NCBI GenBank assembly: GCA_017550655.1 | Contig: JAFZOK010000017.1 | Span: forward strand, 1 to 64,000 | DNA length: 64,000 nt | Reading direction: 5' to 3' | Source of the DNA: Bacteroidales bacterium | Lineage (GTDB): Bacteria; Bacteroidota; Bacteroidia; Bacteroidales; UBA932 | Translations under genes and position numbers: made by a program | Notes under the pieces: generated by a model | Told to the model about the DNA's origin: nothing | Seen by the model: the letters and a program-made list of their open reading frames with translations, nothing else | Databases searched by the model: none | Shown here: positions 1 to 64,000 of the stretch, one piece after another | How positions within the stretch are numbered: the first letter of the stretch is position 1 | Layout of the letters: each line of letters starts with the position of its first letter

Positions 1-110
1 AAGAATCTGACGCTCTTTTTCCTTGTACTAATTGGAAAACCTTTTAAAGGTTTGCTGCTTGTCTTCAAAATGTCAATGAACTTGTTCCTTCCATAAAATT
101 TGGCCGAAAC
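1..110 (-). other. Probable rRNA-operon-type leader transcribed leftward off the window
   Basis: No ORF is apparent here. On the minus strand the stretch downstream of the 117-147 promoter contains GTTCATTGACATTTTG followed by an A-rich, partly self-complementary segment. GTT(C/A)TTTGACAT-type sequences are common in Bacteroidota rRNA operon leaders (recalled, not searched). The gene served lies beyond base 1, so the identity is an inference; any untranslated leader would look similar. Confidence 0.3.
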
Positions 111-116
111 GGGCTG

Positions 117-147
117 CAAAGGTAAACACTTTTTTCATACCGCCAAA
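117..147 (-). promoter_or_regulatory. Leftward sigma-ABfr-type promoter
   Basis: The plus strand shows CAAAGGTA at 117-124 and CAAA at 144-147. Read on the minus strand this is TTTG-N19-TACCTTTG, an exact match to the Bacteroidota consensus TTTG-N19-21-TAnnTTTG. It fires away from the arg operon into sequence off the left edge. Confidence 0.75.
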
Positions 148-249
148 TCTTTTTGCAAAAAATTTTCCAAAAAATTTCTTTCCGGGGCAAAACTTACACT
201 TTCTAGACAAAAATAATCCTTTGTATAGTGCATTGAAAAGATATTTTTA

Positions 250-257
250 TACTTTTG
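250..257 (+). promoter_or_regulatory. Probable -7 box of the arginine operon
   Basis: TACTTTTG matches TAnnTTTG. The -33 element is poor: the nearest TTTG (220-223) lies 26 bp upstream rather than 19-21, so this promoter may need an activator. Initiation here would give a 5' UTR of about 205 nt that includes the structured element at 317-390. Confidence 0.45.
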
Positions 258-316
258 CATCGTGACAGAAAAAATTTTCATATTTCATTCTGTTAGAAAT
301 TATCTAAGAGTCCGAT

Positions 317-390
317 CTTGAGCACCCCGTCAAGGTCACTGATTCCAGTGTCCCGCGAGAGGTGCCTTCTTTTAGAGTGTTCACACACTC
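317..390 (+). ncRNA. Structured 5' leader with potential pseudoknot upstream of the arginine operon
   Basis: Three helices can be drawn. CTTGA (317-321) pairs with TCAAG (330-334), leaving a loop that contains GCACC (322-326). GCACC is exactly complementary to GGTGC (361-365), which would form a pseudoknot. Between them GG-CACTG (334-341) pairs with CAGTG-CC (346-353) around an ATTC loop. A separate perfect hairpin, GAGTGT (375-380) with ACACTC (385-390), follows. No T-rich tract follows, so it does not look like a simple terminator. It matches no riboswitch class I recall; placement before arginine genes suggests cis-regulation, but that is inference. Confidence 0.45.
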
Positions 391-471
391 ATATTTTCAT
401 ATAGCTATAATCAGGTGGATTACAGTCTATTTTACACTATAGGACCACTATATAATCACACAATATAAAAA

Positions 472-1035
472 ATGAAAGTCAATATTGCAGTAGCAGACCA
501 GAGCCATTTCAAGTACGCTGAAAAAATCGTTGAAATGATGGAAGGGTCTTCAAAGGAAAGAGGGACTGTGCTTGCCATAAGAACCCCGGAATACATTAAG
601 GACAAGATGGAAAACCACAAGGCCATAATCGCCCTGGACGAGGATGGAACAATTGCAGGTTTCTCATACATAGAGACTTGGAGCCATACCAAGTTTGTTG
701 CAAACTCAGGTTTGATAGTAGCTCCCAAGTACCGCAGGAGCGGACTTGCCAGGCAGATAAAGAGACGGATATTCGAGCTTTCCAGAGAAATGTACCCCTA
801 TGCAAAAATATTCAGTATAACCACGCAACTGGCTGTTATGAAGATAAATAACGAATTGGGATTCAAGCCGGTTTCCTTCTCTGAGCTGACTTCGGAACAG
901 GAATTCTGGGAAGGATGCTACGGATGCCCAAACTATGATATACTGCAGAGGAACGACTGCAAGATATGCCTTTGCACCGCCTTGCTTTACGATCCGTCAG
1001 ATGAAAAGAAACAGCAAAAACAACAGGAAATATGA
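472..1035 (+). CDS. GNAT acyltransferase, probable N-acylglutamate synthase of arginine synthesis
   Basis: This 187-residue GNAT protein has the acetyl-CoA pyrophosphate-binding loop around residues 85-95 (R88-R89-S90-G91-L92-A93). It is the first gene of the arginine operon and overlaps argG by ATGA. A Bacteroides thetaiotaomicron homologue in the same position has been assigned by fitness data to the first, acylglutamate-forming step (from memory), which would convert glutamate plus acetyl- or succinyl-CoA to N-acylglutamate. Unusual for GNAT proteins, the C-terminus is Cys-rich (C149, C152, C163, C166, C168), suggesting a metal site or redox switch. The GNAT fold is clear; the substrate is inferred from context. 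Confidence 0.8.
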   Translation: MKVNIAVADQSHFKYAEKIVEMMEGSSKERGTVLAIRTPEYIKDKMENHKAIIALDEDGTIAGFSYIETWSHTKFVANSGLIVAPKYRRSGLARQIKRRIFELSREMYPYAKIFSITTQLAVMKINNELGFKPVSFSELTSEQEFWEGCYGCPNYDILQRNDCKICLCTALLYDPSDEKKQQKQQEI

Positions 1036-2219
1036 AAAAGAAAATCGTACTGGCATTCAGCGGAGGCCTGGACACGTCTTTCTGTGTCCCTTACCTCAAG
1101 GAACAAGGTTATGAGGTTCATACCGCATTCGTAAACACCGGAGGCTTCTCCCCAGAGGAAGAGGAAGAGATCCGGAAAAGGGCCATGGAACTGGGCGCTA
1201 AAACCCATACCTGCTCAAACATCGTTGAAGACTATTATAATAAAGGTATAAAGTACCTGATTTTCGGAAATGTCCTGAAAAACGCCACTTATCCGCTTAG
1301 CGTCAGCAGCGAAAGAGTGTTCCAGGGACTGGAAGTTTTAAGGATTGCCAAGAAGAAAAAGGCCGGTTATGTAGCCCACGGCAGTACGGGAGCCGGAAAC
1401 GACCAGGTACGCTTCGACCTGATTTTCGATGTACTTGCACCGGAAATCGAAATAATAGCACCTGTCAGGGACAACAATTTCCAGAGGAAGTTCGAGATTG
1501 ACTACCTGAAAAGCAAGGGCTTCAACTTCTCGTGGAAGAAAAGCAAATACTCCATCAACCAGGGAATCTGGGGAACAAGCATAGGCGGCCAGGAAACTCT
1601 GCACTCGGACGGATATCTTCCCGAAGAGGCTTATCCTCACCATGTTACAGAAAAGAAAGAAAAAATCTTGAGCATAGATTTCCTGAAGGGAGAACCAGTT
1701 GGGGTGGACGGGGTCAAAATGAGTCCTGTTGAAGCAATCCGCAGAATCGCCTCGATTGCAAACGCATTCGGCATCGGAAGGGATATCCACACTGGAGACA
1801 CTATTATCGGAATAAAGGGAAGGGTCGGATTCGAAGCCGCGGCTCCGCTGATCATCATCAAGGCTCATCATCTTCTGGAAAAGCACGTTCTGGTAAAGGG
1901 ACAGCTCAACTGGAAAGACCATATATCAGCGTATTACGGACAGCTGATGCACGAAGCCCAGTATCTGGACCCTACAGCCAGGGATATGGAAGCCTTCCTG
2001 GAAAGCACCCAGAAGAACGTGACCGGAACTGTCTATGTAAAACTCAGGCCCTACTGCTTCCAGGCGTTGGGATGCGAAAGCCCTTATGACCTGATGGACT
2101 CCAAGTTCGGCGCTTACGGAGAAGACAACAAATCCTTCACCGCTCAAGATGTTATAGGTTTCACAAGGGTACTTGCAAACCCTCTCAAGATTTATTACAG
2201 CCTCAGCGACAAAAAATGA
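1032..2219 (+). CDS. argG: Argininosuccinate synthase
   Basis: The enzyme condenses citrulline and aspartate with ATP to argininosuccinate in the cytoplasm. At 395 residues it is full length. The N-terminal ATP pyrophosphatase P-loop AFSGGLDTS is at residues 8-16, and the downstream synthetase domain contains the AHGSTGAGNDQVRF segment typical of ArgG. Both ends overlap neighbours by four bases (ATGA), so translation is probably coupled with the acyltransferase upstream and the deacylase downstream. Expression is presumably controlled through the common leader at 317-390. Confidence 0.97.
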   Translation: MKKKIVLAFSGGLDTSFCVPYLKEQGYEVHTAFVNTGGFSPEEEEEIRKRAMELGAKTHTCSNIVEDYYNKGIKYLIFGNVLKNATYPLSVSSERVFQGLEVLRIAKKKKAGYVAHGSTGAGNDQVRFDLIFDVLAPEIEIIAPVRDNNFQRKFEIDYLKSKGFNFSWKKSKYSINQGIWGTSIGGQETLHSDGYLPEEAYPHHVTEKKEKILSIDFLKGEPVGVDGVKMSPVEAIRRIASIANAFGIGRDIHTGDTIIGIKGRVGFEAAAPLIIIKAHHLLEKHVLVKGQLNWKDHISAYYGQLMHEAQYLDPTARDMEAFLESTQKNVTGTVYVKLRPYCFQALGCESPYDLMDSKFGAYGEDNKSFTAQDVIGFTRVLANPLKIYYSLSDKK

Positions 2220-3310
2220 AAAGCAAAGAACTCTCCTGCAGGGCAATAGCCCTATTGGAAGAAATGGTTTCCATCCCCGCCCCTTCCACCAGGGAGGAGG
2301 CCAGGAGCGCTTTTCTTAGGAAGAAAATCCTTTCCTGGCTGAATGACGAGGGACTGGAGGAAAAGGTCACGGTGGCCGGAATAAAGAACAATATCCTTCT
2401 TTACTCCCCGTCTCAAGGAAAGAAAACCCTGCTGATGTGCGCACATATAGACACTGTCAAACCGTCTGAAGGTTCCTCCCCTTCTCCAGTCCGGAAAGGC
2501 GGAAAGCTCTATGGCCTAGGGACAAACGACGATGGTGGCTGCGTGGTCTGCATGCTGGAGGCTTTCCTAAGACACTCAAAGGCAAAAGGCGGCCCCAGCC
2601 TGCTTCTTGCGCTAACCGCAGAAGAGGAAAACGGCGGACAGAACGGTCTTCCTGCCGTTCTGGAATATATTAAGAAACAGAAAGATATCCCGATGCCTGA
2701 TTTAGCCGTGGTTGGAGAACCTACGGGGATGAAGGCTGCAGTGGGAGAAAAAGGCCTTCTGGTTCTGGACGCAACCTCAAAAGGTACCCTTTCCCATGCT
2801 GCCCACCCTGGCCAAGACAATGCGATCTACAATGCCCTCAAGGACATAGAAACCTTACGGAAGTTCAACTTCAGAAGGAAATCGGATGTGACAGGCATTA
2901 CGCATCTTTCTGTAACGCAGATAAATGCAGGCTCGGCTCACAATATTGTTCCGGACAGGTGCACTTTTGTCGTGGACATAAGGTTCAACGAAAAGTACAC
3001 GCCTGAAGAAATACTTAAAATACTCTCGGCCAAAACCGCCAGCACACTGAAAGCCAGGAACCTCAAGCACAAATGCTGCGTAACCCCGGCGGGGAGTCCG
3101 CTATTGGAGACAGTGCAAGAGCTTGGCATAGAAACTTATGTCTCCCCCACTTCTTCAGACTGGTCCCGACTTCCTGTTCCGGCTATAAAGATCGGGCCCG
3201 GGGAAAGCTACCGCAGCCACAAAGCCGGAGAATACATAACCAAGAGCGAAATCGCCGGCGGAATTAAGGGATATTCACTGATTCTAAAACACTTGCAAAC
3301 AAAACTATAA
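2216..3310 (+). CDS. argE: M20-family amidohydrolase, ArgE-type N-acylornithine/N-acylcitrulline deacylase
   Basis: This 364-residue zinc hydrolase has the M20 landmarks: H77-x-D79 in AHIDTV, the metal-bridging Asp in GTNDDGG (105-106), the catalytic Glu pair in TAEEENGG (136-137), E168 in VVGEPTG, and a dimerization-domain HAAHPG motif. In Bacteroides, ArgE-like enzymes remove the succinyl group from N-succinylcitrulline made by ArgF' (family knowledge); the position between argG and argH agrees with a citrulline-releasing role. Whether the acyl group is acetyl or succinyl cannot be read here. It overlaps argG by 4 bases and argH by 1. Confidence 0.88.
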   Translation: MKSKELSCRAIALLEEMVSIPAPSTREEARSAFLRKKILSWLNDEGLEEKVTVAGIKNNILLYSPSQGKKTLLMCAHIDTVKPSEGSSPSPVRKGGKLYGLGTNDDGGCVVCMLEAFLRHSKAKGGPSLLLALTAEEENGGQNGLPAVLEYIKKQKDIPMPDLAVVGEPTGMKAAVGEKGLLVLDATSKGTLSHAAHPGQDNAIYNALKDIETLRKFNFRRKSDVTGITHLSVTQINAGSAHNIVPDRCTFVVDIRFNEKYTPEEILKILSAKTASTLKARNLKHKCCVTPAGSPLLETVQELGIETYVSPTSSDWSRLPVPAIKIGPGESYRSHKAGEYITKSEIAGGIKGYSLILKHLQTKL

Positions 3311-4614
3311 TGGCTACACTTTGGGACAAAGGCGGAAAATTCGAAGAAAAGGCGGAAAAGTTCACTGTCGGGAAAGACAGGGAACTGGACCTCAAACTTG
3401 CAAAATATGACATCCAGGGAAGCAAAGCCCACATCGCGATGCTGAAGGAAATCGGACTGCTAACTTCTGAAGAACTCTCAAAGCTCAGCGATGCCCTGGA
3501 CGAAATCCTGATTGACATTGAAAGCGGAAAATTCTGTCTGGAGGATGGCGTGGAAGACATTCACTCACAGGTGGAAATGCTTCTTACCGAGAAGCTTGGA
3601 GACATCGGTAAAAAGATCCATTCCGGAAGAAGCCGCAATGACCAGGTGGCAGTGGACCTGAAACTTTTCTTCAAGGACGAATGCCTGAAGATAAGAGACG
3701 AGGTCCTTCACCTGTTCAAGCTTCTTGTAAAGCAGAGCCGGAAGCTCAAGGATGTCCTGATGCCGGGATACACTCATTTCCAGACTGCAATGCCGTCTTC
3801 CTTTGGACTTTGGCTGGGAGCATACGCTGAAAGTCTGGCGGACGATATGGTTATGCTCGGAGCGGCATACAGAATCGCAGACCAGAATCCGCTTGGAAGC
3901 GCAGCCGGATATGGCAACTCCTTCCCTCTGGACAGAAAGCTCACGACAAGGCTGCTCGGGTTCAGCACCCTGAGTTTCAACTCGATATATGCCCAGATGG
4001 GGAGAGGGAAAACTGAAAGGGCTATAGCTGCGGCAATCGGCCAGATAGCCGGCACTCTCAACAAACTGGCCCAGGACTGCTGCCTTTTCTCCTGCCCTAA
4101 CTTCTCCTTCATAAGCTTTCCGGACAGCCTTACAACCGGAAGCAGCATAATGCCGCACAAGAAGAATCCGGACGTATGGGAAATGATAAGGGGAAACTGC
4201 AACCTGATTTCTTCCTGCTACGGCCAGACCGCCCTGCTCACGGCAAACCTGCCTCACGGCTATCATAGAGATTTCCAACTGCTTAAGGAGGTCATTATGC
4301 CAGCCTTGGAAAAGACTCGCGACTGCCTTCAGATGGCCGCCCTGATGATTGAAAACATCAAGGTTTCCAAGGACATTTTCAAGAATCCTCTCTACAGTCC
4401 AATCTTCACTGTCGAGGAAGTTAACCAAAGGGTTCTGGCAGGGCAGCCTTTCCGTCAGGCCTACAAAGAGGTGGCAAAAGAAGTTGCCGGGAAAACCTTT
4501 GAATTCCCCAAGGAGAAAATGAATGTAAAGTCTTTGAACCACACCCACATAGGCAGCATCGGAGACCTGGCTCTCAAAGACATAGAAAAGAAGATGCGGC
4601 TCTCCGTTTTCTAG
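3310..4614 (+). CDS. argH: Argininosuccinate lyase
   Basis: It cleaves argininosuccinate to arginine and fumarate. The 434-residue protein has SRNDQ at 108-112, the catalytic-region histidine in YTHFQ (residue 156), and the fumarase/aspartase signature GSSIMPHKKNP at 277-287 that carries the mobile catalytic serine loop. The start shares one base with the argE stop (TAATG), the last of three translationally coupled junctions. The stop codon lies inside a hairpin that probably ends the operon. The cluster thus holds the acylglutamate and final steps; argB, argC, argD and argF are not in this window. Confidence 0.97.
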   Translation: MATLWDKGGKFEEKAEKFTVGKDRELDLKLAKYDIQGSKAHIAMLKEIGLLTSEELSKLSDALDEILIDIESGKFCLEDGVEDIHSQVEMLLTEKLGDIGKKIHSGRSRNDQVAVDLKLFFKDECLKIRDEVLHLFKLLVKQSRKLKDVLMPGYTHFQTAMPSSFGLWLGAYAESLADDMVMLGAAYRIADQNPLGSAAGYGNSFPLDRKLTTRLLGFSTLSFNSIYAQMGRGKTERAIAAAIGQIAGTLNKLAQDCCLFSCPNFSFISFPDSLTTGSSIMPHKKNPDVWEMIRGNCNLISSCYGQTALLTANLPHGYHRDFQLLKEVIMPALEKTRDCLQMAALMIENIKVSKDIFKNPLYSPIFTVEEVNQRVLAGQPFRQAYKEVAKEVAGKTFEFPKEKMNVKSLNHTHIGSIGDLALKDIEKKMRLSVF

Positions 4615-4624
4615 AGGCCGCATC
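4593..4624 (+). terminator. Hairpin at the end of the arginine operon
   Basis: GATGCGGC-TCT (4593-4603) pairs with AGA-G-GCCGCATC (4613-4624) with one bulge, enclosing a 9-nt loop. The argH stop codon lies within the structure. There is no strong T-tract, as is frequent in Bacteroidota terminators. It separates the plus-strand arg operon from the convergent RNase G gene. Confidence 0.5.
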
Positions 4625-4645
4625 AACTTCAGTCGCCGAGAAATT

Positions 4646-6214
4646 CTACTCCTGGTCCAAAGGATTGCCTGCCTTATCGCTCCAGTGGGCGTCCAGCAGT
4701 GGAAGATCAGTATCGGTCCTGGTCTTGATAGAGCAGGAATACTTCCTGCACCAGTCCTTTATGATACTGTGGAACAATCCTTTGCGTTTTGTAAGATAAG
4801 CTTCGAACAGAGGATTCAGCGTCAGGATGAAAGAGAATATCTTCCTTTCCTTGGTGTAATACGCCAGCTGTCTTTCAAGGGCCTCGTCGGCTATCAGGCT
4901 TGGAGCAATCTCGCCCGTGCCGTGGCACATTGGACAAGTCTCGTTAACCTTGATTTCAGTTGCCGGACGGACCCTCTGGCGGGTAATCTGCATTAGGCCG
5001 AACTTGGTCAGAGGCAATATGTTATGCTTGGCCCTGTCGCCCTGCATCAGCTCCTGCATGTGCTTGTAGAGTTTATTGCGGTTGTCTGCGTTGTCCATAT
5101 CGATGAAGTCTATTATGACTATTCCGCCCAGATCCCTGAGTCTCATCTGACGGGCAATCTCGTCCGCGGCGTGAGTGTTGACCTCGAAGGTATTGTCCTC
5201 CTGCTCAACGCCCTTCTTTACGCGGGTTCCGCTGTTAACGTCTACAACATTCAATGCCTCAGTGTGTTCTATAATCAGGTACGCACCCTTTTTCAGGGGA
5301 ACCACCTTTCCGAACGAACCCTTGATCTGCCTTGTGACATCGAAATAGTCCAGTATAGGCATTTCTCCCTTGTAGAGCTTGACGATCTTCTCTTTCTCGG
5401 GAGCGATGGTTCTGATGTAGTCTCTTATTTCATAGAAGGTTGACTCATCGTTAACCTCTATGGAAGAGAACGAGTCGTTCAGAAGGTCTCTGAGGATTGT
5501 AGTGGTCTTGCTGTTCTCTGTGAAAAGGAGTTGCGGCGGACGGCTAGTCTGCAGCTTGCGGCACCCTCCTTCCCATTTTTCTATCAATGAACTGAGCTCT
5601 GCATCCAGAACGGCGGCCTTTTTGCCTTCTGCCGCAGTTCTGATGATGGCTCCGTAATTCTTGGGCAGAATACTCTGCACCAGGCGTTCCAGACGCCTCT
5701 TCTCCTCCTTGGAGGAGATCTTCTGCGATATGCTTACCTTATCTGCAAAAGGAAGCAGGACAATATTTCTTCCTGCTATGGAAATTTCCGCCGTAAGCCT
5801 TGAGCCCTTTGTTGATATAGGCTCCTTGACTATCTGAACGACAATCTGCTGGCCCGGCGAGAGCACTTCGTCGATCCTCCCCTCTTTCTCGAGTATCGGA
5901 CCGATCCTTACTTTGGAGTAGAAGGTCTGAAGATCCTTCTGGGTGTTGATCTGTCTTGTGAAATAGTCAAATGCCTTGAAATTCAGGCCAAGATCCAGAT
6001 AGTGGATGAAAGCGTCCTTGTTGTCCCCGATATCCACGAAAGCGGCGTTGAGGGCCGGCATAACTTTCTTGACTTTTCCCAGATAGACGTCTCCGACACC
6101 GATGCTCTGCGCCGAGGTATTCTGCTCCTTGTTGATTTCCATCAGGCGATGGTCCTCAAGCAGGGCGATTGTCACCTGCGCAGGGCTTACATCGATAATC
6201 AAATCCTTCTCCAT
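4646..6214 (-). CDS. rng: Ribonuclease G/E family endoribonuclease
   Basis: This endoribonuclease cuts single-stranded AU-rich RNA in mRNA decay and rRNA maturation. The 522-residue protein has an N-terminal S1-like RNA-binding region (about 35-120), an RNase E/G catalytic domain with the DVNSG segment and the second metal-binding Asp in DFIDMD (D369 region), and a zinc-link CPMC at 427-430. It lacks the long C-terminal scaffold of enterobacterial RNase E, hence RNase G-like. A strong intrinsic-terminator-like hairpin ends three bases before its start codon, which is odd for a gene downstream in a cluster. Confidence 0.93.
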   Translation of the reverse strand: MEKDLIIDVSPAQVTIALLEDHRLMEINKEQNTSAQSIGVGDVYLGKVKKVMPALNAAFVDIGDNKDAFIHYLDLGLNFKAFDYFTRQINTQKDLQTFYSKVRIGPILEKEGRIDEVLSPGQQIVVQIVKEPISTKGSRLTAEISIAGRNIVLLPFADKVSISQKISSKEEKRRLERLVQSILPKNYGAIIRTAAEGKKAAVLDAELSSLIEKWEGGCRKLQTSRPPQLLFTENSKTTTILRDLLNDSFSSIEVNDESTFYEIRDYIRTIAPEKEKIVKLYKGEMPILDYFDVTRQIKGSFGKVVPLKKGAYLIIEHTEALNVVDVNSGTRVKKGVEQEDNTFEVNTHAADEIARQMRLRDLGGIVIIDFIDMDNADNRNKLYKHMQELMQGDRAKHNILPLTKFGLMQITRQRVRPATEIKVNETCPMCHGTGEIAPSLIADEALERQLAYYTKERKIFSFILTLNPLFEAYLTKRKGLFHSIIKDWCRKYSCSIKTRTDTDLPLLDAHWSDKAGNPLDQE

Positions 6215-6216
6215 CT

Positions 6217-6262
6217 CAAAAAAAAATAATCTAAAGCAGAGACAAGCCCTGCTTTAGATTAT
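6217..6262 (-). terminator. Strong intrinsic-type terminator abutting the rng start codon
   Basis: A perfect 14-bp stem is formed by 6226-6239 and 6249-6262 (core AATCTAAAGCAG with CTGCTTTAGATT) around a 9-nt loop. On the minus strand it is followed by about ten T residues that end three bases before the rng ATG (6214). It would terminate transcription from the small basic-protein gene upstream. Because it is so close to the rng start, it may also act as an attenuator or 5'-UTR element for rng. Confidence 0.8.
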
Positions 6263-6279
6263 CGACACGACAAGATGCC

Positions 6280-6372
6280 TTATTTGCGCTTCTTGTGTCT
6301 GTTCTTACGCAGACGCTTCTTGCGCTTGTGAGTGGCCATCTTGTGTCCTTTTCTTTTCTTTCCGCTAGGCAT
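6280..6372 (-). CDS. 30-residue AURKAIP1/COX24-domain protein
   Basis: This tiny ORF encodes a protein starting MPSGKKRKGHKM and ending KRLRKNRHKKRK, 30 residues, over half Lys or Arg. It matches the short, strongly conserved Bacteroidota proteins annotated with the AURKAIP1/COX24 C-terminal domain, related to mitochondrial ribosomal protein mS38, so association with the small ribosomal subunit is likely (inference from the family). It lies 5 bases downstream of HU and is followed by the 6217-6262 terminator, so HU and this gene probably share a transcript. Confidence 0.85.
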   Translation of the reverse strand: MPSGKKRKGHKMATHKRKKRLRKNRHKKRK

Positions 6373-6377
6373 AATAA

Positions 6378-6662
6378 TTATTTTCTACCGCCCTTTACAC
6401 CGCTCATGAAAACCTTTGCAGGCTTGAAAGCTGGAATGTTGTGAGCAGGGATAACCATTGTAGTGTTCTTAGAAATGTTTCTTGCAGTCTTCTTTGCTCT
6501 CTTCTTGATTACGAATGAGCCGAATCCGCGAAGATAAACGTTCTTACCCTTTGCAAGGAAACCCTTAACGGCTGCCATAAAGCCCTCTACTACGCGAGCT
6601 ACGGTAACTTTCTCTAAGCCAGTCTGCTTAGCAACCTCGTTGATAATGTCTGATTTAGTCAT
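6378..6662 (-). CDS. HU-family DNA-binding protein
   Basis: This 94-residue nucleoid protein bends and compacts DNA as a dimer. The start MTKSDIINEVAKQTG at 6662 is chosen over longer in-frame starts because it aligns with HU N-termini and lies 39 bases downstream of a consensus -7 box. GFGSF occupies residues 46-50, and the DNA-binding arm has the Bacteroidota form ARNISKNT in place of the enterobacterial GRNPKTG type. The C-terminal tail is short and basic (GVKGGRK). Confidence 0.95.
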   Translation of the reverse strand: MTKSDIINEVAKQTGLEKVTVARVVEGFMAAVKGFLAKGKNVYLRGFGSFVIKKRAKKTARNISKNTTMVIPAHNIPAFKPAKVFMSGVKGGRK

Positions 6663-6700
6663 AATTCTAAATACTAATAAATTGGTGAATATTTGTGGCG

Positions 6701-6731
6701 CAAAAATAGATTTTTTTTTCGTTCCAGCAAA
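6701..6731 (-). promoter_or_regulatory. Consensus promoter of the HU gene
   Basis: The plus strand shows CAAAAATA at 6701-6708 and CAAA at 6728-6731. On minus this is TTTG-N19-TATTTTTG, a perfect sigma-ABfr-type promoter. The predicted transcription start gives a leader of about 30 nt before the HU ATG at 6662. Confidence 0.85.
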
Positions 6732-6800
6732 TAGTTTTTGCAAAAAATGTTTAAAAGAGAGCATTTTAGGGCACATTTCAGGGTAAAATCAGCGATTTTT

Positions 6801-6818
6801 CTGCCAATTCTGCCAATT
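6801..6818. repeat. Tandem 9-bp repeat between HU and lon
   Basis: CTGCCAATT occurs twice head to tail with a 9-bp period, upstream of both divergent genes. This is the only pattern I see in 6732-6940 apart from a near-miss to a sigma-54 promoter. It might be a regulator site, but the evidence is weak. Confidence 0.3.
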
Positions 6819-6959
6819 TTCCCTTTGGCACAATGATTGACATACCTTATAACCGGTTGCCTCAGCGACACCGCTTTACCCGAAAGTCAGCCTTCCGGGA
6901 AAGGGGAATACTGACAAATTGACACTGGAGGCAGACAACTGAAAGAGAAAGGAGATTGT

Positions 6960-9374
6960 ATGAAATTTTTAGAGGAAATGCTTAACCAGATCGAGGGAGG
7001 AGACATCAACATACTCCCCGTAATGAGTATAGAAGCAAACGCAAAGACAGACAAGATAGAAGTTCCGCAGACCCTCCCTATTCTGGCAATGAGGGATTCC
7101 GTTCTGTTCCCGGGCACCATCCTTCCGGTGACTATCGGAAGAGACAAGTCCGTAAAGCTTGTAAGGGCTCTCTACAAGACCACGAGGATCATCGGTACCG
7201 CCACGCAGATTGACGTTCACAAGGACGACCCTCGCCAGGCAGACCTGTATGAAGTGGGTTGCAGTGCCAAGATACTGAAACTCATCGAGATGCCTGACGG
7301 TGCGCTTACCGCGGTGCTTCAGGGAATCCGCCGTTTCCGCATAGAGCAGATTATCGCCGAGGACCCGTATATTATCGGTATTATCGAGAATATTCCGGAC
7401 ATCTTCCCTGCAAAGGACGACAAGGATATCAAGGCGCTCTCGGACTCCATAAAGGAATCCGCCCTGAGGATAGTCAAGTATTCTTCCTCTTTCGCTGCCG
7501 AGAGCGAGTTCGCGATTAAGAATATAGATTCCTTCGAGTTTCTCACCAACTTTATCGCCACCACCCTGGACAACGAGGTTGTGGCAGACAAGATCAAACT
7601 GCTGATGGAGAGCGACATAAAGCAGAGGGCCTATAAGCTTCTCTCGGTTCTCAGCAAGCAGATCGAGATACTGAAGATCAAGGATGATATCCAGCAGAAG
7701 GTCAAGAGCGAGATGGACCAGCAGCAGAGGGAGTACTACCTTAACAACCAGCTGAAAACCATACAGGAAGAGCTCGGAATGAGCGGTAATTCCAAGGATG
7801 TTTCCGAACTGGCCAAGAAGGCAGCCAAGAAAGACTGGCCGGAATATGCCAAGAAGGAGTTTGACCGCGGAATCAGCCGTCTGGAGAAAATGAACCCGAA
7901 CACTCCGGACTATAATGTGGAACTCAACTACCTGGAGTTTATGGTTGGCCTGCCTTGGAACGAAACCACCAAGGACAATCTGGACCTCAAGCACGCCCAG
8001 CAGGTTCTGGACGAAGACCACTACGGACTGGAAAAGATAAAGGAAAGAATTGTGGAATTCCTTGCCGTACTGAAACTTAAGGGAAATATGAAATCCCCTA
8101 TCATCTGCCTCTTCGGGCCTCCAGGCACAGGAAAGACTTCCCTTGGAAAGTCCATTGCAAGAGCTCTTGGCAGAAAGTACCAGAGGATTTCCCTTGGCGG
8201 ACTCCACGACGAGTCCGAAATCAGGGGACACCGCAAGACATACATCGGCGCTATGGCCGGAAGGATAATGCAGGCTATAAACCGTGCCGGATCATCCAAC
8301 CCGGTAATCGTCCTTGACGAAATAGACAAGGTATCCAACGACTATCACGGGGACCCGTCTTCCGCCCTTCTGGAAGTGCTTGACCCTGAGCAGAACACAA
8401 CTTTCCACGATAACTATCTGGACATTGACTATGACCTGTCAAGGGTTCTGTTCATCACTACCGCCAACAACACGTCCACTATCCAGGCGGCCCTGAAGGA
8501 CAGGATGGAAATGATTCCGCTGTCCGGCTATCTGGCAGAGGAGAAATTCCATATCGCAACAGGATATCTTGTCCCTAAGCAGATGAAGGAACACGGCCTG
8601 AAAGACGGCCAGCTCGCTCTTACGGAAGACGCAATCAATGAAATTATTGATGAATACACTCGCGAGAGCGGTGTCCGCCAGCTGGACAAGCAGATAGCCA
8701 AGATTGCCCGTCACCAGGCAATGAAAGTGGCTATGGATGAAAAGGTTCCTGAAAAGATTGAGGCAAAGGACGTAAAGGAAATCCTGGGCCTTCCGACCAA
8801 CCAGCACGAGCTCCAGAAAGACAATGAGGCTCCGGGAGTGGTTACCGGCCTTGCCTGGACGGAGATGGGCGGAGAAATCCTCTTTGTTGAGTGTATCCGC
8901 AGCGAGGGCAAGGGAATGCTCTCCACCACCGGTAACCTCGGAGATGTGATGAAGGAAAGCGCCACCATCGCCTACCAGTGGCTGAAGGCCAACCCTAAGA
9001 TTCTGGGAATGACCACTCAGCAGCTGAAGAAATTCGACCTTCACGTACACGTTCCGGAGGGCGCCATCCCTAAGGACGGACCGTCCGCAGGAATCACAAT
9101 GGTAAGCGCCATGGCTTCAGCCCTTATGGGCAAGAAGGTAAAGAGCAAGATCGCGATGACGGGAGAGATGACCCTCAGGGGCAAGGTCCTCCCTGTGGGC
9201 GGAATCAAGGAAAAGATCCTCGCCGCAAAGAGGGCCGGAGTCACCACCATCATCCTCAGCGAGGAAAACCGCAAGGACATCGCAGAGATAAAGCCTGTTT
9301 ACATCAAGGGCCTCAAGTTCAAGTATGTCAAGACTATAGACGAGGTAATAAACTTCATTTTCCCTCAAAAGTAA
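6960..9374 (+). CDS. lon: ATP-dependent protease La (Lon)
   Basis: Lon is a cytoplasmic AAA+ serine protease for misfolded and regulatory proteins. The 804-residue protein has the LON substrate-binding domain (about 35-230), a coiled-coil region (240-290), Walker A GPPGTGKT at 386-393, Walker [10 protein letters not shown], and the Ser-Lys dyad S709 (GPSAG) and K752 (GGIKEK). A purine-rich AAAGGAG lies a few bases before the ATG, an unusually good Shine-Dalgarno for this phylum. It is followed by ung with a TAATG overlap. Confidence 0.98.
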
Positions 9375-10045
9375 TGGATGTCAAGATAGAAAGCCAGTGG
9401 AAGAGTGTGCTCAGCGATGAGTTCAGCAAGCCTTATTTCAAGGATCTTGCCGCATATCTTCACAGGGAAAAGGATTCCGGGGCGGTTATTTACCCTCCGG
9501 GATCTTTGATTTTCAACGCCTTTGCCCTTACTCCGTTCAACGATGTCAAAGTGGTGATTCTTGGGCAGGACCCGTACCACAATCCGGGACAGGCTCACGG
9601 CCTGAGCTTTTCCGTTCCGGACGGAGTGGCTCTGCCCCCATCGCTGAAGAATATCTACAAGGAGATTGAATCCGACCTGGGCATTTCTCTCCAGGGCAAA
9701 AACGGAAACCTTACCGGCTGGGCAAGGCAGGGAGTCTTCCTCCTGAACGCCATCCTTACCGTAAGGGCCTACAACGCCGCCTCCCACAGCAGGATTGGCT
9801 GGACAACATTCACGGACAGTGTAATCAAGGCAATATCAGACCATAAGGAAGGTGTGGTGTTTATGCTATGGGGCAACTTCGCCAAGAGCAAGAAGGCACT
9901 GATAGACACATCTAAGCATCTTGTTCTGGAAGCCGCCCACCCTTCTCCTCTTGCGGGAGGTGCCTTCTTCGGCTGCCGCCATTTCTCCAAGTGCAACGCA
10001 TATCTCCAGAGCCGCGGGAAGAATCCAATCGACTGGAGCCTGTAA
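9374..10045 (+). CDS. ung: Uracil-DNA glycosylase, family 1
   Basis: It excises uracil from DNA to start base excision repair. The 223-residue protein carries the water-activating motif GQDPYH with D66, GLSFSV for uracil stacking, and the C-terminal leucine-loop motif HPSPLAG. The start shares one base with the lon stop (TAATG), so the two are probably cotranscribed and translationally coupled. Confidence 0.97.
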   Translation: MDVKIESQWKSVLSDEFSKPYFKDLAAYLHREKDSGAVIYPPGSLIFNAFALTPFNDVKVVILGQDPYHNPGQAHGLSFSVPDGVALPPSLKNIYKEIESDLGISLQGKNGNLTGWARQGVFLLNAILTVRAYNAASHSRIGWTTFTDSVIKAISDHKEGVVFMLWGNFAKSKKALIDTSKHLVLEAAHPSPLAGGAFFGCRHFSKCNAYLQSRGKNPIDWSL

Positions 10046-10069
10046 TACCCCATCGCTTTTTTTCTTAAA

Positions 10070-10091
10070 TTTACACTTTGTTAAGTGTAAA
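10070..10091. promoter_or_regulatory. 22-bp inverted repeat in the coaD promoter region
   Basis: TTTACACTT (10070-10078) and AAGTGTAAA (10083-10091) form perfect 9-bp arms around TGTT, ending 12 bases before the coaD ATG. TACACTTTG within it resembles a -7 box with one extra base. It could be an operator over the promoter or a leader hairpin; no T-tract follows, so a terminator for ung is less likely. Confidence 0.5.
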
Positions 10092-10102
10092 CGAGAACTA
10101 TT

Positions 10103-10603
10103 ATGCGTACAGCAATTTTCCCGGGATCTTTCGATCCTTTTACCGCCGGCCATCTGGATGTTCTGGATTCGGCTCTGAAACTATTTGACAAAGTGATAGT
10201 TGCAGTAGGTTACAACAGCACCAAGACTACCAGCGGTTTCTTTCCTGTAGACATCAGAATCAAAATCATCAAGGATGCTGTCAAGCACTATAAGGACAGG
10301 GTGGACGTGTGCTGCTACAAGGAGCTGACCATAGACCTCTGCCACAGGCTGGGCGTAAACTTCATAGTAAGGGGCCTTAGAACCACCACGGACTTTGAGT
10401 TCGAGGGCGTTATCGCCCAGGCCAACAGGGTTATGGATCCGGATGTCGTTACAGTATATGTCCAGGCCAGCCACGAGTATTCCTTCATCTCCTCCACGGT
10501 TGTAAGGGACCTTCTCGTCCACAACGGAGACGCCACCCCGTTTATGCCTAAGGGGGTAAATCTCAAAAAGTATTTAAAGGCAAAGAAAGAACTCGGCAAA
10601 TGA
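10103..10603 (+). CDS. coaD: Phosphopantetheine adenylyltransferase
   Basis: It catalyses the penultimate step of coenzyme A synthesis (4'-phosphopantetheine plus ATP to dephospho-CoA). The 166-residue nucleotidyltransferase has the T/HxGH motif (T14 to H17 in FTAGH), the RGLRTTTDFEFE segment contacting pantetheine, and the ISSTVVR motif for ATP. It ends in an ATGA overlap with the following thioredoxin-type gene. Confidence 0.97.
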   Translation: MRTAIFPGSFDPFTAGHLDVLDSALKLFDKVIVAVGYNSTKTTSGFFPVDIRIKIIKDAVKHYKDRVDVCCYKELTIDLCHRLGVNFIVRGLRTTTDFEFEGVIAQANRVMDPDVVTVYVQASHEYSFISSTVVRDLLVHNGDATPFMPKGVNLKKYLKAKKELGK

Positions 10604-12774
10604 TGATAACCAAAGGAAGATTATCCGGAAGCATCTGCAAGTATCTGATCACGGCTGTCTTCTGTCTGGTTGCCATTCACTCTGCGGCCCAATCACCTTC
10701 CGGCGCATACAAGATCACCATAAAAACGGGAAGACTGAACAGGAATACTGACAGGGTTCCTAAAGGCTCCACGCTTTATCTTAAAAAGCATAATTACCAG
10801 TCAAATCAAACGGTCGTCATAGATTCAGCTGTAATGGACCGCAAGAAAGCCGTTTTCTCGGGCCCGGTATATGCACTGGATACAAAAATTGCTCAGGAAA
10901 AGGTTTTTACAGCCGGCCAATATGACGTGTGCGATAACGATGGACCACTGTTCAGCTTCTTTTCCTCTTCCATAGACGGAGAAAACTTCATCATCACGTT
11001 CCGCCACCGCTCGTCGCTTGTCTATCATTATTACAACTGGGAAACAGACGGATCCAAAAGCGGCCTTTTTTCCAAAGAGAACATCACATATCTGCAATAC
11101 CAGAATTATCTGATGTTCAAGGCCCTTTCCATGAGCAGAGATTCCTCTGAAGCATTGGCGGCGGAGTATGCCGTGAACACCCTTTTCCCTGGAGGCGACA
11201 AAGTTGTAACCAAGCGCCTGCTCTTCCAGGTGGAAAAAGAAGCGCCTGGATCGCTGACCGAATCCCTGCTCAGTCTTACCCTGGACGGGGTGACCTCCGA
11301 AAAATCATCCCAGCTTCCTCTTGTCGCGGACGAAAGACTCGTTTATACATCATTTGCAAGGAACCTTATAGACATATTCCTTGACAAATTCAAGTTTTCC
11401 AGGGAGAGTGTCAGGAACATGGCCATTGACTATCTGATGGAAAACCGCTATCTGACAGCCCCTAAGATGATGGCTGCCGTGGCAATGGAGTGTTTCCGCA
11501 GATATTCTTCTTCTGTTGTTATGGGATGCGAGGGAAGCGCTGTCTATGCCGCGGAAAAATACATATTGAATAACGGGGCGGTTTCCCCGTCAGATAAGGC
11601 GGAGGCTGCCTGGTATGTGACTGTCAACAAGGGCACTTTGGTTGGGGCAAAGGCTCCGCAGCTGAGTCTGAAAGACACTTCCGGAGTGGAAAGAAGCATA
11701 TCTGAACTGATGGGAGACCATTCCATAATTTATTTCTATTCAGACGATTGTGCTTACTGCAAGGAAGAAACCCCGAAACTTGTATCCCTTCTGGACTCGT
11801 GGAATGAGTTTCCGATAAATATTGCGGCTGTCTATACCGGAACCGATGCTGATCTCTGGAAGAAATACATCAACAATCATTTCAAGACCAATAACCCGTA
11901 CATAAGCTGGATCCATCTTGCAGACCTGGACAGGGAGAGCAATTTCCCTGTGGATTACGGGGTTGTAAGTACACCTAAGTTGTTCCTTCTGGACGAGAGC
12001 CTGAGGATAAGAGGAAGAGGAATCCTCACCCCTACCCTTACTGCAATGCTGAAGGAACAGGCGGAAGAAGACAACAAGGCCTACAATTATCTTTCACAAA
12101 TATTCCCGGCAGAGGAACTTTCCCCAGATTCCGCATTGGATCTGGAAGCCAGAAAGGATGCAGTGGACAAGATTTACGAAGGAGTGAAAACTTCCGATTC
12201 TTTCTCTCGCCTTATGAGGCAGGCATTCACCTATCTTTTCTTCTGTGGCTATGCGCCGAATACGCAGACCGCTCTGTACCTTGGACAGAAATATGTTCTG
12301 GATATGCCTGAAAGGTGGGAAGATACAGTGTTTGTGTCCAGCATCGGAAGCATTATGAAGGCTGCCAACATGAACGCTCCTGGAAGCAAGGCCGGGAACC
12401 TTACGCTCTACGATATAGCTGATAATCCGGCTGATCTTCTGCTTCCTGACGGAAAGATGAAGGTGCTGTATTTTTACAGGACCGGCTGCGAAGTCTGCAA
12501 GGAAACCCTGCCGGAAATACGGAACGTCTGGAAGAAATACGGAAAGAAGGTTTCTTTCACGGGTATTTTCGCAGGAGACAATGTTAAGGAATTCCGCAAG
12601 TTTGTTTCTTCCAACAGCCTGGAATTCAGGCAACTTTATGCAAAGGACAATTTGGCGGAACTTGGAGACAAATACTATATAGAGGCCGTTCCTCTGATTT
12701 TGGCCATAGATAATAACGGAACCGTTATATACAAGGGCACATCTGCAGAAAAACTGAACGAAATACTGAAATAA
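10600..12774 (+). CDS. Secreted protein with two thioredoxin/TlpA-like domains
   Basis: This 724-residue protein has an N-terminal signal peptide (hydrophobic core about residues 14-29, AHSAAQ-type cleavage region) and two thioredoxin-like domains with CxxC sites C384-A-Y-C387 and C630-E-V-C633. The N-terminal 330 residues resemble the DUF4369/DUF5106-type modules that precede TlpA domains in Bacteroidota. It probably acts as a periplasmic thiol-disulfide oxidoreductase. Two tandem redox domains in one chain are uncommon. A second ATG three bases after the first is an alternative start. It overlaps coaD by four bases. Confidence 0.8.
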   Translation: MMITKGRLSGSICKYLITAVFCLVAIHSAAQSPSGAYKITIKTGRLNRNTDRVPKGSTLYLKKHNYQSNQTVVIDSAVMDRKKAVFSGPVYALDTKIAQEKVFTAGQYDVCDNDGPLFSFFSSSIDGENFIITFRHRSSLVYHYYNWETDGSKSGLFSKENITYLQYQNYLMFKALSMSRDSSEALAAEYAVNTLFPGGDKVVTKRLLFQVEKEAPGSLTESLLSLTLDGVTSEKSSQLPLVADERLVYTSFARNLIDIFLDKFKFSRESVRNMAIDYLMENRYLTAPKMMAAVAMECFRRYSSSVVMGCEGSAVYAAEKYILNNGAVSPSDKAEAAWYVTVNKGTLVGAKAPQLSLKDTSGVERSISELMGDHSIIYFYSDDCAYCKEETPKLVSLLDSWNEFPINIAAVYTGTDADLWKKYINNHFKTNNPYISWIHLADLDRESNFPVDYGVVSTPKLFLLDESLRIRGRGILTPTLTAMLKEQAEEDNKAYNYLSQIFPAEELSPDSALDLEARKDAVDKIYEGVKTSDSFSRLMRQAFTYLFFCGYAPNTQTALYLGQKYVLDMPERWEDTVFVSSIGSIMKAANMNAPGSKAGNLTLYDIADNPADLLLPDGKMKVLYFYRTGCEVCKETLPEIRNVWKKYGKKVSFTGIFAGDNVKEFRKFVSSNSLEFRQLYAKDNLAELGDKYYIEAVPLILAIDNNGTVIYKGTSAEKLNEILK

Positions 12775-12786
12775 AAACAACAAGAT

Positions 12787-15624
12787 ATGCTAACCGGAAA
12801 GTACAAGGAATTTTACGAAAAGCTCAAGGCTTTCATCCCAAAAGACAGGATGTTCCACGATCCTCTGACAACTCTTGCATTCGGAACGGATGCCTCCTTC
12901 TACCGCCTCATACCTAAACTGGTGGTAAGGGCCTATTCAGCCCCTGAAGTTAGGCAGATAATGATGGCTGCACACGAGATGGATATCCCCGTAACCTTCA
13001 GGGCTGCAGGAACATCGCTGAGCGGCCAGAGTATTTCAGACTCCGTTCTGGTGATTGCCACTCACGGTTTCAGAGGCTACAGCATATCTGTAAGGGGAGA
13101 GCAGATCCGCCTTGCTCCTGGTATCAGGGGGGCGATGGCAAACCGCCTGCTCACGCGCTTCGGAAAAAAGATCGGGCCGGACCCGGCATCAATTGACTCC
13201 GCGATGATCGGAGGAATCGCGGCCAACAACGCCAGCGGAATGTGCTGCGGAACAAGCCAGAACTCCTACAAGACCATCGCGGACATAAATATCATACTTC
13301 CTGACGGAACAGATCTGGATACAGCGGACATATCATCGGTAAAACGGTTCCGCCACACCCACTCCCATATCGTTGAAGGACTGGAGAATATCGCAAAGAG
13401 AATAGAAGCGGATCCGGTCCTCAAGGAAAGGATCGAGAGGAAATACAAGATCAAGAACACAACTGGCTACAGCCTGAACGCCTTTGTGGATTACAAAGAC
13501 GGAATAGACATACTCAAGCACCTGATTATAGGATCCGAAGGAACTCTCGCTTTCATCTCCAGCATTACATACAACACGGTGGATGACAACAAGTTCAAGG
13601 CGCTGGCGCTTGTAATTTTCCCTACAATCAGGGAAGCCTGCAGCGCAGTCCAGGTCCTGAAGCAGATGCCGGTAAGCGCAGTGGAACTGATAGACAGGTC
13701 CTCCATCCGCAGCGTGGAAAACGCGGACGGAGTTCCGGAGTATCTTAAGACTTTGCCGGACGGAGCCTGCGGCCTTCTGGTGGAAATTACGGAAGAGGAC
13801 AAGCCATCGCTGCTGGGAAAGGTCAAGAGAATCACGGAGGCACTTTCTCCATTCCAGACCGTCCTGCCGTTCTCGTTCACAATGGACGAAAAGGAAAGGG
13901 CCACGCTGTGGAAAGTAAGGAAGGAATGCCTCCCTACCGTTGCCGGAATGAGGAAGGCCGGAACCACCGCCATTATAGAGGATGTTTGCTTTGAGGTGCC
14001 AAGACTAGCCGATGCCGTCACCGACCTTAGGGAGCTCTTTGACAAGGACGGTTATTCAGATGCCGTAATCTTCGGACACGCCCTTGCCGGAAACCTCCAC
14101 TTCATGTTCAACCAGGATTTCCAGAGCCCTGAAGAAGTTAGCAAATACGCTCATTTCATGGACGATGTATGCCATCTTGTTGTAGACAAGTATGACGGAT
14201 CGCTCAAGGCAGAGCACGGAACAGGAAGGAACATGGCCCCGTTTGTGGAACTGGAATGGGGACAGCAGGCATACGGCCTGATGAAGGAAATCAAGAATCT
14301 CATAGACCCTAAGGGAATACTTAATCCAGGAGTCATCCTCAACGATGACCCTCAGGCACATATAAAGAACCTGAAACCTTGCCCTAAGACAAGTCCTGAA
14401 ATAGACCGCTGCATGGAATGCGGCTTCTGCGAAAAGAACTGCGTATCGGAGGGCCTGACCTTCTCTCCAAGGCAGAGAGTCGTTTCCTACAGGGAGATGA
14501 CAAGGCTGGAAAAGACAGGATCAAATCCTGCGGACCTGGCCCTGATGAAAAAGGAATACAAGTATCTGGGAGACGAGACCTGCGCAACCGACAGCCTTTG
14601 CGCCGTGGCCTGCCCGGTCAAGGTGGATAACGGAAAACTCACCAAGGAACTCCGCCACCAAAGCCACACCCAAAAGCAGGAAGACAAGGCAGCCAACCTT
14701 GCAGCCCATTGGGACAGAGCCGTCTGGGGAATGAGAGCCGCCTGGAACATGTCCTACGGCATCCGCAGAACAGTAGGCAAGACCGTTATGAAACCTCTTG
14801 CCCAGGCAGCTAGATGGGCCACCTGCGGCCTGATTCCAAAGTGGAACGCCAACTTCCCTAAGGGCAACCGCAAGATATCCAAGGCAATACTGGAGGGAAC
14901 GGATCTGTCCAGGATTCCGTCGCCGAGCAAAGGAAAAGTGGTTTACTTCCCTAGTTGCCTCACCCGCTCGATGGGCAACGGCAAGGAATACCGCAAGGCC
15001 CTCAGCCTTACCAGCCTGATGGACAAACTCATCCGCAAGGCCGGATACGAGGTGGTCTACCCGTCCAACCTCAAGAAACTCTGCTGCGGAATGGCCTTCT
15101 CCAGCAAGGGATATGTAAAGGCCGGCAAGATGCTCAGCGACCATCTTCTGGAAGAGCTCACAAAGGCTTCCGAAGGAGGCACTCTGCCGATAGTCTGCGA
15201 CATGACACCTTGCCTCTACACCATGAAATCCAATTTCGGGGACAAGCTCACTCTTTACGAACCGGCAGAGTTCGCAAAACTCTACCTTATGCCTAACCTC
15301 AACATCAAGAAACTCGACAAGAGCGTGGCCGTTTTTGCTGTCTGCACATCCAAGAAACTTGGAGTGGACACTACCATCGTTGAGATAGCAAAGCAGTGCG
15401 CAAAGAAGGTAAAGGTAATGGATACCAACTGCTGCGGCTTTGCGGGAGACAAGGGATTCTTCACTCCAGAGCTCAACGAATGGGGCCTGAGAGACCTCAA
15501 GAACCAGGTGGAGGGATGCACGGAAGGCTACGCTACCAGCCGCACCTGCGAGGTAGGCCTGAGCGAGCACAGCGGAATCGTTTTCAAGAACCTTCTGTAT
15601 CTGGTTGACGAGGCTTCAGAATAA
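12787..15624 (+). CDS. GlcD/Dld-like FAD-linked oxidase fused to Fe-S and CCG domains
   Basis: This 945-residue fusion has a PCMH-type FAD-binding domain (AAGTSLSGQS near residues 72-82), an FAD-linked oxidase C-terminal domain with GHALAGNLHF and AEHGTGRN motifs, two ferredoxin-like cysteine clusters (C542-x2-C545-x2-C548-x3-C552, then CATDSLCAVACP), and two CCG half-domains (CCG at about 766 and 882). The organization matches Dld/GlpC-like fusions that oxidize 2-hydroxyacids such as D-lactate or glycolate and pass electrons to the quinone pool. The exact substrate cannot be told. Confidence 0.88.
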   Translation: MLTGKYKEFYEKLKAFIPKDRMFHDPLTTLAFGTDASFYRLIPKLVVRAYSAPEVRQIMMAAHEMDIPVTFRAAGTSLSGQSISDSVLVIATHGFRGYSISVRGEQIRLAPGIRGAMANRLLTRFGKKIGPDPASIDSAMIGGIAANNASGMCCGTSQNSYKTIADINIILPDGTDLDTADISSVKRFRHTHSHIVEGLENIAKRIEADPVLKERIERKYKIKNTTGYSLNAFVDYKDGIDILKHLIIGSEGTLAFISSITYNTVDDNKFKALALVIFPTIREACSAVQVLKQMPVSAVELIDRSSIRSVENADGVPEYLKTLPDGACGLLVEITEEDKPSLLGKVKRITEALSPFQTVLPFSFTMDEKERATLWKVRKECLPTVAGMRKAGTTAIIEDVCFEVPRLADAVTDLRELFDKDGYSDAVIFGHALAGNLHFMFNQDFQSPEEVSKYAHFMDDVCHLVVDKYDGSLKAEHGTGRNMAPFVELEWGQQAYGLMKEIKNLIDPKGILNPGVILNDDPQAHIKNLKPCPKTSPEIDRCMECGFCEKNCVSEGLTFSPRQRVVSYREMTRLEKTGSNPADLALMKKEYKYLGDETCATDSLCAVACPVKVDNGKLTKELRHQSHTQKQEDKAANLAAHWDRAVWGMRAAWNMSYGIRRTVGKTVMKPLAQAARWATCGLIPKWNANFPKGNRKISKAILEGTDLSRIPSPSKGKVVYFPSCLTRSMGNGKEYRKALSLTSLMDKLIRKAGYEVVYPSNLKKLCCGMAFSSKGYVKAGKMLSDHLLEELTKASEGGTLPIVCDMTPCLYTMKSNFGDKLTLYEPAEFAKLYLMPNLNIKKLDKSVAVFAVCTSKKLGVDTTIVEIAKQCAKKVKVMDTNCCGFAGDKGFFTPELNEWGLRDLKNQVEGCTEGYATSRTCEVGLSEHSGIVFKNLLYLVDEASE

Positions 15625-15636
15625 TTTGTATATTTG
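15605..15636 (+). promoter_or_regulatory. ssrA promoter
   Basis: TTGA at 15605-15608, a 20-bp spacer and TATATTTG at 15629-15636 form a near-consensus promoter overlapping the end of the upstream oxidase gene. The predicted start lies about 8 bases before the mature tmRNA 5' end at 15652, leaving a short leader for RNase P to remove. Confidence 0.7.
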
Positions 15637-15651
15637 CGTCCCATTTATGCC

Positions 15652-16050
15652 GGGGGTGTTCTGGTTTTGACATCAGATCAGTTGGTCGGCAAGCGTGCCG
15701 GGCGTTGGAAGCCGCACCCGTTAACCAATGACTTTCAGCCATTAATTGGCAACAACAACTATGCACTCGCTGCGTAATCAGCCAAGCTGACAGCGCTTAA
15801 TCCTTGAGGCACAAGGTGCTTCGGACGAGTATCCCGCCAGGTTTTCCGTCTTCTTGGACCTGGCATACGGGGTATCATCTAAAGAAGAATGCGGAGAACG
15901 ACTCCTTTAAGTCCTCTTAAGTTTTAAAGGATAAGCTTTGGACTTGCCCGCTCCGGGGCGGGGCCTTGGACGAAAAACAAACCGGAGATACGCACGTAGA
16001 AAACCGGTTGGCGGCCTGATTGGACAGCGGTTCGACTCCGCTCACCTCCA
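15652..16050 (+). ncRNA. ssrA: Transfer-messenger RNA (tmRNA)
   Basis: It rescues stalled ribosomes by trans-translation. The 5' end GGGGGTG pairs with CACCTCC at 16043-16049 to form the tRNA-like acceptor stem, and GGTTCGACTCC forms the T loop. The tag ORF begins at the GGC resume codon at 15748 and reads GNNNYALAA before TAA at 15775-15777, close to Bacteroidales tags such as GETNYALAA. CCA is not encoded. The 3' end directly touches the stop codon of the convergent lysE gene, with no terminator between. Confidence 0.97.
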
Positions 16051-16707
16051 CTACTTTATCACATACTGAAGTATCAGTTTGAAGAGTCCTTCTCCAAAAC
16101 TCAGTATGCCCAGCAGAATAATCACGATTCCGGAAATCCTGTTTATCACGATAAGCTGCTTGAGGCGGAATTTCTTTCGGAAAATGCTGACCAGAGATGT
16201 CAGGAAGAACCACCAGAGGGCGGTTCCAAGGAATATTGCCAACAGAAGAATCCTCACTGCCACAGGAGCCGTCTCCAGAGTATATGAGGAAACATCCAGC
16301 CTTACAGCCGCCATCATCGCGAAAATAAGGAAGATAGATCCAGGATTTGTGATGGTGATGGCAAGAGATTCCAGCATATCCTTGATTCTGCTGCCGTTCC
16401 CCTGTTTCTGCTTGATCTGCTTAACCGGATTGCTGCGGTAAACCCTAATTCCGATAAACGCAATTACAATACCGCCGAAAAGAAGCACCCAGGCCTTGTA
16501 CTGGTCCAGGAAACTGTCCACCATAAACAGACCGAGAAGTGAAAGGGCGGAATAGAAGGTATCGGAGATGGAAGCTCCCAGACCGGTGAAAAAGCCTGCG
16601 AAACGGCCTTTGCTTATGGTCTTCTGGATACACAGGACTCCCACCGGGCCAAGAGGAATAGACGCCCCCACGCCCACTATCAGTCCCTTAAGGAAAACTT
16701 CCAGCAT
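16051..16707 (-). CDS. LysE/RhtB-family amino-acid exporter
   Basis: This inner-membrane protein of 218 residues has about six transmembrane segments and the family signature SIPLGPVGVLCIQKTISKG near the N-terminus; members export amino acids and metabolites such as lysine or homoserine lactone. I place the start at 16707 (MLEVFLKGL), which aligns with family N-termini; ATG at 16719 adds four residues and is equally close to the -7 box at 16729-16736. The substrate cannot be predicted. Confidence 0.85.
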   Translation of the reverse strand: MLEVFLKGLIVGVGASIPLGPVGVLCIQKTISKGRFAGFFTGLGASISDTFYSALSLLGLFMVDSFLDQYKAWVLLFGGIVIAFIGIRVYRSNPVKQIKQKQGNGSRIKDMLESLAITITNPGSIFLIFAMMAAVRLDVSSYTLETAPVAVRILLLAIFLGTALWWFFLTSLVSIFRKKFRLKQLIVINRISGIVIILLGILSFGEGLFKLILQYVIK

Positions 16708-16728
16708 CTCGTTGTGCATATCAAGGCG

Positions 16729-16745
16729 CAAATTTACTATTTTTG
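16729..16745. promoter_or_regulatory. Divergent -7 boxes for lysE and lnt
   Basis: On minus, TAAATTTG (16736-16729) precedes lysE. On plus, TATTTTTG (16738-16745) ends only five bases before the lnt ATG at 16750. The -33 elements are weak on both sides. If the plus box is used, the lnt mRNA would have essentially no leader. Confidence 0.5.
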
Positions 16746-16749
16746 AGTG

Positions 16750-18369
16750 ATGAAAAAAAATAGCCTGGGAAAACTTTGGATCCTGAGCCTGATATCGGGG
16801 CTCCTGCTCGCCATACCTTACATATACCCTCATTGCGGTCTTGTAAGCCTTGTAGCCTTCCTTCCGCTGCTAGCCGCGGAAAGGATAGCCACGGAAAACG
16901 GCATAAGGCATTTCGGGCTGTGCTATTACTCGGGATTCCTTCTCTGGAACATTGTCGCCACCTGGTGGATCTGGTACGCCACTCCGGCAGGATCTGTCGC
17001 GGCAATAATCTTGAATGCCCTGCAGATGGCCGTGATTTTCCGCCTTTTCAGGTTTCTCAGGCAAAGATTCTCAGGATTCTTCCCTTATCTGGCACTGGCA
17101 GCCTTCTGGTGCGCCTGGGAGCATCTATACCAGGGGTGGCAGATAACCTGGCCATGGCTTAACCTGGGCAACAGTTTTGCCCAGAGCATAAAGCACATCC
17201 AGTGGTACGAGGTGACAGGTTCCACAGCCGGATCGTTCTGGATTCTGCTTGCAAACGGCTTGATTTTCAAGACACTTCTTAATGTCGCCGAAAGGCGCAA
17301 GGCCGGATGGTGGGCTTTGGGTGCAACCCTTCTGATTGCGGTTCCAATTGTCCTTTCCCACATCAGATATGCCGAATACGGAAAGAAAATCGCGTCTTAT
17401 GACCCATCTTCCGCCAAAGAGGTTGTGATACTTCAGCCTAACATAGACCCATACCAGGACAAATTCGGTGGCAAAACCCAGAGGCAGCAGGATGAAATTC
17501 TTCTGGGGCTGGCAAAAGCCAACGTTACTGACTCCACATTCCTGGTTGTTGCCCCGGAAACATTCTTCAACCCATCCCGCACCGCCGGAAGCATCTTGGA
17601 AAACGCCCCTGCCGGATGTCCTACCCTGGACAGCATAAGGCTTTTTGCACGTTCTAGCAACGTGAATTTCATCTTCGGGGCTGTAACCCAACTCATTTAT
17701 CCTGAATCGGAGAGGCCTACCCGTTCCGCAAGGCCTATGGGTGGGTATTCCTGGTACGACCTGTTCAACACAGCCGTATTCGCCGGAAAAGACAGCACGC
17801 TGAGTTTCTATCACAAATCCAAGCTGGTGGTTATGGCTGAAACCGTTCCTTACATAGGCAATACCAGCGTTCTTGGCTTCTTGGGGCTTGACCTTGGGGG
17901 AGGATTCGGAAACTTCGGAATCCAGAGCTACAGGGGCCTTTTCATTACAGATGACGGCCATAAAATCGGAAGCGCAGTATGCTACGAATCAGTATTCCCT
18001 AATTTCTTCAGGGATTATATCAAGGATGAGGGAGCGGACCTGATGACGATAATTACCAACGACGGCTGGTGGAAAAACACCAGCGGCCATATCCAGCACC
18101 TGCACTACGCATCGCTGAGAGCAATTGAGACTAGAAGAGACATTGCCCGCAGCGCCAACACCGGAACCTCCGCAATCGTGAACAAGAGGGGAGACATTCT
18201 CCAGCCATCCCCTTGGTGGGAGGAATATGCCATAAGAGGCAGCGTCTATCCTAACACTGAGATTACTCCATTTGTAAAGTACGGAGATATTACAGGACTT
18301 GTATGCTGCTGGATTTCAGCGGCATTCTTCCTTATCGGCATATTCACGAGGCGAAGGAGGCTGTCTTAG
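16750..18369 (+). CDS. lnt: Apolipoprotein N-acyltransferase
   Basis: It adds the third acyl chain to the N-terminal cysteine of lipoproteins at the periplasmic face of the inner membrane. The 539-residue protein has N-terminal membrane segments followed by a nitrilase-like domain whose Glu-Lys-Cys triad is visible: E270 (VAPETFF), K356 (YHKSKLV) and C411 (SAVCYE). The ATG at 16750 is preferred over the GTG three bases earlier. Its stop overlaps the stop of the convergent HD gene by three bases. Confidence 0.95.
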   Translation: MKKNSLGKLWILSLISGLLLAIPYIYPHCGLVSLVAFLPLLAAERIATENGIRHFGLCYYSGFLLWNIVATWWIWYATPAGSVAAIILNALQMAVIFRLFRFLRQRFSGFFPYLALAAFWCAWEHLYQGWQITWPWLNLGNSFAQSIKHIQWYEVTGSTAGSFWILLANGLIFKTLLNVAERRKAGWWALGATLLIAVPIVLSHIRYAEYGKKIASYDPSSAKEVVILQPNIDPYQDKFGGKTQRQQDEILLGLAKANVTDSTFLVVAPETFFNPSRTAGSILENAPAGCPTLDSIRLFARSSNVNFIFGAVTQLIYPESERPTRSARPMGGYSWYDLFNTAVFAGKDSTLSFYHKSKLVVMAETVPYIGNTSVLGFLGLDLGGGFGNFGIQSYRGLFITDDGHKIGSAVCYESVFPNFFRDYIKDEGADLMTIITNDGWWKNTSGHIQHLHYASLRAIETRRDIARSANTGTSAIVNKRGDILQPSPWWEEYAIRGSVYPNTEITPFVKYGDITGLVCCWISAAFFLIGIFTRRRRLS

Positions 18370-20405
18370 GCCTTTATCTTCGGATAGGCTATCCTGGCGT
18401 GATATATTTCCTTGATCTGGCGTTTCATAACCGCCTTGATGGTATTCAAGTTACGGAACGTCACGTCTGAACGGATGAGCTGGTTTCCTGCAATTCTCTT
18501 GGCCACCACGCTGTCCACAAGAGCCGCGATGCTCTCTTCAGAATACTCTTTCAGGGAGCGGGAAGCAGCCTCAACCGCATCGGCGATCATAACCACAACT
18601 TCTTCCTTGGAAACAGGCAGGTTGCCCTTGTAGGTGAACATCGCCTTGTTCTGAGGGTCTCCTCCACCGTTGCAGTAAACGTTGTAGAAGAACTCGGTCA
18701 TGGAATGGCCGTGGTGAGAGAGTATGAAATCCTGCACCAGTTTCGGCAGCCTGTTCTTCTCGGCAAGGGTGATTCCGTCTTCCACATGCTTGATTATCAG
18801 CTGTGCGCTTTCCATCGGAGTAAGGTCCTTGTGCAAATCCACGCCAGGGGTAGCATTCTCGATGAAGGCCTGCGGATTGCTCATCTTTCCGATATCGTGA
18901 TAAAGTGCACCAGCCCTGGCGATTCTTGGGTTTCCTCCGATTGCCACCACAGCCCTTTCGGCCAGATTAGCCACCTGGAGCGAATGCTGGAATGTTCCCG
19001 GAGCCTTGGCGGACAGTTCCTCCAGAAGAGCGTTTTCCGTATCCGACAGGTCCTTCAGGGTGGAAATGGAAACCATATAGAACACCTTCTCCATAAGGAA
19101 GACAAACGGATAGATGATCACCACCAATATGCTTGCTATGAAGAGGTAAAGATATATCTTGCTCTCCAGCGGGAAGATAGTTCCGTCCGCTATAAGCTTA
19201 AATCCTATATGGACAATTACACAGACAATGAATATGTAGATGGTGTTTATGAACTGCAGCCATCCCCTCTCGTAAAGGGAGAATGAAACAAAGGCAATGC
19301 ATCCTGCCGCCGCGGCTATTGTAAACAGTTCCACGCCGTTTTCGGAAATCAGAAGCAGCGGCATCATAGCCACAAGATAAACCGGAAGCACCACCCTGTT
19401 GTACAGGAATGCGCTAAGATACAGCACAATAACAGCAAACGGTACCAGATAGAGGAACTCCGGGGCAATCTTCCTGACCAGCATTATCACCACAAAGTTC
19501 AGGCAAAGGATGAAAATCACGAAGTTGAACTCGTTCTGGTGCCTTAAGACATCCGGGTCGGAAAAATAAACCGCCACATAAACCATAATCAGAAGTATGA
19601 TTATGATGAGGGCGTGCCCAAGATGCAGCAGAAGCAGATTCCCGGAATAGCCCACGCTCTTCAGATATTCCGCTTTGAAGGAATCCAGTATCTCGGCGAT
19701 TTCTGCGGTAACGGTCTCCCCTTCAGTCACTATATGCTCTCCGGCATAAACCATTCCCTTGGTCGGCGATATATAGTCTGCCGCCTTGTGGTGCAACTCT
19801 TCAGTTGTGTTCTGGTCGAAGGCCAGGTTTGGAACCAGCAGAGTGGCGATATCCAGCGCATCCATCAGGGAATCCGGATTGATGTGAGGCAGTGCGTATT
19901 TAAGGTCCGAACGGACTAGTTTAAGGGCCTTTGACGGAGTGTAGAGGTCTTTCTCTATTTCAGGCAGGGCGTTCCTGCCTCTCTGTATGAAAACGGTCTT
20001 GTCCGTAAGGGTTCTTTCCGGCAGCACTCCCATATTGTAAACCTTTACCAAAGACTCGGTTACGGCATCCCTTATTGCGGCGGGCACGCTGTCCGAGAGG
20101 CATTTGCCGGAAAAATCGGTGAGCACCTGGCTTTTTACTCCATCATCCGAGCGGAAGTACTGGATCATTGATTCGGCAGCACGGTTCCTTTCCTCGGCAA
20201 GTTCCTGCTGGGTTTTAAGCAGAGGGAAGTCTATAGGAGATATCAGAGTCTCGTAAAGCCACGGAGAGCCTTTCTTGTACTGGTACCTGAACTTTCCGTC
20301 AACCGGATAGAATATCATCATCACGACCAGGGCTATGCCCAGGACCAGAAAGTTGCTCCTTTTCCCGAACACTCGCCTGAGCTTATAGAAATCGACCCTT
20401 TCCAT
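18366..20405 (-). CDS. 7TM-HD membrane phosphohydrolase (PgpH-like)
   Basis: This 679-residue protein has one N-terminal transmembrane segment, an extracytoplasmic domain (about 40-250), a block of seven hydrophobic segments (about 260-440), and a cytoplasmic HD domain with HSLQVANLAERA and the metal-binding H503-D504 (YHDIGKM). The layout matches the 7TMR-HDED/HD proteins typified by Listeria PgpH, which hydrolyses c-di-AMP; that substrate is inferred from the family. The gene is divergent from the endonuclease gene at 20447, with only 41 bases between start codons. Confidence 0.87.
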   Translation of the reverse strand: MERVDFYKLRRVFGKRSNFLVLGIALVVMMIFYPVDGKFRYQYKKGSPWLYETLISPIDFPLLKTQQELAEERNRAAESMIQYFRSDDGVKSQVLTDFSGKCLSDSVPAAIRDAVTESLVKVYNMGVLPERTLTDKTVFIQRGRNALPEIEKDLYTPSKALKLVRSDLKYALPHINPDSLMDALDIATLLVPNLAFDQNTTEELHHKAADYISPTKGMVYAGEHIVTEGETVTAEIAEILDSFKAEYLKSVGYSGNLLLLHLGHALIIIILLIMVYVAVYFSDPDVLRHQNEFNFVIFILCLNFVVIMLVRKIAPEFLYLVPFAVIVLYLSAFLYNRVVLPVYLVAMMPLLLISENGVELFTIAAAAGCIAFVSFSLYERGWLQFINTIYIFIVCVIVHIGFKLIADGTIFPLESKIYLYLFIASILVVIIYPFVFLMEKVFYMVSISTLKDLSDTENALLEELSAKAPGTFQHSLQVANLAERAVVAIGGNPRIARAGALYHDIGKMSNPQAFIENATPGVDLHKDLTPMESAQLIIKHVEDGITLAEKNRLPKLVQDFILSHHGHSMTEFFYNVYCNGGGDPQNKAMFTYKGNLPVSKEEVVVMIADAVEAASRSLKEYSEESIAALVDSVVAKRIAGNQLIRSDVTFRNLNTIKAVMKRQIKEIYHARIAYPKIKA

Positions 20406-20421
20406 ATTCAGTCATTTTCTG

Positions 20422-20438
20422 CAAAATTATTAATTTTG
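20422..20438. promoter_or_regulatory. Back-to-back -7 boxes forming one palindrome
   Basis: CAAAATTA (20422-20429), one T, and TAATTTTG (20431-20438) are exact mirror images. Each is a consensus TAnnTTTG -7 box, one pointing to the HD gene and one to the endonuclease gene. The matching -33 boxes would lie in the opposite coding regions and are poor, so a regulator that decides direction is possible. Confidence 0.6.
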
Positions 20439-20446
20439 TATAAGTT

Positions 20447-21313
20447 ATGAAACGAGCTACCCTATTTTCATTGCTGGCGACCCTGCTGCCTCTGGTCCTG
20501 GCATCCTACACTCCTTTCCGGGGAACGGTTCTGGAAAGGTCTTCCAAACTGGAAAACTGGTGGAATGATGCCTGCCGGCACAAGTACTACAATGTAGATT
20601 TCAACAAGTTCAAGTTCCTGGACCTGAGCCGCGTGATCTCCAGCAGAGACACTTCCGCCATCCGCAAGGCCGGCGGTCTGCTTTCCCGCCTTCCCGCCAG
20701 GGCCCGTAGCAGGAGATGGGTTGCGGCCTTCGACAACAGAGGGCAGTTCTGCGGCCTTGTAAGCGAAGATATGATTGTCGCCGATGCAGGAACAAAGACC
20801 AAGAAAGGGAAAGAAGTTTATATGAACATGCTCCTTAACACCGTGCATCTTCCTTCCGCTCTCTATCTGGTTGACAATATCAGCTATTATACTGACAAAC
20901 AGGGAAGAATAAAGCGTGTTTACTGCCCGGACCTTAAACTGAAATCCAGGGGAAGAAACCTGAATTCCCAGAAATACTCCGTAAAGTTCAAGGACGGGGT
21001 AGAAGGAGACAATTGCGGACACCTCATTCCACAGGCTCTTGACGGCCCTACGGAGCAGATAAACTATGTACCCCAGAGAAGAGACCTAAACTCCGGAAAA
21101 ATACTCGAACTGGAAAAGAAAGCCATAAGTGCCAAGAAACAAGGCCATAAGGTCTCATACGAAATCCGGATTCTCTATCACGGAGACGAAAAGAGGCCGT
21201 ACGGATTCGAAAACAACGTGAAGGTCTATGACCAGAACGGCAAGCTCCTGAAAAACTACACCGGAATGTTTGACAACTCGCCTAAAAATGGCGGCAAAAA
21301 CCGATATAACTGA
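20447..21313 (+). CDS. Secreted DNA/RNA non-specific endonuclease (NS_2 type)
   Basis: This 288-residue protein has a signal peptide (hydrophobic core about 6-20). Its catalytic segment NCGHLIPQALDGPTEQIN near 190-210 corresponds to the DRGH-type motif of the beta-beta-alpha-metal endonucleases in Pfam Endonuclea_NS_2, a domain also used as the toxin module of polymorphic toxins. A single-domain secreted form could serve nutrient scavenging or competition. The next ORF begins inside its stop codon (TGATG), a coupling often seen with an inhibitor or immunity partner. Confidence 0.8.
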   Translation: MKRATLFSLLATLLPLVLASYTPFRGTVLERSSKLENWWNDACRHKYYNVDFNKFKFLDLSRVISSRDTSAIRKAGGLLSRLPARARSRRWVAAFDNRGQFCGLVSEDMIVADAGTKTKKGKEVYMNMLLNTVHLPSALYLVDNISYYTDKQGRIKRVYCPDLKLKSRGRNLNSQKYSVKFKDGVEGDNCGHLIPQALDGPTEQINYVPQRRDLNSGKILELEKKAISAKKQGHKVSYEIRILYHGDEKRPYGFENNVKVYDQNGKLLKNYTGMFDNSPKNGGKNRYN

Positions 21314-21639
21314 TGACAAGTATTCATCCCCTCCCACCCTATCTCAACCACATCGCCGAGTATGCGGTAAACAATATGGAAAGAAACGGATTCAGTCCAT
21401 CCGACTGCCTTTCCACATCGTTGAAGATAAGGATATTAGAACGACAGGTTATTTTCACTCAGAGGGTGACAAAGCCAAAGGAGAAGTCAGACATAGACTG
21501 CTGGGACATTTTCTCCCTGTCAAAAGCAATACTGGACGATCCGCTGCGCAAGTTCAGCAAACTGAAGGTGACAGTTTCTTTCCAGAAAGGAAAAATCAGC
21601 ACTGTTGACTACAGAATCTATCAAGAAAATCAAGAATAA
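21313..21639 (+). CDS. Small protein coupled to the NS_2 endonuclease; possible inhibitor
   Basis: This 108-residue protein has no signal peptide or membrane segment and no domain I recognise. It shares one base with the endonuclease stop and ends one base before the GH89 start, so all three are one transcript. The C-terminal half (RKFSKLKVTVSFQKGKIST) looks beta-rich. Size, cytoplasmic location and coupling to a nuclease fit an immunity or inhibitor protein, but nothing in the sequence proves it. Confidence 0.6.
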   Translation: MTSIHPLPPYLNHIAEYAVNNMERNGFSPSDCLSTSLKIRILERQVIFTQRVTKPKEKSDIDCWDIFSLSKAILDDPLRKFSKLKVTVSFQKGKISTVDYRIYQENQE

Positions 21640-21640
21640 A

Positions 21641-23872
21641 ATGAAAAGATATATAGCCGCAGCCATCATTGCCGCTGCTCTTTTGATTTCATGCACCGAG
21701 AACAAACCGTCAGACTGGAAAGACGGAAAAGAGAAAGCCGTCTCCGCCCTTATAGAAAGGGTAACCCCCGGCTATTCATCTTCCTTTACGCTGAAAATCA
21801 ATGCTGAAGAAGGTCCTCAGCGATATGCATACGACACTCGTGACGGGAAGATTCTGCTTGAGGGGAACACCACTATCTCCCTCTGCGTGGCCTACTACCA
21901 GTACCTGAGGAAATGGTGCAACGTCAACCTCTCCTATTGCGGAAACCATATCGAGTTGCCCGCCACCTTGCCGCTTCCGGCAAGGACAGAAGGAGAAATA
22001 AACGGAGAGTTCCGCTCGTTCTTCAACTATTGCTCCTTCAGTTACACGGCCGCCTGGTGGGACTGGGAAGACTGGCAGTGGACAATAGACTTCCTGGCAA
22101 TGAACGGCGTGAACATGCCGCTCCAGGTTACGGGCCTTGAGGGGGTGTGGTACAATGCCTTGCTGAGATGCGGCTACTCGGATCTTCAGGCCAGGCAGTA
22201 CCTGTGCGGCCCGGCATACTTCGCCTGGCAGTGGATGGGAAACATAGAGAGCTTTGCTGGCCCGCTTCCAAAATCCTGGATAGACAGCCACATAGAACTC
22301 GGCAAGAAGGTGACGCAAAGAGAGATAGAACTCGGAATGCACCCTATCCAGCAAGGCTTTGCAGGCAATGTTCCGGCCGCCTTCAAGGATCTTTACCCTA
22401 ACGCTACAATCGTGGCCAAGGAAGACTGGTGCGGATTCCCTCCGGTTTATCAGCTGGACCCGACAGATTCCCTGTTCCTGGACTTCGGAAAGATTTTCTT
22501 CGAAGAGGAAGCCAAGCTCTACGGCCTCCACGGCTTCTATGCAGCAGACCCGTTCCACGAGAGTTCTCCTGTTTCCACGGACAGCGTCTATCTTGCCGAT
22601 GTAGCCCATTCTATCATGAAACTCAACAAGATAGCGGATCCCAACTTCAAATACTGGATAATGCAGGGCTGGACTCCTACCAAGGGTATTGTAACCGCCA
22701 TACCAAAAGACTCTCTGATAATCCTTGACCTTGCAGACCCTGACTACACCCCGAGAAAAGACGGGCAGGAAAGGTTCTGGGGCTACAGCTACCTTGCCGG
22801 AAACCTCCACAACTTCGGAGGCAGGATCAAGCTCCACGGAGATGTCAAGGCTCTGGCGGAAAACCAGTACCTCAAGGCAAGAGAAGCCGGGGAAAAGGCA
22901 ATAGGAACCGGAGTGTTCATGGAAGGAATATGCCAGAACCCTCTCTATTACGACCTGGCTCTCCAAATGCCGCTAAAGCAGGAAAAGGCAGAACTGCAAG
23001 CTTGGGAAGAAGACTACAGCGCAGGCAGATACGGCTATGTCTCAGACTATACGACAAGCGCACTGGAACTACTTGTCAGAACTGCATATAAGAGAGGAAC
23101 GGACGGCACCGAGAGAAGTTCCGCAGTAGCAGCCAGACCTGCTCTGCACGTAAAGAAATCCGGCCCTAGCGGAGCGTTCAGCTTCCCGTACGACAATGAC
23201 TCTCTGCTGATTGTAATGGACATACTTTCAGGCCTTCCAGACGCTACAGACGGCATAAGGTTCGACATCGTGGATGTCCAGAGGCAGTATATGAGCAACC
23301 TCGCCTACAAGATCCTTGGAAAGGTGGAAGAGGCTTTCAACACTGGCAACATCGCCGAGTATGACAAATACACCTCAATGTTCCACAATCTTCTGTCAGA
23401 CCTTGATACACTTGTAGGAACACGCCGCGAATACAGTTTTGAGAACCAGATGGAAAAGGCCCTCAAATGGGCCACAACCCCTGAAGAGGCAGCTCTTTAC
23501 GACTACAACCAGTCTCTGCTCGTAACACAGTGGGGGCCGGACAAGGAAAGCGGAACCAACTATCTGTTCGATTATTCCTGGAGAGAGTGGAGCGGCCTGA
23601 TCAGGGACTATTATCTTCCGCGATGGAAGAAATTCCACGCGATGCTGAGGGAAAAACTCCTTGACGGAAGCTGGAAAGACTACAAGGCCTACGAGGAGGC
23701 TCTGCCAAGGACATCCGGAAGGGAAGCCATAGAAGCAGATGCCTTCTACTCTGAACTCAGGCAATGGGAATGGAACTGGATAACCACCCCAAAGCAATAT
23801 AAACCAAAAGAATACGGGAACGAATACAATACCGCCATCCGCATGTTCGAAAAGTGGAAGGAAGCCCTTTAG
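21641..23872 (+). CDS. GH89 alpha-N-acetylglucosaminidase lipoprotein
   Basis: This 743-residue protein resembles NAGLU-type GH89 enzymes, which remove terminal alpha-linked GlcNAc from host glycans. Family segments include WWDWEDWQWTIDFLAMNG, GVNMPLQVTGLEGVWYN and YSWREWSGLIRDYY. The start at 21641 gives a type II signal peptide with lipobox LISC (C18), so it is a lipoprotein, probably on the periplasmic side of or exposed on the outer membrane. A longer in-frame start (21605) overlaps the preceding gene and lacks a proper signal peptide. Glycan foraging in a gut or oral host is likely. Confidence 0.92.
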   Translation: MKRYIAAAIIAAALLISCTENKPSDWKDGKEKAVSALIERVTPGYSSSFTLKINAEEGPQRYAYDTRDGKILLEGNTTISLCVAYYQYLRKWCNVNLSYCGNHIELPATLPLPARTEGEINGEFRSFFNYCSFSYTAAWWDWEDWQWTIDFLAMNGVNMPLQVTGLEGVWYNALLRCGYSDLQARQYLCGPAYFAWQWMGNIESFAGPLPKSWIDSHIELGKKVTQREIELGMHPIQQGFAGNVPAAFKDLYPNATIVAKEDWCGFPPVYQLDPTDSLFLDFGKIFFEEEAKLYGLHGFYAADPFHESSPVSTDSVYLADVAHSIMKLNKIADPNFKYWIMQGWTPTKGIVTAIPKDSLIILDLADPDYTPRKDGQERFWGYSYLAGNLHNFGGRIKLHGDVKALAENQYLKAREAGEKAIGTGVFMEGICQNPLYYDLALQMPLKQEKAELQAWEEDYSAGRYGYVSDYTTSALELLVRTAYKRGTDGTERSSAVAARPALHVKKSGPSGAFSFPYDNDSLLIVMDILSGLPDATDGIRFDIVDVQRQYMSNLAYKILGKVEEAFNTGNIAEYDKYTSMFHNLLSDLDTLVGTRREYSFENQMEKALKWATTPEEAALYDYNQSLLVTQWGPDKESGTNYLFDYSWREWSGLIRDYYLPRWKKFHAMLREKLLDGSWKDYKAYEEALPRTSGREAIEADAFYSELRQWEWNWITTPKQYKPKEYGNEYNTAIRMFEKWKEAL

Positions 23873-24990
23873 TTATTCCTGACAATTATACAGGACGGCT
23901 CCAGGTCTGGAAACATTATCATTTTTCCGGTATTGGACAGATAGCCGGAGGACTTGTCTATGCGGAATATCTGCACCGCCTTGTACTTCTGGCAGCACAC
24001 GAACATAAAGTCTCCGTCCGGCGATATGGCAAAGCTCCTCGGCCACTGGAGCGTAACCTGATATGCAATCCTGGTAAGAGTGCCGTCTTCTGCGGTTTTG
24101 AAAATGGCTATACCGTCCTTGCCTCTGCGGTTTGAAGCATAAAGGAACTTTCCGTCCGGGGAAAGATGAATGTCTGCGCTTGCCCCAGCCTTCTTCTTGT
24201 CTGAAACCGCCTCCTGAATCTGGTTAAGGATTATGTTACCGTCTGTCTCCTTAACGGAATAGACTAGTATCGTCCCGCTGCTCTCGCACAGCAGATACAT
24301 ATACTTGCCGTTTTTGGAAAGTTCAATATGTCTTGGTCCGTAACCTTTTGGCACGGAGATAAATGCAGAATCGCACTGCCTAAGCCTAAGCCCGTTTTCA
24401 GTCTCGGCGATGCGGAAAGAATAAACCCTGTCGCAACCCTTGTCGGTGACAAGAAGATAATTGCCTCCGGTCTGGGGCGCTGTAAAAACCTTTACCATGT
24501 GAAGTCTGGAAACTCCGCCCACGGAAGGGAAGTTCACTATCTGGGATGGCGGCATAATCTTCCCCGCGGTATCCAGAGGATATACCCCTATACTCCCCTT
24601 CCCATAGCCTGCGGTAAGGAGATGATTGTCGAAATATGTAAGATAACAGGCATCCGCACCGCCGTCTTTCACCTCTCCCAGGCTCTGGTCCAGAGAATTG
24701 TCCATATAGCCCCATACACCGGAACGGGCGCCGCTCTCGCTCACACCGTACACTCTCTTTGGAGAATTGACCGCAAGAAGCCAAGACGGGTTCTTTGCCT
24801 TGAAATCCTGGCTTATACTGTATTCCATATTCTTGGCGTTGAACACGCACTTTACGGCGGCTTTACCGTAACCGCCTATGTACAAGGCATAATGTCCTTC
24901 TTTATTCATGTTTCTGCGGGTAACAAAGACAATAACAGCCGCTGCTGCAACCGCAGCGCATAGCAAAGCTATCAGCCACCTTGTTTTCAT
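23869..24990 (-). CDS. Membrane-anchored lactonase-family beta-propeller
   Basis: This 373-residue protein has one N-terminal transmembrane segment (about 4-24) followed by WD/YVTN-like beta-propeller repeats characteristic of the 6-phosphogluconolactonase (Pgl/YbhE) lactonase family, for example GPRHIELSKNGKYMYLL and DIHLSPDGKFLYASNR. The membrane anchor means it faces the periplasm, so a role in cytosolic pentose phosphate metabolism is unlikely. It overlaps the DUF2461 gene by ATGA and converges on the GH89 gene with a 4-base overlap. Confidence 0.8.
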   Translation of the reverse strand: MKTRWLIALLCAAVAAAAVIVFVTRRNMNKEGHYALYIGGYGKAAVKCVFNAKNMEYSISQDFKAKNPSWLLAVNSPKRVYGVSESGARSGVWGYMDNSLDQSLGEVKDGGADACYLTYFDNHLLTAGYGKGSIGVYPLDTAGKIMPPSQIVNFPSVGGVSRLHMVKVFTAPQTGGNYLLVTDKGCDRVYSFRIAETENGLRLRQCDSAFISVPKGYGPRHIELSKNGKYMYLLCESSGTILVYSVKETDGNIILNQIQEAVSDKKKAGASADIHLSPDGKFLYASNRRGKDGIAIFKTAEDGTLTRIAYQVTLQWPRSFAISPDGDFMFVCCQKYKAVQIFRIDKSSGYLSNTGKMIMFPDLEPSCIIVRNN

Positions 24991-25682
24991 AGATTGCCCT
25001 CCAAAGCATAGTCAACGCAGCGGTTAAGGATTAAGGAAAAATCCTTGCATCTTTTTAGCCGTGCAGCCACCCTCTTGGCAAGGTTCGGGGCAAACAGGAA
25101 TTTCTCGTCCATCATCATCGTCAGACTCACGTCCTTAAGCTTGAGAAGCTCCTTCCACTCTTCCTTCTCCACATTTTCAAAACCGGCAGGCAGCTTTCTG
25201 GAACTGCTCGACCAGCCCATATCAAAACCCTTTGCCCTGGCCACTGCCTCAAGGAAAGGATCCCCGTTAACCGAGATCTCATCCCTGAAGCTTGCAATAA
25301 TCTTTGGATCAGGCTGGTAAAGACCGGCAAAAAGCATATTGCCGCCTATGTACTCCCGTTTCTGCGGAGGCTCCAGATGAAAATAATAACCGCAGTACGG
25401 AGACTTCTTTCCGCCAGGCACAACGAAGGCCCCCATGTGAGTCTTGTAAGGGCTCTTATCGCGGGAAAAACGGAGATCCCTGTAAATCCTGTATGTACTT
25501 TGCTTTACGGTTGGCTTTGAGGCGGAAACATACTCGTCCCACTTTGCCACTTCCTCTATAAGTTCCGCTGTAAAATCTTCAAAAATCTCCTTTGCCTCAA
25601 GATACCGTGCCTTATGGACATCGAACCAGGCCTTGTTGTTGTTTCTGGAAAGGGCCGCCAGAAAATCATAAACTCGCTTCAT
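24987..25682 (-). CDS. DUF2461 (TIGR02453) family protein
   Basis: This 231-residue protein is of the widespread DUF2461 family, recognisable from FLAALSRNNNKAWFDVHKARY at the N-terminus, YRIYRDLRFSRDKSPYKTHMG and GYYFHLEP. Its biochemical role is not known to me. The start at 25682 is chosen because the family begins at this point; upstream in-frame extension is hydrophobic, lies in the promoter region and looks artefactual. It is cotranscribed with the lactonase-like gene. Confidence 0.85.
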   Translation of the reverse strand: MKRVYDFLAALSRNNNKAWFDVHKARYLEAKEIFEDFTAELIEEVAKWDEYVSASKPTVKQSTYRIYRDLRFSRDKSPYKTHMGAFVVPGGKKSPYCGYYFHLEPPQKREYIGGNMLFAGLYQPDPKIIASFRDEISVNGDPFLEAVARAKGFDMGWSSSSRKLPAGFENVEKEEWKELLKLKDVSLTMMMDEKFLFAPNLAKRVAARLKRCKDFSLILNRCVDYALEGNL

Positions 25683-25702
25683 AGCATAATATTTGCTTAG
25701 GA

Positions 25703-25727
25703 CAAAGATAGCAAAAGAGTATTTTTG
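25703..25727. promoter_or_regulatory. Divergent -7 boxes, DUF2461 and AsmA-like genes
   Basis: CAAAGATA at 25703-25710 is TATCTTTG on minus, facing the DUF2461 gene (ATG 25682). TATTTTTG at 25720-25727 faces the AsmA-like gene (ATG 25748). Both match TAnnTTTG; -33 elements at the right spacing are not clear. Confidence 0.5.
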
Positions 25728-25747
25728 CAGAAGGAAAAACATTCTAT

Positions 25748-27736
25748 ATGGCAGGATTTTTCAGAAAACTGCGCAAGGGACTCCTGTGGGCATTGACAAT
25801 TGTCTTTGTCCTGACAGTTCTTTTGCTGGCTTTCAGCGGAACCATTGCGCGCCACTACATACAAAAGCACGGAAACGAGTTGATAGGCAGGGAGGTTTCT
25901 ATCGGAAGCCTCAGCATAAACCCCCTGACTGCCGGAATGAGAGTCAAAAACCTCCATATTCTGGAAAAAGACGGCAAGGAGGACTTTCTCTCCCTTTCTT
26001 CCCTGGAAGGGAACATAAGGCTGAAGCCTATAGCAAGCAGGATTCTCAACATCAAGGGTATCAGCATAGACTCCCTGTATATCAACATTGTGCAGGACGG
26101 GGACAAATTCAATTTCGACGATATAAAGGACAAACTGTACACCTATCTGGAAGAGGACACGGAAGACAGCGGATGGAAGATGGACATAAGAAACATCGCC
26201 CTCACCGGAGGCAAGATCCGCTACCGCGACAAAGCCCTCGGAAGCAAGTTCACACTCAACAGGATAAGCCTGGAAATCCCCAAGATCAACCTCAGCGGAA
26301 AAAATACGGACGTTGGAACCGTGCTATCGTTTGAGGAGGGCGGACAGATGTACTGCCGCATAAGCTACAATCCCGACAGAAGCCGCTTCAAGGTTAACGT
26401 AAGCCTTAAAGACTTTGGCACGGACGGCCTTACTCCATACCTTCAGCAGTTCCTCAATGTCAAGCGCTGCAAGGGAAAGGTATCCGGGCATCTGGAAGTT
26501 CACGGAAAAACCCGGCACATCGCTGATGCAGATGTCAAGGGAAAGTTCATCGCTGAAGACCTGAAGGTGATAGACGAAAGAAGGAAACCAGTTTTCTCTG
26601 CGGAAAGCCTCAAAGCCACAATCTCCAATTTCAATCTCGGGAAAGGAATGGCCCATCTCAACTCCCTGGAAATCACTGGTCCTCAGACTTATTACGAGAT
26701 AATGAAAGACTCCACGGACAACTTCAGCCTGCTGATCAAGGACGAGGAACAGCAGCGGGAAGAAGACTCTCCGCAAATGAAACTCGTAATAGACAGCCTC
26801 TCTGTTAATGATGGGAAAATTGATTTCAAGGACAATACCCTCAAAGAGTCCTTCTCGTACCGCCTCAGCGAAATAAGCCTTGAGTGCAATGATTTCCGCC
26901 TGGACAAGATGAACATCTTCACTGGAAGTGGCGTGGCCGGAAAAGCCGGAAAGGTGGATTTCGAGTGGACAACAGACTTTGTTAAAATGAAAAACGTTTA
27001 TCTGGACATCACGGCATCCAACATAAACGTAAAGGACTTCACTCCTTACGCCAAATACTATGTGGGGAACAGCATAGAGGGAGGAACTCTGCGATGGGAA
27101 AGCCGAAACACAATTATCGGCGGCCATCTGGAGGGCAGCAACCGGATAGAAATCTACAAGCCGAAAGTTAGCCGCCGTTCCAAGTGGACAGAGCCTGTGT
27201 ATGAGGCTCCCGTAAGGCTTGGAGTATATGCCCTTACAAACAAGAAGGGCCTGATGAACATCAGCCTTCCGGTAAAGGGAAATCTGGACAGCCCGGATTT
27301 CTCCTACAGAAAAACAGTCTTCAAGGCTCTGCTCAACGTCTTTACCAAAGTATCCGCAGCCCCTTTGAGAGCCGTTGGAAAAATGCTTGCAAAAGGCGAG
27401 GATCTGGACCGCATAGAAATAGACACGGAGCAGGAAGACTTTTCCACCAGGGAATACGGGAAGCTAGAGCAGATTGTGGAGGCGATGAAGGAAAAGGACG
27501 AGTTCCACTACACTTTCCGACAGAGGTTCAACCTCAGGAAAGCCCTCAGGAAAGAAGAAAAGGAGAAGGTTCTCTCTCTGGCGCAAACCAGAAACGAGAA
27601 CCTCTCCAACTATCTGAAACGTATGGGAATACATTCCAGAAACTATACCGTGGAACCTGTACGGGAAGACTCTCTTGTCTCCTACAGGGGTAAAAACTGC
27701 TTCTTTGTGGATGCCGTCTGGGAAGAGGCTCAGTAG
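25748..27736 (+). CDS. AsmA/DUF748-like inner-membrane-anchored protein
   Basis: This 662-residue protein has one N-terminal transmembrane helix (about 14-32) and a long, beta-strand-rich periplasmic part with repeats of the type IRNIALTGGKIRYRDKALGSKF and IDSLSVNDGKIDFKDNTL, typical of DUF748 and related AsmA-like proteins. These belong to bridge-like lipid-transfer families thought to move phospholipids between membranes (family knowledge; direct function untested). The last 100 residues form an OmpA-unlike basic tail. It converges on the fimbrial operon with a 7-base overlap. Confidence 0.75.
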   Translation: MAGFFRKLRKGLLWALTIVFVLTVLLLAFSGTIARHYIQKHGNELIGREVSIGSLSINPLTAGMRVKNLHILEKDGKEDFLSLSSLEGNIRLKPIASRILNIKGISIDSLYINIVQDGDKFNFDDIKDKLYTYLEEDTEDSGWKMDIRNIALTGGKIRYRDKALGSKFTLNRISLEIPKINLSGKNTDVGTVLSFEEGGQMYCRISYNPDRSRFKVNVSLKDFGTDGLTPYLQQFLNVKRCKGKVSGHLEVHGKTRHIADADVKGKFIAEDLKVIDERRKPVFSAESLKATISNFNLGKGMAHLNSLEITGPQTYYEIMKDSTDNFSLLIKDEEQQREEDSPQMKLVIDSLSVNDGKIDFKDNTLKESFSYRLSEISLECNDFRLDKMNIFTGSGVAGKAGKVDFEWTTDFVKMKNVYLDITASNINVKDFTPYAKYYVGNSIEGGTLRWESRNTIIGGHLEGSNRIEIYKPKVSRRSKWTEPVYEAPVRLGVYALTNKKGLMNISLPVKGNLDSPDFSYRKTVFKALLNVFTKVSAAPLRAVGKMLAKGEDLDRIEIDTEQEDFSTREYGKLEQIVEAMKEKDEFHYTFRQRFNLRKALRKEEKEKVLSLAQTRNENLSNYLKRMGIHSRNYTVEPVREDSLVSYRGKNCFFVDAVWEEAQ

Positions 27737-28536
27737 TTTATGTTAACCGGAGGCACATTCTCAAACGGCTGAGTTCCTATCACTGCTTTCAGCTTGGCCA
27801 CATCTATCGTTATGTAAATGTCCTTGATAATATCAGAAACAAGGTCATAATTGTTCTGTTCAAGATACTCGCCAAGCTCAAAGTCAGAACTGACAGTCTG
27901 GTTTCCGGCCCTGAAACAGGAAACCTCCAGTTTTATACCCTCCAGATTTCCCGGACGCGTCATCCTCAAATGAAGTGGAGATGTACCGTCCGCCTTGGAT
28001 ACAGTCTGCTGCGGCAGCGGCGCTCCGTCCAGGCAGAATCCCCCGTACTGGCTAATGAGTTCTACCTGAGCCGTTTCGTCCGCTTTAAGTCCGGTGAAGG
28101 TTATGAAGACGTCTATGAACATCTTTCTCGGCTGGACCCTGACCAAAGCGGAATCCCTGTACAATTCCACCTCTTTGGCATATCCGAACAACGGATCCAC
28201 TTCCTTTGACGCAGCCTTGTACAGTTTCCCCGACAGGGTGTTGATGTCTGCGGTTATGGTTCCATCGCCCAGATTGGCCCACACAAAGCATCTGTAGTTT
28301 CCGCTCTGGACCTCAAAAATCTGTCTCTTGTAGAACTCATGCTCGGTGATGCGGGTTCTGCACATCAGGCCTTCCTGTGGCCCGAATATCCAGATATCCG
28401 CATATAAAGCCTTGCCTTCCAGAAGACTGCAGTCAACTGCCAATATCCTTGGGCAAGCCTCCCTGTCTTCCCAGATATCGCATCCCGAGAAGACAAGAGG
28501 CATCGCCGAGAATAATATCAACAAGATTTTCCTCAT
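27730..28536 (-). CDS. FimB/Mfa2-family fimbrial anchor lipoprotein
   Basis: This 268-residue lipoprotein has the lipobox FSGC (C19). Its sequence fits the FimB/Mfa2 family: the CPRILAVDCSL start, the LYADIWIFGP strand, GNYRCFVWANLGDG and PRKMFIDVFITFTG. In Porphyromonas gingivalis, Mfa2/FimB caps and anchors type V fimbriae to the outer membrane and limits their length. It follows the structural subunit with a TGATG overlap, and is the last gene of the operon driven from 32052-32143. Confidence 0.87.
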   Translation of the reverse strand: MRKILLILFSAMPLVFSGCDIWEDREACPRILAVDCSLLEGKALYADIWIFGPQEGLMCRTRITEHEFYKRQIFEVQSGNYRCFVWANLGDGTITADINTLSGKLYKAASKEVDPLFGYAKEVELYRDSALVRVQPRKMFIDVFITFTGLKADETAQVELISQYGGFCLDGAPLPQQTVSKADGTSPLHLRMTRPGNLEGIKLEVSCFRAGNQTVSSDFELGEYLEQNNYDLVSDIIKDIYITIDVAKLKAVIGTQPFENVPPVNINY

Positions 28537-29594
28537 CAGAAACTAACAGAATAATTCGGGCTGGTAGCCATATTTTCCACAGAAGCGTTCAGCGTTACAG
28601 TCTTGAGTGTAATCTTGCTTTCAGGATCATCCGAACCCGGGCCGGTAATGGTAAAGGTGTAGGTATAGCAGGTATTTCTCTTTACTCCCTTGTGCCCTAC
28701 GGAAGAAGTCCATCCGTATCCCGGCTGATTGATATCCACCGGATAATAATAAACAGTTCCATCCAGTTCAGCCTCAAGGACAAGACGGGTAAACCTGTCG
28801 GTATCGGTCTCCGTATCCATCAGGTTCTCATAGCAGTAGAAATGATGGACGGTGGTATAGCCATCATCTCCCACAAGGCCTGGAACTCCCTCGGCAAACA
28901 TGGCGGTCATCAGGCAGCCAGAATAATCTTCTTGAGAATATCCTTTGGAATTCAGGATAACCTTTGTGGAAGGATCCTCACCCATATAGGTCTTGGCTCC
29001 GGCAATGTTGGTTAGATACAGTTTTACATATTTGAGTTTCATTCCCTCGTAAGGAGTGCCGGCAAAATCAGTCTTGATGCCCTTCACTACAACCTTGGCT
29101 ACAAGTCTTTTGAGCACAATGTTTACAACCTGGTCGTTCTGAACGTTTACAGTAACCTTGCCTGTCATGGTGAAATAAGGCAGATATTCTTTCTGCAGGG
29201 ATACCACGAGATTGAGGAAGTTCTCCTCCCTTACCACTCCGGCCCAGGAAGTCTCCTTAGAGTTTGCCACAACATAGATTGTCTTGTTTCCTACTGTGGC
29301 GTCAACAGGAAGATTGGACAGGTTCATTCCACTTGTGGAGTTAATGCTGAAATGCTTATAGGCATCCAGAGCGCCTCCTTCCCTGAAGACAAAAACATCA
29401 ACGACACTCACAGAATCCAGATACTTTTTCTCTCCGTGTCTCGGATCTGTATTCTTGGTAACGATTTCATAAGGAGAAACATTCAGGTGAATAGTTGCCT
29501 TCTCCTGTGATTCAGCGCTTTTTGCAGCCTCATCCTTGCTGCAAGCGGCTACGGCCAATGCCATCAGAGCCGCACAAAACAGTTTTTTAATCAT
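28536..29594 (-). CDS. FimA/Mfa1-like major fimbrial subunit, lipoprotein precursor
   Basis: This 352-residue protein has a type II signal peptide with lipobox VAAC (C18). It shows the type V pilin pattern: VVDVFVFREGGALDAYKHF, TIYVVANS, and the core strand VLKRLVAKVVVKGIKT. Type V pilins are exported as lipoproteins, then trimmed at an Arg/Lys site and assembled by strand exchange (known for P. gingivalis). It lies between the DUF3868-like gene and the Mfa2-like anchor. Confidence 0.87.
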   Translation of the reverse strand: MIKKLFCAALMALAVAACSKDEAAKSAESQEKATIHLNVSPYEIVTKNTDPRHGEKKYLDSVSVVDVFVFREGGALDAYKHFSINSTSGMNLSNLPVDATVGNKTIYVVANSKETSWAGVVREENFLNLVVSLQKEYLPYFTMTGKVTVNVQNDQVVNIVLKRLVAKVVVKGIKTDFAGTPYEGMKLKYVKLYLTNIAGAKTYMGEDPSTKVILNSKGYSQEDYSGCLMTAMFAEGVPGLVGDDGYTTVHHFYCYENLMDTETDTDRFTRLVLEAELDGTVYYYPVDINQPGYGWTSSVGHKGVKRNTCYTYTFTITGPGSDDPESKITLKTVTLNASVENMATSPNYSVSF

Positions 29595-29620
29595 AATTGT
29601 TGAGTATTTGAGTTAAACGT

Positions 29621-31450
29621 TCAATTCACTTGTTCCATAAGCCTTTCCATTTCAGGATCCAGGGAAGAGCGGAACCTGAGGCGAGGGTTTTCCCCGATTG
29701 CGGCCCGATAATGTGCCATTGCCTTTTTATCCTCTCCCATCCTGCTGTAAACCAGGGCCATCAGATAATTTGTCCTGGCGTTTTTCTCCAGTTCCTGAAG
29801 GACACTCAGCGCAGATGCGTTGTAATCCAGGCAGAGGTATGCTATAGCGGTGTTTATATCCGCATACGGACGCAGCAGGGCAACCGCTTTCTTGAAATCC
29901 CTGTCAAGAAGAGCCTTGATTCCTTCCCTGTAAGTCTCGTCCCTCACTATCTCAGTGGAGACTGTGTCGTATATTCTGCGATGGAGCCGGAATGTAAAGT
30001 CAATTCTTCTCAGCAGAGGATACAGCCTCTCCCTTATGTACTTGAAATCAGCGCATTTGGAAAGAAGTCCCTCCCTTTTGTCCGGATCGATCTCCCTAAA
30101 GACGGCAAGAGCGGCTTCCCTGTCCCCGATGTTGCTGTCGGAAACTATATGCTCTTTCAGCAAGTCCCAGTTTTCCGGAATATGCTCCGTATGCATCCTA
30201 ATTTTCTTCCCTATCGCAGAGGAAAAATATTCCATAACAGATTCCGCCCTTTTGTGAGACAGAGTCTGGTTTACCGTGTAACTTCCGTCAGGAGAACAGG
30301 ATGCGCAGATGATTACAGAGTCTGCGGTAAATCTTTGGCTTACCGCCAGGGAATCGAATTCCCTGCGTATGCGGTTCAACTCACTTGCATTGTTTCCGAG
30401 GGCCGTGTCTATCTCCCAGCTTCCCTTTTCAAATTCTATAAACGCCATCGTGCTGGCTTCCACGTCCCTGGCCATGGTATGCCTGCGGTATACCGCAGAG
30501 GTGTCTGCCATCTGGGTAAGGGAACTTACGTACCATGTAAGCGTGTCCGGAGCGGTAAAACGGTAGAGAGTGTTCCCGTAAGTATGCACGCTCCCCAGAA
30601 AGCACATCTTCAGACGGCGCATGTCCCTTGTTGCCGGAAGATCCTGCACATACCTGTAAACCAGCCCTCCGGAAAGATCGCGGAGAACAGTGTCCAGCCT
30701 TATTCCCAGGCGGTCTATCGGATCCTTCACGCACTTTCGGAACACCTCTTCCAGCCTGTCTTTCCTCTTGCGGTTCAGCTTTACCAGATAGTGCTTTATA
30801 TAATAGTCTATGGCTTCCTGTTCCGTTACCCCGAACTCTCCCAGAGCCCTGTCTTCCAGATTCCTCCGTGTAAAGTACTTGAGCAGGCCCAGATACCCGA
30901 ACGCCTTCAGGAAATCCACGGAATCCGGGATTATGGACGCAAAATATTTGTTGTACCTACCATAACCCTTCAGTTGCTCTGCCCTGTAACCTTCTCCCGT
31001 TACAAATATCCTGTCCAGCAGCACTGTATCCCCGTCTTTCATCAGCTTTGGCACTATCCTCAGCTGCCTGTCCCCGGCAAGAAGTTCAGGGCTTACTTTC
31101 ATATCGAAACTTAACCTTATCTTTCCTCCCCTCTCGGCGATGTTGCGGTGGAGTGCGGTTACCGTTAGAGGCGAGAGCTTGCCCTGGGCCATAATTTCCC
31201 CTCCCGATTCAGTAACCTCGGCATTCAGTACAAGCTCTTCTTCCTCTTCGGAAACGGTTGCGAGTCTCTCCCTGTTTCCTTCCGTAAGAGACATATCCAC
31301 ATTCCCCGGGGCATCAGCGATGGTTACCCTCAGGCAATTCTGGTTGTCCCCTCTTAGACCGCTGCGGCATTCCACGCACACACACACTGTCAAAAGCCCC
31401 AAGACAGCGGCCCCCGCAAACCGTATTACAACACTAACCTTATTATTCAT
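29621..31450 (-). CDS. DUF3868/OmpA-like fimbria-associated protein with TPR-like tail
   Basis: This 609-residue protein starts at 31450 (MNNKVSVVIRFAG), five bases after the upstream gene's stop; the longer in-frame start would overlap that gene. A hydrophobic N-terminal segment of about 20 residues is present. The middle contains an OmpA-like stretch (ICASCSPDGS then LSHKRAESVMEYF), and the C-terminus has TPR-like helices (YLMALVYSRMGEDKKAMAHY). DUF3868 proteins sit next to DUF3575 and FimB/Mfa2 genes in Bacteroides fimbrial loci. A role in anchoring or assembly at the outer membrane is inferred. Confidence 0.7.
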   Translation of the reverse strand: MNNKVSVVIRFAGAAVLGLLTVCVCVECRSGLRGDNQNCLRVTIADAPGNVDMSLTEGNRERLATVSEEEEELVLNAEVTESGGEIMAQGKLSPLTVTALHRNIAERGGKIRLSFDMKVSPELLAGDRQLRIVPKLMKDGDTVLLDRIFVTGEGYRAEQLKGYGRYNKYFASIIPDSVDFLKAFGYLGLLKYFTRRNLEDRALGEFGVTEQEAIDYYIKHYLVKLNRKRKDRLEEVFRKCVKDPIDRLGIRLDTVLRDLSGGLVYRYVQDLPATRDMRRLKMCFLGSVHTYGNTLYRFTAPDTLTWYVSSLTQMADTSAVYRRHTMARDVEASTMAFIEFEKGSWEIDTALGNNASELNRIRREFDSLAVSQRFTADSVIICASCSPDGSYTVNQTLSHKRAESVMEYFSSAIGKKIRMHTEHIPENWDLLKEHIVSDSNIGDREAALAVFREIDPDKREGLLSKCADFKYIRERLYPLLRRIDFTFRLHRRIYDTVSTEIVRDETYREGIKALLDRDFKKAVALLRPYADINTAIAYLCLDYNASALSVLQELEKNARTNYLMALVYSRMGEDKKAMAHYRAAIGENPRLRFRSSLDPEMERLMEQVN

Positions 31451-31455
31451 AACTG

Positions 31456-32028
31456 TCAGAACACAAACGAGATACCTAAAAGCAGACCTGCCGGCGCCAC
31501 CACAAACTTCTCCTTCTTGCCCTCGTTGTGTCCACACTTGGGACAGGAGTATCTGGTATAATTTGTCATCCCGGCAAAGCCTCCCATTCCCATCTCCAGG
31601 TTAATCCCCTTGTCCAGCATCAGGGCATAGCCTCCGCCCATCTTCAGGCCGTAGGCATAGCCCTCGTAGGCCTTATGGGTAAAGATTCCTCCACAGGCAT
31701 ATTTTGCCCAGGCAGCATAGCTGTAGAGATACCAGCCGGAGTTCACAAACCACGGCCAGTACCTGGCTCCGAAAGACAGCTCCACGCGGCGGAAATACTT
31801 TTGCTTTTCCCCGCTTCCGAATGTAAATGGATTGTATGCGGCTCCGGCCCTAAGACTTGTGTGCCTGGAAACAGGCATCGAGCCCTGGACATTTATTGTG
31901 CCCAGAGCCAGCCAGTCCGCCGCATTTGTAGAAATTGAATAGTTCTGTCCGCTAAGACGGGTTGAACCGGCCAGAATAACCGCCGCCAACCCAACCCAAA
32001 TCCGGACCTTTTTTGATATGCGCTTCAT
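31456..32028 (-). CDS. DUF3575 outer-membrane beta-barrel protein of the fimbrial locus
   Basis: This 190-residue protein has a signal peptide (cleavage near SGQNYS) and a run of alternating aromatic strands ending in ISFVF, as in small outer-membrane barrels. NAADWLALGTINVQGSMPVSRHTSL and FSFGARYWPWF-type segments are the DUF3575 hallmark. CPKCGHNEGKK near residue 163 is odd for a barrel and may be a loop metal site. It is the first gene of the fimbrial operon, 24 bases downstream of the composite promoter's -7 box. Confidence 0.78.
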   Translation of the reverse strand: MKRISKKVRIWVGLAAVILAGSTRLSGQNYSISTNAADWLALGTINVQGSMPVSRHTSLRAGAAYNPFTFGSGEKQKYFRRVELSFGARYWPWFVNSGWYLYSYAAWAKYACGGIFTHKAYEGYAYGLKMGGGYALMLDKGINLEMGMGGFAGMTNYTRYSCPKCGHNEGKKEKFVVAPAGLLLGISFVF

Positions 32029-32051
32029 AATCTGCCGCTAAAAAACAACGG

Positions 32052-32143
32052 CAAAAGTATGAGCGCGTCAACCCTCTACCAAACCAAACGGTAAAATTTA
32101 CCCACCCCGACGAAAAGTTTTTACTTTTATCAAAAACGTAAAC
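32052..32143 (-). promoter_or_regulatory. Composite promoter module, copy 1 (fimbrial operon)
   Basis: Read on minus: half-site GTTTACG (32143-32137), then the region where a right arm would fall, a 21-bp gap, then the 25-bp block at 32103-32079 that begins with GGGTAAATTTTACC and ends with GTTTGGTTTGG, a 20-bp spacer, and -7 box TACTTTTG (32059-32052). The second TTTG of the block is the -33 element. The DUF3575 ATG follows at 32028. The same block and spacing recur at 57515-57607 and 62261-62355. In this copy only one arm of the upstream TTTACG site is preserved. Confidence 0.85.
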
Positions 32144-32186
32144 TTCAATCGCCTGAGTATCAATTTATTAAAAATTCGCCCTTAAC

Positions 32187-35100
32187 CTATTCAACACCCT
32201 CAACCTCCTCAACTTTATCCTCAAGGACATACCAAAGCCACCCTTTCACATCTGAATACCCCATTTCCCTGAGAAGTTTCATATAGTTTTTCACCTGATT
32301 GACATATAAACGGTGCTTTGGAGAATCTTTTTCGTACAAACCGAACTTGTAGTCCACCACCTGCGCCCAGTCCTTGCTGTCATCGGCAGGCAAAAGCACC
32401 CTGTCCGGCCTCCACATATCGGTACCTGACAATATGGAAACTTCATTCATAACCTTCTTGTCCGCATCAAACCATCCAAGAGAAGCAATACTGGAAATCT
32501 TTGAACTGACATCTGATACAAGCTTTTCCTTATCATCCCCCAGCAAACTACCCGGATTCTTCTTCAGGAACCTGTCCACAGCCTTCCCGACCGCTTCTCC
32601 CAATCCATTCTCGCCTTCTCCAACCTCCTCGATCATAGAATAGAGCTGATGCCACAGCACTCCCCTTCTCACATTGTCATCATCCTCTTCATACCCCCTG
32701 AGTTTAGAAACTTGAATCTCATTACCAAGCAATGACGATAGACCATCGGCATTGACATCCTCCTCGCAATACAATTCAATCCCGGTCTCAGGGTGTAGCT
32801 TGGCATAGGATTTTTCCAGAGGATTTCCGATGATATACTCCGTAAATTCAAACGGGGCTTTGCTGTCGTCAGCTTGGATTCCCTTTAAAATACCATTTTT
32901 GACATCTTCTGCTGAAATCCGGCCTTTTTGGGTATTGAACAGATTGCCGTTAGACCTGCAGAAAGCGCCTATTTCCGTAGAAAGACAACCTTTTCTGTTT
33001 CTGCTGGCATATATGTATAATCTTTCTTTAGGCCTTGTGAAAGAAACATAAGCCAAATTAAGATTATCGACACACCCTTCCATCTGTTCTTTCTTATAGT
33101 TATTTGCAAATATGGAGTTCTTGAGACTGCTGGTCTTGAAATTCAAAAGAAGAGGGCCTGTATAACCAAGAAGATTCTTGCCATTGTCCGGAAGGAACCA
33201 CTTTTCTCCATCATCTGGAACTAATTTCTCTCTCAGGAATGGAATAAAAACCACCAGAAATCCCAAGCCCTTTGCCTTATGCATTGTCATAATCTTGACA
33301 GATTCGCTGTCTGAAGGTTCAGGGATAAACAATTTGGCTGAATTATCATCCCACCATTTGAGAAAACCGGAAACACTCGTTCCAAATGAAAAAGTGTATT
33401 CTAGTACCTTGTCGAGAAAAGCATCCAGAAAAGCTGTGTCGCTTCCTTTGATTTCCGGCAGAAAAACCCTGATTACTTCTTTGCAGATCTCATACAATGT
33501 CTTGCCAGTCAAAAGATTTTTAATATATAAGGCACCATTTGCAGTATCCGCATCCAGCAGATGGGCATTTTTAATTTTTGCTGAAGACACCTTTGCTAGC
33601 GCTACAAAGCCGGTGGAAGACGGATTGTCTATTTTCCTTAAAGCTTCTACCAGAAGGGATACATAAAGATTTGAACTTACCAGCAGGCTTTCGCAGGATA
33701 CAATGCTAATACCGTTTTTTATCAAAAACTCAGCGATATAGCTGCAGTTTTCATTCTTGTGTGAAAGAACCGCGATGTCCCCCAATTTATAAATAGGGTT
33801 CTCTCCTTCTGTCAGGCTTTTGATTTTGGATGCCAAATCATAGAGAATAAACTCATCTGATGAGATTATGTTGCCATTCTTGTCTGGAGGACAGCATATA
33901 ATGTCAACAACCCCTTGCTGTTCGGCTACTTTATATTTTTCTTTTACTTTTTGCGCCGATTTTCTGTATATGTCAATAACCTCCTCACAGTAATCAGGGC
34001 GGCATCCTCTGTCTTTCAGATAATTGCTATATGCATTAACCAGAAAACCCGGCTCGTCTGAATCATCATCAAACCACTTATCACTATTTGAAGAAGAGAA
34101 AAGATAATTATTGAAATTGACAATATTGGAAAGACTTCTGTAATTCGTGTTTAAATCTTTCTTGTCGTATCCTATGAACTGCTTTGGAACCTTCTTGCTG
34201 AAAAGATTCCAGTCTCCGCCCCTCCAGCGGTATATGCTTTGCTTAACGTCTCCAACGAGCATACTCTCATAATTATTGGCAACGCCCTCTTTAAGCAGCG
34301 GTCTAAAGTTATCCCATTGCTTAGTGGATGTATCCTGAAATTCATCCAGAAGATAATGGTTTATGGCAGCACCTGTTTTTTCATAAATGAAAGGAGCGTC
34401 ACTTCCGTTAATCAGATCCTGAAGAAGCTGCGGAGACTTGCTCAATAAGGTAAGCTGTTCCTTTTCCAGATAATCATCCAGTTCCTTGGAAATGTAATCC
34501 AGTAGAACCGTTTCCCTGAGATTTGGAATGACAATACTCAAAGTTACATATTCAGCGTAATATTTGTCATAAAGATCCTTGATATCAGTTGCATACTTAT
34601 TCATAAGGTCTTCAACAGTCCTTTTATCTGATGCTGAAGCAATATCCTTGAAATAGACATCGTGATAAGATGCATCAAGCCATTCTTTGACAATTTCAGG
34701 ACATGCGGCAATTGCCTCCTTGTTTACATAGGGGCTAGACGAAAGAAATTTCCATACTGGAGAATTCGATTGTCCCTGAAAAATATCCTTTACAAGCCCG
34801 CTCTCCTCTAATGATCTTTCCTTTTCAACTGACAAACCTTTAAGTTTCTCCACGAAAATTGTCTCCAGTACCTTTGCCCGGTTTCTGAATACGGGTGCGG
34901 AAGAAGCCAAAGCTCCGGGAGCTACTCCGGAAAGAAGTTTCAGTTCCTGATATTCGAGTTTTGCCACATAGGCGCCTCTTGACAAGACTACATCTCTCCA
35001 GTTCCAATTCTCCCCATTGTCTATTCTGGACAAAGCCATTTCCTTCATTAAAGCTCTTAAAGAATTGTCACTACCGATTTTGGAGTACATTGATTCCACA

Positions 35101-35495
35101 GAAGATTCTATAGGCCCGTCGGGATCCAGTATCGTTTCAAACGCACAGCGTTTGCCCAGATCCACCGCAAAAGATTTCAGCACTCTCTGGAAAAAGCTGT
35201 CAATCGTACTGACTTTGAACATAGTATAGTCATGGACTATACTGCATATAATTTTTTTTGCCTTGTCTCTCTTTGAAGGAGATGGATCTTCACGGGAGAT
35301 TTCCAAAAGTCTATCTATTATCCTTTGTTTCATCTCCAGAGTTGCCTTGTTGGTAAACGTGACCGCAAGAACATGCCTGTGGGCTGTATGATCCTTGTCA
35401 TACTCGGCCAACAGATACTCCGAATACTTATCAGCTAGAGTGTAAGTCTTGCCACTACCGGCAGAAGCATCGTAAACTTTAAGATTCTTACTCAT
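32187..35495 (-). CDS. addA: AddA-like UvrD helicase-nuclease
   Basis: This 1102-residue protein has Walker A ASAGSGKT at residues 10-17, helicase motif II in LDEFQDTSTKQW, later SF1 motifs (MTMHKAKGLGFLVVFIPF) and a C-terminal PD-(D/E)XK nuclease region (WRPDRVLL followed by VVDYKFG). Together with the next gene it forms an AddAB-type complex that resects double-strand breaks for recombination and degrades foreign linear DNA. It starts three bases after addB ends. AT content is higher than in the flanking housekeeping genes. Confidence 0.88.
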   Translation of the reverse strand: MSKNLKVYDASAGSGKTYTLADKYSEYLLAEYDKDHTAHRHVLAVTFTNKATLEMKQRIIDRLLEISREDPSPSKRDKAKKIICSIVHDYTMFKVSTIDSFFQRVLKSFAVDLGKRCAFETILDPDGPIESSVESMYSKIGSDNSLRALMKEMALSRIDNGENWNWRDVVLSRGAYVAKLEYQELKLLSGVAPGALASSAPVFRNRAKVLETIFVEKLKGLSVEKERSLEESGLVKDIFQGQSNSPVWKFLSSSPYVNKEAIAACPEIVKEWLDASYHDVYFKDIASASDKRTVEDLMNKYATDIKDLYDKYYAEYVTLSIVIPNLRETVLLDYISKELDDYLEKEQLTLLSKSPQLLQDLINGSDAPFIYEKTGAAINHYLLDEFQDTSTKQWDNFRPLLKEGVANNYESMLVGDVKQSIYRWRGGDWNLFSKKVPKQFIGYDKKDLNTNYRSLSNIVNFNNYLFSSSNSDKWFDDDSDEPGFLVNAYSNYLKDRGCRPDYCEEVIDIYRKSAQKVKEKYKVAEQQGVVDIICCPPDKNGNIISSDEFILYDLASKIKSLTEGENPIYKLGDIAVLSHKNENCSYIAEFLIKNGISIVSCESLLVSSNLYVSLLVEALRKIDNPSSTGFVALAKVSSAKIKNAHLLDADTANGALYIKNLLTGKTLYEICKEVIRVFLPEIKGSDTAFLDAFLDKVLEYTFSFGTSVSGFLKWWDDNSAKLFIPEPSDSESVKIMTMHKAKGLGFLVVFIPFLREKLVPDDGEKWFLPDNGKNLLGYTGPLLLNFKTSSLKNSIFANNYKKEQMEGCVDNLNLAYVSFTRPKERLYIYASRNRKGCLSTEIGAFCRSNGNLFNTQKGRISAEDVKNGILKGIQADDSKAPFEFTEYIIGNPLEKSYAKLHPETGIELYCEEDVNADGLSSLLGNEIQVSKLRGYEEDDDNVRRGVLWHQLYSMIEEVGEGENGLGEAVGKAVDRFLKKNPGSLLGDDKEKLVSDVSSKISSIASLGWFDADKKVMNEVSILSGTDMWRPDRVLLPADDSKDWAQVVDYKFGLYEKDSPKHRLYVNQVKNYMKLLREMGYSDVKGWLWYVLEDKVEEVEGVE

Positions 35496-35498
35496 ATT

Positions 35499-38400
35499 TT
35501 ATCCCCTTTTGCAAAAATTCTTGAAATCGCAATTCGTGCATATTTCCTTATCCTGACATAAGGCAAAAACCGGTTCGGATTTGCCTTCAACCTTGGCTCT
35601 AATCTCAGAAACAAGACCTTCAAGCCTCATGGCAAACATATCCAGCTGTTCTTCTGTTACAAGTATCCGGACCGGACCGAACTTTTCCACTATTCTTAAC
35701 TGGTAAATAGCGAGTTCTACAGCCCCCTTATGATTATTTTCAATCCGTATCATGTGAGCATATAAAAGTTGCTGGAACAGTATTTCATGGAATTTATCTC
35801 TAGGTTCTGCAGAAAAGACCTTTTCTAGTTCTTCCTTAAACTCGTCATTATCATACTCCCTGTAAGGAGAAAGCAAAGAACCTGCAGGAATAAGTTCAAA
35901 GCCGGCATTCTTAAGGTCTTCTGCAGGATTCTTCTTTTTTACATCCACATAGCGTCCAGTCTTATAATCACATATCCGTGGTATTGGACCCTGCTTTTCA
36001 AGCCTGTCTATGAAACCTTTTATGTTAGCAGACGCAAGAGTCCTCTTAATCTTGAACTCGTTGCCGCAAAGGGTAAACGGATAAACTTTAGCCCTCTCCA
36101 TATCGGCCGTAACGGTATTGAGAATATACTTTTTGACGGCTTCCCTAATAATCAGATTCTCCCCATCTATATCACTAACCTTCATAACATGTTTGAAAGC
36201 ATTAAAAATAATCCCCTCAAGATCACTATCATCTGACACTTTATCCATTACCTTAGCCATAAGATTCCCGTCAACTTCAAGAGGTATGATTTTGTCAGTT
36301 TTTTTGTCGCGTGTAAGAAAACTGTTATAAATAAGCTCCATACAGAAATGATAGATGCTGCCGAAGGTGCTATACTCAACCTTATCTGTCAATTCATCAT
36401 CCTTACTTGCTCCGAGTACATAAGAGAGGAAGAACTTTCTCTGGCAATCAATATATGTATTCAAGGAAGATGCTGACATATATTTTTCTTTAGCTCCATC
36501 TGAAAGATCAGAGAAGAAACTACGCAGTTTCGTCAGATCATCGCTGTTAACTTCAATATTCTTATCGAAGGATTCTGTCAAAACCGGTAACGGGAATTTA
36601 TAGTGACGGCGAACAGGAGTTACTCCATAGTCATATACAAGCTGCTTGACAAAACGGCTTTCTTCCTTGGTATCACTGCCTTCTGTTTGTGATTCGTAAA
36701 TAAGGTACACCTCCTTTGCCCTCTGTATCAGACGATAGAAATTATAGGCAGAAATGCTGTCCTTTTCCTCGAATGTCGGCAAATCGAATCCTTTTCTCAA
36801 GCAATAAGGAATGCAGCTGCTTTGCTCACCGTTGGCAGGGAACACGCCTTCGTTGAATGAAAGGAATATAATCTTGTCGAAATCCAGGCAACGGGTTTCC
36901 AGGGGTCCCATTATCTGGACACCTTCCAGAGGTTCTCCGCTAAAGGAAACAGAGGCATTTACAAGGTCTCGCCTGAGAACGGAGCAAATGGTCTTCTTTC
37001 TTGTGAACTCAGCCCCTGAAGAATAAAGTCCGTCTAGCGAATCGTGGCATTTATTCAGGAAAAGCCTTTCCCGAGACGGCAGTTTGCCGGAAATAAACTC
37101 CAAAATATCCCTGAAATAACCTACTAAAGCCTTTGTCAGAGAATCACCATGAACGGAAGAGACTTCTCCATCCTCAACGATAATTCCTGAAGGAAACAGT
37201 TTTTTCAGGAATATCTTCAGTGAATCATCTTCCAAATCCAGCGGCCTTTCCTCGTTAAGAATGTCTGATGAAATACTTATCATATTGCCTTCCAATATGA
37301 TAGAAGATGCCTTGCCAGCCTGTAAACTGTTCAGGTGACGGATATATGTATGGTTAAAAATACTGCGGAGGATATTTCCGCTAAGATAAACCTTCCCGTT
37401 CTTTATACCGGCCCTAAGGATAAGGTCTATAAGCATAGAAATCAGAGAATAGGCAGACGATGCACGAAATGGATAGCCCATTGTAATATTCACAGAGTTG
37501 TTCCGGACAGTTCCCAAAAGAGGCAGGAGCAGTGTCTCGTCAGAAAGAACAATAGCAGTTTCCAGTGAATCATTCTCTTTAAGAAGAGAAGATGCTATTA
37601 TAGCCTGCTCATTCTTGCCCGAGACAGGAATAACAGTGAATTTGCACTTTGTTTTACCGTCTTCCGTCTCTTCTATTCCTCCCTTACCATCAATAGGTAA
37701 AGAGCACCCGAAGTCCTCAACACACTTGGAAATCAGTTTAGAAGCCCTGTTCTGCTCACTTTTCAGCATAGAAGAGTAGAAATCCCAATAGAACAGCCCC
37801 TTGCCACCATCCTTGAAATGGGACATAAGAATCTTATCGCATTTGGTCGGAGCAGAGAAACCAACAAAAACAGCCTTGCCCATCAATTCAAGTTTCTCCT
37901 TAACCGCAATATCGCCCTCCTTCATCTTTCCATTGTCAATCCGAATTATTGCTTCAGACACAAGCCGTTCCTGCATTCCGGGATATGATTTGTTCTCATC
38001 TGAAAGCAGTTGGCGGAAAGAATTGTAAAGCGGAAGCATAAGATTCCAAATATCAAGGTATTCTTTCTTCTTAATCCTGCTCTTGAAATCCTTCCCCACA
38101 AGTTTTTCCAGAGCCTCTATCTGTTTTTCATCCAAAAAGGAATAGTCCGAATGAATATCTCCAAAGTCTTTTATATTTTGGAAAAGTTTAACAGGATCCA
38201 CCATGTATTGGTCCACATCGTTGAAATCAGTGAGTAGAATGTGGCCCCAAAGGAAAAAATCATCTGCAGTTTCATCCTTTATGTCTTTTTCAGGGATACC
38301 GGCTGCAATCTTGGCTTTCCTCTGCTCAGCACACCAGACCTTCCACAACTTCATCATAAGAGTGATGTGAGAAGGAACTACCTTGTCCGACAAATCGGAA

Positions 38401-38576
38401 AAAACATCGCTGATTGTCTTTATTCTAGGAGCAAACATCGGTTTCCCGTGCTCCTGGCCCAGATACATACGGAAGAACAGGGAAGAGCGCCTGTTAGGAA
38501 ATATGAATGTATATCCCTTTAAATCATCCTCCTTGGCAAACAAGGAGGCAACCTGTTTTAAGAATTGATTATCCAT
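35499..38576 (-). CDS. addB: AddB-like PD-(D/E)XK nuclease with Fe-S cysteines
   Basis: This 1025-residue partner of AddA has no intact Walker motifs in the N-terminal inactive-helicase part and carries a C-terminal nuclease with ICDYKTGRY. Four cysteines match the AddB 4Fe-4S staple: C711 (YIDCQRKFF) and C1013, C1016, C1022 (CTNCDFKNFC at the extreme C-terminus). It is the first gene of the pair. The -7 box TAGTTTTG (38588-38581) ends only five bases before its ATG at 38576, suggesting a near-leaderless transcript. Confidence 0.87.
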   Translation of the reverse strand: MDNQFLKQVASLFAKEDDLKGYTFIFPNRRSSLFFRMYLGQEHGKPMFAPRIKTISDVFSDLSDKVVPSHITLMMKLWKVWCAEQRKAKIAAGIPEKDIKDETADDFFLWGHILLTDFNDVDQYMVDPVKLFQNIKDFGDIHSDYSFLDEKQIEALEKLVGKDFKSRIKKKEYLDIWNLMLPLYNSFRQLLSDENKSYPGMQERLVSEAIIRIDNGKMKEGDIAVKEKLELMGKAVFVGFSAPTKCDKILMSHFKDGGKGLFYWDFYSSMLKSEQNRASKLISKCVEDFGCSLPIDGKGGIEETEDGKTKCKFTVIPVSGKNEQAIIASSLLKENDSLETAIVLSDETLLLPLLGTVRNNSVNITMGYPFRASSAYSLISMLIDLILRAGIKNGKVYLSGNILRSIFNHTYIRHLNSLQAGKASSIILEGNMISISSDILNEERPLDLEDDSLKIFLKKLFPSGIIVEDGEVSSVHGDSLTKALVGYFRDILEFISGKLPSRERLFLNKCHDSLDGLYSSGAEFTRKKTICSVLRRDLVNASVSFSGEPLEGVQIMGPLETRCLDFDKIIFLSFNEGVFPANGEQSSCIPYCLRKGFDLPTFEEKDSISAYNFYRLIQRAKEVYLIYESQTEGSDTKEESRFVKQLVYDYGVTPVRRHYKFPLPVLTESFDKNIEVNSDDLTKLRSFFSDLSDGAKEKYMSASSLNTYIDCQRKFFLSYVLGASKDDELTDKVEYSTFGSIYHFCMELIYNSFLTRDKKTDKIIPLEVDGNLMAKVMDKVSDDSDLEGIIFNAFKHVMKVSDIDGENLIIREAVKKYILNTVTADMERAKVYPFTLCGNEFKIKRTLASANIKGFIDRLEKQGPIPRICDYKTGRYVDVKKKNPAEDLKNAGFELIPAGSLLSPYREYDNDEFKEELEKVFSAEPRDKFHEILFQQLLYAHMIRIENNHKGAVELAIYQLRIVEKFGPVRILVTEEQLDMFAMRLEGLVSEIRAKVEGKSEPVFALCQDKEICTNCDFKNFCKRG

Positions 38577-38608
38577 GATGCAAAACTATGCTTCTGTATT
38601 GACATATA

Positions 38609-38622
38609 CCGTCAACGGACGG
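38609..38622. terminator. Small GC hairpin between kef and addB
   Basis: CCGTC (38609-38613) and GACGG (38618-38622) pair around AACG. On plus it is followed by TTTTATTTT, but both neighbouring genes are on minus, where no T-tract follows the hairpin. It may end the kef transcript or simply be structural. Confidence 0.35.
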
Positions 38623-38643
38623 TTTTATTTTAAACTTTTAGAA

Positions 38644-40911
38644 CTATTCTTCGTCCGGGATGTTGAGGCTGTTAACCTTCTCGCGGTTGCCCACAACCCA
38701 GATAGTGTCTCCCTTCTCGATGGAAACGGAGGAATTAGGGCGGAGGAAGACATCGGAATCGGACTTCTCCACGCCAACCAGAAGAACACCGAACTGTTTG
38801 CGGAAAGCGGTAATGTTGGCATTGTGCCCGACAACAGGAGCCCTGCCGCCGAGGGTAATCTGGAAGAGGCGCATCTCAATGGTCTCTTCCGCAGGTATGG
38901 AGGCAGGATCCTTATCCCTGTCCTTGGACAAGTCCATAAATGCCCCAAGCTGCTTGTCAGATCCCAGAATCAGAAGAGAATCAGACGGATAGAAAACCTG
39001 CTCCTTGTGCGGAAGGTTAATAACCCGGCTGCCTCTTATAAGCTGGATGACAAGAGCGCCCGTATCTTTTTTGCGGTGTACTTCACCGATGGTGCGGCCC
39101 GCCAGGTAGGAATTCTGCCCAACCGTGCACTTTTCCATGTGGATCTCGTTGGCCATCTCCCGTGGAACCACAAACCGCCTTCCGCCCTCGCTGTCGAGGT
39201 TGGTAAGGAAGTTATGCTCGATTCTGGAATAATAACCCTTTATCCTCTGCGACAAGACAACGAACACGATGACCGTGGCGCAAATCAGAATGATGACGCC
39301 GGTACTCTTGGTAAGGTAAAGGCTGGCCACGAAAGACAGTGCCATGAAGGCGATTATGTACTTTACGGCCTGGAGGAACAGGAGCGGTCCGCGGGCAAAC
39401 TTGCCGTCTGCCCAGATCTGGTCGTAAAGCCCCTCTTTGTCCTTGAGGCGTAGGAGAGCCCAAACGAACGGGGCAATGGCGGCGATTGTAAGCAGGAACA
39501 ATATCAGCCGGATCCAGAGCAAACCCGCAATCTCCGGATAAAGAGACTTGACGAGGCTATTGAGGAAGGGATTGATAACCTTGGTGAAGAGTATGATAAT
39601 GAAGGCCATCCAGGTGGTCAGGATGAAAACTCTTCCCAGATAGTTTTTGAGCAGTTTACGCCATCTGGATTGCTGGTTATAGGTGTTCTTGCCGCTGCCC
39701 AGGCGGTCTATAACGTTACGCCAGCCGCCGGAGGAATGGCTGTAGATAAAACGGAATGTCCGGTCTCCTCCCTTGGCCCAATATGGAGTAACAAAGGTAG
39801 TGAGAATGGAAACCGTAACTATCACAGGATAAAGGTAATCCGGAGTGGCGTTCATGTTCTTGCCGAGGGAAGCTATGATATAGGAGAACTCACCGATCTG
39901 GCACATGCACATTCCGGCAGGAAGAGCAATCTTAAGCGCCTGGCCGCTGAAGAGAAAACCGATAGTTGCAGCAAGAGGCTTGACTACAATCACCGCAAGC
40001 GTAATCACCAAAACGTGAGGCCAGTAATGCAGCAGGACGGCAGGATCCACAAGCATACCAACAGACACAAAGAATATAGCCCCGAAGAAGTCCTTGATTG
40101 GCCTGATGAGAGTAACTATCCTGTCTCTTTGCACCGTACCGGAAAGGATGCTTCCCATAACGAAGGCCCCGAGAGCCTCAGAGATATTGGCCTGAAGGGT
40201 AACAACCACCATAAAGAGGCAGAGTCCCAGAGACACCACAATCAGTGTCTCGTCGCTCATCAGCTTGCGCAGTTTCTTGTAAATGGTTGGTATAAAGTAA
40301 ATTCCGCCCGTAAACCAAAGCAGGAGGAACACAGTGATTCCCAGAATCTTGGTGGCAAGTTCCACCCCGTTGAAGGTCTTGCTTATTACAAAGGTAGGCA
40401 GCAGCACCAGAAGAAGAATGGCCACGATATCCTCGCAGATAAGAGCCCCGAAAACCAGTTGGGAGGATTTCTTTCCGCCGATTTTAAGGTCGTCGAAAGT
40501 CTTGATAATGATTGACGTGGAAGAAATGGAGAGCATAGCCCCGACAAAGAGAGCTGTTATGGTCTCCCATCCGAAAATCTTGGCAATCAGGAAGCCCATG
40601 CAGAACATCACCACAGCTTCCGAAAGCACTGTGGTGGTTCCGGGACCGCCCACTTTCTTGAGTTGCTTGAAACTGAACTCCAGACCAAGCCCGAAGAGAA
40701 GGAAAATCACGCCGATCTTTCCCCAGAACTCCACGCTGGCCACTTCTGTTGCTGTGGGCACCCATCCGATATAAGGGCCCGTAAGAATTCCCGCCACTAT
40801 GTAACCCAGGACAAGAGGCTGCTTTAGCGCCTTGAATATGATAGTGACCACGCCCGCCACCACAAGTATCAGGGCAAGGTCCAGAAGCATAGGGTTAATG
40901 GCAGAAGTCAT
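38644..40911 (-). CDS. CPA2/Kef-type cation:proton antiporter with two RCK_C domains
   Basis: This 755-residue inner-membrane protein has about 11-12 helices of a Na+/H+ exchanger core (1-385), a second set of hydrophobic segments (about 430-560), and two consecutive RCK_C/TrkA-C ligand-sensing domains (about 595-665 and 680-750). The usual NAD-binding RCK_N domain is absent. It likely exchanges K+ or Na+ for H+ and is gated by a small ligand; the ion cannot be read. It is the last gene of a tightly packed minus-strand series, two bases after pgi. Confidence 0.85.
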   Translation of the reverse strand: MTSAINPMLLDLALILVVAGVVTIIFKALKQPLVLGYIVAGILTGPYIGWVPTATEVASVEFWGKIGVIFLLFGLGLEFSFKQLKKVGGPGTTTVLSEAVVMFCMGFLIAKIFGWETITALFVGAMLSISSTSIIIKTFDDLKIGGKKSSQLVFGALICEDIVAILLLVLLPTFVISKTFNGVELATKILGITVFLLLWFTGGIYFIPTIYKKLRKLMSDETLIVVSLGLCLFMVVVTLQANISEALGAFVMGSILSGTVQRDRIVTLIRPIKDFFGAIFFVSVGMLVDPAVLLHYWPHVLVITLAVIVVKPLAATIGFLFSGQALKIALPAGMCMCQIGEFSYIIASLGKNMNATPDYLYPVIVTVSILTTFVTPYWAKGGDRTFRFIYSHSSGGWRNVIDRLGSGKNTYNQQSRWRKLLKNYLGRVFILTTWMAFIIILFTKVINPFLNSLVKSLYPEIAGLLWIRLILFLLTIAAIAPFVWALLRLKDKEGLYDQIWADGKFARGPLLFLQAVKYIIAFMALSFVASLYLTKSTGVIILICATVIVFVVLSQRIKGYYSRIEHNFLTNLDSEGGRRFVVPREMANEIHMEKCTVGQNSYLAGRTIGEVHRKKDTGALVIQLIRGSRVINLPHKEQVFYPSDSLLILGSDKQLGAFMDLSKDRDKDPASIPAEETIEMRLFQITLGGRAPVVGHNANITAFRKQFGVLLVGVEKSDSDVFLRPNSSVSIEKGDTIWVVGNREKVNSLNIPDEE

Positions 40912-40913
40912 CG

Positions 40914-42215
40914 CTATTCAGTGTATCCAGGTCTTCCCAGCAGCCTGTAGAGATTGTTCTTGTAAACGTCAACCGCCGGCTGGTCAAACGGATTCACTCC
41001 CAGCATATAAGCGCTTATGGCACAGGAGAATTCAAAGAAGTAGAAGAGCTGTCCCATATTCCACTCGTCTATCTTTTCCATCTCTATGTAGATGTTTGGA
41101 ACGTTGCCGCTGGTATGGGCCATGCGGGTTCCCTTCTCCGCCATGAAGTTGATGTCTTCCAGCGTCCTTCCCACCAGATAGTCGAGGCCGTCCAGATTGT
41201 CTGTGGATTTTGGAACAAACACCTCAACCTCCTTGCTTCCGGCCAGGATGGAAGTCTCGAACATTGTCCTCTCGCCGTCCTGAATGTACTGGCCAACGGA
41301 ATGCAGGTCCGTGGTAAAGTCAAGCGTGGCCGGAAACAGGCCCTTGAGCTGCTTTCCCTCGCTCTCCGCAAAGAGCTGCTTTAGCCACTCTCCCAGATAC
41401 TTGAGCTTTGGATGATAATTTACAAAGACCTCTATTTTCTTGCCGCACCTGTACATAATGTTCCTCAGCGACGCGTAAATCAGGGCCGGATTGCTCTCTT
41501 CTTTCTTCATAAGGTTTTCACGCGCCTCAGCAGCACCGCCAAGGAAAGCATTTATGTCGAAACCTGCAACCGCAATCGGCAGAAGCCCCACCGCGGTCAG
41601 CACTGAATAGCGGCCTCCCACATTGGAAGGCAGGCTCAGCGATGTGTAACCGTATTTCTCGCTCATCGCCCTGAGGGCACCGTTTCTCTCATCGGTGACG
41701 GTAACAATCCTTCTTCTTGTATCCTCGGCTCCAAACCTCTTGAGCATATCCATCCTGAGGATCCTGAAGGCCAGTGCAGGCTCTATGGTTGTCCCCGATT
41801 TTGATATGACAATCAATCCGTATGACTTCTTTTTAAGGTATCCCAAAAGGTCAGACATATAGTCTTCCGAGAGCGAATAACCTGCAAATACTATGTGCGG
41901 GGAATTCCTCTCTCCGGCACTTGCAAAACTGTGGGAGAAGGCCTCCAGGGCGCATTTTGCACCGAGGAAGGAGCCGCCGATTCCCACCACAACCACCACA
42001 TCCATCGTCCCGAGCCAGCGGCTGGCAATCAGGCGGCAGTCCGCCAGCAGCCGCTCCGGAGTGTTTACCGGAAGGTCCAGCCATCCGGTCATATTCCCGC
42101 CCGGGCCGCTTCCGGAAAGAAGGGTATCATAGGCAGCCATGGCGCTTCCCATAGCATTCTTGAAATCCTCAGGCCCTATGAAGGGCTCTATCATCTCTGT
42201 ATGAATTTTCAGCAT
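40914..42215 (-). CDS. pgi: Glucose-6-phosphate isomerase
   Basis: It interconverts glucose-6-phosphate and fructose-6-phosphate in glycolysis. The 433-residue protein is of the shorter bacterial type and shows VVGIGGSFLGAKCALEA, SKSGTTIEPALAFR, GGRYSVLTAVGLLPIA and the C-terminal FDQPAVDVYK motif with its catalytic lysine region. It lies between gpsA and the kef-like antiporter. Confidence 0.96.
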   Translation of the reverse strand: MLKIHTEMIEPFIGPEDFKNAMGSAMAAYDTLLSGSGPGGNMTGWLDLPVNTPERLLADCRLIASRWLGTMDVVVVVGIGGSFLGAKCALEAFSHSFASAGERNSPHIVFAGYSLSEDYMSDLLGYLKKKSYGLIVISKSGTTIEPALAFRILRMDMLKRFGAEDTRRRIVTVTDERNGALRAMSEKYGYTSLSLPSNVGGRYSVLTAVGLLPIAVAGFDINAFLGGAAEARENLMKKEESNPALIYASLRNIMYRCGKKIEVFVNYHPKLKYLGEWLKQLFAESEGKQLKGLFPATLDFTTDLHSVGQYIQDGERTMFETSILAGSKEVEVFVPKSTDNLDGLDYLVGRTLEDINFMAEKGTRMAHTSGNVPNIYIEMEKIDEWNMGQLFYFFEFSCAISAYMLGVNPFDQPAVDVYKNNLYRLLGRPGYTE

Positions 42216-42227
42216 AAGCCAGTAATT

Positions 42228-43235
42228 CTAATATAGTTTCTCGCTCAGTCTCTTGAAGACGTAAGCCGGATATTTTTCCTCGTGAAGTATCTCGTAAACA
42301 GCCTCGGCTATAGGCATTTCCACTCTGTATTTCTTGTTGATGCGGTTAATTGCGGCACTTGCGTAATAGCCTTCAGCCACCATATTCATCTCCACCTGCG
42401 CGTTCTTTACGGAATAGCCCTTTCCTATCATGCTTCCGAATGTGCGGTTGCGGCTGAACTGGCTGTATCCGGTAACCAGAAGGTCTCCAAGATACGGGGA
42501 AGTGAGAATGTTGCGTTTCTTGTCCGGATGCGATGCGTTCAGGAACTCGGTCATCTCCTTGAAGGAACTTGTCATAAGCACAGACAGGAAATTGTCTCCG
42601 TAACCCAGCCCGTGGGCGATTCCGGCAGCAATGGCGTAGATGTTCTTGAGTGCGGCGGCGTATTCCACTCCGTAGATGTCCGTTCCAGGCATAGTCCTTA
42701 CGTAATCGCACTCGAAGAAATCGCAGAGAGCCTTGGCGTTTGCCGCGTATTTGCTTGTAAACGTGAGATATGAAAGCCTTTCCATACCAACCTCCTCAGC
42801 ATGGCAAGGGCCGCTTACAACCCCTATCCTGTCGTATGGGATGCCGTGAACCTGGTTAAAGTACTCCGCGATTGTCCTGTCTCCCACAAAGCCCTTGATG
42901 GCTGAGATGACAAACTTGTCATCCAGGGAAACCGTCAGTTTCTCCATCACCCCAAGGAAATAGGCGCTCGGGATGCAGAACACCAGAACATCCGCATTGC
43001 TGACCACTGCGTTGATGTCTGTAGACATGAACAGGCGGTCCGGCTCCAGAATTACTGAGCTCAGATAGACCTTGTTGCGGTGGTTTTTCATAACGCGGTC
43101 TATGTTCTTCTGGTCTCTGATGAACCAGGAAATCTTCTCCTGGTGGTTCATAAGCAGCTTTACCAGAGCCGTGGCCCAGCTGCCGCTTCCCACCATCGCG
43201 AACTTCAGGTTCCTTTTTCCAAGAATCGATTCCAT
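42228..43235 (-). CDS. gpsA: NAD(P)-dependent glycerol-3-phosphate dehydrogenase
   Basis: It makes glycerol-3-phosphate for phospholipid synthesis from dihydroxyacetone phosphate. The 335-residue protein has an N-terminal Rossmann motif with G-S-G-S-W-A (VGSGSWATALVKLL), the FVISAIKGF segment, and the signature EYAAALKNIYAIAAGIAHGLGYGDN with the catalytic lysine. It is flanked by rnhA three bases upstream and pgi 12 bases downstream. Confidence 0.96.
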   Translation of the reverse strand: MESILGKRNLKFAMVGSGSWATALVKLLMNHQEKISWFIRDQKNIDRVMKNHRNKVYLSSVILEPDRLFMSTDINAVVSNADVLVFCIPSAYFLGVMEKLTVSLDDKFVISAIKGFVGDRTIAEYFNQVHGIPYDRIGVVSGPCHAEEVGMERLSYLTFTSKYAANAKALCDFFECDYVRTMPGTDIYGVEYAAALKNIYAIAAGIAHGLGYGDNFLSVLMTSSFKEMTEFLNASHPDKKRNILTSPYLGDLLVTGYSQFSRNRTFGSMIGKGYSVKNAQVEMNMVAEGYYASAAINRINKKYRVEMPIAEAVYEILHEEKYPAYVFKRLSEKLY

Positions 43236-43238
43236 ATA

Positions 43239-43706
43239 CTAAGTTTTGTTTTCTTCTGCATAAACGCTCGCCTGGGCAAAAGCCATAGCGTCGCACCTTT
43301 CGTTTTCCGGATGTCCGGCATGGCCCTTAAGCCAGTGGAAGTGAAGGTCATATCCCTTGCTGACCTCAACATATTCCAGCCACAGGTCCTCGTTCTTCTT
43401 TTTCTTTTTGTTCTTGTCTCTGAAGCCGTTAGCCAGCCATCCCGCAAGCCATCCTTCCTCTATGGCCTTTACCACGTAAGAGGAATCAGACCAGATATGA
43501 ACTGTGGCCTTCTTCCATTTGATTGCCTTAAGACCCTCTATCACAGCGGTAAGCTCCATACGGTTGTTTGTGGTAAGGGCCTCTCCGCCGCTTATCTCCT
43601 TGCGCATCTGACCGCATACCAGTACGGCACCCCAGCCACCCGGTCCGGGATTTCCACGGGAAGACCCGTCTGTGTAAAGGTATATCGGAGGGCGCTTTTC
43701 TGCCAT
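43239..43706 (-). CDS. rnhA: Ribonuclease HI
   Basis: It degrades the RNA strand of RNA-DNA hybrids. The 155-residue protein has the four catalytic carboxylates in the expected contexts: YTDGSSRGNPGPGGWGA near residue 12, TNNRMELTAVIEGL, IWSDSSYVVKA and the C-terminal NERCDAMA. GDxKK-like basic protrusion residues (NKKKKKNEDLW) are present. It is embedded between pdxA and gpsA with 3-base gaps. Confidence 0.96.
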   Translation of the reverse strand: MAEKRPPIYLYTDGSSRGNPGPGGWGAVLVCGQMRKEISGGEALTTNNRMELTAVIEGLKAIKWKKATVHIWSDSSYVVKAIEEGWLAGWLANGFRDKNKKKKKNEDLWLEYVEVSKGYDLHFHWLKGHAGHPENERCDAMAFAQASVYAEENKT

Positions 43707-43709
43707 ATA

Positions 43710-44804
43710 CTATTCTGTTTCGGATTCCGCTTCAGACGCAGAGCCGCGGCGGTCTTCGTTTCCAGGTATCTGGGCCGTCATCGGGTTGGCGTGTATCTCC
43801 CGGAAATGCTCCCTGTTACGGTAAATGTCTATAGCCAGGTAAATCGCCGAGAGCATAGAGCGCGGATTTGCCTTGTTCTGCCCGGCAATGTCAAATGCCG
43901 TTCCGTGGTCCGGGGAAGTCCTTATCACAGGAAGGCCGGCAGTATAGTTGACGCCCGAATCAAAACTGAGCGTCTTGAACGGTATCAGGCCCTGGTCGTG
44001 GTACATAGTAAGCACGGCATCGTACTTGCCCTGGAGCGTGGCGGCAAAGAATCCGTCCGGAGGGAAAGGCCCGAAGGTGTCTATACCCTCCGCATTGGCC
44101 TCCTTGATGGCAGGGATAATTACGTTCTGCTCCTCGTCTCCGAGAAGGCCCCTGTCCCCGGCGTGCGGGTTCAGGCCCAGCACGGCAATCTTTGGCCTCT
44201 CTATGCGGAAATCTTCCTTGAGGGAATCGTTCATCAGCCGCAGTTTGCTCATTATAAGCTCCTTGGTAATGGATGAAGACACATCCTTCAGAGGAATGTG
44301 CATCGTTACCACACCAACCCTCAGGGTATCCGAGCACATGAACATCAGTCCGTCCTTTGCCCCGAAAGTCTCTATCAGATATCCCGTATGGCCGGCATAC
44401 TTGAAGTGTTCCAGCGTAACTCCCTTCTTGCTGAAAGGAGCGGTTACGATAACGTCTATGTAACCTGCCTTCGCTTCCTGAACCGCCTTCTCCAGAGAAG
44501 CAATCGCCGCCTTGGCACTCTCGTGCGTGAGCTTGCCCGGTTCTATCGGAAGATCGTCCCCCACACAGTTGACTATGTTCACCCTCTTTGGATGGGCATC
44601 CTTTGCGGAAGATATCAGATTAGTGTTAATGTTTTCTGTTTCAGGTATTTGCTTGCGGTAATATCCGAAAGCCTTTGAGGAGCCGTAAACCACCGGAGTA
44701 AAAAGTTCCAGCACATTGGCATTGGAAAGGGCCTTGATGATAACCTCATAGCCGATTCCGTTGCTGTCTCCCTGCGTAATTCCGATTACAAGTTTCTGTT
44801 TCAT
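43710..44804 (-). CDS. pdxA: 4-hydroxythreonine-4-phosphate dehydrogenase
   Basis: This enzyme of deoxyxylulose-dependent pyridoxal phosphate synthesis has 364 residues from the preferred start at 44804 (MKQKLVIGITQGDSNGIGYEV); the upstream MHSI start adds four residues. Family segments include KAGHTGYLIETFGAKDG-like metal-binding histidine context, LGLNPHAGDRGLLGDEE, and MYHDQGLIPFKTLSFDSGVNYT. It is the first gene of the pdxA-rnhA-gpsA-pgi-kef series and is divergent from recG. Confidence 0.95.
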   Translation of the reverse strand: MKQKLVIGITQGDSNGIGYEVIIKALSNANVLELFTPVVYGSSKAFGYYRKQIPETENINTNLISSAKDAHPKRVNIVNCVGDDLPIEPGKLTHESAKAAIASLEKAVQEAKAGYIDVIVTAPFSKKGVTLEHFKYAGHTGYLIETFGAKDGLMFMCSDTLRVGVVTMHIPLKDVSSSITKELIMSKLRLMNDSLKEDFRIERPKIAVLGLNPHAGDRGLLGDEEQNVIIPAIKEANAEGIDTFGPFPPDGFFAATLQGKYDAVLTMYHDQGLIPFKTLSFDSGVNYTAGLPVIRTSPDHGTAFDIAGQNKANPRSMLSAIYLAIDIYRNREHFREIHANPMTAQIPGNEDRRGSASEAESETE

Positions 44805-44814
44805 AATAGAGTGC

Positions 44815-44841
44815 AATTTACAAAAAATGCTTGTAAATTTG
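44815..44841. promoter_or_regulatory. Inverted repeat and -7 box between pdxA and recG
   Basis: AATTTACAA (44815-44823) and TTGTAAATT (44831-44839) form perfect 9-bp arms with a 7-bp spacer. The right arm overlaps TAAATTTG (44834-44841), a consensus -7 box for recG (ATG 44864). It lies 10 bases from the pdxA start, so a protein bound here could regulate both genes. Confidence 0.55.
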
Positions 44842-44863
44842 CAAAGACAGAAACAGATATGGT

Positions 44864-47038
44864 ATGGACATTCTGGACACCGACATAAAATATCTTCCGG
44901 GCATAGGCCCGAAGCGTGCGGAACTGCTCGCCAAGGAAATCGGTGTGCATACCTACAGGGACATGCTCTATTATTTCCCGTTCCGCTGGATAGACAAGAG
45001 CAAGGTTTATCCCATCAGCGATGTAATATCCAGTGCAGACCTTGAAAACGAGGATTCCACTTCCGCCGCATACGTTCAGATAAGGGGCGTAATATCCAGA
45101 ATGGAGATGGTGGGAGCCATAAAGGGCAAGGCCGTCAAGGGCAAGACCAGGCTTTTAGCCTATATGCAGGATGCTACCGGCACTATGGAACTGGTCTTTT
45201 TCAGCGGACTTAAATGGATAACGGACAAGCTCAAGCAGGGAGAAGAATACATCGCCTTCGGCAAGCCAACCGTCTTCAACGGCAAAGTCAACCTTGTCCA
45301 TCCGGAGATTTACCCTCCATCCCAGGCCGTAACCTATGGAGCCGGTTCAATGGCCGGCATCTACTCCACTACGGAAAAGATGAAAAACGGCGGCTTCGGC
45401 ATCAAGGCTATAACCAAGGTGGAAAGCATCCTTCTGGAAAAGGTCAGCGGCCACATACACGAAACCCTGCCTCAGCACCTGATTGAAAGCAAGAGGCTCT
45501 GCCCTCTGGAAAAGGCCCTGAAAAACATACACTTCCCGGCAGACAGCCAGGCACTTGAAGAAGCCCAGAGAAGGCTCAAGTTCGAGGAACTTTTCTACCT
45601 CCAGCTCAGCCTCCTAAAGCAGAAGAACGCCCGTCTTAGCAAAGGCAGCGGCATTATGATGAGTAAGGTCGGAGAGAATTTCAACCTCTGCTACCAGTCT
45701 CTGCCATACCCGCTTACAGGCGCCCAGAAGCGTGTAATCAAAGAGATGCGGGAAGATATGCGCAGCGGCAAGCAGATGAACCGCCTTCTCCAGGGAGACG
45801 TGGGCAGCGGCAAGACTCTGGTGGCCGTACTCCTGGCTCTGATCGCCGTGGACAACGGTTACCAGGCCTGCATAATGGCTCCTACAGAAGTCCTTGCACA
45901 TCAGCATCTTGCAAGCATATCCAAATTTCTGAAAGCCACTCCGGTAACCATTGCCCTGCTTACCGGCAGCACCAAGGCCAAGGAAAGGAAAAAGATACTC
46001 GGCGACCTGGAAAACGGATCGCTTAACATAATAGTGGGCACCCACGCCCTGATAGAAGACAGGGTTAAGTTCCACGCCCTTGGGCTGGCCATCATAGACG
46101 AGCAGCACCGCTTTGGAGTCGACCAGCGAAGCCGGCTCTGGAGCAAGAACGACGATGCCCGGGCGGAAAGCCTCGCCCCGCACATTATGGTGATGACCGC
46201 CACCCCTATCCCGAGAACCCTGGCGATGACACTCTACGGAGACCTGGATGTCAGCGTGATAGACGAGATGCCTCCGGGCCGTACCCCGGTTGTGACTTCC
46301 CACGCCTGGGAAAGCCAGAGGCGCCAGGTGTTCGACTTTATGCGCTCCCAGATAGACGCGGGACGGCAGGTGTTCGTGGTCTATCCTCTCATCAAGGAAA
46401 GCGAGAAGATGGACTACGAGAACCTCGAGGCCGGCTATATGCGCATCATAGAAGAATTCAAGACACCGCAATACATTACAGCCGTAGTCCACGGCAAGAT
46501 GAAGCCTGAAGACAAGGCAATCGACATGAACCTCTTTGCTTCAGGCAGAGCCCACATTCTTGTGGCTACCAGTGTGATAGAAGTCGGAGTGGATGTTCCT
46601 AACGCTTCCGTTATGGTCATAGAGAGTGCAGAGAGGTTCGGCCTGAGCCAGCTCCACCAGCTCCGCGGCCGCGTGGGAAGAGGCGCCGCCAAGAGCTACT
46701 GCATACTCATGAGCGGATACAAGCTCAGCAAGGAAAGCCGCAAGCGCCTGGAACTTATGTGCAAAACCACAGACGGATTCCTGCTCGCGGAGGAGGATAT
46801 GAAGATGAGGGGGCCCGGAGACCTGGAGGGCACATCGCAGAGCGGCCTTGCCATAGACCTGCACATCGCCTCCCTTTACAGAGACGGCAGATACCTCGAC
46901 ATGGCCCGCCGCACCGCCCTGGAAATCCTGGACAACGATCCTCTGCTGGAAAAACCTGAGAACAAGCTTCTTGAAGCCCAACTCAAAATCCTCCGCAAAC
47001 AAGGCAAGGACATTAAGGACTACTCAGCGATCTCCTGA
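44864..47038 (+). CDS. recG: ATP-dependent DNA helicase RecG
   Basis: RecG remodels stalled replication forks and Holliday junctions. The 724-residue protein has an N-terminal wedge/OB domain (about 60-160; YMQDATGTMELVFFSG), Walker A GDVGSGKT at 311-318, a DEQH box (IIDEQHRFG), TATPIPRTLAMTLYGD, and the C-terminal TRG region with QLRGRVGRG. It is a monocistronic gene ended by the hairpin at 47063-47088. Confidence 0.97.
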   Translation: MDILDTDIKYLPGIGPKRAELLAKEIGVHTYRDMLYYFPFRWIDKSKVYPISDVISSADLENEDSTSAAYVQIRGVISRMEMVGAIKGKAVKGKTRLLAYMQDATGTMELVFFSGLKWITDKLKQGEEYIAFGKPTVFNGKVNLVHPEIYPPSQAVTYGAGSMAGIYSTTEKMKNGGFGIKAITKVESILLEKVSGHIHETLPQHLIESKRLCPLEKALKNIHFPADSQALEEAQRRLKFEELFYLQLSLLKQKNARLSKGSGIMMSKVGENFNLCYQSLPYPLTGAQKRVIKEMREDMRSGKQMNRLLQGDVGSGKTLVAVLLALIAVDNGYQACIMAPTEVLAHQHLASISKFLKATPVTIALLTGSTKAKERKKILGDLENGSLNIIVGTHALIEDRVKFHALGLAIIDEQHRFGVDQRSRLWSKNDDARAESLAPHIMVMTATPIPRTLAMTLYGDLDVSVIDEMPPGRTPVVTSHAWESQRRQVFDFMRSQIDAGRQVFVVYPLIKESEKMDYENLEAGYMRIIEEFKTPQYITAVVHGKMKPEDKAIDMNLFASGRAHILVATSVIEVGVDVPNASVMVIESAERFGLSQLHQLRGRVGRGAAKSYCILMSGYKLSKESRKRLELMCKTTDGFLLAEEDMKMRGPGDLEGTSQSGLAIDLHIASLYRDGRYLDMARRTALEILDNDPLLEKPENKLLEAQLKILRKQGKDIKDYSAIS

Positions 47039-47062
47039 AAAAACGTAAAGCATATAAAAAAC

Positions 47063-47088
47063 AAGGGGCCGGCAATTGCCGACCCCTT
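47063..47088. terminator. Bidirectional terminator between recG and hsp20
   Basis: AAGGGG-C-CGGC (47063-47073) pairs with GCCG-A-CCCCTT (47078-47088) with one C-A mismatch and an AATT loop. On minus it is followed by TTGTTTTTTAT, a good T-tract for ending hsp20. On plus it ends recG with only a short T-rich tail. Confidence 0.8.
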
Positions 47089-47122
47089 CATACTTCGCTT
47101 ATAACCAACTAATAATAGAAGA

Positions 47123-47554
47123 TTATTTGATATCTATCTGGCGGTGAACTTCTGCCGGCGTAACCTTCATGATCTTTGGCAGATGAATGTTCAGCACGCC
47201 GTTTTCCATCTTGGCCTCGATCTTCTCTATGTCAACGTCGTCCGGAAGCATAAGGCTCTGGTGGAATTTCTCGTACGAGAACTCGCGCCTGAGGAAGCGC
47301 CCCTTCTTTTTCTCTTCCTTATTCTCGGTCTTCTTCTCCATGTTGATTACGAGATTGCCCTCGTTGTCTAGCTGGATCTTGAAGTCTTCCTTGCTCAGGC
47401 CAGGAGCGGCCAGCTCAAGTTCATACTCTTTTTCGTTTTCGATTACATTGATGGCCGGGGCCGTATAATTTGTCCTTTCCATCCAGCTGTTGTCGAAGAA
47501 ATCATTAAAAATTTCCGGCAGCCAGCTATTCGAAGTTCTTCTTACAGGTAGCAT
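47123..47554 (-). CDS. Hsp20 small heat-shock chaperone
   Basis: This 143-residue alpha-crystallin-domain protein binds unfolding proteins as oligomers. The domain spans about residues 38-130, with the family's ELELAAPGLSKEDFKIQLDNEGNLVI, FSYEKFHQSLMLPDDVD and AKMENGVLNIHLPK motifs. The C-terminal IxI anchor is degenerate (QIDIK). The segment KKTENKEEKKKGRFLRREF is strongly charged. It is transcribed alone toward recG. Confidence 0.93.
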   Translation of the reverse strand: MLPVRRTSNSWLPEIFNDFFDNSWMERTNYTAPAINVIENEKEYELELAAPGLSKEDFKIQLDNEGNLVINMEKKTENKEEKKKGRFLRREFSYEKFHQSLMLPDDVDIEKIEAKMENGVLNIHLPKIMKVTPAEVHRQIDIK

Positions 47555-47788
47555 AACGCAAAATTCTCAATGTCCAGCCTTCCGGTCCTGAAGGGCCTTG
47601 TTCGCTGATCCTCAATAACTGAAGACACTTGTATACACGGCAAATCAGATGCCAGTCAAGACCGTCTGCCAAAAGAGGAAACTATGTCAGTGCAAGAGGA
47701 AAAAATGTCCAAAATCAATGACAGAAAATCAATAATCTTCGAGATTCTTATTAAATTTGTACGATTATCACGACAAATAACCACCATT

Positions 47789-48433
47789 ATGGATACAAAA
47801 GAGAAATTCGTCATCACCATTGCCCGCGAGATCGGTTCCGGAGGAAGGACCATAGGGCGCAAGCTTGCCGCCAAACTGGGTGTACGCTATTCGGACAAGG
47901 AGCTCATCCGCAATCTCAGGGAAAAATTCAACCTGACAACCTACTCTATCGAGAAACTCAAAGGAGAAAAGAAGAGCTGGTTTGCAGAACTTATTCAGAT
48001 GGTTGCTCCGGTGCCGAAGGCCGATATGATTATCGACACTGACAGCAGATTCCTGCCGGAACTCCGCTCAGACGTTACCACAGACGACATCTACAAGGCA
48101 GAAAGGGAAATCCTCAAGGCCATTGCCCAGGAGGGTTCCTGCGTTATAGCCGGAAGAAGCGGATTCTTTGTCCTTAAGGACCATCCTAACAAGGTTGACG
48201 TCTTCATCACCGCATCCAGGGAAAACCGAATCCAGAGAATTGTCCGCAAGCAGCATTTGACTGAAACCGAGGCGGAAACGATTATGGATTCTATAGACGA
48301 GTCAAGAGACAACTACGTGAAGCGCTATACCGGAAAGAGCCGCTACGACGCCCGCAACTACGACCTTGTAATCAATGCGGACAACCATACTGAAGACGAA
48401 ATCGTTGATATTATACTGTCATACATAAAGTAG
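47789..48433 (+). CDS. Cytidylate kinase-like family protein (Cytidylate_kin2)
   Basis: This 214-residue P-loop kinase-like protein has the N-terminal motif ITIAREIGSGGRTIGRKLA (glycine-rich nucleotide-binding loop), CVIAGRSGFFVL and ASRENRIQRIV. It belongs to the Cytidylate_kin2 group found in Bacteroidota in addition to Cmk; the true substrate is not established. The start at 47789 aligns with the family; the longer in-frame start at 47684 adds a charged extension that also contains the likely -7 box TAAATTTG (47752-47759). Confidence 0.82.
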   Translation: MDTKEKFVITIAREIGSGGRTIGRKLAAKLGVRYSDKELIRNLREKFNLTTYSIEKLKGEKKSWFAELIQMVAPVPKADMIIDTDSRFLPELRSDVTTDDIYKAEREILKAIAQEGSCVIAGRSGFFVLKDHPNKVDVFITASRENRIQRIVRKQHLTETEAETIMDSIDESRDNYVKRYTGKSRYDARNYDLVINADNHTEDEIVDIILSYIK

Positions 48434-48445
48434 CACAGAAAACCT

Positions 48446-49222
48446 ATGAACACAAAAGGTATATTCTCCATATCGCTAACGGCGGCCATAATCTTGGCAA
48501 CCTCCTGCGGCAAAAGCCACAAGGAAGTTCCTGTTACAGGCATCGAGTTCAATCCGGGCAAGATGGAAATCTTCGTGGGCCAGAGCCTGCCTGTAACAGT
48601 AACCACTGTTCCGGAGAACGCCACCAACACGGGAGAACTCCAGGTCAACTCCAGCAAACCGGACATCGCCACCTTTGAAAACGGCAAGGTAACCGGAATC
48701 AAGGCCGGCACCTCCAACCTTGTGGCCACCTGCGGCGCAGTAAGGCAGACTGCCACCGTAAAGGTTTACTGGACAATGACAAAAGGCAATGCTTCCTACC
48801 CTATCAAGCAGGCTACCGGCTACAAGATTTACGACTCCCCGGGAGTTGTCTACTACTACGATGTGGATTTCTCAGACGGAACCGAGCATTTCCGCATGAC
48901 CGTACTGGAAAAGGATCTTGGCAAGAAGATAGACGTTTCCAAGCCTCTGCCTTCCCTCGACGAATATGACACTTGCTTCCTCTGCTCCGTGCGCAACAAC
49001 AACGATAACGACATCACCATCTACCTCAGCAGAGACAATAACCCTGTCATAAGGAACGAGATGTGGGAAACACTGCCTATTACCGCCACTGGCTATTTCA
49101 GCCTTGAACTTGTTACCGGCAAGGGTTACGTAGCTGACATAGACGTTTCCCTGAGCAACGGCCAGAAGTGGAAGATGCACTACGAGGGCCCTATCACCAC
49201 CAAGAACGAGGGCAACTACTAA
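48446..49222 (+). CDS. Lipoprotein with BIG2 immunoglobulin-like domain
   Basis: This 258-residue protein has a type II signal peptide with lipobox ATSC (C21). Residues about 30-110 form a BIG2 domain (VTGIEFNPGKMEIFVGQS to NGKVTGIKAGTSNLVATC), common in Bacteroidota surface proteins. The rest is of unknown fold, rich in aromatic residues. It lies 12 bases after the cytidylate-kinase-like gene and 2 bases before psuK, so it may be cotranscribed with them, but no functional link is evident. Confidence 0.75.
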   Translation: MNTKGIFSISLTAAIILATSCGKSHKEVPVTGIEFNPGKMEIFVGQSLPVTVTTVPENATNTGELQVNSSKPDIATFENGKVTGIKAGTSNLVATCGAVRQTATVKVYWTMTKGNASYPIKQATGYKIYDSPGVVYYYDVDFSDGTEHFRMTVLEKDLGKKIDVSKPLPSLDEYDTCFLCSVRNNNDNDITIYLSRDNNPVIRNEMWETLPITATGYFSLELVTGKGYVADIDVSLSNGQKWKMHYEGPITTKNEGNY

Positions 49223-49224
49223 TA

Positions 49225-50094
49225 ATGAGAATCTGCGTCATAGGCGGTGCCAACCTTGATATTACGGCCTCATCAAATGCCAGTTTCCGGGCAGAAGATT
49301 CCAATCCCGGACGGGTTCGCACTTCCTTTGGCGGGGTGGCCCGCAACATTGCCCATAACCTGTCTCTTCTCGGCGATAATGTTTCCTTCATAACCTTATT
49401 CGGCGACGATGTGTTTGGCTCTGCCATAAAAGACTCCTGCCTGGCTCTCGGTATGGACATCTCCGCCTGCCAGACTGCGGAAAACGCCCCTAACCCCTGC
49501 TTTGTCTCGATCAACGACACAGACGGAAGGATGGTGGGAGGCATCGCCGACATGGATACTGTAAACCTGATCACCCCAGAATGGCTTGAGCAAAGAAAAG
49601 ACATTATCAACCACTCAGATGCGGTTGTCGCCGATGCCAATCTCCAGAGCGGGACACTGGCCTGGCTTCTGGACAGTTGCAAGTCTCCTTTGTATCTTGA
49701 TGCAGTTTCAGGCCCCAAGGCTTCCCGCATAGCGCAGGCATTCAACCTTGCCCGTAATCCGCGCTTCCACTCTATCAAGTACAACCGTCTGGAGGAAAAA
49801 GAAGTGGCCTCTCTCCAGCGCTACGGACGCCACTACATCAGCCTTGGCAAAGACGGCCTGAAGGTTATCGAAAACCAGCAAAACCAGACTCAGACATCCT
49901 TCCCCGCCTACCCTGTTGCCAAGGACAAGATCCGCAACATGACCGGTGCCGGAGACGCTCTGTTTGCGGGTATCATCCATTGCGGACCTGACGCATCGGT
50001 AAGCCAGGCCGCAGCCTTCGGCCTTAGGTGCGCCGCCCTTACCCTTGAGAGCCCCGAGGCCGTAAACCCGGAACTCCACAGTTTAATCCAATAA
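49225..50094 (+). CDS. psuK: PfkB-family kinase, probable pseudouridine kinase
   Basis: This 289-residue ribokinase-fold protein has the N-terminal CVIGGANLDI and GGVARNIAHNLSLLG motifs and the C-terminal anion-hole and catalytic base motif NMTGAGDALFAG. Pairing with psuG 34 bases downstream indicates pseudouridine kinase, which phosphorylates pseudouridine before PsuG splits it to uracil and ribose-5-phosphate. The start at 49225 removes an artefactual 19-residue extension overlapping the lipoprotein gene. Confidence 0.87.
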   Translation: MRICVIGGANLDITASSNASFRAEDSNPGRVRTSFGGVARNIAHNLSLLGDNVSFITLFGDDVFGSAIKDSCLALGMDISACQTAENAPNPCFVSINDTDGRMVGGIADMDTVNLITPEWLEQRKDIINHSDAVVADANLQSGTLAWLLDSCKSPLYLDAVSGPKASRIAQAFNLARNPRFHSIKYNRLEEKEVASLQRYGRHYISLGKDGLKVIENQQNQTQTSFPAYPVAKDKIRNMTGAGDALFAGIIHCGPDASVSQAAAFGLRCAALTLESPEAVNPELHSLIQ

Positions 50095-50128
50095 GCCACA
50101 TAGCTAAAAGAGAACAGCATATCAAAAT

Positions 50129-51043
50129 ATGAACAAGCATCTGGAAATTTCTCCCGAAGTCAAATCAGCACTTGAAAACGGCAAACCCGTAGTTGCATTG
50201 GAATCCACCATAATATCTCACGGAATGCCATATCCTCAAAACGTTGAGACCGCCCTTCTGGTTGAGGACACCATCAGGCAGGAAGGAGCCGTTCCCGCCA
50301 CTATTGCCGTCATAGGCGGCCGCCTTAAAGCCGGACTCACAAAAGAGGAAATCGAGTATCTGGGTAAAAAGGGAACTGCTGTAACCAAAGCTTCCAGAAG
50401 AGACCTTCCGGTGCTTGTGGCCCAGAAAAGAGACGGCGCCACCACCGTTGCCACCACTATGATAATCGCCCATCTTGCGGGTATCAGGATCTTTGCCACA
50501 GGCGGCGTGGGAGGCGTTCATCGCGGAGCTGAAACCACTATGGATATTTCTGCAGACCTGGAAGAGCTTTCCCGCACACCGGTTATGGTTGTATGTGCTG
50601 GGGCCAAGTCTATCCTGGATCTTGGCCTTACCCTGGAATACCTGGAAACCAAGGGAGTACCTGTTATCGGCTACCAGACAAGCGAGCTTCCTGCCTTTTA
50701 TACAAGAGTCAGCGGCTACAAGGTTGACTACAGGATAGACACTCCGGAAGATCTTGCCGCTGCATTCAACGCCCAGCAGGAAATGGGCCTGAAATCAGGT
50801 ATGCTTGTAACCAACCCTATCCCGGAAGAGTGGTCTATGGATCCCGCCTATATCAACAGTGCCATCGATCAGGCCGTTGAAGAAGCCAGGCAGAAAGGCA
50901 TACACGGCAAGGAAACCACCCCTTTCCTTCTTGCAAAGGTCAAGAACCTTACCGGCGGAGACAGCCTCAAGGCCAACATCCAGCTTGTGCTCAATAACGC
51001 CCGCCTTGCCGCCCGCACCGCCCGTTACCTCATAAGTCTATAA
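50129..51043 (+). CDS. psuG: Pseudouridine-5'-phosphate glycosidase
   Basis: It cleaves the C-glycosidic bond of pseudouridine-5'-phosphate to uracil and ribose-5-phosphate. The 304-residue protein shows family motifs ALESTIISHGMPYPQN, TAVTKASRRDLP, GATTVATTMIIAHLAGI, FATGGVGGVHRG and GYQTSELPAFYTR. With psuK it forms a salvage route for RNA-derived pseudouridine. It converges on the ADP-ribosylglycohydrolase gene with a 6-base overlap. Confidence 0.96.
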   Translation: MNKHLEISPEVKSALENGKPVVALESTIISHGMPYPQNVETALLVEDTIRQEGAVPATIAVIGGRLKAGLTKEEIEYLGKKGTAVTKASRRDLPVLVAQKRDGATTVATTMIIAHLAGIRIFATGGVGGVHRGAETTMDISADLEELSRTPVMVVCAGAKSILDLGLTLEYLETKGVPVIGYQTSELPAFYTRVSGYKVDYRIDTPEDLAAAFNAQQEMGLKSGMLVTNPIPEEWSMDPAYINSAIDQAVEEARQKGIHGKETTPFLLAKVKNLTGGDSLKANIQLVLNNARLAARTARYLISL

Positions 51044-52255
51044 AGGCTCCCACTTGTGTTTACAGTATTTGTTATACCAGCGGAACTTTTCCGCGGTGTC
51101 AAATCTCATACGCTCACTGATAATGCAACCTGTATAGAGATCTGTCCCCATCTCTTCTATAACATCAAGTAATTCAAGATCTTTAGTATAATACTCAGGG
51201 ATAGCCTTCCGGCCGAGTAAAATTCCAATTATGTTCCCACAGACAGCTCCTGTAGAATCACTGTCTCCGGAATGGTTGACAGCACTCACTATGGCATCCT
51301 CAAAACTGTCTTTATGCTTCAACGCACTGTAAACTGCAATCGCAAGAGCCTCGTGCCCCGTCCAGCCTCCTCCAATCCGTTCTATTGCAATATGATCCGG
51401 CAAATCTGAACTTGCCAGATCCGAAGCAACAGACAGAATCTCCTGAAGCCTGGACACTTCCTTCGGCCACAGCTCCCCGTATGTCTTACCGTCCTCACCA
51501 GAATGTATCAAGGGCAACCTTTCCGCCGCCTTTTCCACAACATAACCGAGCCTGTCTCCATCATCTGCCTCTCCACCCATAATCTGCATTAGAATGTCAT
51601 TCAGCACTGCAGACGGAAGGAATCCAAGCGGATGCTTGTGAGTTATCCTGGCAGCCTCGGCAGCTACCATATCACAGTAATCAATCTTCCCGTCTGCATA
51701 CGAGTGCAGATAAGACAATATGGCAATTGGAGCTGTCCTCATCACTCCCCCGCATCCGCAGCTGTCGTTCACAACTTCCTTCCCCGCTTCCAGATCTTTA
51801 AGCGCAGTCAGACAGGTAATACCCGGACTCCTAAGTGAATACAGTTCAGGAACATCCATCAGCCACGAATCAACCCTGCATTCACTCCTGCGTGATTTCC
51901 ATTCCTGGGTATGCAGCCAATCCAGATATGTATACCTGCAATATGTATCCAGCCTCCCCATTATGCCCCTCATATACGAACGTGTCATTCCCAGAAGAAT
52001 TCCCGCTCCCGTAAATAGAGACATCTGGGTATCATCAGAGATCAGCGCCTTTCCGGAAGCAGCCAAACAATATCTCGTTATGCCCCGTGGACCAAACTTC
52101 CTCTCTATTTCCAGCCACTGTTTAAACTCCACAGCATATCCCAGAGCATCTCCCACCGCTCCGCCAACCATACAACCCAGCGCCCGGTCCTTATGCAATT
52201 CCTTGAGTTTCAAATTATCATCCGCAGACTCTATATTATTAATTCTATCTTCCAT
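51038..52255 (-). CDS. ADP-ribosylglycohydrolase family protein
   Basis: This 405-residue protein of the DraG/ARH family has GGAVGDALGYAVEF near residue 31, the metal-binding SDDT (73-76) and the C-terminal GDSDSTGAVCGNIIG, completing the two-magnesium site. It probably removes ADP-ribose from proteins or nucleic acids, or hydrolyses related metabolites. I place the start at 52255; a longer in-frame start (52330) would read through the perfect palindrome at 52279-52305 and overlap the carbonic anhydrase gene. No ADP-ribosyltransferase is adjacent. Confidence 0.87.
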   Translation of the reverse strand: MEDRINNIESADDNLKLKELHKDRALGCMVGGAVGDALGYAVEFKQWLEIERKFGPRGITRYCLAASGKALISDDTQMSLFTGAGILLGMTRSYMRGIMGRLDTYCRYTYLDWLHTQEWKSRRSECRVDSWLMDVPELYSLRSPGITCLTALKDLEAGKEVVNDSCGCGGVMRTAPIAILSYLHSYADGKIDYCDMVAAEAARITHKHPLGFLPSAVLNDILMQIMGGEADDGDRLGYVVEKAAERLPLIHSGEDGKTYGELWPKEVSRLQEILSVASDLASSDLPDHIAIERIGGGWTGHEALAIAVYSALKHKDSFEDAIVSAVNHSGDSDSTGAVCGNIIGILLGRKAIPEYYTKDLELLDVIEEMGTDLYTGCIISERMRFDTAEKFRWYNKYCKHKWEPL

Positions 52256-52278
52256 ATTCTTTTTCTCAGCGATATAGT

Positions 52279-52305
52279 TTTGTGGACGAAAATTTCGTCC
52301 ACAAA
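52279..52305. promoter_or_regulatory. 27-bp perfect palindrome upstream of the ADP-ribosylglycohydrolase
   Basis: TTTGTGGACGAAA (52279-52291) and TTTCGTCCACAAA (52293-52305) are exact inverted 13-bp arms with a single central base. It lies 24 bases upstream of the ARH ATG and 15 bases after the carbonic anhydrase stop. The near-zero loop argues against an RNA hairpin terminator and for a dimeric DNA-binding site. Confidence 0.6.
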
Positions 52306-52319
52306 CCGCCATAACGCAC

Positions 52320-52880
52320 CTACTCCCCAAGAACCTCCGTCAGCTCACCTGTAGCGGAATCTATAACAAACCCTCTGACCACAATATCAGACGGCATCAG
52401 AGGATGAGTCTTTATAACCTCCACTGTCCGAACAACGGAAGCCCTAGTATCGTGGAACCCCTCCAGCCATTCGCCCAAATCCACATCAGTCCTATCAAAT
52501 GCAGAAGCCTTTATTCCCCGGGCAAGCATCTCCTCCCTGAAATGCCCAAAGCTCATATTGCATGCTCCGCAGCCAGTATGCGCCACCACCATAATCTCAA
52601 CAACTCCAAGCTCATACACCGCCACAACCAAACTCCTCATCGCCGAATCCCACAGCGACGGAATCACCGCTCCCGCATTCTTTATGATCTTGGCATCTCC
52701 GTTCTTCAGCCCCAGCGCTTCCTGCAGCAGCACGCTCAGCCTTGTATCCATACAGCTGAGCACCGCCAACCCCATAGCAGGATATTTGTCTGTCAGATGC
52801 TTCTCATACCCCCGCCCCTCAACAAACTCCCTGTTGAACGCCAAAACTTTGTCTATGCTATTCTTATTCTCGTATTCCAT
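52320..52880 (-). CDS. Beta-class carbonic anhydrase
   Basis: It hydrates CO2 to bicarbonate. The 186-residue protein has all zinc ligands and the catalytic dyad: C43 and D45 with R47 (SCMDTR), H101 and C104 (AHTGCGAC). The N-terminal residues 1-30 are predicted helical as in other beta-CAs. No signal peptide is present, so it acts in the cytoplasm, probably feeding carboxylases. It is upstream of, and on the same strand as, the ARH gene. Confidence 0.94.
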   Translation of the reverse strand: MEYENKNSIDKVLAFNREFVEGRGYEKHLTDKYPAMGLAVLSCMDTRLSVLLQEALGLKNGDAKIIKNAGAVIPSLWDSAMRSLVVAVYELGVVEIMVVAHTGCGACNMSFGHFREEMLARGIKASAFDRTDVDLGEWLEGFHDTRASVVRTVEVIKTHPLMPSDIVVRGFVIDSATGELTEVLGE

Positions 52881-53019
52881 ATTAAAACTATCTGTATTTC
52901 TTAAAATTATACTTTTGCCTCAGCGATCTAAACACCGGAACCCACTATATCTATCAGCATAACAGCATTATGAGGAAAGCTCTCACTGCTGCCTCATTGT
53001 CAGAGGAGATGAATAGTAA

Positions 53020-53844
53020 TTATCTCAACAACTCTCTATGAGCTTGTAGAAACTCCTGATTGGGAAGAAACTTGGAAGGCATTGCAATCTTTTTCCCGAC
53101 AAACTTCTTGAAATATTCACGAGTGACAGCATTCGTAAAATGTTCGCTTATCTCATCACCGATGACCATTCTATAATCTTCGTCAAATGAAATCAGATGC
53201 TGATCAAAAGCAAGGTCATAAGTTCCGCTAAGGCACAATCCATTCTCCGGATTCATACGGTTCTCCTTGTCATCTGCCCAGCGAATTATATGACTTGCTC
53301 TCAATAACTTCGGCACATCAAGCCCAGTAATGCAGCATTTCCCTTGATATAAAGAAACAATCATCTTACGGTAATAGGCTTGCCCAACACGCACCTTTGT
53401 CTGGCTTACCTGATCTTTACCTTCCTTCGTAATGTCAAAATGATCCAATAGCTCGGCAGAAACATCCTTTCCTTGGCTTAGCTTGTCAACAATAGCATTG
53501 GCCTCAATCTCCTGAGGAGCAAATGTCTGGTACATTTGGAGATGCTTCATGGCGGCGGAACAAAACCATCCGCAAGGGTAGCTCTTCTGGGTGTTCTGGC
53601 CATACTTGAAAATGCTATCTTCGCCTGACTTGAACTTTTTTTCTTCTGAAACGACAAAATCAGTGATCTGATGCAAAAGATTCTCGTCATCTACTTCTGT
53701 TAGAGATTTACCTTGGAGATGAAATACGTCTTTTATCGCAAATATCCGATCAAGAATACGGATAGCCATAATGTAACTGTTAGCCGTGCCAGTTGTATGG
53801 CCGTATGCAAAATATGTATAGTCTTCAAAACCCTGTTGATTCAT
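53020..53844 (-). CDS. HNH endonuclease (HNH_2 type), orphan restriction-like
   Basis: This 274-residue protein has a C-terminal HNH nuclease module: CCITGLDVPKLLRASHI with H185, NPENGLCL with N201 and the YDLAFDQH segment with H216. HNH_2 domains occur in restriction enzymes and are often coupled to a DNA methyltransferase, which is missing here. The N-terminal 140 residues may be the target-recognition part. No neighbouring methylase, together with a broken vsr 1.5 kb away, suggests the remnant of a restriction-modification locus. Confidence 0.75.
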   Translation of the reverse strand: MNQQGFEDYTYFAYGHTTGTANSYIMAIRILDRIFAIKDVFHLQGKSLTEVDDENLLHQITDFVVSEEKKFKSGEDSIFKYGQNTQKSYPCGWFCSAAMKHLQMYQTFAPQEIEANAIVDKLSQGKDVSAELLDHFDITKEGKDQVSQTKVRVGQAYYRKMIVSLYQGKCCITGLDVPKLLRASHIIRWADDKENRMNPENGLCLSGTYDLAFDQHLISFDEDYRMVIGDEISEHFTNAVTREYFKKFVGKKIAMPSKFLPNQEFLQAHRELLR

Positions 53845-54040
53845 AATGAATTGTCTGTCAGTTAATGCAGCTGATTAGAATTATCTGTTATACAAAGACG
53901 GAATTTGAGTTGTTTTCTTTGGGCAAGTTACATTTTTTCGTCCGAATAATAAAATTTTGATCTCCAACACCCATATCTTGCTTAACTTTACTTCAGCAAG
54001 TAGAAAATGTTCGTTAAATAATAAGAAAGGAAAGTACTAT

Positions 54041-54547
54041 ATGCTTCAGTATCAATTTTTCCCCCGCTCAATCGGAGTAAATGACACCTTGAATATGGTT
54101 ATTGAGTGTTTCAGTAAGCACATTTCAGAAATAGAATCACCAGATAATAAGCTAAAAAGCAACGATGTTTTGAAGATTCTGGAGCCAGATTTGAAATCAA
54201 TTGGTTTCATCGTTGAGGAGAGCAAGAAATCCAGCGACAAAATCAAGGTCCCGGTTCTGTTCGGCAAGAACAACAACATTGAAAAGTTTTTTGATGCAGA
54301 CGGAGTAAGTGAAGACGGAAGAATAGTACTTGAGGTCGAAGCTGGAAGAGCACTGGCCAACAACCAGTTCCTTAAGGACATTTTTCAGGCATGTATGATG
54401 TATTCCGTTGAATATCTTATTATAGCCGTAAGGAATGAGTACAATGACAGTAAAGACTTTGAGAGAATATATGATTTCCTTGAAACGCTATATATCAACA
54501 GCCGTTTAAAACTTCCATTGAAGGGGATCCTTCTTATAGGTTATTAA
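54041..54547 (+). CDS. Putative PD-(D/E)XK-fold nuclease
   Basis: This 168-residue protein is not firmly recognised. Residues 84-104 (FDADGVSEDGRIVLEVEAG) resemble a PD-(D/E)XK core, with an Asp at 85 or 87 and E98-V-E100 in place of E-x-K, followed by the helix containing NNQFLKDIFQACMM. This pattern occurs in restriction-like endonucleases. The start at 54041 is preferred; an upstream extension to 53957 is low quality. It lies 19 bases before the UDG-like gene in an AT-rich stretch, so the two likely work together. Confidence 0.5.
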   Translation: MLQYQFFPRSIGVNDTLNMVIECFSKHISEIESPDNKLKSNDVLKILEPDLKSIGFIVEESKKSSDKIKVPVLFGKNNNIEKFFDADGVSEDGRIVLEVEAGRALANNQFLKDIFQACMMYSVEYLIIAVRNEYNDSKDFERIYDFLETLYINSRLKLPLKGILLIGY

Positions 54548-54566
54548 GATAGTGTTTATAGGATAT

Positions 54567-55283
54567 ATGATTGAACAAAAAATTAGAAATGCCATCCTTC
54601 CATTATATTTACAACTAATTAAGGATATCAGGCAATCTAACCATACTGATGATTTGGTGTGTTTTGCCGCCCAATGGGGCAGATTTTTCCCAAAAAAGGA
54701 AAAAGATGGAATCCTATTTGTCGGGAGAGCAACTAATGGATGGTTTCATTATACTCCAGATATAACAGTCCTTTTCGGAACATCTGAAAATGCTATATTC
54801 AACCGTCCTGATCAAATGAGATGGGTTGATGATTTAGATGGGAGTCAAACCGGATATAATTCACGGAAATCTGCCTTCTGGCGAGTTATTAGGAGAATAA
54901 GCAAGCATTTATATCCTGAACCAGAAATTAGTTATGTAGCTTGGTCTAATGTATGTAAAATAGCCCCCAACGTAGGTAATCCGAGCAATGCCTTATACTA
55001 TTTGCAACTTGAAACATGCAAAAAGATTATTAAAGCTGAAATTGAATCCTTCTCACCAAGATTCGTTATTTTTCTTACTGGATGGGGATGGTGTAAAGAT
55101 TTCGTTGAATACTTAATTCCAAATTATCAAAAGCATGAAACTAAAAATGAGAAATGGGGAAATTATTTAGTTCATACCTACGATTATTGTAATAGAATTT
55201 ACATCGTATCAGAACACCCGCAAGGGAAGCCAGAACACTCACATGTTGAAGCGATTACAAGGAGTATTGACAACTACAGATAA
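54567..55283 (+). CDS. Uracil-DNA-glycosylase-superfamily-like protein
   Basis: This 238-residue protein has a UDG-like layout: a first strand with ILFVGRATNGWF (50-60, comparable to the GxDPxxxG/GxNPxxG loop), a middle segment SYVAWSNVCKIAPN, a strand FVIFLTGWGW, and a C-terminal HPQGKPEHSH (217-226) comparable to the HPSPL loop. The classical catalytic Asp or Asn is not obvious, so the activity may differ. The ATG at 54567 is preferred over GTG at 54552. It is paired with the putative nuclease upstream. Confidence 0.5.
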   Translation: MIEQKIRNAILPLYLQLIKDIRQSNHTDDLVCFAAQWGRFFPKKEKDGILFVGRATNGWFHYTPDITVLFGTSENAIFNRPDQMRWVDDLDGSQTGYNSRKSAFWRVIRRISKHLYPEPEISYVAWSNVCKIAPNVGNPSNALYYLQLETCKKIIKAEIESFSPRFVIFLTGWGWCKDFVEYLIPNYQKHETKNEKWGNYLVHTYDYCNRIYIVSEHPQGKPEHSHVEAITRSIDNYR

Positions 55284-55349
55284 ATTAATTGTAACAAATT
55301 TATAGTAATACCCCTTCTTTAACTATGAATAGGTTATAGTATCATCAGT

Positions 55350-55490
55350 ATGGCAGACAAGATGACACCTCAGCAGCGGCACAGGTGTATGTCGCGGATA
55401 CACTCATCGGGGACAAAGCCGTAGATAAGGCTTAGGCGTGCGCTGTGGGGCTGGGGTTCCGGTACTGGGTGAATGTTTATGGGTTGCCAG
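55350..55490 (+). pseudogene. vsr: vsr, 5' fragment (disrupted very-short-patch-repair endonuclease)
   Basis: Translation from ATG 55350 gives MADKMTPQQRHRCMSRIHSSGTKP-like Vsr N-terminus (residues split here by a TAG at 55422), then IRLRRALWGWG, and after a one-base frameshift near 55456, FRYWVNVYGLP. This is the conserved N-terminal third of Vsr, which nicks T:G mismatches next to Dcm-type methylation sites. Reading stops matching after GGGTTGCCAG (55481-55490), where inserted DNA begins. The gene therefore has a nonsense codon, a frameshift and an insertion. Confidence 0.88.
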
Positions 55491-55545
55491 CTCGATAGCT
55501 GGCATTGTAGCGGATTAACTGGTTCCGCAATTCATCTATTTGCAT
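55477..55545 (-). pseudogene. 22-codon 5' fragment resembling an NAD+-dependent DNA ligase start
   Basis: On minus, ATG at 55545 reads MQIDELRNQLIRYNASYRAGNP and then hits TAA. The pattern LRxxLxxxNxxYxxxxxP is the start of the Ia domain of LigA-type ligases, which would continue EISDxEYD; here the sequence breaks exactly at the junction with vsr. CTGGCAACCC of this fragment is the complement of GGGTTGCCAG in vsr, a shared 10-base stretch at the breakpoint. The ligase match is short and uncertain; the truncation is clear. Confidence 0.4.
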
Positions 55546-55572
55546 AATCTTTTTGTTTAGGTAAAAACACTA

Positions 55573-55932
55573 TTAGTATGGGTCAAGAGTAAAAATAACC
55601 CTGCCATAAAGTTGCATCTGGATGTCGATGTATTCTTCATCACTTTTAATACCAGTAGGCTGGCCATCCATACCCCACTTCATATAGGCTTCGGATTCCT
55701 TTTCCCGTGCTTCGCTATCGGCAAAGCAAGGGGCTATCTGAAACTCAAGGTAATCGTCCAACTTCTGTGCCCTGTACTTGTTCAGCAAATCCCAAATGTT
55801 AATTTCAAGTGTCTGGCCATCCACTTTAACTTTGGCAAATGGCCAATCGGGATAGTTTTTGTCAATTTTGTGGCCTGCCACTTCCACAAACTGTGCAGAT
55901 TTTGTAATGGCAGTTTTGTCTTTTGCTTTCAT
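55573..55932 (-). CDS. Unknown protein, paralogue B (inserted in vsr)
   Basis: This 119-residue protein from ATG 55932 is about three quarters identical to the protein at 56880-57311 over residues 12-110, including HKIDKNYPDWPFAKVKVDGQ, KYRAQKLDDYLEF and AYMKWGMDGQPTGIKSDEE. The family is unknown to me; it is acidic, soluble and lacks a signal peptide. The reading frame stays open upstream through the vsr junction to 56136, but those codons come from the junction and another fragment. Its C-terminus is shorter than paralogue A. Confidence 0.6.
   Translation of the reverse strand: MKAKDKTAITKSAQFVEVAGHKIDKNYPDWPFAKVKVDGQTLEINIWDLLNKYRAQKLDDYLEFQIAPCFADSEAREKESEAYMKWGMDGQPTGIKSDEEYIDIQMQLYGRVIFTLDPY
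55641..55881 (-). repeat. 241-bp direct repeat, copy within paralogue B
   Basis: Aligns without gaps to 57020-57260; by eye close to 90% of bases agree. Both copies are in the same orientation, about 1.4 kb apart, and could support deletion by recombination. Confidence 0.85.
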
Positions 55933-56096
55933 AAGCTTGTTGAATTTATTGGTTAATGGTTTATGTAGTGCTTTACTTAAAAAACGCTGCATTCTCTCTT
56001 CGTCAAGAATTGCTGGAGTTTCTCCCGAGTCAAATATCTTAATAGGGGCTTCTCCTGGACGCACATTGTTATCAAACAACACCATCGGTACTTTGG

Positions 56097-56435
56097 GTGC
56101 ATCTGGGGTGCAGCCTGTATACGGTGCCGAAGACAAACGTGGAGTTCTGGGTTGCCAAGGTGGAGAGGAACAAGGTTAGGGATTCTGCGGTGTGGAGGAG
56201 GCTGGAGGCTCTGGGATGGAAGGTGGTGATTGTATGGGAGTGCCAGCTGAAGAAGGCAGTGTTTGAGGAGACGGTATCCCGGGTCAGGAAGGAGATCCTG
56301 GCTGGAGGAAAGGAGTATGTGGAGGGGGTGGCGGCTGCCAGGGAGGCTCGGGAGAAGGAGCGGAAAGAGCGGGTTCTTCGGAGAAATCGGGACGAATATT
56401 TCAGCCAGGAGATCAAGGCGAAGTTCAATCGCTGA
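56097..56435 (+). pseudogene. vsr: vsr, 3' fragment
   Basis: The open frame begins inside the protein (GTG 56097) and reads HLGCSLYTVPKTNVEFWVAK, ERNKVRD and LEALGWKVVIVWECQL, the conserved C-terminal half of Vsr, then a charged tail to TGA at 56433-56435. The centre of the protein, including the catalytic Asp and the VHGCFWH zinc region, is missing. With the 5' fragment at 55350-55490 it shows that about 600 bp replaced or interrupted the middle of vsr. It is not expected to be expressed as a functional protein. Confidence 0.87.
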
Positions 56436-56445
56436 GGATAGTGCA

Positions 56446-56631
56446 TTAAAGTAACCCTCTGGCTATCCCGGTCGCTGTTGCTGATACTGGCAGTTTGTCT
56501 TCCCAGTATTCTTCCAGGGCTTTGTCGCTCCTTTTCATCCAATTCCCCGCTACCTGTTCTGAAACTTTCAGCGTCTTTGTCAGATAGTCCTTTACAGCGT
56601 TCCTGTAGTCTTCTAAATTCTGGTAATTCAT
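56446..56631 (-). CDS. Unknown 61-residue protein
   Basis: The preferred start at 56631 gives MNYQNLEDYRNAVKDYLTK and a helical, charged protein without signal peptide; a longer frame to 56727 overlaps the preceding gene by 80 bases. It is third in a minus-strand set with the 77-residue and 143-residue unknowns and converges on the vsr 3' fragment with a 10-base gap. No family recognised. Confidence 0.5.
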   Translation of the reverse strand: MNYQNLEDYRNAVKDYLTKTLKVSEQVAGNWMKRSDKALEEYWEDKLPVSATATGIARGLL

Positions 56632-56644
56632 TGTCTTAAGTAAA

Positions 56645-56878
56645 TTAATCGTCGACATCTCTAAATAATAAGTCTTCAAACACTTTTCCAGCAGCCATAC
56701 GCCCCTTGCCGTCCTTAATGATAACAAACGAAGGGAGGCCTAAAAGTATTTTTCCATCCTCACTGTTTGGGTTGCAGGCAACTACATCGTAATCCTCATA
56801 CGGTGGTTCTTCTACAAAAGTATAATGCTCCTCGCAGTCTTCTCCGAGTACCTGTTTTGCAATTTCAAGGTTTGTCAT
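56645..56878 (-). CDS. Unknown 77-residue acidic protein
   Basis: A small, strongly acidic soluble protein (starts MTNLEIAKQVLGEDCEEHY, contains PPYEDYDVVACNPNSEDGK). Its ATG lies one base after the stop of paralogue A, so the two are co-translated. No known domain is recognised; acidity and size would also fit an inhibitor or immunity protein. Confidence 0.55.
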   Translation of the reverse strand: MTNLEIAKQVLGEDCEEHYTFVEEPPYEDYDVVACNPNSEDGKILLGLPSFVIIKDGKGRMAAGKVFEDLLFRDVDD

Positions 56879-56879
56879 A

Positions 56880-57311
56880 TCAATAATCCTTTTTAAAACC
56901 TTTTAACAACTGTTTTACTATTTCATTGTCTGCGGAATCTTCATACTCGTCATCGTCTGGATCAAGAGTTACAAGCACCTCGCCCCAAAGCTGTTTCTGA
57001 ATGTCAAAGAATTCCTCATCACTCTTAATGCCAGTCGGCTGACCATCCATACCCCACTTCATAAAGGCTTTGAATTCCTTTTCCTGTGCTTCGCTATCGG
57101 CAAAGCAAGGGGTTGTATAGAACTCAAAGTAATCGTCCAACTTCTGTGCCCTGTACTTTTCAAGCAAGTCCCAAATGTCAATTTCAAGTGTCTGGCCATC
57201 CACTTTAACTTTGGCAAATGGCCAATCAGGGTCGTTTTTGTCAATTTTGTAGCCTGCCACAATCACATAATCTGCGGATTGGGCATTTGTGTCCTTTTGC
57301 TTTTTTGTCAT
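56880..57311 (-). CDS. Unknown protein, paralogue A
   Basis: This 143-residue soluble, acidic protein is the longer paralogue of 55573-55932. The shared core contains YKIDKNDPDWPFAKVKVDGQ, WDLLEKYRAQKLDDYFEF and the W-G-M-D-G-Q-P-T-G segment. It adds an Asp/Glu-rich C-terminal stretch (DPDDDEYEDSADNE) lacking in paralogue B. It heads a three-gene minus-strand set. I do not recognise the family. Confidence 0.6.
   Translation of the reverse strand: MTKKQKDTNAQSADYVIVAGYKIDKNDPDWPFAKVKVDGQTLEIDIWDLLEKYRAQKLDDYFEFYTTPCFADSEAQEKEFKAFMKWGMDGQPTGIKSDEEFFDIQKQLWGEVLVTLDPDDDEYEDSADNEIVKQLLKGFKKDY
57020..57260 (-). repeat. 241-bp direct repeat, copy within paralogue A
   Basis: Gap-free partner of 55641-55881, same orientation. 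The high nucleotide identity, including third codon positions, points to recent duplication or transfer. Confidence 0.85.
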
Positions 57312-57425
57312 AATTCGAGAAAATTTAGTGATTGATCTTTTCGGAGGTAAAGATATGGCAGGCCATTGACAGGTTTTGTCAATTAAGGAAAAATTTCTCG
57401 GGAGCTGGCAATTCTAAGATTTATC

Positions 57426-57454
57426 CAATTGTGAATACGATGTGTTCACAATTG
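57426..57454. promoter_or_regulatory. Inverted repeat, 10-bp arms, upstream of paralogue A
   Basis: CAATTGTGAA (57426-57435) and TTCACAATTG (57445-57454) are perfect inverted arms with a 9-bp spacer. The site lies 115 bp upstream of paralogue A and 60 bp before composite promoter copy 2. It could be an operator; the rest of 57312-57510 shows no gene. Confidence 0.5.
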
Positions 57455-57514
57455 AATTTGTCTCAATATAAGTCAATTAAAGATTCTTAACTTGTTGTAT
57501 CTTAGTAAGTTGTC

Positions 57515-57607
57515 GTTGACGTTTTGCGTAAACTACAAAATCTTCATATGAGGCGGGTAAATTTTACCGTTTGGTTTGGAAACGAGGGAGATGGGGCGGT
57601 AGATTTG
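57515..57607 (+). promoter_or_regulatory. Composite promoter module, copy 2
   Basis: Left arm GTTGACG (57515-57521), TTTTG spacer, right arm CGTAAAC (57527-57533), a 21-bp gap, the 25-bp block at 57555-57579 (GGGTAAATTTTACC then GTTTGGTTTGG), a 21-bp spacer and -7 box TAGATTTG (57600-57607). The block is identical to copies 1 and 3. Transcription would start near 57614, upstream of a 27-codon ORF and the HicB-like gene. Confidence 0.85.
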
Positions 57608-57636
57608 CGGAAGTGAATCATAAACCACTAATTTTC

Positions 57637-57720
57637 ATGGAGAATCTGAATAAGAAGGAAGATTTTGAATTATCTCAAAAATGTGTTAGTTTTGCATTGT
57701 CAAACTTAATGGCGGGATAA
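57637..57720 (+). CDS. Possible 27-residue small ORF
   Basis: ATG 57637 to TAA 57720 encodes a peptide beginning MENLNKKEDFELSQK. It is the first ORF after the composite promoter, 23 bases from the expected start. A second promoter (57664-57694) lies within it, so the ORF may be accidental. No homology is recognised. Confidence 0.25.
   Translation: MENLNKKEDFELSQKCVSFALSNLMAG
57664..57694 (+). promoter_or_regulatory. Second promoter of the HicB-like gene
   Basis: TTTG (57664-57667), 19-bp spacer, TAGTTTTG (57687-57694): an exact consensus promoter with a leader of about 65 nt to the HicB-like ATG at 57767. The gene thus has a regulated-looking distal promoter and a plain proximal one. Confidence 0.7.
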
Positions 57721-57766
57721 GGAAAGGATTGTTGGCGAAACTTAAGAAACAAATAGGATTCTGAAT

Positions 57767-58171
57767 ATGAAAATGCAGGTTATTATAGAAAAGGATGAGA
57801 GAGGGTATTCCGTTTATAGTGATGGTCTTAAAAGCGGTATTATTATCGGGGACGGCAAAAGTGTGGCAGAGGCCAAGGAAGACTTTATGAATACGCTGGA
57901 AGAGGTCAGAAGTACCTATCCTGCAAGAGGAATGGAGATTCCGGAAGAACTTGTGGATCCTGAATTTGAATTCAAGTATGACGTGGCGTCTGTCTTTGAT
58001 GAACTGGACTTTATAAACCTAACCAAGTTCGCTGAGTTGTCAGGATTTAATTCTTCTTTGCTAAGACACTACAAAAGAGGCGACTTTGCCATATCTGGCA
58101 AGCAGGCTTTCAAGATAGAGAAGGCATTGCATGATATCGGCAAACGTCTGGTTGCGATATCAGTGTTCTGA
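57767..58171 (+). CDS. HicB-family antitoxin-like regulator, orphan
   Basis: This 134-residue protein has a HicB-type partial RNase H fold at the N-terminus (MQVIIEKDERGYSVYSDG, then a DGKSVAEAKEDFMNTLEE helix) and a C-terminal helix-turn-helix (about 85-130; KFAELSGFNSSLLRHYKRG). HicB antitoxins normally pair with a HicA toxin; none is adjacent here, and solitary versions are common in Bacteroidota. It might act as a DNA-binding regulator. Confidence 0.75.
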   Translation: MKMQVIIEKDERGYSVYSDGLKSGIIIGDGKSVAEAKEDFMNTLEEVRSTYPARGMEIPEELVDPEFEFKYDVASVFDELDFINLTKFAELSGFNSSLLRHYKRGDFAISGKQAFKIEKALHDIGKRLVAISVF

Positions 58172-58190
58172 TACAATCGCTGAGAAATAG

Positions 58191-58198
58191 TATATTTG
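58191..58198 (+). promoter_or_regulatory. -7 box before the N-formylglutamate-amidohydrolase-like gene
   Basis: TATATTTG matches TAnnTTTG and would give a leader of about 90 nt. No good -33 box. The -7 box runs straight into the 19-bp repeat at 58198-58216. Confidence 0.45.
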
Positions 58199-58216
58199 CA
58201 GTGCATCAAGAGTACT
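58198..58216 (+). repeat. 19-bp direct repeat, left copy
   Basis: GCAGTGCATCAAGAGTACT; matches 61151-61169 with one mismatch (T to C at position 5). The two copies bracket about 2.9 kb with the amidohydrolase-like, RelB/PIN, HigA-fragment and 271-residue genes. Confidence 0.6.
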
Positions 58217-58294
58217 TGAGTGTACACCAACCGAGTTTAAGTTATGCCACGGTGGTAAGATGATGCGGGTTTGTCAGAACTAAAACAATAGCTT

Positions 58295-59008
58295 ATGAGA
58301 TACGGAAGAATAGTATTGAACGAGCCTCACGCGTCTGTGGAGGGCTTGTATGACAGCAGGTTAAGTTTCTGGAACATTGACGAGGGGTTTGTGAACGGGG
58401 CCGTGATGGACCTTACGGATTGGCACACGGATTTCCTGTTTCACGGCCTTAGGGACAGTAGGATTGAGACGGTAAGGTTCCCCTATTCCAGGTTTGTGGT
58501 GGATGCGGAACGGCTGTGGAACGATCCTCTGGAAAACAAGGGGCAGGGAATTCTGTACAGGAAGTACGGAGAGTATTGCCGTAAGATTCCCGTTGCTGAG
58601 GAAGGGAAGCTGCTGGGGCTGTGGCACTGGCATCAGAGGAGGTTGAAAAGGGCTCTGGAAAGTTCTGCTTCCACATTGCTGCTGGACTGCCACTCGTTTC
58701 CGGAGAGGATGAGCGATGTGGATGTCTGCATAGGGTTCAACGAAGACTGGTCAAAGCCAGAGAAGGAGACTCTTGAATTTGCAGTGAATTTCTTCGAGGA
58801 GAACGGCTATGCAGTGGGTATCAACAATCCATACAGCAACTCCATTGCACCGCAGTGCAATGTGCCTTACAAATCGATGATGCTTGAAATCAACAAAAAG
58901 GCATATCTGAAAGGGAATACATTGCAACTTAGCACAAGGACCGGACGGCTTGGCCGGAACATGAGCCAGGTTGTATCATCCTTTATGTCTCTTCTCCTAA
59001 GTTCTTAA
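58295..59008 (+). CDS. N-formylglutamate amidohydrolase-like protein
   Basis: This 237-residue protein fits the FGase family: early zinc-ligand-like context (HASVEGLYDSRLSFW), LLLDCHSFP with the conserved D-x-H-S, and the C-terminal MMLEINKKAYL. Family members hydrolyse N-formylglutamate in histidine degradation, but no hut gene is near, so the substrate may differ. It is the first gene in the segment bracketed by 19-bp repeats. Confidence 0.75.
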   Translation: MRYGRIVLNEPHASVEGLYDSRLSFWNIDEGFVNGAVMDLTDWHTDFLFHGLRDSRIETVRFPYSRFVVDAERLWNDPLENKGQGILYRKYGEYCRKIPVAEEGKLLGLWHWHQRRLKRALESSASTLLLDCHSFPERMSDVDVCIGFNEDWSKPEKETLEFAVNFFEENGYAVGINNPYSNSIAPQCNVPYKSMMLEINKKAYLKGNTLQLSTRTGRLGRNMSQVVSSFMSLLLSS

Positions 59009-59062
59009 CCTTTTGAATTTAAGCAGAATCGCTGACTGAAGAGATGTAGCTGATAAAAATAT

Positions 59063-59091
59063 TTGGTTGCTTTTGGTTGCGATATGGTTGC
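59063..59091 (+). promoter_or_regulatory. Three phased TGGTTGC repeats upstream of the toxin-antitoxin operon
   Basis: TTGGTTGC at 59063-59070 and 59073-59080, then ATGGTTGC at 59084-59091: spacings of 10 and 11 bp place the sites on one face of the helix. The third overlaps the -33 region of the promoter. This is the arrangement expected for autorepression by a ribbon-helix-helix antitoxin, here RelB-like. Confidence 0.6.
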
Positions 59092-59117
59092 AATTAGGTT
59101 TTAATTTCCTATATTTG
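59087..59117 (+). promoter_or_regulatory. Promoter of the relB-PIN operon
   Basis: GTTG (59087-59090), 19-bp spacer, TATATTTG (59110-59117), followed by a leader of about 20 nt to ATG 59145. It overlaps the last TGGTTGC repeat. Confidence 0.65.
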
Positions 59118-59144
59118 TTCCTGGATAGTTAAAGATACAGGATT

Positions 59145-59462
59145 ATGGCACAGACTGCGTTTACTGTCAGGATGGATGCAGAGACAAAACAAAAGTTTGA
59201 TGAGCTCTGCAAAGACTTTGGAATGAGCGCTAATACAGCATTCAATGTGTTCGCAAGAACCGTTGTAAAGCGAAGGAGGATTCCCTTTGAAGTAGAGTCT
59301 GAAGAGGAGGCTGTGTTGAGAAGAGGAAAAGAAGCTGTTGCTGCAATTAGGGCGAAAGCGGTTCTAAATGGTACGGCTGATATGTCTATGGAGGAAATCG
59401 ATGAAGAAATCCGCCGTTATAGAGAAGAGAAAAAGGCTTCTTCATCAAAGAAGAACGGCTAA
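59145..59462 (+). CDS. RelB/DinJ-family antitoxin
   Basis: This 105-residue antitoxin has an N-terminal ribbon-helix-helix DNA-binding domain (TAFTVRMDAETKQKFDELC, then FGMSANTAFNVFARTVV) and an extended charged C-terminal tail for toxin binding (about 55-98). Residues 74-97 align without gaps to the C-terminal tail of the toxin in the next gene. It starts the operon and likely represses it through the phased repeats upstream. The toxin begins 10 bases after its stop. Confidence 0.88.
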   Translation: MAQTAFTVRMDAETKQKFDELCKDFGMSANTAFNVFARTVVKRRRIPFEVESEEEAVLRRGKEAVAAIRAKAVLNGTADMSMEEIDEEIRRYREEKKASSSKKNG

Positions 59463-59472
59463 TCTTGCAGTT

Positions 59473-60069
59473 ATGAAGTATTACGCCGTTATAGACACTA
59501 ATGTGATAGTGTCCTCTCAATTGAGTTCAAGAGCGGACTCCCCTATTGTTCAGATATGGGATCTTATTATGAACGGAGATATCATTGCTATGTTCAATGA
59601 AGATATTCTTGAAGAATATGAGCAAGTTCTCTTGCGAGACAAGTTTAATATCAACACTCAAAAAGTCCAAGAGATAATTTCTGCCATCAAGGTAAGAGGG
59701 CTCTCATGTGAAAGATGTGACTGTGAACTGGATATTCAAGATGCAGATGACAAAAAGTTTGTGGAAGTAATGCTCTCAAGAGACGACTCATATCTTATAA
59801 CAGGTAATCTTAAGCATTTCCCTTCCAACAGTAGAATCATAAGTCCTGCTGATATGATTATGATTATAAAGGCCAATATTCAGGAGTCTTCACTTTTGAA
59901 TGAACCTGGAAGTGAATATATGTCTGACAAGAAACGCGAAATACTCAATAAAGCCATCGCGGCAACACTTGAAATCCGGCAATCAGCCAAATTGGATGGC
60001 ATTGCTGAAATGGATATAGCTGATATAGACCGCATTATTCGCGAGTATCGGAACGGTAAGAAGAAATAG
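59473..60069 (+). CDS. PIN-domain toxin with appended antitoxin-like tail
   Basis: The 198-residue protein consists of a PIN ribonuclease domain (1-135; acidic residues in VIDTNVI at D8, EEYE near 48-50, and DADDKKF at 90-93), of the COG1569 toxin group, plus an unusual C-terminal extension (about 150-198). The latter ends LDGIAEMDIADIDRIIREYR, 12 of 24 identical to antitoxin residues 74-97. COG1569 toxins usually stop near 140 residues. The start at 59473 fits the PIN domain; the upstream in-frame extension overlaps the antitoxin gene. Confidence 0.82.
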   Translation: MKYYAVIDTNVIVSSQLSSRADSPIVQIWDLIMNGDIIAMFNEDILEEYEQVLLRDKFNINTQKVQEIISAIKVRGLSCERCDCELDIQDADDKKFVEVMLSRDDSYLITGNLKHFPSNSRIISPADMIMIIKANIQESSLLNEPGSEYMSDKKREILNKAIAATLEIRQSAKLDGIAEMDIADIDRIIREYRNGKKK

Positions 60070-60080
60070 TAGGGCAGATT

Positions 60081-60233
60081 ATGAAAGAACACATTAATGA
60101 CAATCAGGTGAGGGATTACGATCTTGTATTAGATGCCGAGTTCGGCATTCCTGGAAGTGAGGAGCGCAAAGAGGCAGAAGAACATGCTAAAGCCTTCTAT
60201 TCTAAAGATAGGCATTTATCCGAAAAATCATAG
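60081..60233 (+). pseudogene. Truncated HigA-type antitoxin fragment
   Basis: ATG 60081 to TAG 60233 encodes 50 residues starting MKEHINDNQVRDYDLVLDAE. It resembles the N-terminal arm that precedes the HTH in Bacteroidota HigA/XRE antitoxins (a YDxxLDxxFGxxGTPER-like arm and a helix ending AFY), but the HTH itself is absent and the last ten residues are unrelated. I take it for a 3'-truncated antitoxin; a real small protein is possible since it follows the PIN gene by 11 bases. Confidence 0.5.
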
Positions 60234-60294
60234 GTTGACATAAATCGTCAATTATCTTCTTCAGCTTTGCAGTCGGAATAAATAAAAGACAGTT

Positions 60295-61110
60295 ATGAAC
60301 TCGCGCGAAGAACAAAAACATTCTTTCATTCTATCTGATGAGATGAAAGACATTTTCAAACAAGTTGCTGAAGAACAGCACAAGACAATTCGATTGTGTA
60401 AGACGATATTGGCGGGATTCAAAGCTTCAAATGAGAAGGACATTAAGTACATGGACAGCTACATGGATCCTTTATGGGACATGATGGAACAAGGAAATGA
60501 TGTTGAGCAACTCTATCGGGAATATCTTGAATATATTGCAACATTCAATCCGGAAGAAAGCCGGAATAGAATTGAAGATTTGGATTATTCTTTAGGTTAC
60601 TGGACTCCTGTTATTTATGCAGCAGCCTATGTGGCTAGAGAACTTCATAGAGGGCATAAAGACAGTGATGGCAGCGATTACTTCAAATCTTGCCTTTTGC
60701 ATGTCGGATCAACCGGAGCTACTTGGAAAGAGCATGTAGCAGGTTTTCTTTATGATACCCCGGCATATACTGGCATGAAAACAGAAATCCTACTTGATCG
60801 TGTTAAAAATCAGTTAATTGTTTTTTCCAACAACAAAGAAAGTTTATTCTCTCTTGTTGATGAATTTGATATTTCTCCTTTCCCCGGAAATTCCGTATTA
60901 TTCCCGTCAGACAATGATTGGAAAGAAATCGCAGATGTCCTTTATATACTTGATCCACAAACGGCGGCCAATCATAAAGATTACATTCAACGGCTCTGTA
61001 GAAGCATTATTGCTCTCAGCGTTAAGTTTAAAACTATGGATAAAGACGCTGATATGGATAACAACGATAAAAGAGTTATCCTTCAGATGCTTAACGAGTA
61101 TTATAACTAA
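60295..61110 (+). CDS. Unknown 271-residue protein
   Basis: A soluble, mostly helical, acidic protein without signal peptide or membrane segments. Notable stretches are HKTIRLCKTILAGFKASNEK, the ESRNRIEDLDYSLGYWTPV segment, and HVGSTGATWKEHVAGFLYDT, but I see no known catalytic motif. It is the last gene before the right 19-bp repeat and is convergent with the AlkZ-like gene. Context (toxin-antitoxin pair, truncated antitoxin) is accessory DNA. Confidence 0.6.
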   Translation: MNSREEQKHSFILSDEMKDIFKQVAEEQHKTIRLCKTILAGFKASNEKDIKYMDSYMDPLWDMMEQGNDVEQLYREYLEYIATFNPEESRNRIEDLDYSLGYWTPVIYAAAYVARELHRGHKDSDGSDYFKSCLLHVGSTGATWKEHVAGFLYDTPAYTGMKTEILLDRVKNQLIVFSNNKESLFSLVDEFDISPFPGNSVLFPSDNDWKEIADVLYILDPQTAANHKDYIQRLCRSIIALSVKFKTMDKDADMDNNDKRVILQMLNEYYN

Positions 61111-61150
61111 TTAATCTTCAAGTAATCAAGAGCTGAAAATAACTGTATTA

Positions 61151-61169
61151 GCAGCGCATCAAGAGTACT
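61151..61169 (+). repeat. 19-bp direct repeat, right copy
   Basis: GCAGCGCATCAAGAGTACT; one mismatch to 58198-58216. It lies in the 61-bp convergent intergenic space between the 271-residue gene and the AlkZ-like gene. Confidence 0.6.
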
Positions 61170-61171
61170 CT

Positions 61172-62218
61172 TTAATTTTCCTTAAATCGGATATAAGCCT
61201 GCCAGGCTTGCTGGAGGGCCATATTGTCGATGTTGGTGATGGGGTGGAAAAAATCGGATTGATTTCCGGGTTTAAAAGGTTGCCAGTTGCCGCAGATGAT
61301 ACCGTCGCAAGCTATGATTGGCTGGAAGATGCCGCTGTTGTTGTGTGCTTTATGGCGGTATTCCTGAGACAGGACGATATCTCGGCTCTTGTAGCCTATA
61401 AGGTATTCGTCGTAAGGAGGTATCAGAAGGTATCTGCCTTTGCGGAAGCCTCTTGTGTGGCAGTCATCGGTGAGATAGAAATCACGGCCATTAAAATGCT
61501 CTTTGTGTAGGGTGTCTTTCAGGAGCTCTATTCCCCTTCTGCAATCGCTGACACCAAGGCCGGACCACCAGACAAAGTCCTCTAGAGTGGCAGGCTGACG
61601 GCTCTGGAAGTATTTGCGGGTAAAATGTTTAAGGGCTTCGTCTCTGTCTGTCTTTTGGGGTTTGTGCTTTATTTTGTCCTCAGCGATGGCATATGTGGCT
61701 TTCAAGGGGAGAAGATCTCCGCTGCATAGAGTTCCGGAGAATTCTGCCATACGGATGTGGTACGAAAGCCGGTGGTCATCCATAGTTAAATCCTTCTCTT
61801 TCAAGGCTTGCTTGAAATCTTCCTTGGTTGCGCTGCCTTTCTCCGAAGTTGTTCTTGTGAGAATATCCCTGATCTTGATTAGTTCATTGTCCGGGATGTT
61901 GATTTTGTTGCTTTTCATCCATCCCACGGTAGTTGCAATGGCCTTGGGTGCGCACAAATCCAGCATCCACCAGTAGTCTTCTGCTGATACAAGTTGCCAG
62001 GTTCCACGCATAAGGTGCAGTCGGACAATCTTTCCAGTATCAAATGCCTCCTTGAAAGCCTTGGCTGATGGCTTCTTTGTACGCATAGCCACAGCCCATC
62101 TCATCATACGGTATTCCTGTGCCTGGATGGCGCACATGTGGCTGACAACCTCAGCCGGATCGGCAAACTGGGGAGCGGCAAGTTGCTGATTAAGAAGGCG
62201 GATGGCAACAGGGTTCAT
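61172..62218 (-). CDS. Winged-helix HTH_42 protein, AlkZ/AlkX-type DNA glycosylase-like
   Basis: This 348-residue protein belongs to the winged-helix family that includes AlkZ and YcaQ (AlkX), glycosylases for bulky alkyl lesions and interstrand crosslinks. The catalytic Q-x-Q is present as Q32-A-Q34 (IQAQEYRMMRWA), with RLHLMRGTWQLV and TLEDFVWWSGLG typical of the tandem winged helices. The Q-x-Q form matches the AlkZ group rather than the Q-x-D of AlkX. Self-protection against a DNA-damaging natural product or general repair are both possible. Confidence 0.82.
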   Translation of the reverse strand: MNPVAIRLLNQQLAAPQFADPAEVVSHMCAIQAQEYRMMRWAVAMRTKKPSAKAFKEAFDTGKIVRLHLMRGTWQLVSAEDYWWMLDLCAPKAIATTVGWMKSNKINIPDNELIKIRDILTRTTSEKGSATKEDFKQALKEKDLTMDDHRLSYHIRMAEFSGTLCSGDLLPLKATYAIAEDKIKHKPQKTDRDEALKHFTRKYFQSRQPATLEDFVWWSGLGVSDCRRGIELLKDTLHKEHFNGRDFYLTDDCHTRGFRKGRYLLIPPYDEYLIGYKSRDIVLSQEYRHKAHNNSGIFQPIIACDGIICGNWQPFKPGNQSDFFHPITNIDNMALQQAWQAYIRFKEN

Positions 62219-62260
62219 ATCACTATTTTCTGTTCAAAATTACGAAAAATGCAGTGATTG

Positions 62261-62355
62261 TAGTTTACGTTTTGCGTAAACTACAAATCTTTCAATTCGG
62301 TCGGGTAAATTTTACCGTTTGGTTTGGAAACAAGTGGGAGGTGACTGTAGATTTG
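62261..62355 (+). promoter_or_regulatory. Composite promoter module, copy 3
   Basis: Perfect inverted repeat TAGTTTACG (62261-62269), TTTTG, CGTAAACTA (62275-62283), then from CGTAAAC a 21-bp gap, the 25-bp block at 62303-62327 (GGGTAAATTTTACC then GTTTGGTTTGG), 21-bp spacer, -7 box TAGATTTG (62348-62355). Transcription would begin near 62362, 52 bases before the ATG at 62414. The minus-strand -7 box TAATTTTG (62242-62235) for the AlkZ-like gene lies just outside. Confidence 0.87.
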
Positions 62356-62381
62356 CGAGGGAACATCTGGGAACTTGAGTT

Positions 62382-62412
62382 TTTACGTTTTTGTAAACTA
62401 TAAATCTTCAAT
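62382..62412 (+). repeat. Second copy of the TTTACG site in the leader of the MuF-like gene
   Basis: TTTACGTTTTTGTAAACTA followed by TAAATCTTCAAT repeats 62264-62296 (TTTACGTTTTGCGTAAACTA then CAAATCTTTCAAT) in the same orientation, about 118 bp downstream. It lies in the transcribed leader, ending two bases before the ATG, so it could be a repressor site or an mRNA hairpin. Confidence 0.7.
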
Positions 62413-62413
62413 A

Positions 62414-63010
62414 ATGTGTAAAAAGACTACTAGCACCATAGCAGAGAAACAATCAAAAGAATTTAATGATGTAATTGAAACTCTTTATACCCAAGGAAAT
62501 GACATTGCGGCTAAAAAGTTTTCCCACATGTATTTTACCATTGCGGTCACGCCAGATAATATGAAAGTCCTTGGCATAGAAGGAGACAGATTTACCATCT
62601 CCTACGGAACAATATCGAGACATTACGATAAAGACACTGCCCACTATCTACCAAAGGATGTCTGGATGAAACTACCTGAAGCCATTGTAAAACCATTTGC
62701 TATCTCAAAGTATTACTCGGATTCCGGTCATTTAAATATGAAGGGCTATAGATTATATACCGTAATACAATATGACGATGGTTATATTGTAGCGGGAGTA
62801 ACAGTTAAAAATGCTGGGCGTAACTTAAAAGTCAATTCCATATCTACCATTTTTGCTAGAGACAAAAATTTATCTGGCAAAGAGGAAGTTATATTCATAG
62901 AAACAAAAATAACTCCTTTGCAGGAAGCACTTCTTAGGAAGCCCAATTCTTCCCAATATCAACCTGAAAAGGAGTTATCTGGAGACAAAGTTAATAGTTC
63001 TTCTAAATAA
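62414..63010 (+). CDS. Standalone protein resembling MuF C-terminal (barnase/ColE5-like) domains
   Basis: This 198-residue protein starts MCKKTTSTIAEKQ. Residues 65-150 follow the pattern of toxin-like domains fused to phage MuF proteins: H-Y-L-P (77-80), LPEAIVKPFAIS (87-98), RLYTVIQYDDGYIVAGV (113-129) and VNSISTIFARD (140-150). Those domains belong to the proposed barnase/EndoU/ColicinE5-like nuclease group; catalytic residues are not certain here. No signal peptide. It is alone behind composite promoter copy 3, the same module that drives the fimbrial operon. Confidence 0.45.
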   Translation: MCKKTTSTIAEKQSKEFNDVIETLYTQGNDIAAKKFSHMYFTIAVTPDNMKVLGIEGDRFTISYGTISRHYDKDTAHYLPKDVWMKLPEAIVKPFAISKYYSDSGHLNMKGYRLYTVIQYDDGYIVAGVTVKNAGRNLKVNSISTIFARDKNLSGKEEVIFIETKITPLQEALLRKPNSSQYQPEKELSGDKVNSSSK

Positions 63011-63056
63011 AACAAATTAACTATAAAAGTTTTTCTCTATTGCTAATCGCTGAGTA

Positions 63057-63758
63057 CTAATTGTATGGCCACCAGGCGGGTTTGGTGTAGGCGCCTTGCT
63101 GCTCGTAGAGTTTGCGCTCGTCGGCAGATTTCTGGTTGAAGAAAACGGAGTCTGCGCGGTCTATGTAGAGGATGCCTTCCAGGTGGTCTGTCTCGTGCTG
63201 GAAGATTATGGCTGTGTAGCCCCCTATCGTGTCTGTTTTGTTGGTTTTTGAGTTGATGTCGTAGTATGAGACTATGATGCTGTCTGAACGGGGAACAATA
63301 CCTCTGTAGTTTGGAACGGAGAGGCAGCCTTCAGGGCCGGACTTTATGTTTGGGCTGAAATATGTGATGTGGATGTTTGCGTATGGTTCGATTGGCTTAT
63401 CCTCTTTGTCATAGCGCATTACGGCAATCATCCTGAGGTTGAGGCCAACCTGCGGGGCGGAAATGCCAACACCATCCTGGCTCGGATCCTGGACCGTGGC
63501 AAGGAGGTTTCTGGCAAGGGTCTGGAACTCCTTGCTCTGAAGCTCTTCATCGGTGAAGTCTCTTGACGTTTTTCTGAGGATAAGGCTGTCTGACTTGTCG
63601 CCGATTACAGTAAGGTACATCACAGAATCCGACTGGTTGAGGATCATCAGTTCTTCCTGCGTAAAGGTTATACCGGATGGATTATCTGTGCTGGCGGTGT
63701 TGGACTTGCAGGCAACGGCCAAAAGCATTATGATAATTGCTGTTCTAATTGTTTTCAT
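63057..63758 (-). CDS. Lipoprotein-type peptide deformylase
   Basis: This 233-residue protein has the three deformylase motifs: GVGISAPQ (96-103, consensus GxGxAAxQ), EGCLSVP with zinc ligand C145, and QHETDHLEG with H188, E189 and H192. Unlike cytoplasmic Def it carries a lipoprotein signal peptide (lipobox AVAC, C17) and about 50 extra residues before the domain. It would therefore be exported and lipid-anchored, where formylated nascent chains are absent. Formyl peptides from other bacteria or another role are conceivable. It lies downstream of glnS on the same strand. Confidence 0.88.
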   Translation of the reverse strand: MKTIRTAIIIMLLAVACKSNTASTDNPSGITFTQEELMILNQSDSVMYLTVIGDKSDSLILRKTSRDFTDEELQSKEFQTLARNLLATVQDPSQDGVGISAPQVGLNLRMIAVMRYDKEDKPIEPYANIHITYFSPNIKSGPEGCLSVPNYRGIVPRSDSIIVSYYDINSKTNKTDTIGGYTAIIFQHETDHLEGILYIDRADSVFFNQKSADERKLYEQQGAYTKPAWWPYN

Positions 63759-63776
63759 CTGACTATGTTTTGAAAT

Positions 63777-63821
63777 AAATCCGTACAGATTATTCCATTT
63801 GGTTTCTTTCTGTACGGATTT
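63777..63821 (-). terminator. 12-bp stem between glnS and the deformylase lipoprotein
   Basis: AAATCCGTACAG (63777-63788) and CTGTACGGATTT (63810-63821) pair perfectly around a 21-nt loop. On minus it lies 36 bases after the glnS stop and is followed by TATTTCAAAA, only weakly T-rich. Terminator is the simplest reading; an operator or leader structure for the deformylase gene is also possible. Confidence 0.55.
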
Positions 63822-63857
63822 CTATTGTTGTTCTTGGTTTGTTGTTCTTTATGGTTT

Positions 63858-64000
63858 CTATTTGAACTTGAAGGTGTCTTTCAGGGTGACGGTACGGTTG
63901 AAGACAGGGAGTTCTGGCGTGCTGTCAGGATCCTTGAAGAAGTAGCCGGTGCGCTCGAACTGGACTGCGATGCCGGATTTGTCTTCCAGAAGTGCCGGCT
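63858..64000 (-). CDS. glnS: Glutaminyl-tRNA synthetase, C-terminal end (partial)
   Basis: The gene runs off the right edge; only its last 47 codons are present. The translation ends [20 protein letters not shown] then [19 protein letters not shown], the characteristic GlnRS C-terminus (VQFERxGYFxxD...PVFNRTVxLxD) of the anticodon-binding beta-barrel. GlnRS charges tRNA-Gln directly. The stop is TAG at 63858-63860 on minus. Confidence 0.9.

Follow-up and report, generated by a model that had tools for sequence, protein, structure and literature searches.

Promoter copies and genes in the window

The window, the whole stretch of 64,000 nucleotides from a Bacteroidales genome that was analysed, contains three copies of a 25-bp block, GGGTAAATTTTACCGTTTGGTTTGG, which will be called the com-type box. 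Each copy is followed by a −7 box of the form TAnnTTTG and preceded by the dyad GTTTACGTTTTNCGTAAAC (the A-type dyad). Copy 1 lies before a fimbrial operon on the minus strand, and copies 2 and 3 lie before a HicB-like gene and a MuF-domain gene on the plus strand. The features are as follows.

32125..32143, minus strand: A-type dyad upstream of copy 1, degenerate (3 mismatches)
32079..32103, minus strand: com-type box, copy 1 (sequence match to GGGTAAATTTTACCGTTTGGTTTGG)
32052..32059, minus strand: −7 box TACTTTTG of copy 1, at the offset shared by the sites
31456..32028, minus strand: DUF3575 gene, first of the fimbrial operon (PF12099, E 2.8e-31)
29621..31450, minus strand: second gene of the operon (609 aa; TPR match weak and under the cut-off)
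28536..29594, minus strand: FimA-type fimbrillin, third of the operon (PF06321, E 7.4e-10)
27730..28536, minus strand: fourth gene of the operon, without Pfam match
57515..57533, plus strand: A-type dyad upstream of copy 2 (1 mismatch)
57555..57579, plus strand: com-type box, copy 2 (sequence match)
57600..57607, plus strand: −7 box TAGATTTG of copy 2 (sequence match)
57767..58171, plus strand: HicB-like gene, without Pfam match
58295..59008, plus strand: N-formylglutamate amidohydrolase-like gene (PF05013), possibly co-transcribed
59145..59462, plus strand: RelB-like antitoxin of a RelB/PIN pair, without a box of its own in the window; regulon membership uncertain
59473..60069, plus strand: PIN_3 toxin-like gene (Pfam search); regulon membership uncertain
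62263..62281, plus strand: A-type dyad upstream of copy 3 (perfect)
62303..62327, plus strand: com-type box, copy 3 (sequence match)
62348..62355, plus strand: −7 box TAGATTTG of copy 3 (sequence match)
62414..63010, plus strand: MuF C-terminal-domain gene (PF18819, 28.0 bits, cut-off 27.6)

The three copies, their fixed spacing and their excess over chance had been proposed in a sequence-only reading of this DNA, and all are borne out. Measured from the TTTG, the −7 box lies at 20, 21 and 21 bp in copies 1, 2 and 3, respectively, and the A-type dyad is exactly 21 bp from the 25-mer in all three. The 13-bp core, with at most one mismatch, gives 6 strand-matches in the window, or 3 places, since this near-palindrome is matched on both strands; 0.07 are expected, and none of 100 shuffles reaches 6. 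A whole-genome search with the dyad finds four more places at 2–3 mismatches, and a control pattern has three matches. As a result, the degenerate dyad of copy 1, taken alone, does not exceed the chance level.

The two accessory genes keep their earlier names with some reservation. No Pfam match backs the HicB-like gene, although genes for similar proteins follow a box in genomes G014 and G030; in G030 this gene adjoins a HicA-sized gene (HicA by eye only). The MuF-like call is over the cut-off, but barely. In G003 and G014, RelB/PIN pairs are preceded by a box. Copy 1 is located directly after a gene for a UvrD-type helicase, and copy 3 beside an AlkZ-like gene.

Distribution of the box

The box is not a local repeat. 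A genome-wide search finds 15 sites at E ≤ 1 in the genome of the window, and the refined box, GTMAATTKTACCGNWTGG, has exact matches at 12 places there. Near-exact sites, 2–11 in each genome, are present in 12 of the 39 genomes of the genus, that of the window included (G000, G003, G005, G009, G012, G014, G022, G023, G027, G029, G030 and G036), with no control matches. Outside the genus, 2 of 359 genomes of the family have the box, with one match each. Nearly all of the genomes compared are drafts.

At orthologous promoters, the box is conserved within the clade of the box genomes; outside it, some promoters have drifted forms and most have none that is recognisable. Thirty dprA loci were inspected by eye. 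The box is present in seven, drifted in five (G005, G015, G024, G026 and G028) and absent from 16, and two were left unscored (G029 because of a wrong frame, and G022 with a box further upstream). For the exporter described below, 26 of 29 loci were judged by eye, the other three having yielded no frame, and some of the 26 may be non-orthologous; six have the box or a near form, six a drifted form, and 14 none. The loci without a box, 16 of 30 for dprA and 14 of 26 for the exporter, are all outside the box clade except those of G036, which is in both sets. Drifted forms are retained at some dprA and exporter promoters of the sister clade.

Structure of the promoters

The com-type sites are Bacteroidales housekeeping-type promoters, with the TAnnTTTG −7 box at a fixed distance. 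This box is found 36–38 bp downstream in 91 of 123 sites; the corresponding counts are 63 of 2460 when the same stretches are shuffled and 20 of 1320 at positions downstream. The sigma-54 (TGGCA), integron attC and invertible-promoter readings were dropped after inspection by eye, because the TAnnTTTG box is constant and the −12 GC is not.

Two elements that had been assigned to a rigid module are not constant. The second TTTG, at −33, is missing in 34 of 123 sites, including all those of comF (6) and the nuclease (5) and the assigned dprA sites (5); the comM sites mostly lack it at the usual place. It is carried by the exporter, fimbrial, lipoprotein and most toxin-antitoxin promoters. The TTTACG dyad is one of several upstream elements, as many sites have another dyad (the P dyad) or a GGGGGCGGAC motif instead; crude regular expressions left 36 of 132 sites unclassified, and their classes do not enter the results. 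Of 122 box promoters, 31 have the P dyad with at most 2 mismatches, and in 28 of these its distance to the downstream GT of the box is exactly 3 bp. None of 2440 shuffles has the dyad at this level, nor does any of 119 stretches taken from further upstream. Apart from the box, the upstream element and the −7 box, promoters of unrelated genes differ.

Genes behind the box

The genes behind the boxes include dprA, comM, comF, a nuclease gene, a C39 peptide exporter, the DUF3575/FimA operon, a DUF4493 lipoprotein, and many toxin-antitoxin and defence-like genes. The box is at the exporter promoter in 12 genomes (G028 and all but one of the 12 box genomes), the lipoprotein promoter in 11 (eight box genomes and G015, G024 and G028), and before the DUF3575/fimbrial gene in 10. 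It is at the comM promoter in seven genomes, with a DUF1016 gene between box and comM in three more, at the comF promoter in six, at the nuclease promoter in five, and at the dprA promoter in five and in the genome of the window. One promoter site is thus shared by dprA, comM and comF, the pattern by which a natural-competence regulon would be recognised. The matches of ComM/YifB (TIGR00368) and DprA (TIGR00732) are over the cut-off, and those of ComF (TIGR00201) and the C39 exporter (TIGR01193) below it. All 12 exporter operons inspected encode two GG-leader peptides.

Toxin-antitoxin, defence-like or mobile genes account for about half of the sites. They include HigBA, HicB, YefM-YoeB and AbiE genes, and RAYT-type transposase genes are also present. 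Behind one box, an AbiE pair is followed by a RadA-like gene (by eye).

The comEC gene seems to be outside the regulon. No box match was found in 30 of 38 comEC loci (11 of these in box genomes), scanned to just 1.5 kb beyond the domain, and no box site is within 30 kb of comEC in the genome of the window. Since the loci extend only this far, the promoter of a remote comEC operon could escape detection in the other genomes.

A candidate regulator

The P dyad links the box promoters to an operon of two AraC-type genes, the promoter of which has tandem copies of it. In 779 kb scanned at up to 2 mismatches, the dyad is found at five places, two beside boxes and three before the AraC-type pair. 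In the genome of the window it is rare, with four places at up to 3 mismatches and one for a control pattern. This fast-evolving operon is the best candidate for the regulator. The pair was located by guessed synteny in G012 but not in G029. The first protein has an HTH_18 match over the cut-off in both genomes where the pair was found. The second is below the Pfam cut-off (HTH_18 E 0.026 in G012, no match in the genome of the window), and is 41% identical to the first over 29 residues only. One of the two has a hydrophobic N-terminus resembling a membrane helix (by eye). Against this candidate, two genes further down have also diverged (71% and 88%), and the box remnant in the AraC-type promoter of the genome of the window is not conserved in G012, the one other genome where the pair was found.

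A LytTR regulator was also considered, as the motif ACCGTTTGG fits a LytTR consensus. It is unlikely to act at the box. No second repeat was seen at 21–22 bp, and the family is missing from nine of the 12 box genomes (G000, G003, G005, G012, G022, G023, G027, G030 and G036), that of the window included; G009, G014 and G029 have one each.

A putative competence programme

We consider it probable that the block is an activator site (a com-type box, GTMAATTKTACCGNWTGG) that turns on a programme of natural competence. Its position before genes that act on incoming DNA (dprA, comM and comF), an exporter of small peptides, fimbrial genes and toxin-antitoxin pairs gives it the look of a competence control box. 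The sequence-only reading, a regulon with a shared promoter, is strongly supported by the many genomic copies, the conserved orthologous promoters and the fixed −7 distance. Its content was a small part only: the fimbriae and the two accessory genes are truly members, but a single regulator for surface and accessory genes alone, as then proposed, is very unlikely, as it omits the conserved dprA, comM, comF and exporter promoters and misses the nuclease.

The share of sites that serve toxin-antitoxin, defence-like or mobile genes makes a broader stress regulon conceivable, SOS-like or for general stress, in which dprA, comM, radA and the nucleases would act in repair and the toxin-antitoxin genes in stress. 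The RadA-like gene behind one box, the apparent absence of comEC, and the helicase and AlkZ-like neighbours of copies 1 and 3 would suit it. We nevertheless regard it as unlikely. The combination of comF, comM and dprA is characteristic of competence regulons, a role in repair does not suit the exporter, the GG-peptides or the fimbriae, and no recA, uvr or repair-polymerase gene was noticed by eye among the first genes behind the sites (12 of 132 sites have no assigned gene). A mobile repeat of the REP or MITE type, carrying a promoter by accident, would account for the RAYT-type transposase genes, and the P dyad resembles what we take to be REP palindromes. Such an origin is extremely unlikely for boxes that occupy equivalent positions at orthologous genes of different species (dprA, comM, comF, exporter), in promoters that otherwise differ, with a dyad as rare as described above. 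That the boxes are operators of self-regulating antitoxins is barely credible, even with many sites before HigBA, HicB, YefM-YoeB or AbiE genes, as one box and one spacing are common to unrelated antitoxin families and to non-toxin genes.

In the competence programme, an activator protein would bind over the −33 region, or immediately upstream of it, and recruit RNA polymerase to the ordinary Bacteroidales −7 box. The core DNA-processing genes (comF, dprA, the nuclease and mostly comM), without the usual TTTG at −33, would depend on this activator. The effector genes (the exporter with its two GG-leader peptides, fimbriae, lipoprotein and most toxin-antitoxin pairs) have a −33 TTTG as well. 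Many promoters have a second dyad in addition, and the regulator may be the AraC-type operon, whose own promoter bears that dyad in tandem. That the box serves activation, that the AraC-type pair is the binding protein and that DNA is taken up are predictions from these arrangements.

A more tentative extension, which we rate as possible rather than probable, is that competence in these rumen Bacteroidales is run by a dedicated, fast-evolving and membrane-linked AraC-type pair, which would recognise a promoter code of two parts. Besides DNA processing, this switch would control an exporter of two peptides (bacteriocin or pheromone) and FimA-type fimbriae that take part in capturing DNA, and toxin-antitoxin and defence genes arriving by transformation would have been recruited to it repeatedly.

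Comparison with known systems

No competence box or regulator in Bacteroidota was found in the portion of the open-licence literature covered here. In Riemerella anatipestifer, of the same phylum but a member of the Flavobacteriaceae, transformation requires DprA, ComF, ComEC, RecA and a protein with a helix-hairpin-helix, and the parts of that paper covered give no promoter box or regulator (PMC8459023). Competence control in these Bacteroidales becomes testable now that the box, the genes behind it and a candidate regulator operon are defined. The results raise the possibility that rumen bacteria exchange genes under a programme that is switched on and off, coupled to peptide export and the recruitment of toxin-antitoxin genes.

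In streptococcal competence, which is linked to pheromones and bacteriocins, DNA-processing genes and a C39 exporter with GG-leader peptides are under a common promoter site, as they are here. The likeness extends to the GG-leader peptides, one of which has a GYxIG stretch. In comparison, the genome of the window has no LytTR regulator, and its promoters have an ordinary −7 box rather than one for an alternative sigma factor.

The com-type box looks unlike what we take to be the CRP-site consensus. In the CRP-S/Sxy system of Haemophilus influenzae, one activator site is common to the genes for DNA uptake and recombination and to a HigB-type toxin-antitoxin operon (PMC6957337). The likeness here is that DNA-processing genes and toxin-antitoxin operons are behind one site. 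The system described here differs in that comEC is seemingly outside it, and in the involvement of Bacteroidales −7 promoters, a peptide exporter and FimA-type fimbriae.

Box copies in the window

The com-type box is found at three positions of the window, and its 25 bases are identical in all three.

32079-32103, minus strand: box copy 1
57555-57579, plus strand: box copy 2
62303-62327, plus strand: box copy 3

The sequence-only reading placed a -7 box (TAnnTTTG) 20-21 bp past each 25-mer and a TTTACG/CGTAAA dyad exactly 21 bp upstream. Both elements are located as described at all three copies, with a degenerate dyad at copy 1. A scan of the window finds the 13-bp core much more often than chance would give. 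A 14-base stretch, GCATCAAGAGTACT, is present twice between the accessory genes (58203-58216 and 61156-61169). An AlkZ-like DNA glycosylase gene (61172-62218, minus strand) is divergent from copy 3, with its start about 85 bp away.

Distribution of the box

A search through the whole genome (G000; 2.26 Mb, 42 contigs, 88% complete) finds further copies, with seven exact cores and 11 clear sites at up to two mismatches when the core plus the -33 part (the second TTTG, within the 25-bp block) is searched. A sequence profile built on 46 non-redundant sites gives 15 sites in this genome at E≤1. Profile matches at this level are found in 32 of the 39 genomes of the genus, and matches better than 1e-6 in only 13. 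With TTTTACCGNNTGGTTTGG at up to one mismatch, 12 of the 39 (the box genomes, this one included) have 2-11 sites each and the remaining 27 have none; the reversed control finds none in all 39. Among 398 genomes of the family, the stricter box GTMAATTKTACCGNWTGG is present in 11 of the 39 within the genus (2-16 sites each) and in 2 of the 359 outside it (one site each), and its control in none of the 398. A scan of named genomes finds the GCAT form at 11 loci; each belongs to a Bacteroidales or Bacteroidia draft, and where a title gives a source, it is rumen or omasum. Five weak profile matches in G007, a genome outside the box clade (contigs C16, C24, C26 and C35; E 0.02-0.04, three of equal score), may represent a repeat carrying a drifted box.

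Anatomy of the sites

The 132 distinct sites comprise 11 from this genome, 56 from the TTTTACCGNNTGGTTTGG search and 65 among the profile matches listed, the weaker of which were partly fetched. The 12 box genomes hold 123 of them. One site, on contig C7 of G027, is probably a chance match inside a gene. The positions GT-AATT-TACCG--TGG are nearly fixed in 91 non-redundant sites. Of the 123 sites, 91 have a TAnnTTTG box (at least 5/6 matches) at a downstream distance of 36-38 bp, compared with 63 of 2460 shuffles of those stretches and 20 of 1320 positions further downstream.

The sites fall into two sets. In the first (89 sites), a TTTG-like second stretch supplies the -33 element, and the genes are those for the exporter, fimbriae, lipoprotein and most of the toxin-antitoxin systems. 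In the second (34 sites), the -33 TTTG is replaced, often by GCATCC; this set includes comF (6), comM (5, with one further comM site in the first set), the nuclease (5) and dprA (5). The -7 offset is nearly equal, mostly 38 in the first set versus 37 in the second. The box, rather than the -33 element, therefore sets the geometry, as would be expected with a promoter-proximal activator. The promoter box is real and conserved, and presumably of the activator type.

Genes behind the box

Genes are counted as the first recognisable gene after the site; 12 of the 132 sites are without assignment, dprA of this genome among them.

Genes behind the box, with the number of genomes
C39 exporter: 12 (including G028, outside the box genomes)
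DUF4493 lipoprotein: 11 (including G015, G024 and G028, outside the box genomes)
DUF3575 fimbrial operon: 10
comM: 7 (including G032, outside the box genomes)
comF: 6
Nuclease: 5
dprA: 5 as first recognisable gene; dprA of this genome is additionally behind a box

In another three genomes, comM comes second behind the box, after a DUF1016 gene. DprA (TIGR00732) and YifB/ComM (TIGR00368) match their families over the cut-off; ComF (TIGR00201) scores 73 bits against a cut-off of 234, and the best match of the C39 exporter, TIGR01193, is below cut-off. Exo_endo_phos_3 is also among the family matches for box-linked genes, and two genomes have the box upstream of a gene for a helix-hairpin-helix protein (HHH_3, below cut-off). 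The accessory members include AbiEi/AbiEii, YoeB, HigB, ORF6N, Y1_Tnp, DUF1016/YhcG, LPD13, MuF_C and RelB/PIN. Six genomes (loci L105, L117, L118, L126, L130 and L141) encode a conserved basic protein, about 45 residues long, some 230 bp past the box; the one of the six searched has no Pfam match.

All 12 C39 exporter operons inspected encode two conserved GG-leader peptides after the exporter (L016:5838-6050 with the small gene after it, and 11 further loci). One contains (N/S/K)P(D/E)TIRKIAK and the second a GYxIG stretch, a feature suggestive of two-peptide bacteriocins. The peptides could act either as a pair of bacteriocins or as a pheromone.

The box is also conserved at orthologous promoters in relatives. 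As judged by eye, dprA is behind a box in nine of the 12 box genomes (G000, G003, G009, G012, G014, G022, G023, G027 and G030), slightly changed in G012, G023 and G027. The dprA box is decayed in G005 and was not found by eye in the dprA promoter of G036; dprA of G029 was left out of the judgement. Outside the box clade, most dprA and exporter loci have no box recognisable by eye. Drifted forms are seen there, again by eye, before dprA in some genomes (such as G015 and G024); six genomes (G006, G008, G010, G013, G018 and G019) have one before the exporter. From these drifted forms, the regulatory link may be older than the exact box sequence.

A candidate regulator

Of 122 box promoters, 31 carry a second upstream dyad, P (GTACRATYNNNNRATYGTAC), within two mismatches; a further site was excluded for lying too close to a contig end. 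In 28 of the 31, the spacing from P to the GT of the box is exactly 3 bp. P is absent from 2440 letter shuffles, 119 stretches further upstream and 610 downstream stretches. Allowing three mismatches, GTACGATTCYRGAATCGTAC is found in this genome only at two places beside boxes and twice in tandem at C15:718018-718061, and a control pattern at one place. The tandem dyads are directly upstream of a two-gene operon, also present in G012.

L045:10153-11258 (G000, contig C15): AraC-type operon
L414:13898-15018 (G012, contig C6): AraC-type operon

The first gene encodes an AraC-family protein (HTH_18 over cut-off) in which, by eye, an N-terminal stretch resembles a membrane helix; the product of the second gene is AraC-like solely through local similarity. 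Between the two genomes, the nearest neighbours LeuS, YitT and TrkA are 94-98% identical, but identity is 48% for the first regulator and 63% for its partner. At 71% and 88%, two genes farther along have also diverged, so the pair is not alone in changing fast. In G012, the operon promoter keeps the tandem dyads and the -7 box TATTTTTG, and a box-like remnant in the G000 promoter is absent there. A scan of 779 kb taken from three genomes (the part from this genome chosen around known sites, those from G012 and G029 by guessed synteny) finds P dyads within two mismatches at five places; two are next to boxes and three precede the AraC-type operon. This confinement ties the operon to the regulon through a rare shared site. 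We propose the AraC-type pair as candidate regulator of the box regulon; its proteins would bind the box, or the dyad.

A LytTR regulator was considered and rejected; it is absent from nine of the 12 box genomes, including this one, with one each in G009, G014 and G029.

Competence versus repair or stress

Control of competence, together with accessory effectors, is the most likely role of the box regulon. The alternative, a regulon for repair or stress, is less probable; in its favour are comEC, apparently not a member, and the many toxin-antitoxin or defence-like members. The comEC gene is present in 38 of the 39 genomes of the genus. A search of 30 comEC loci, of which 11 belong to box genomes, found no box; in this genome, the nearest box site is more than 30 kb from comEC. 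In favour of competence, transformation of Riemerella anatipestifer, a member of this phylum, requires DprA and ComF (PMC8459023). Literature searches, largely limited to papers outside subscription and taking in PMC5907639, brought up no relevant account of a competence regulon or promoter box in Bacteroidetes, and none of the box letters.

The toxin-antitoxin members have a precedent that also counts for competence. In Haemophilus influenzae, a HigB-like toxin-antitoxin operon is under a competence promoter (PMC6957337), and the box regulon is similar in having HigB among its members.
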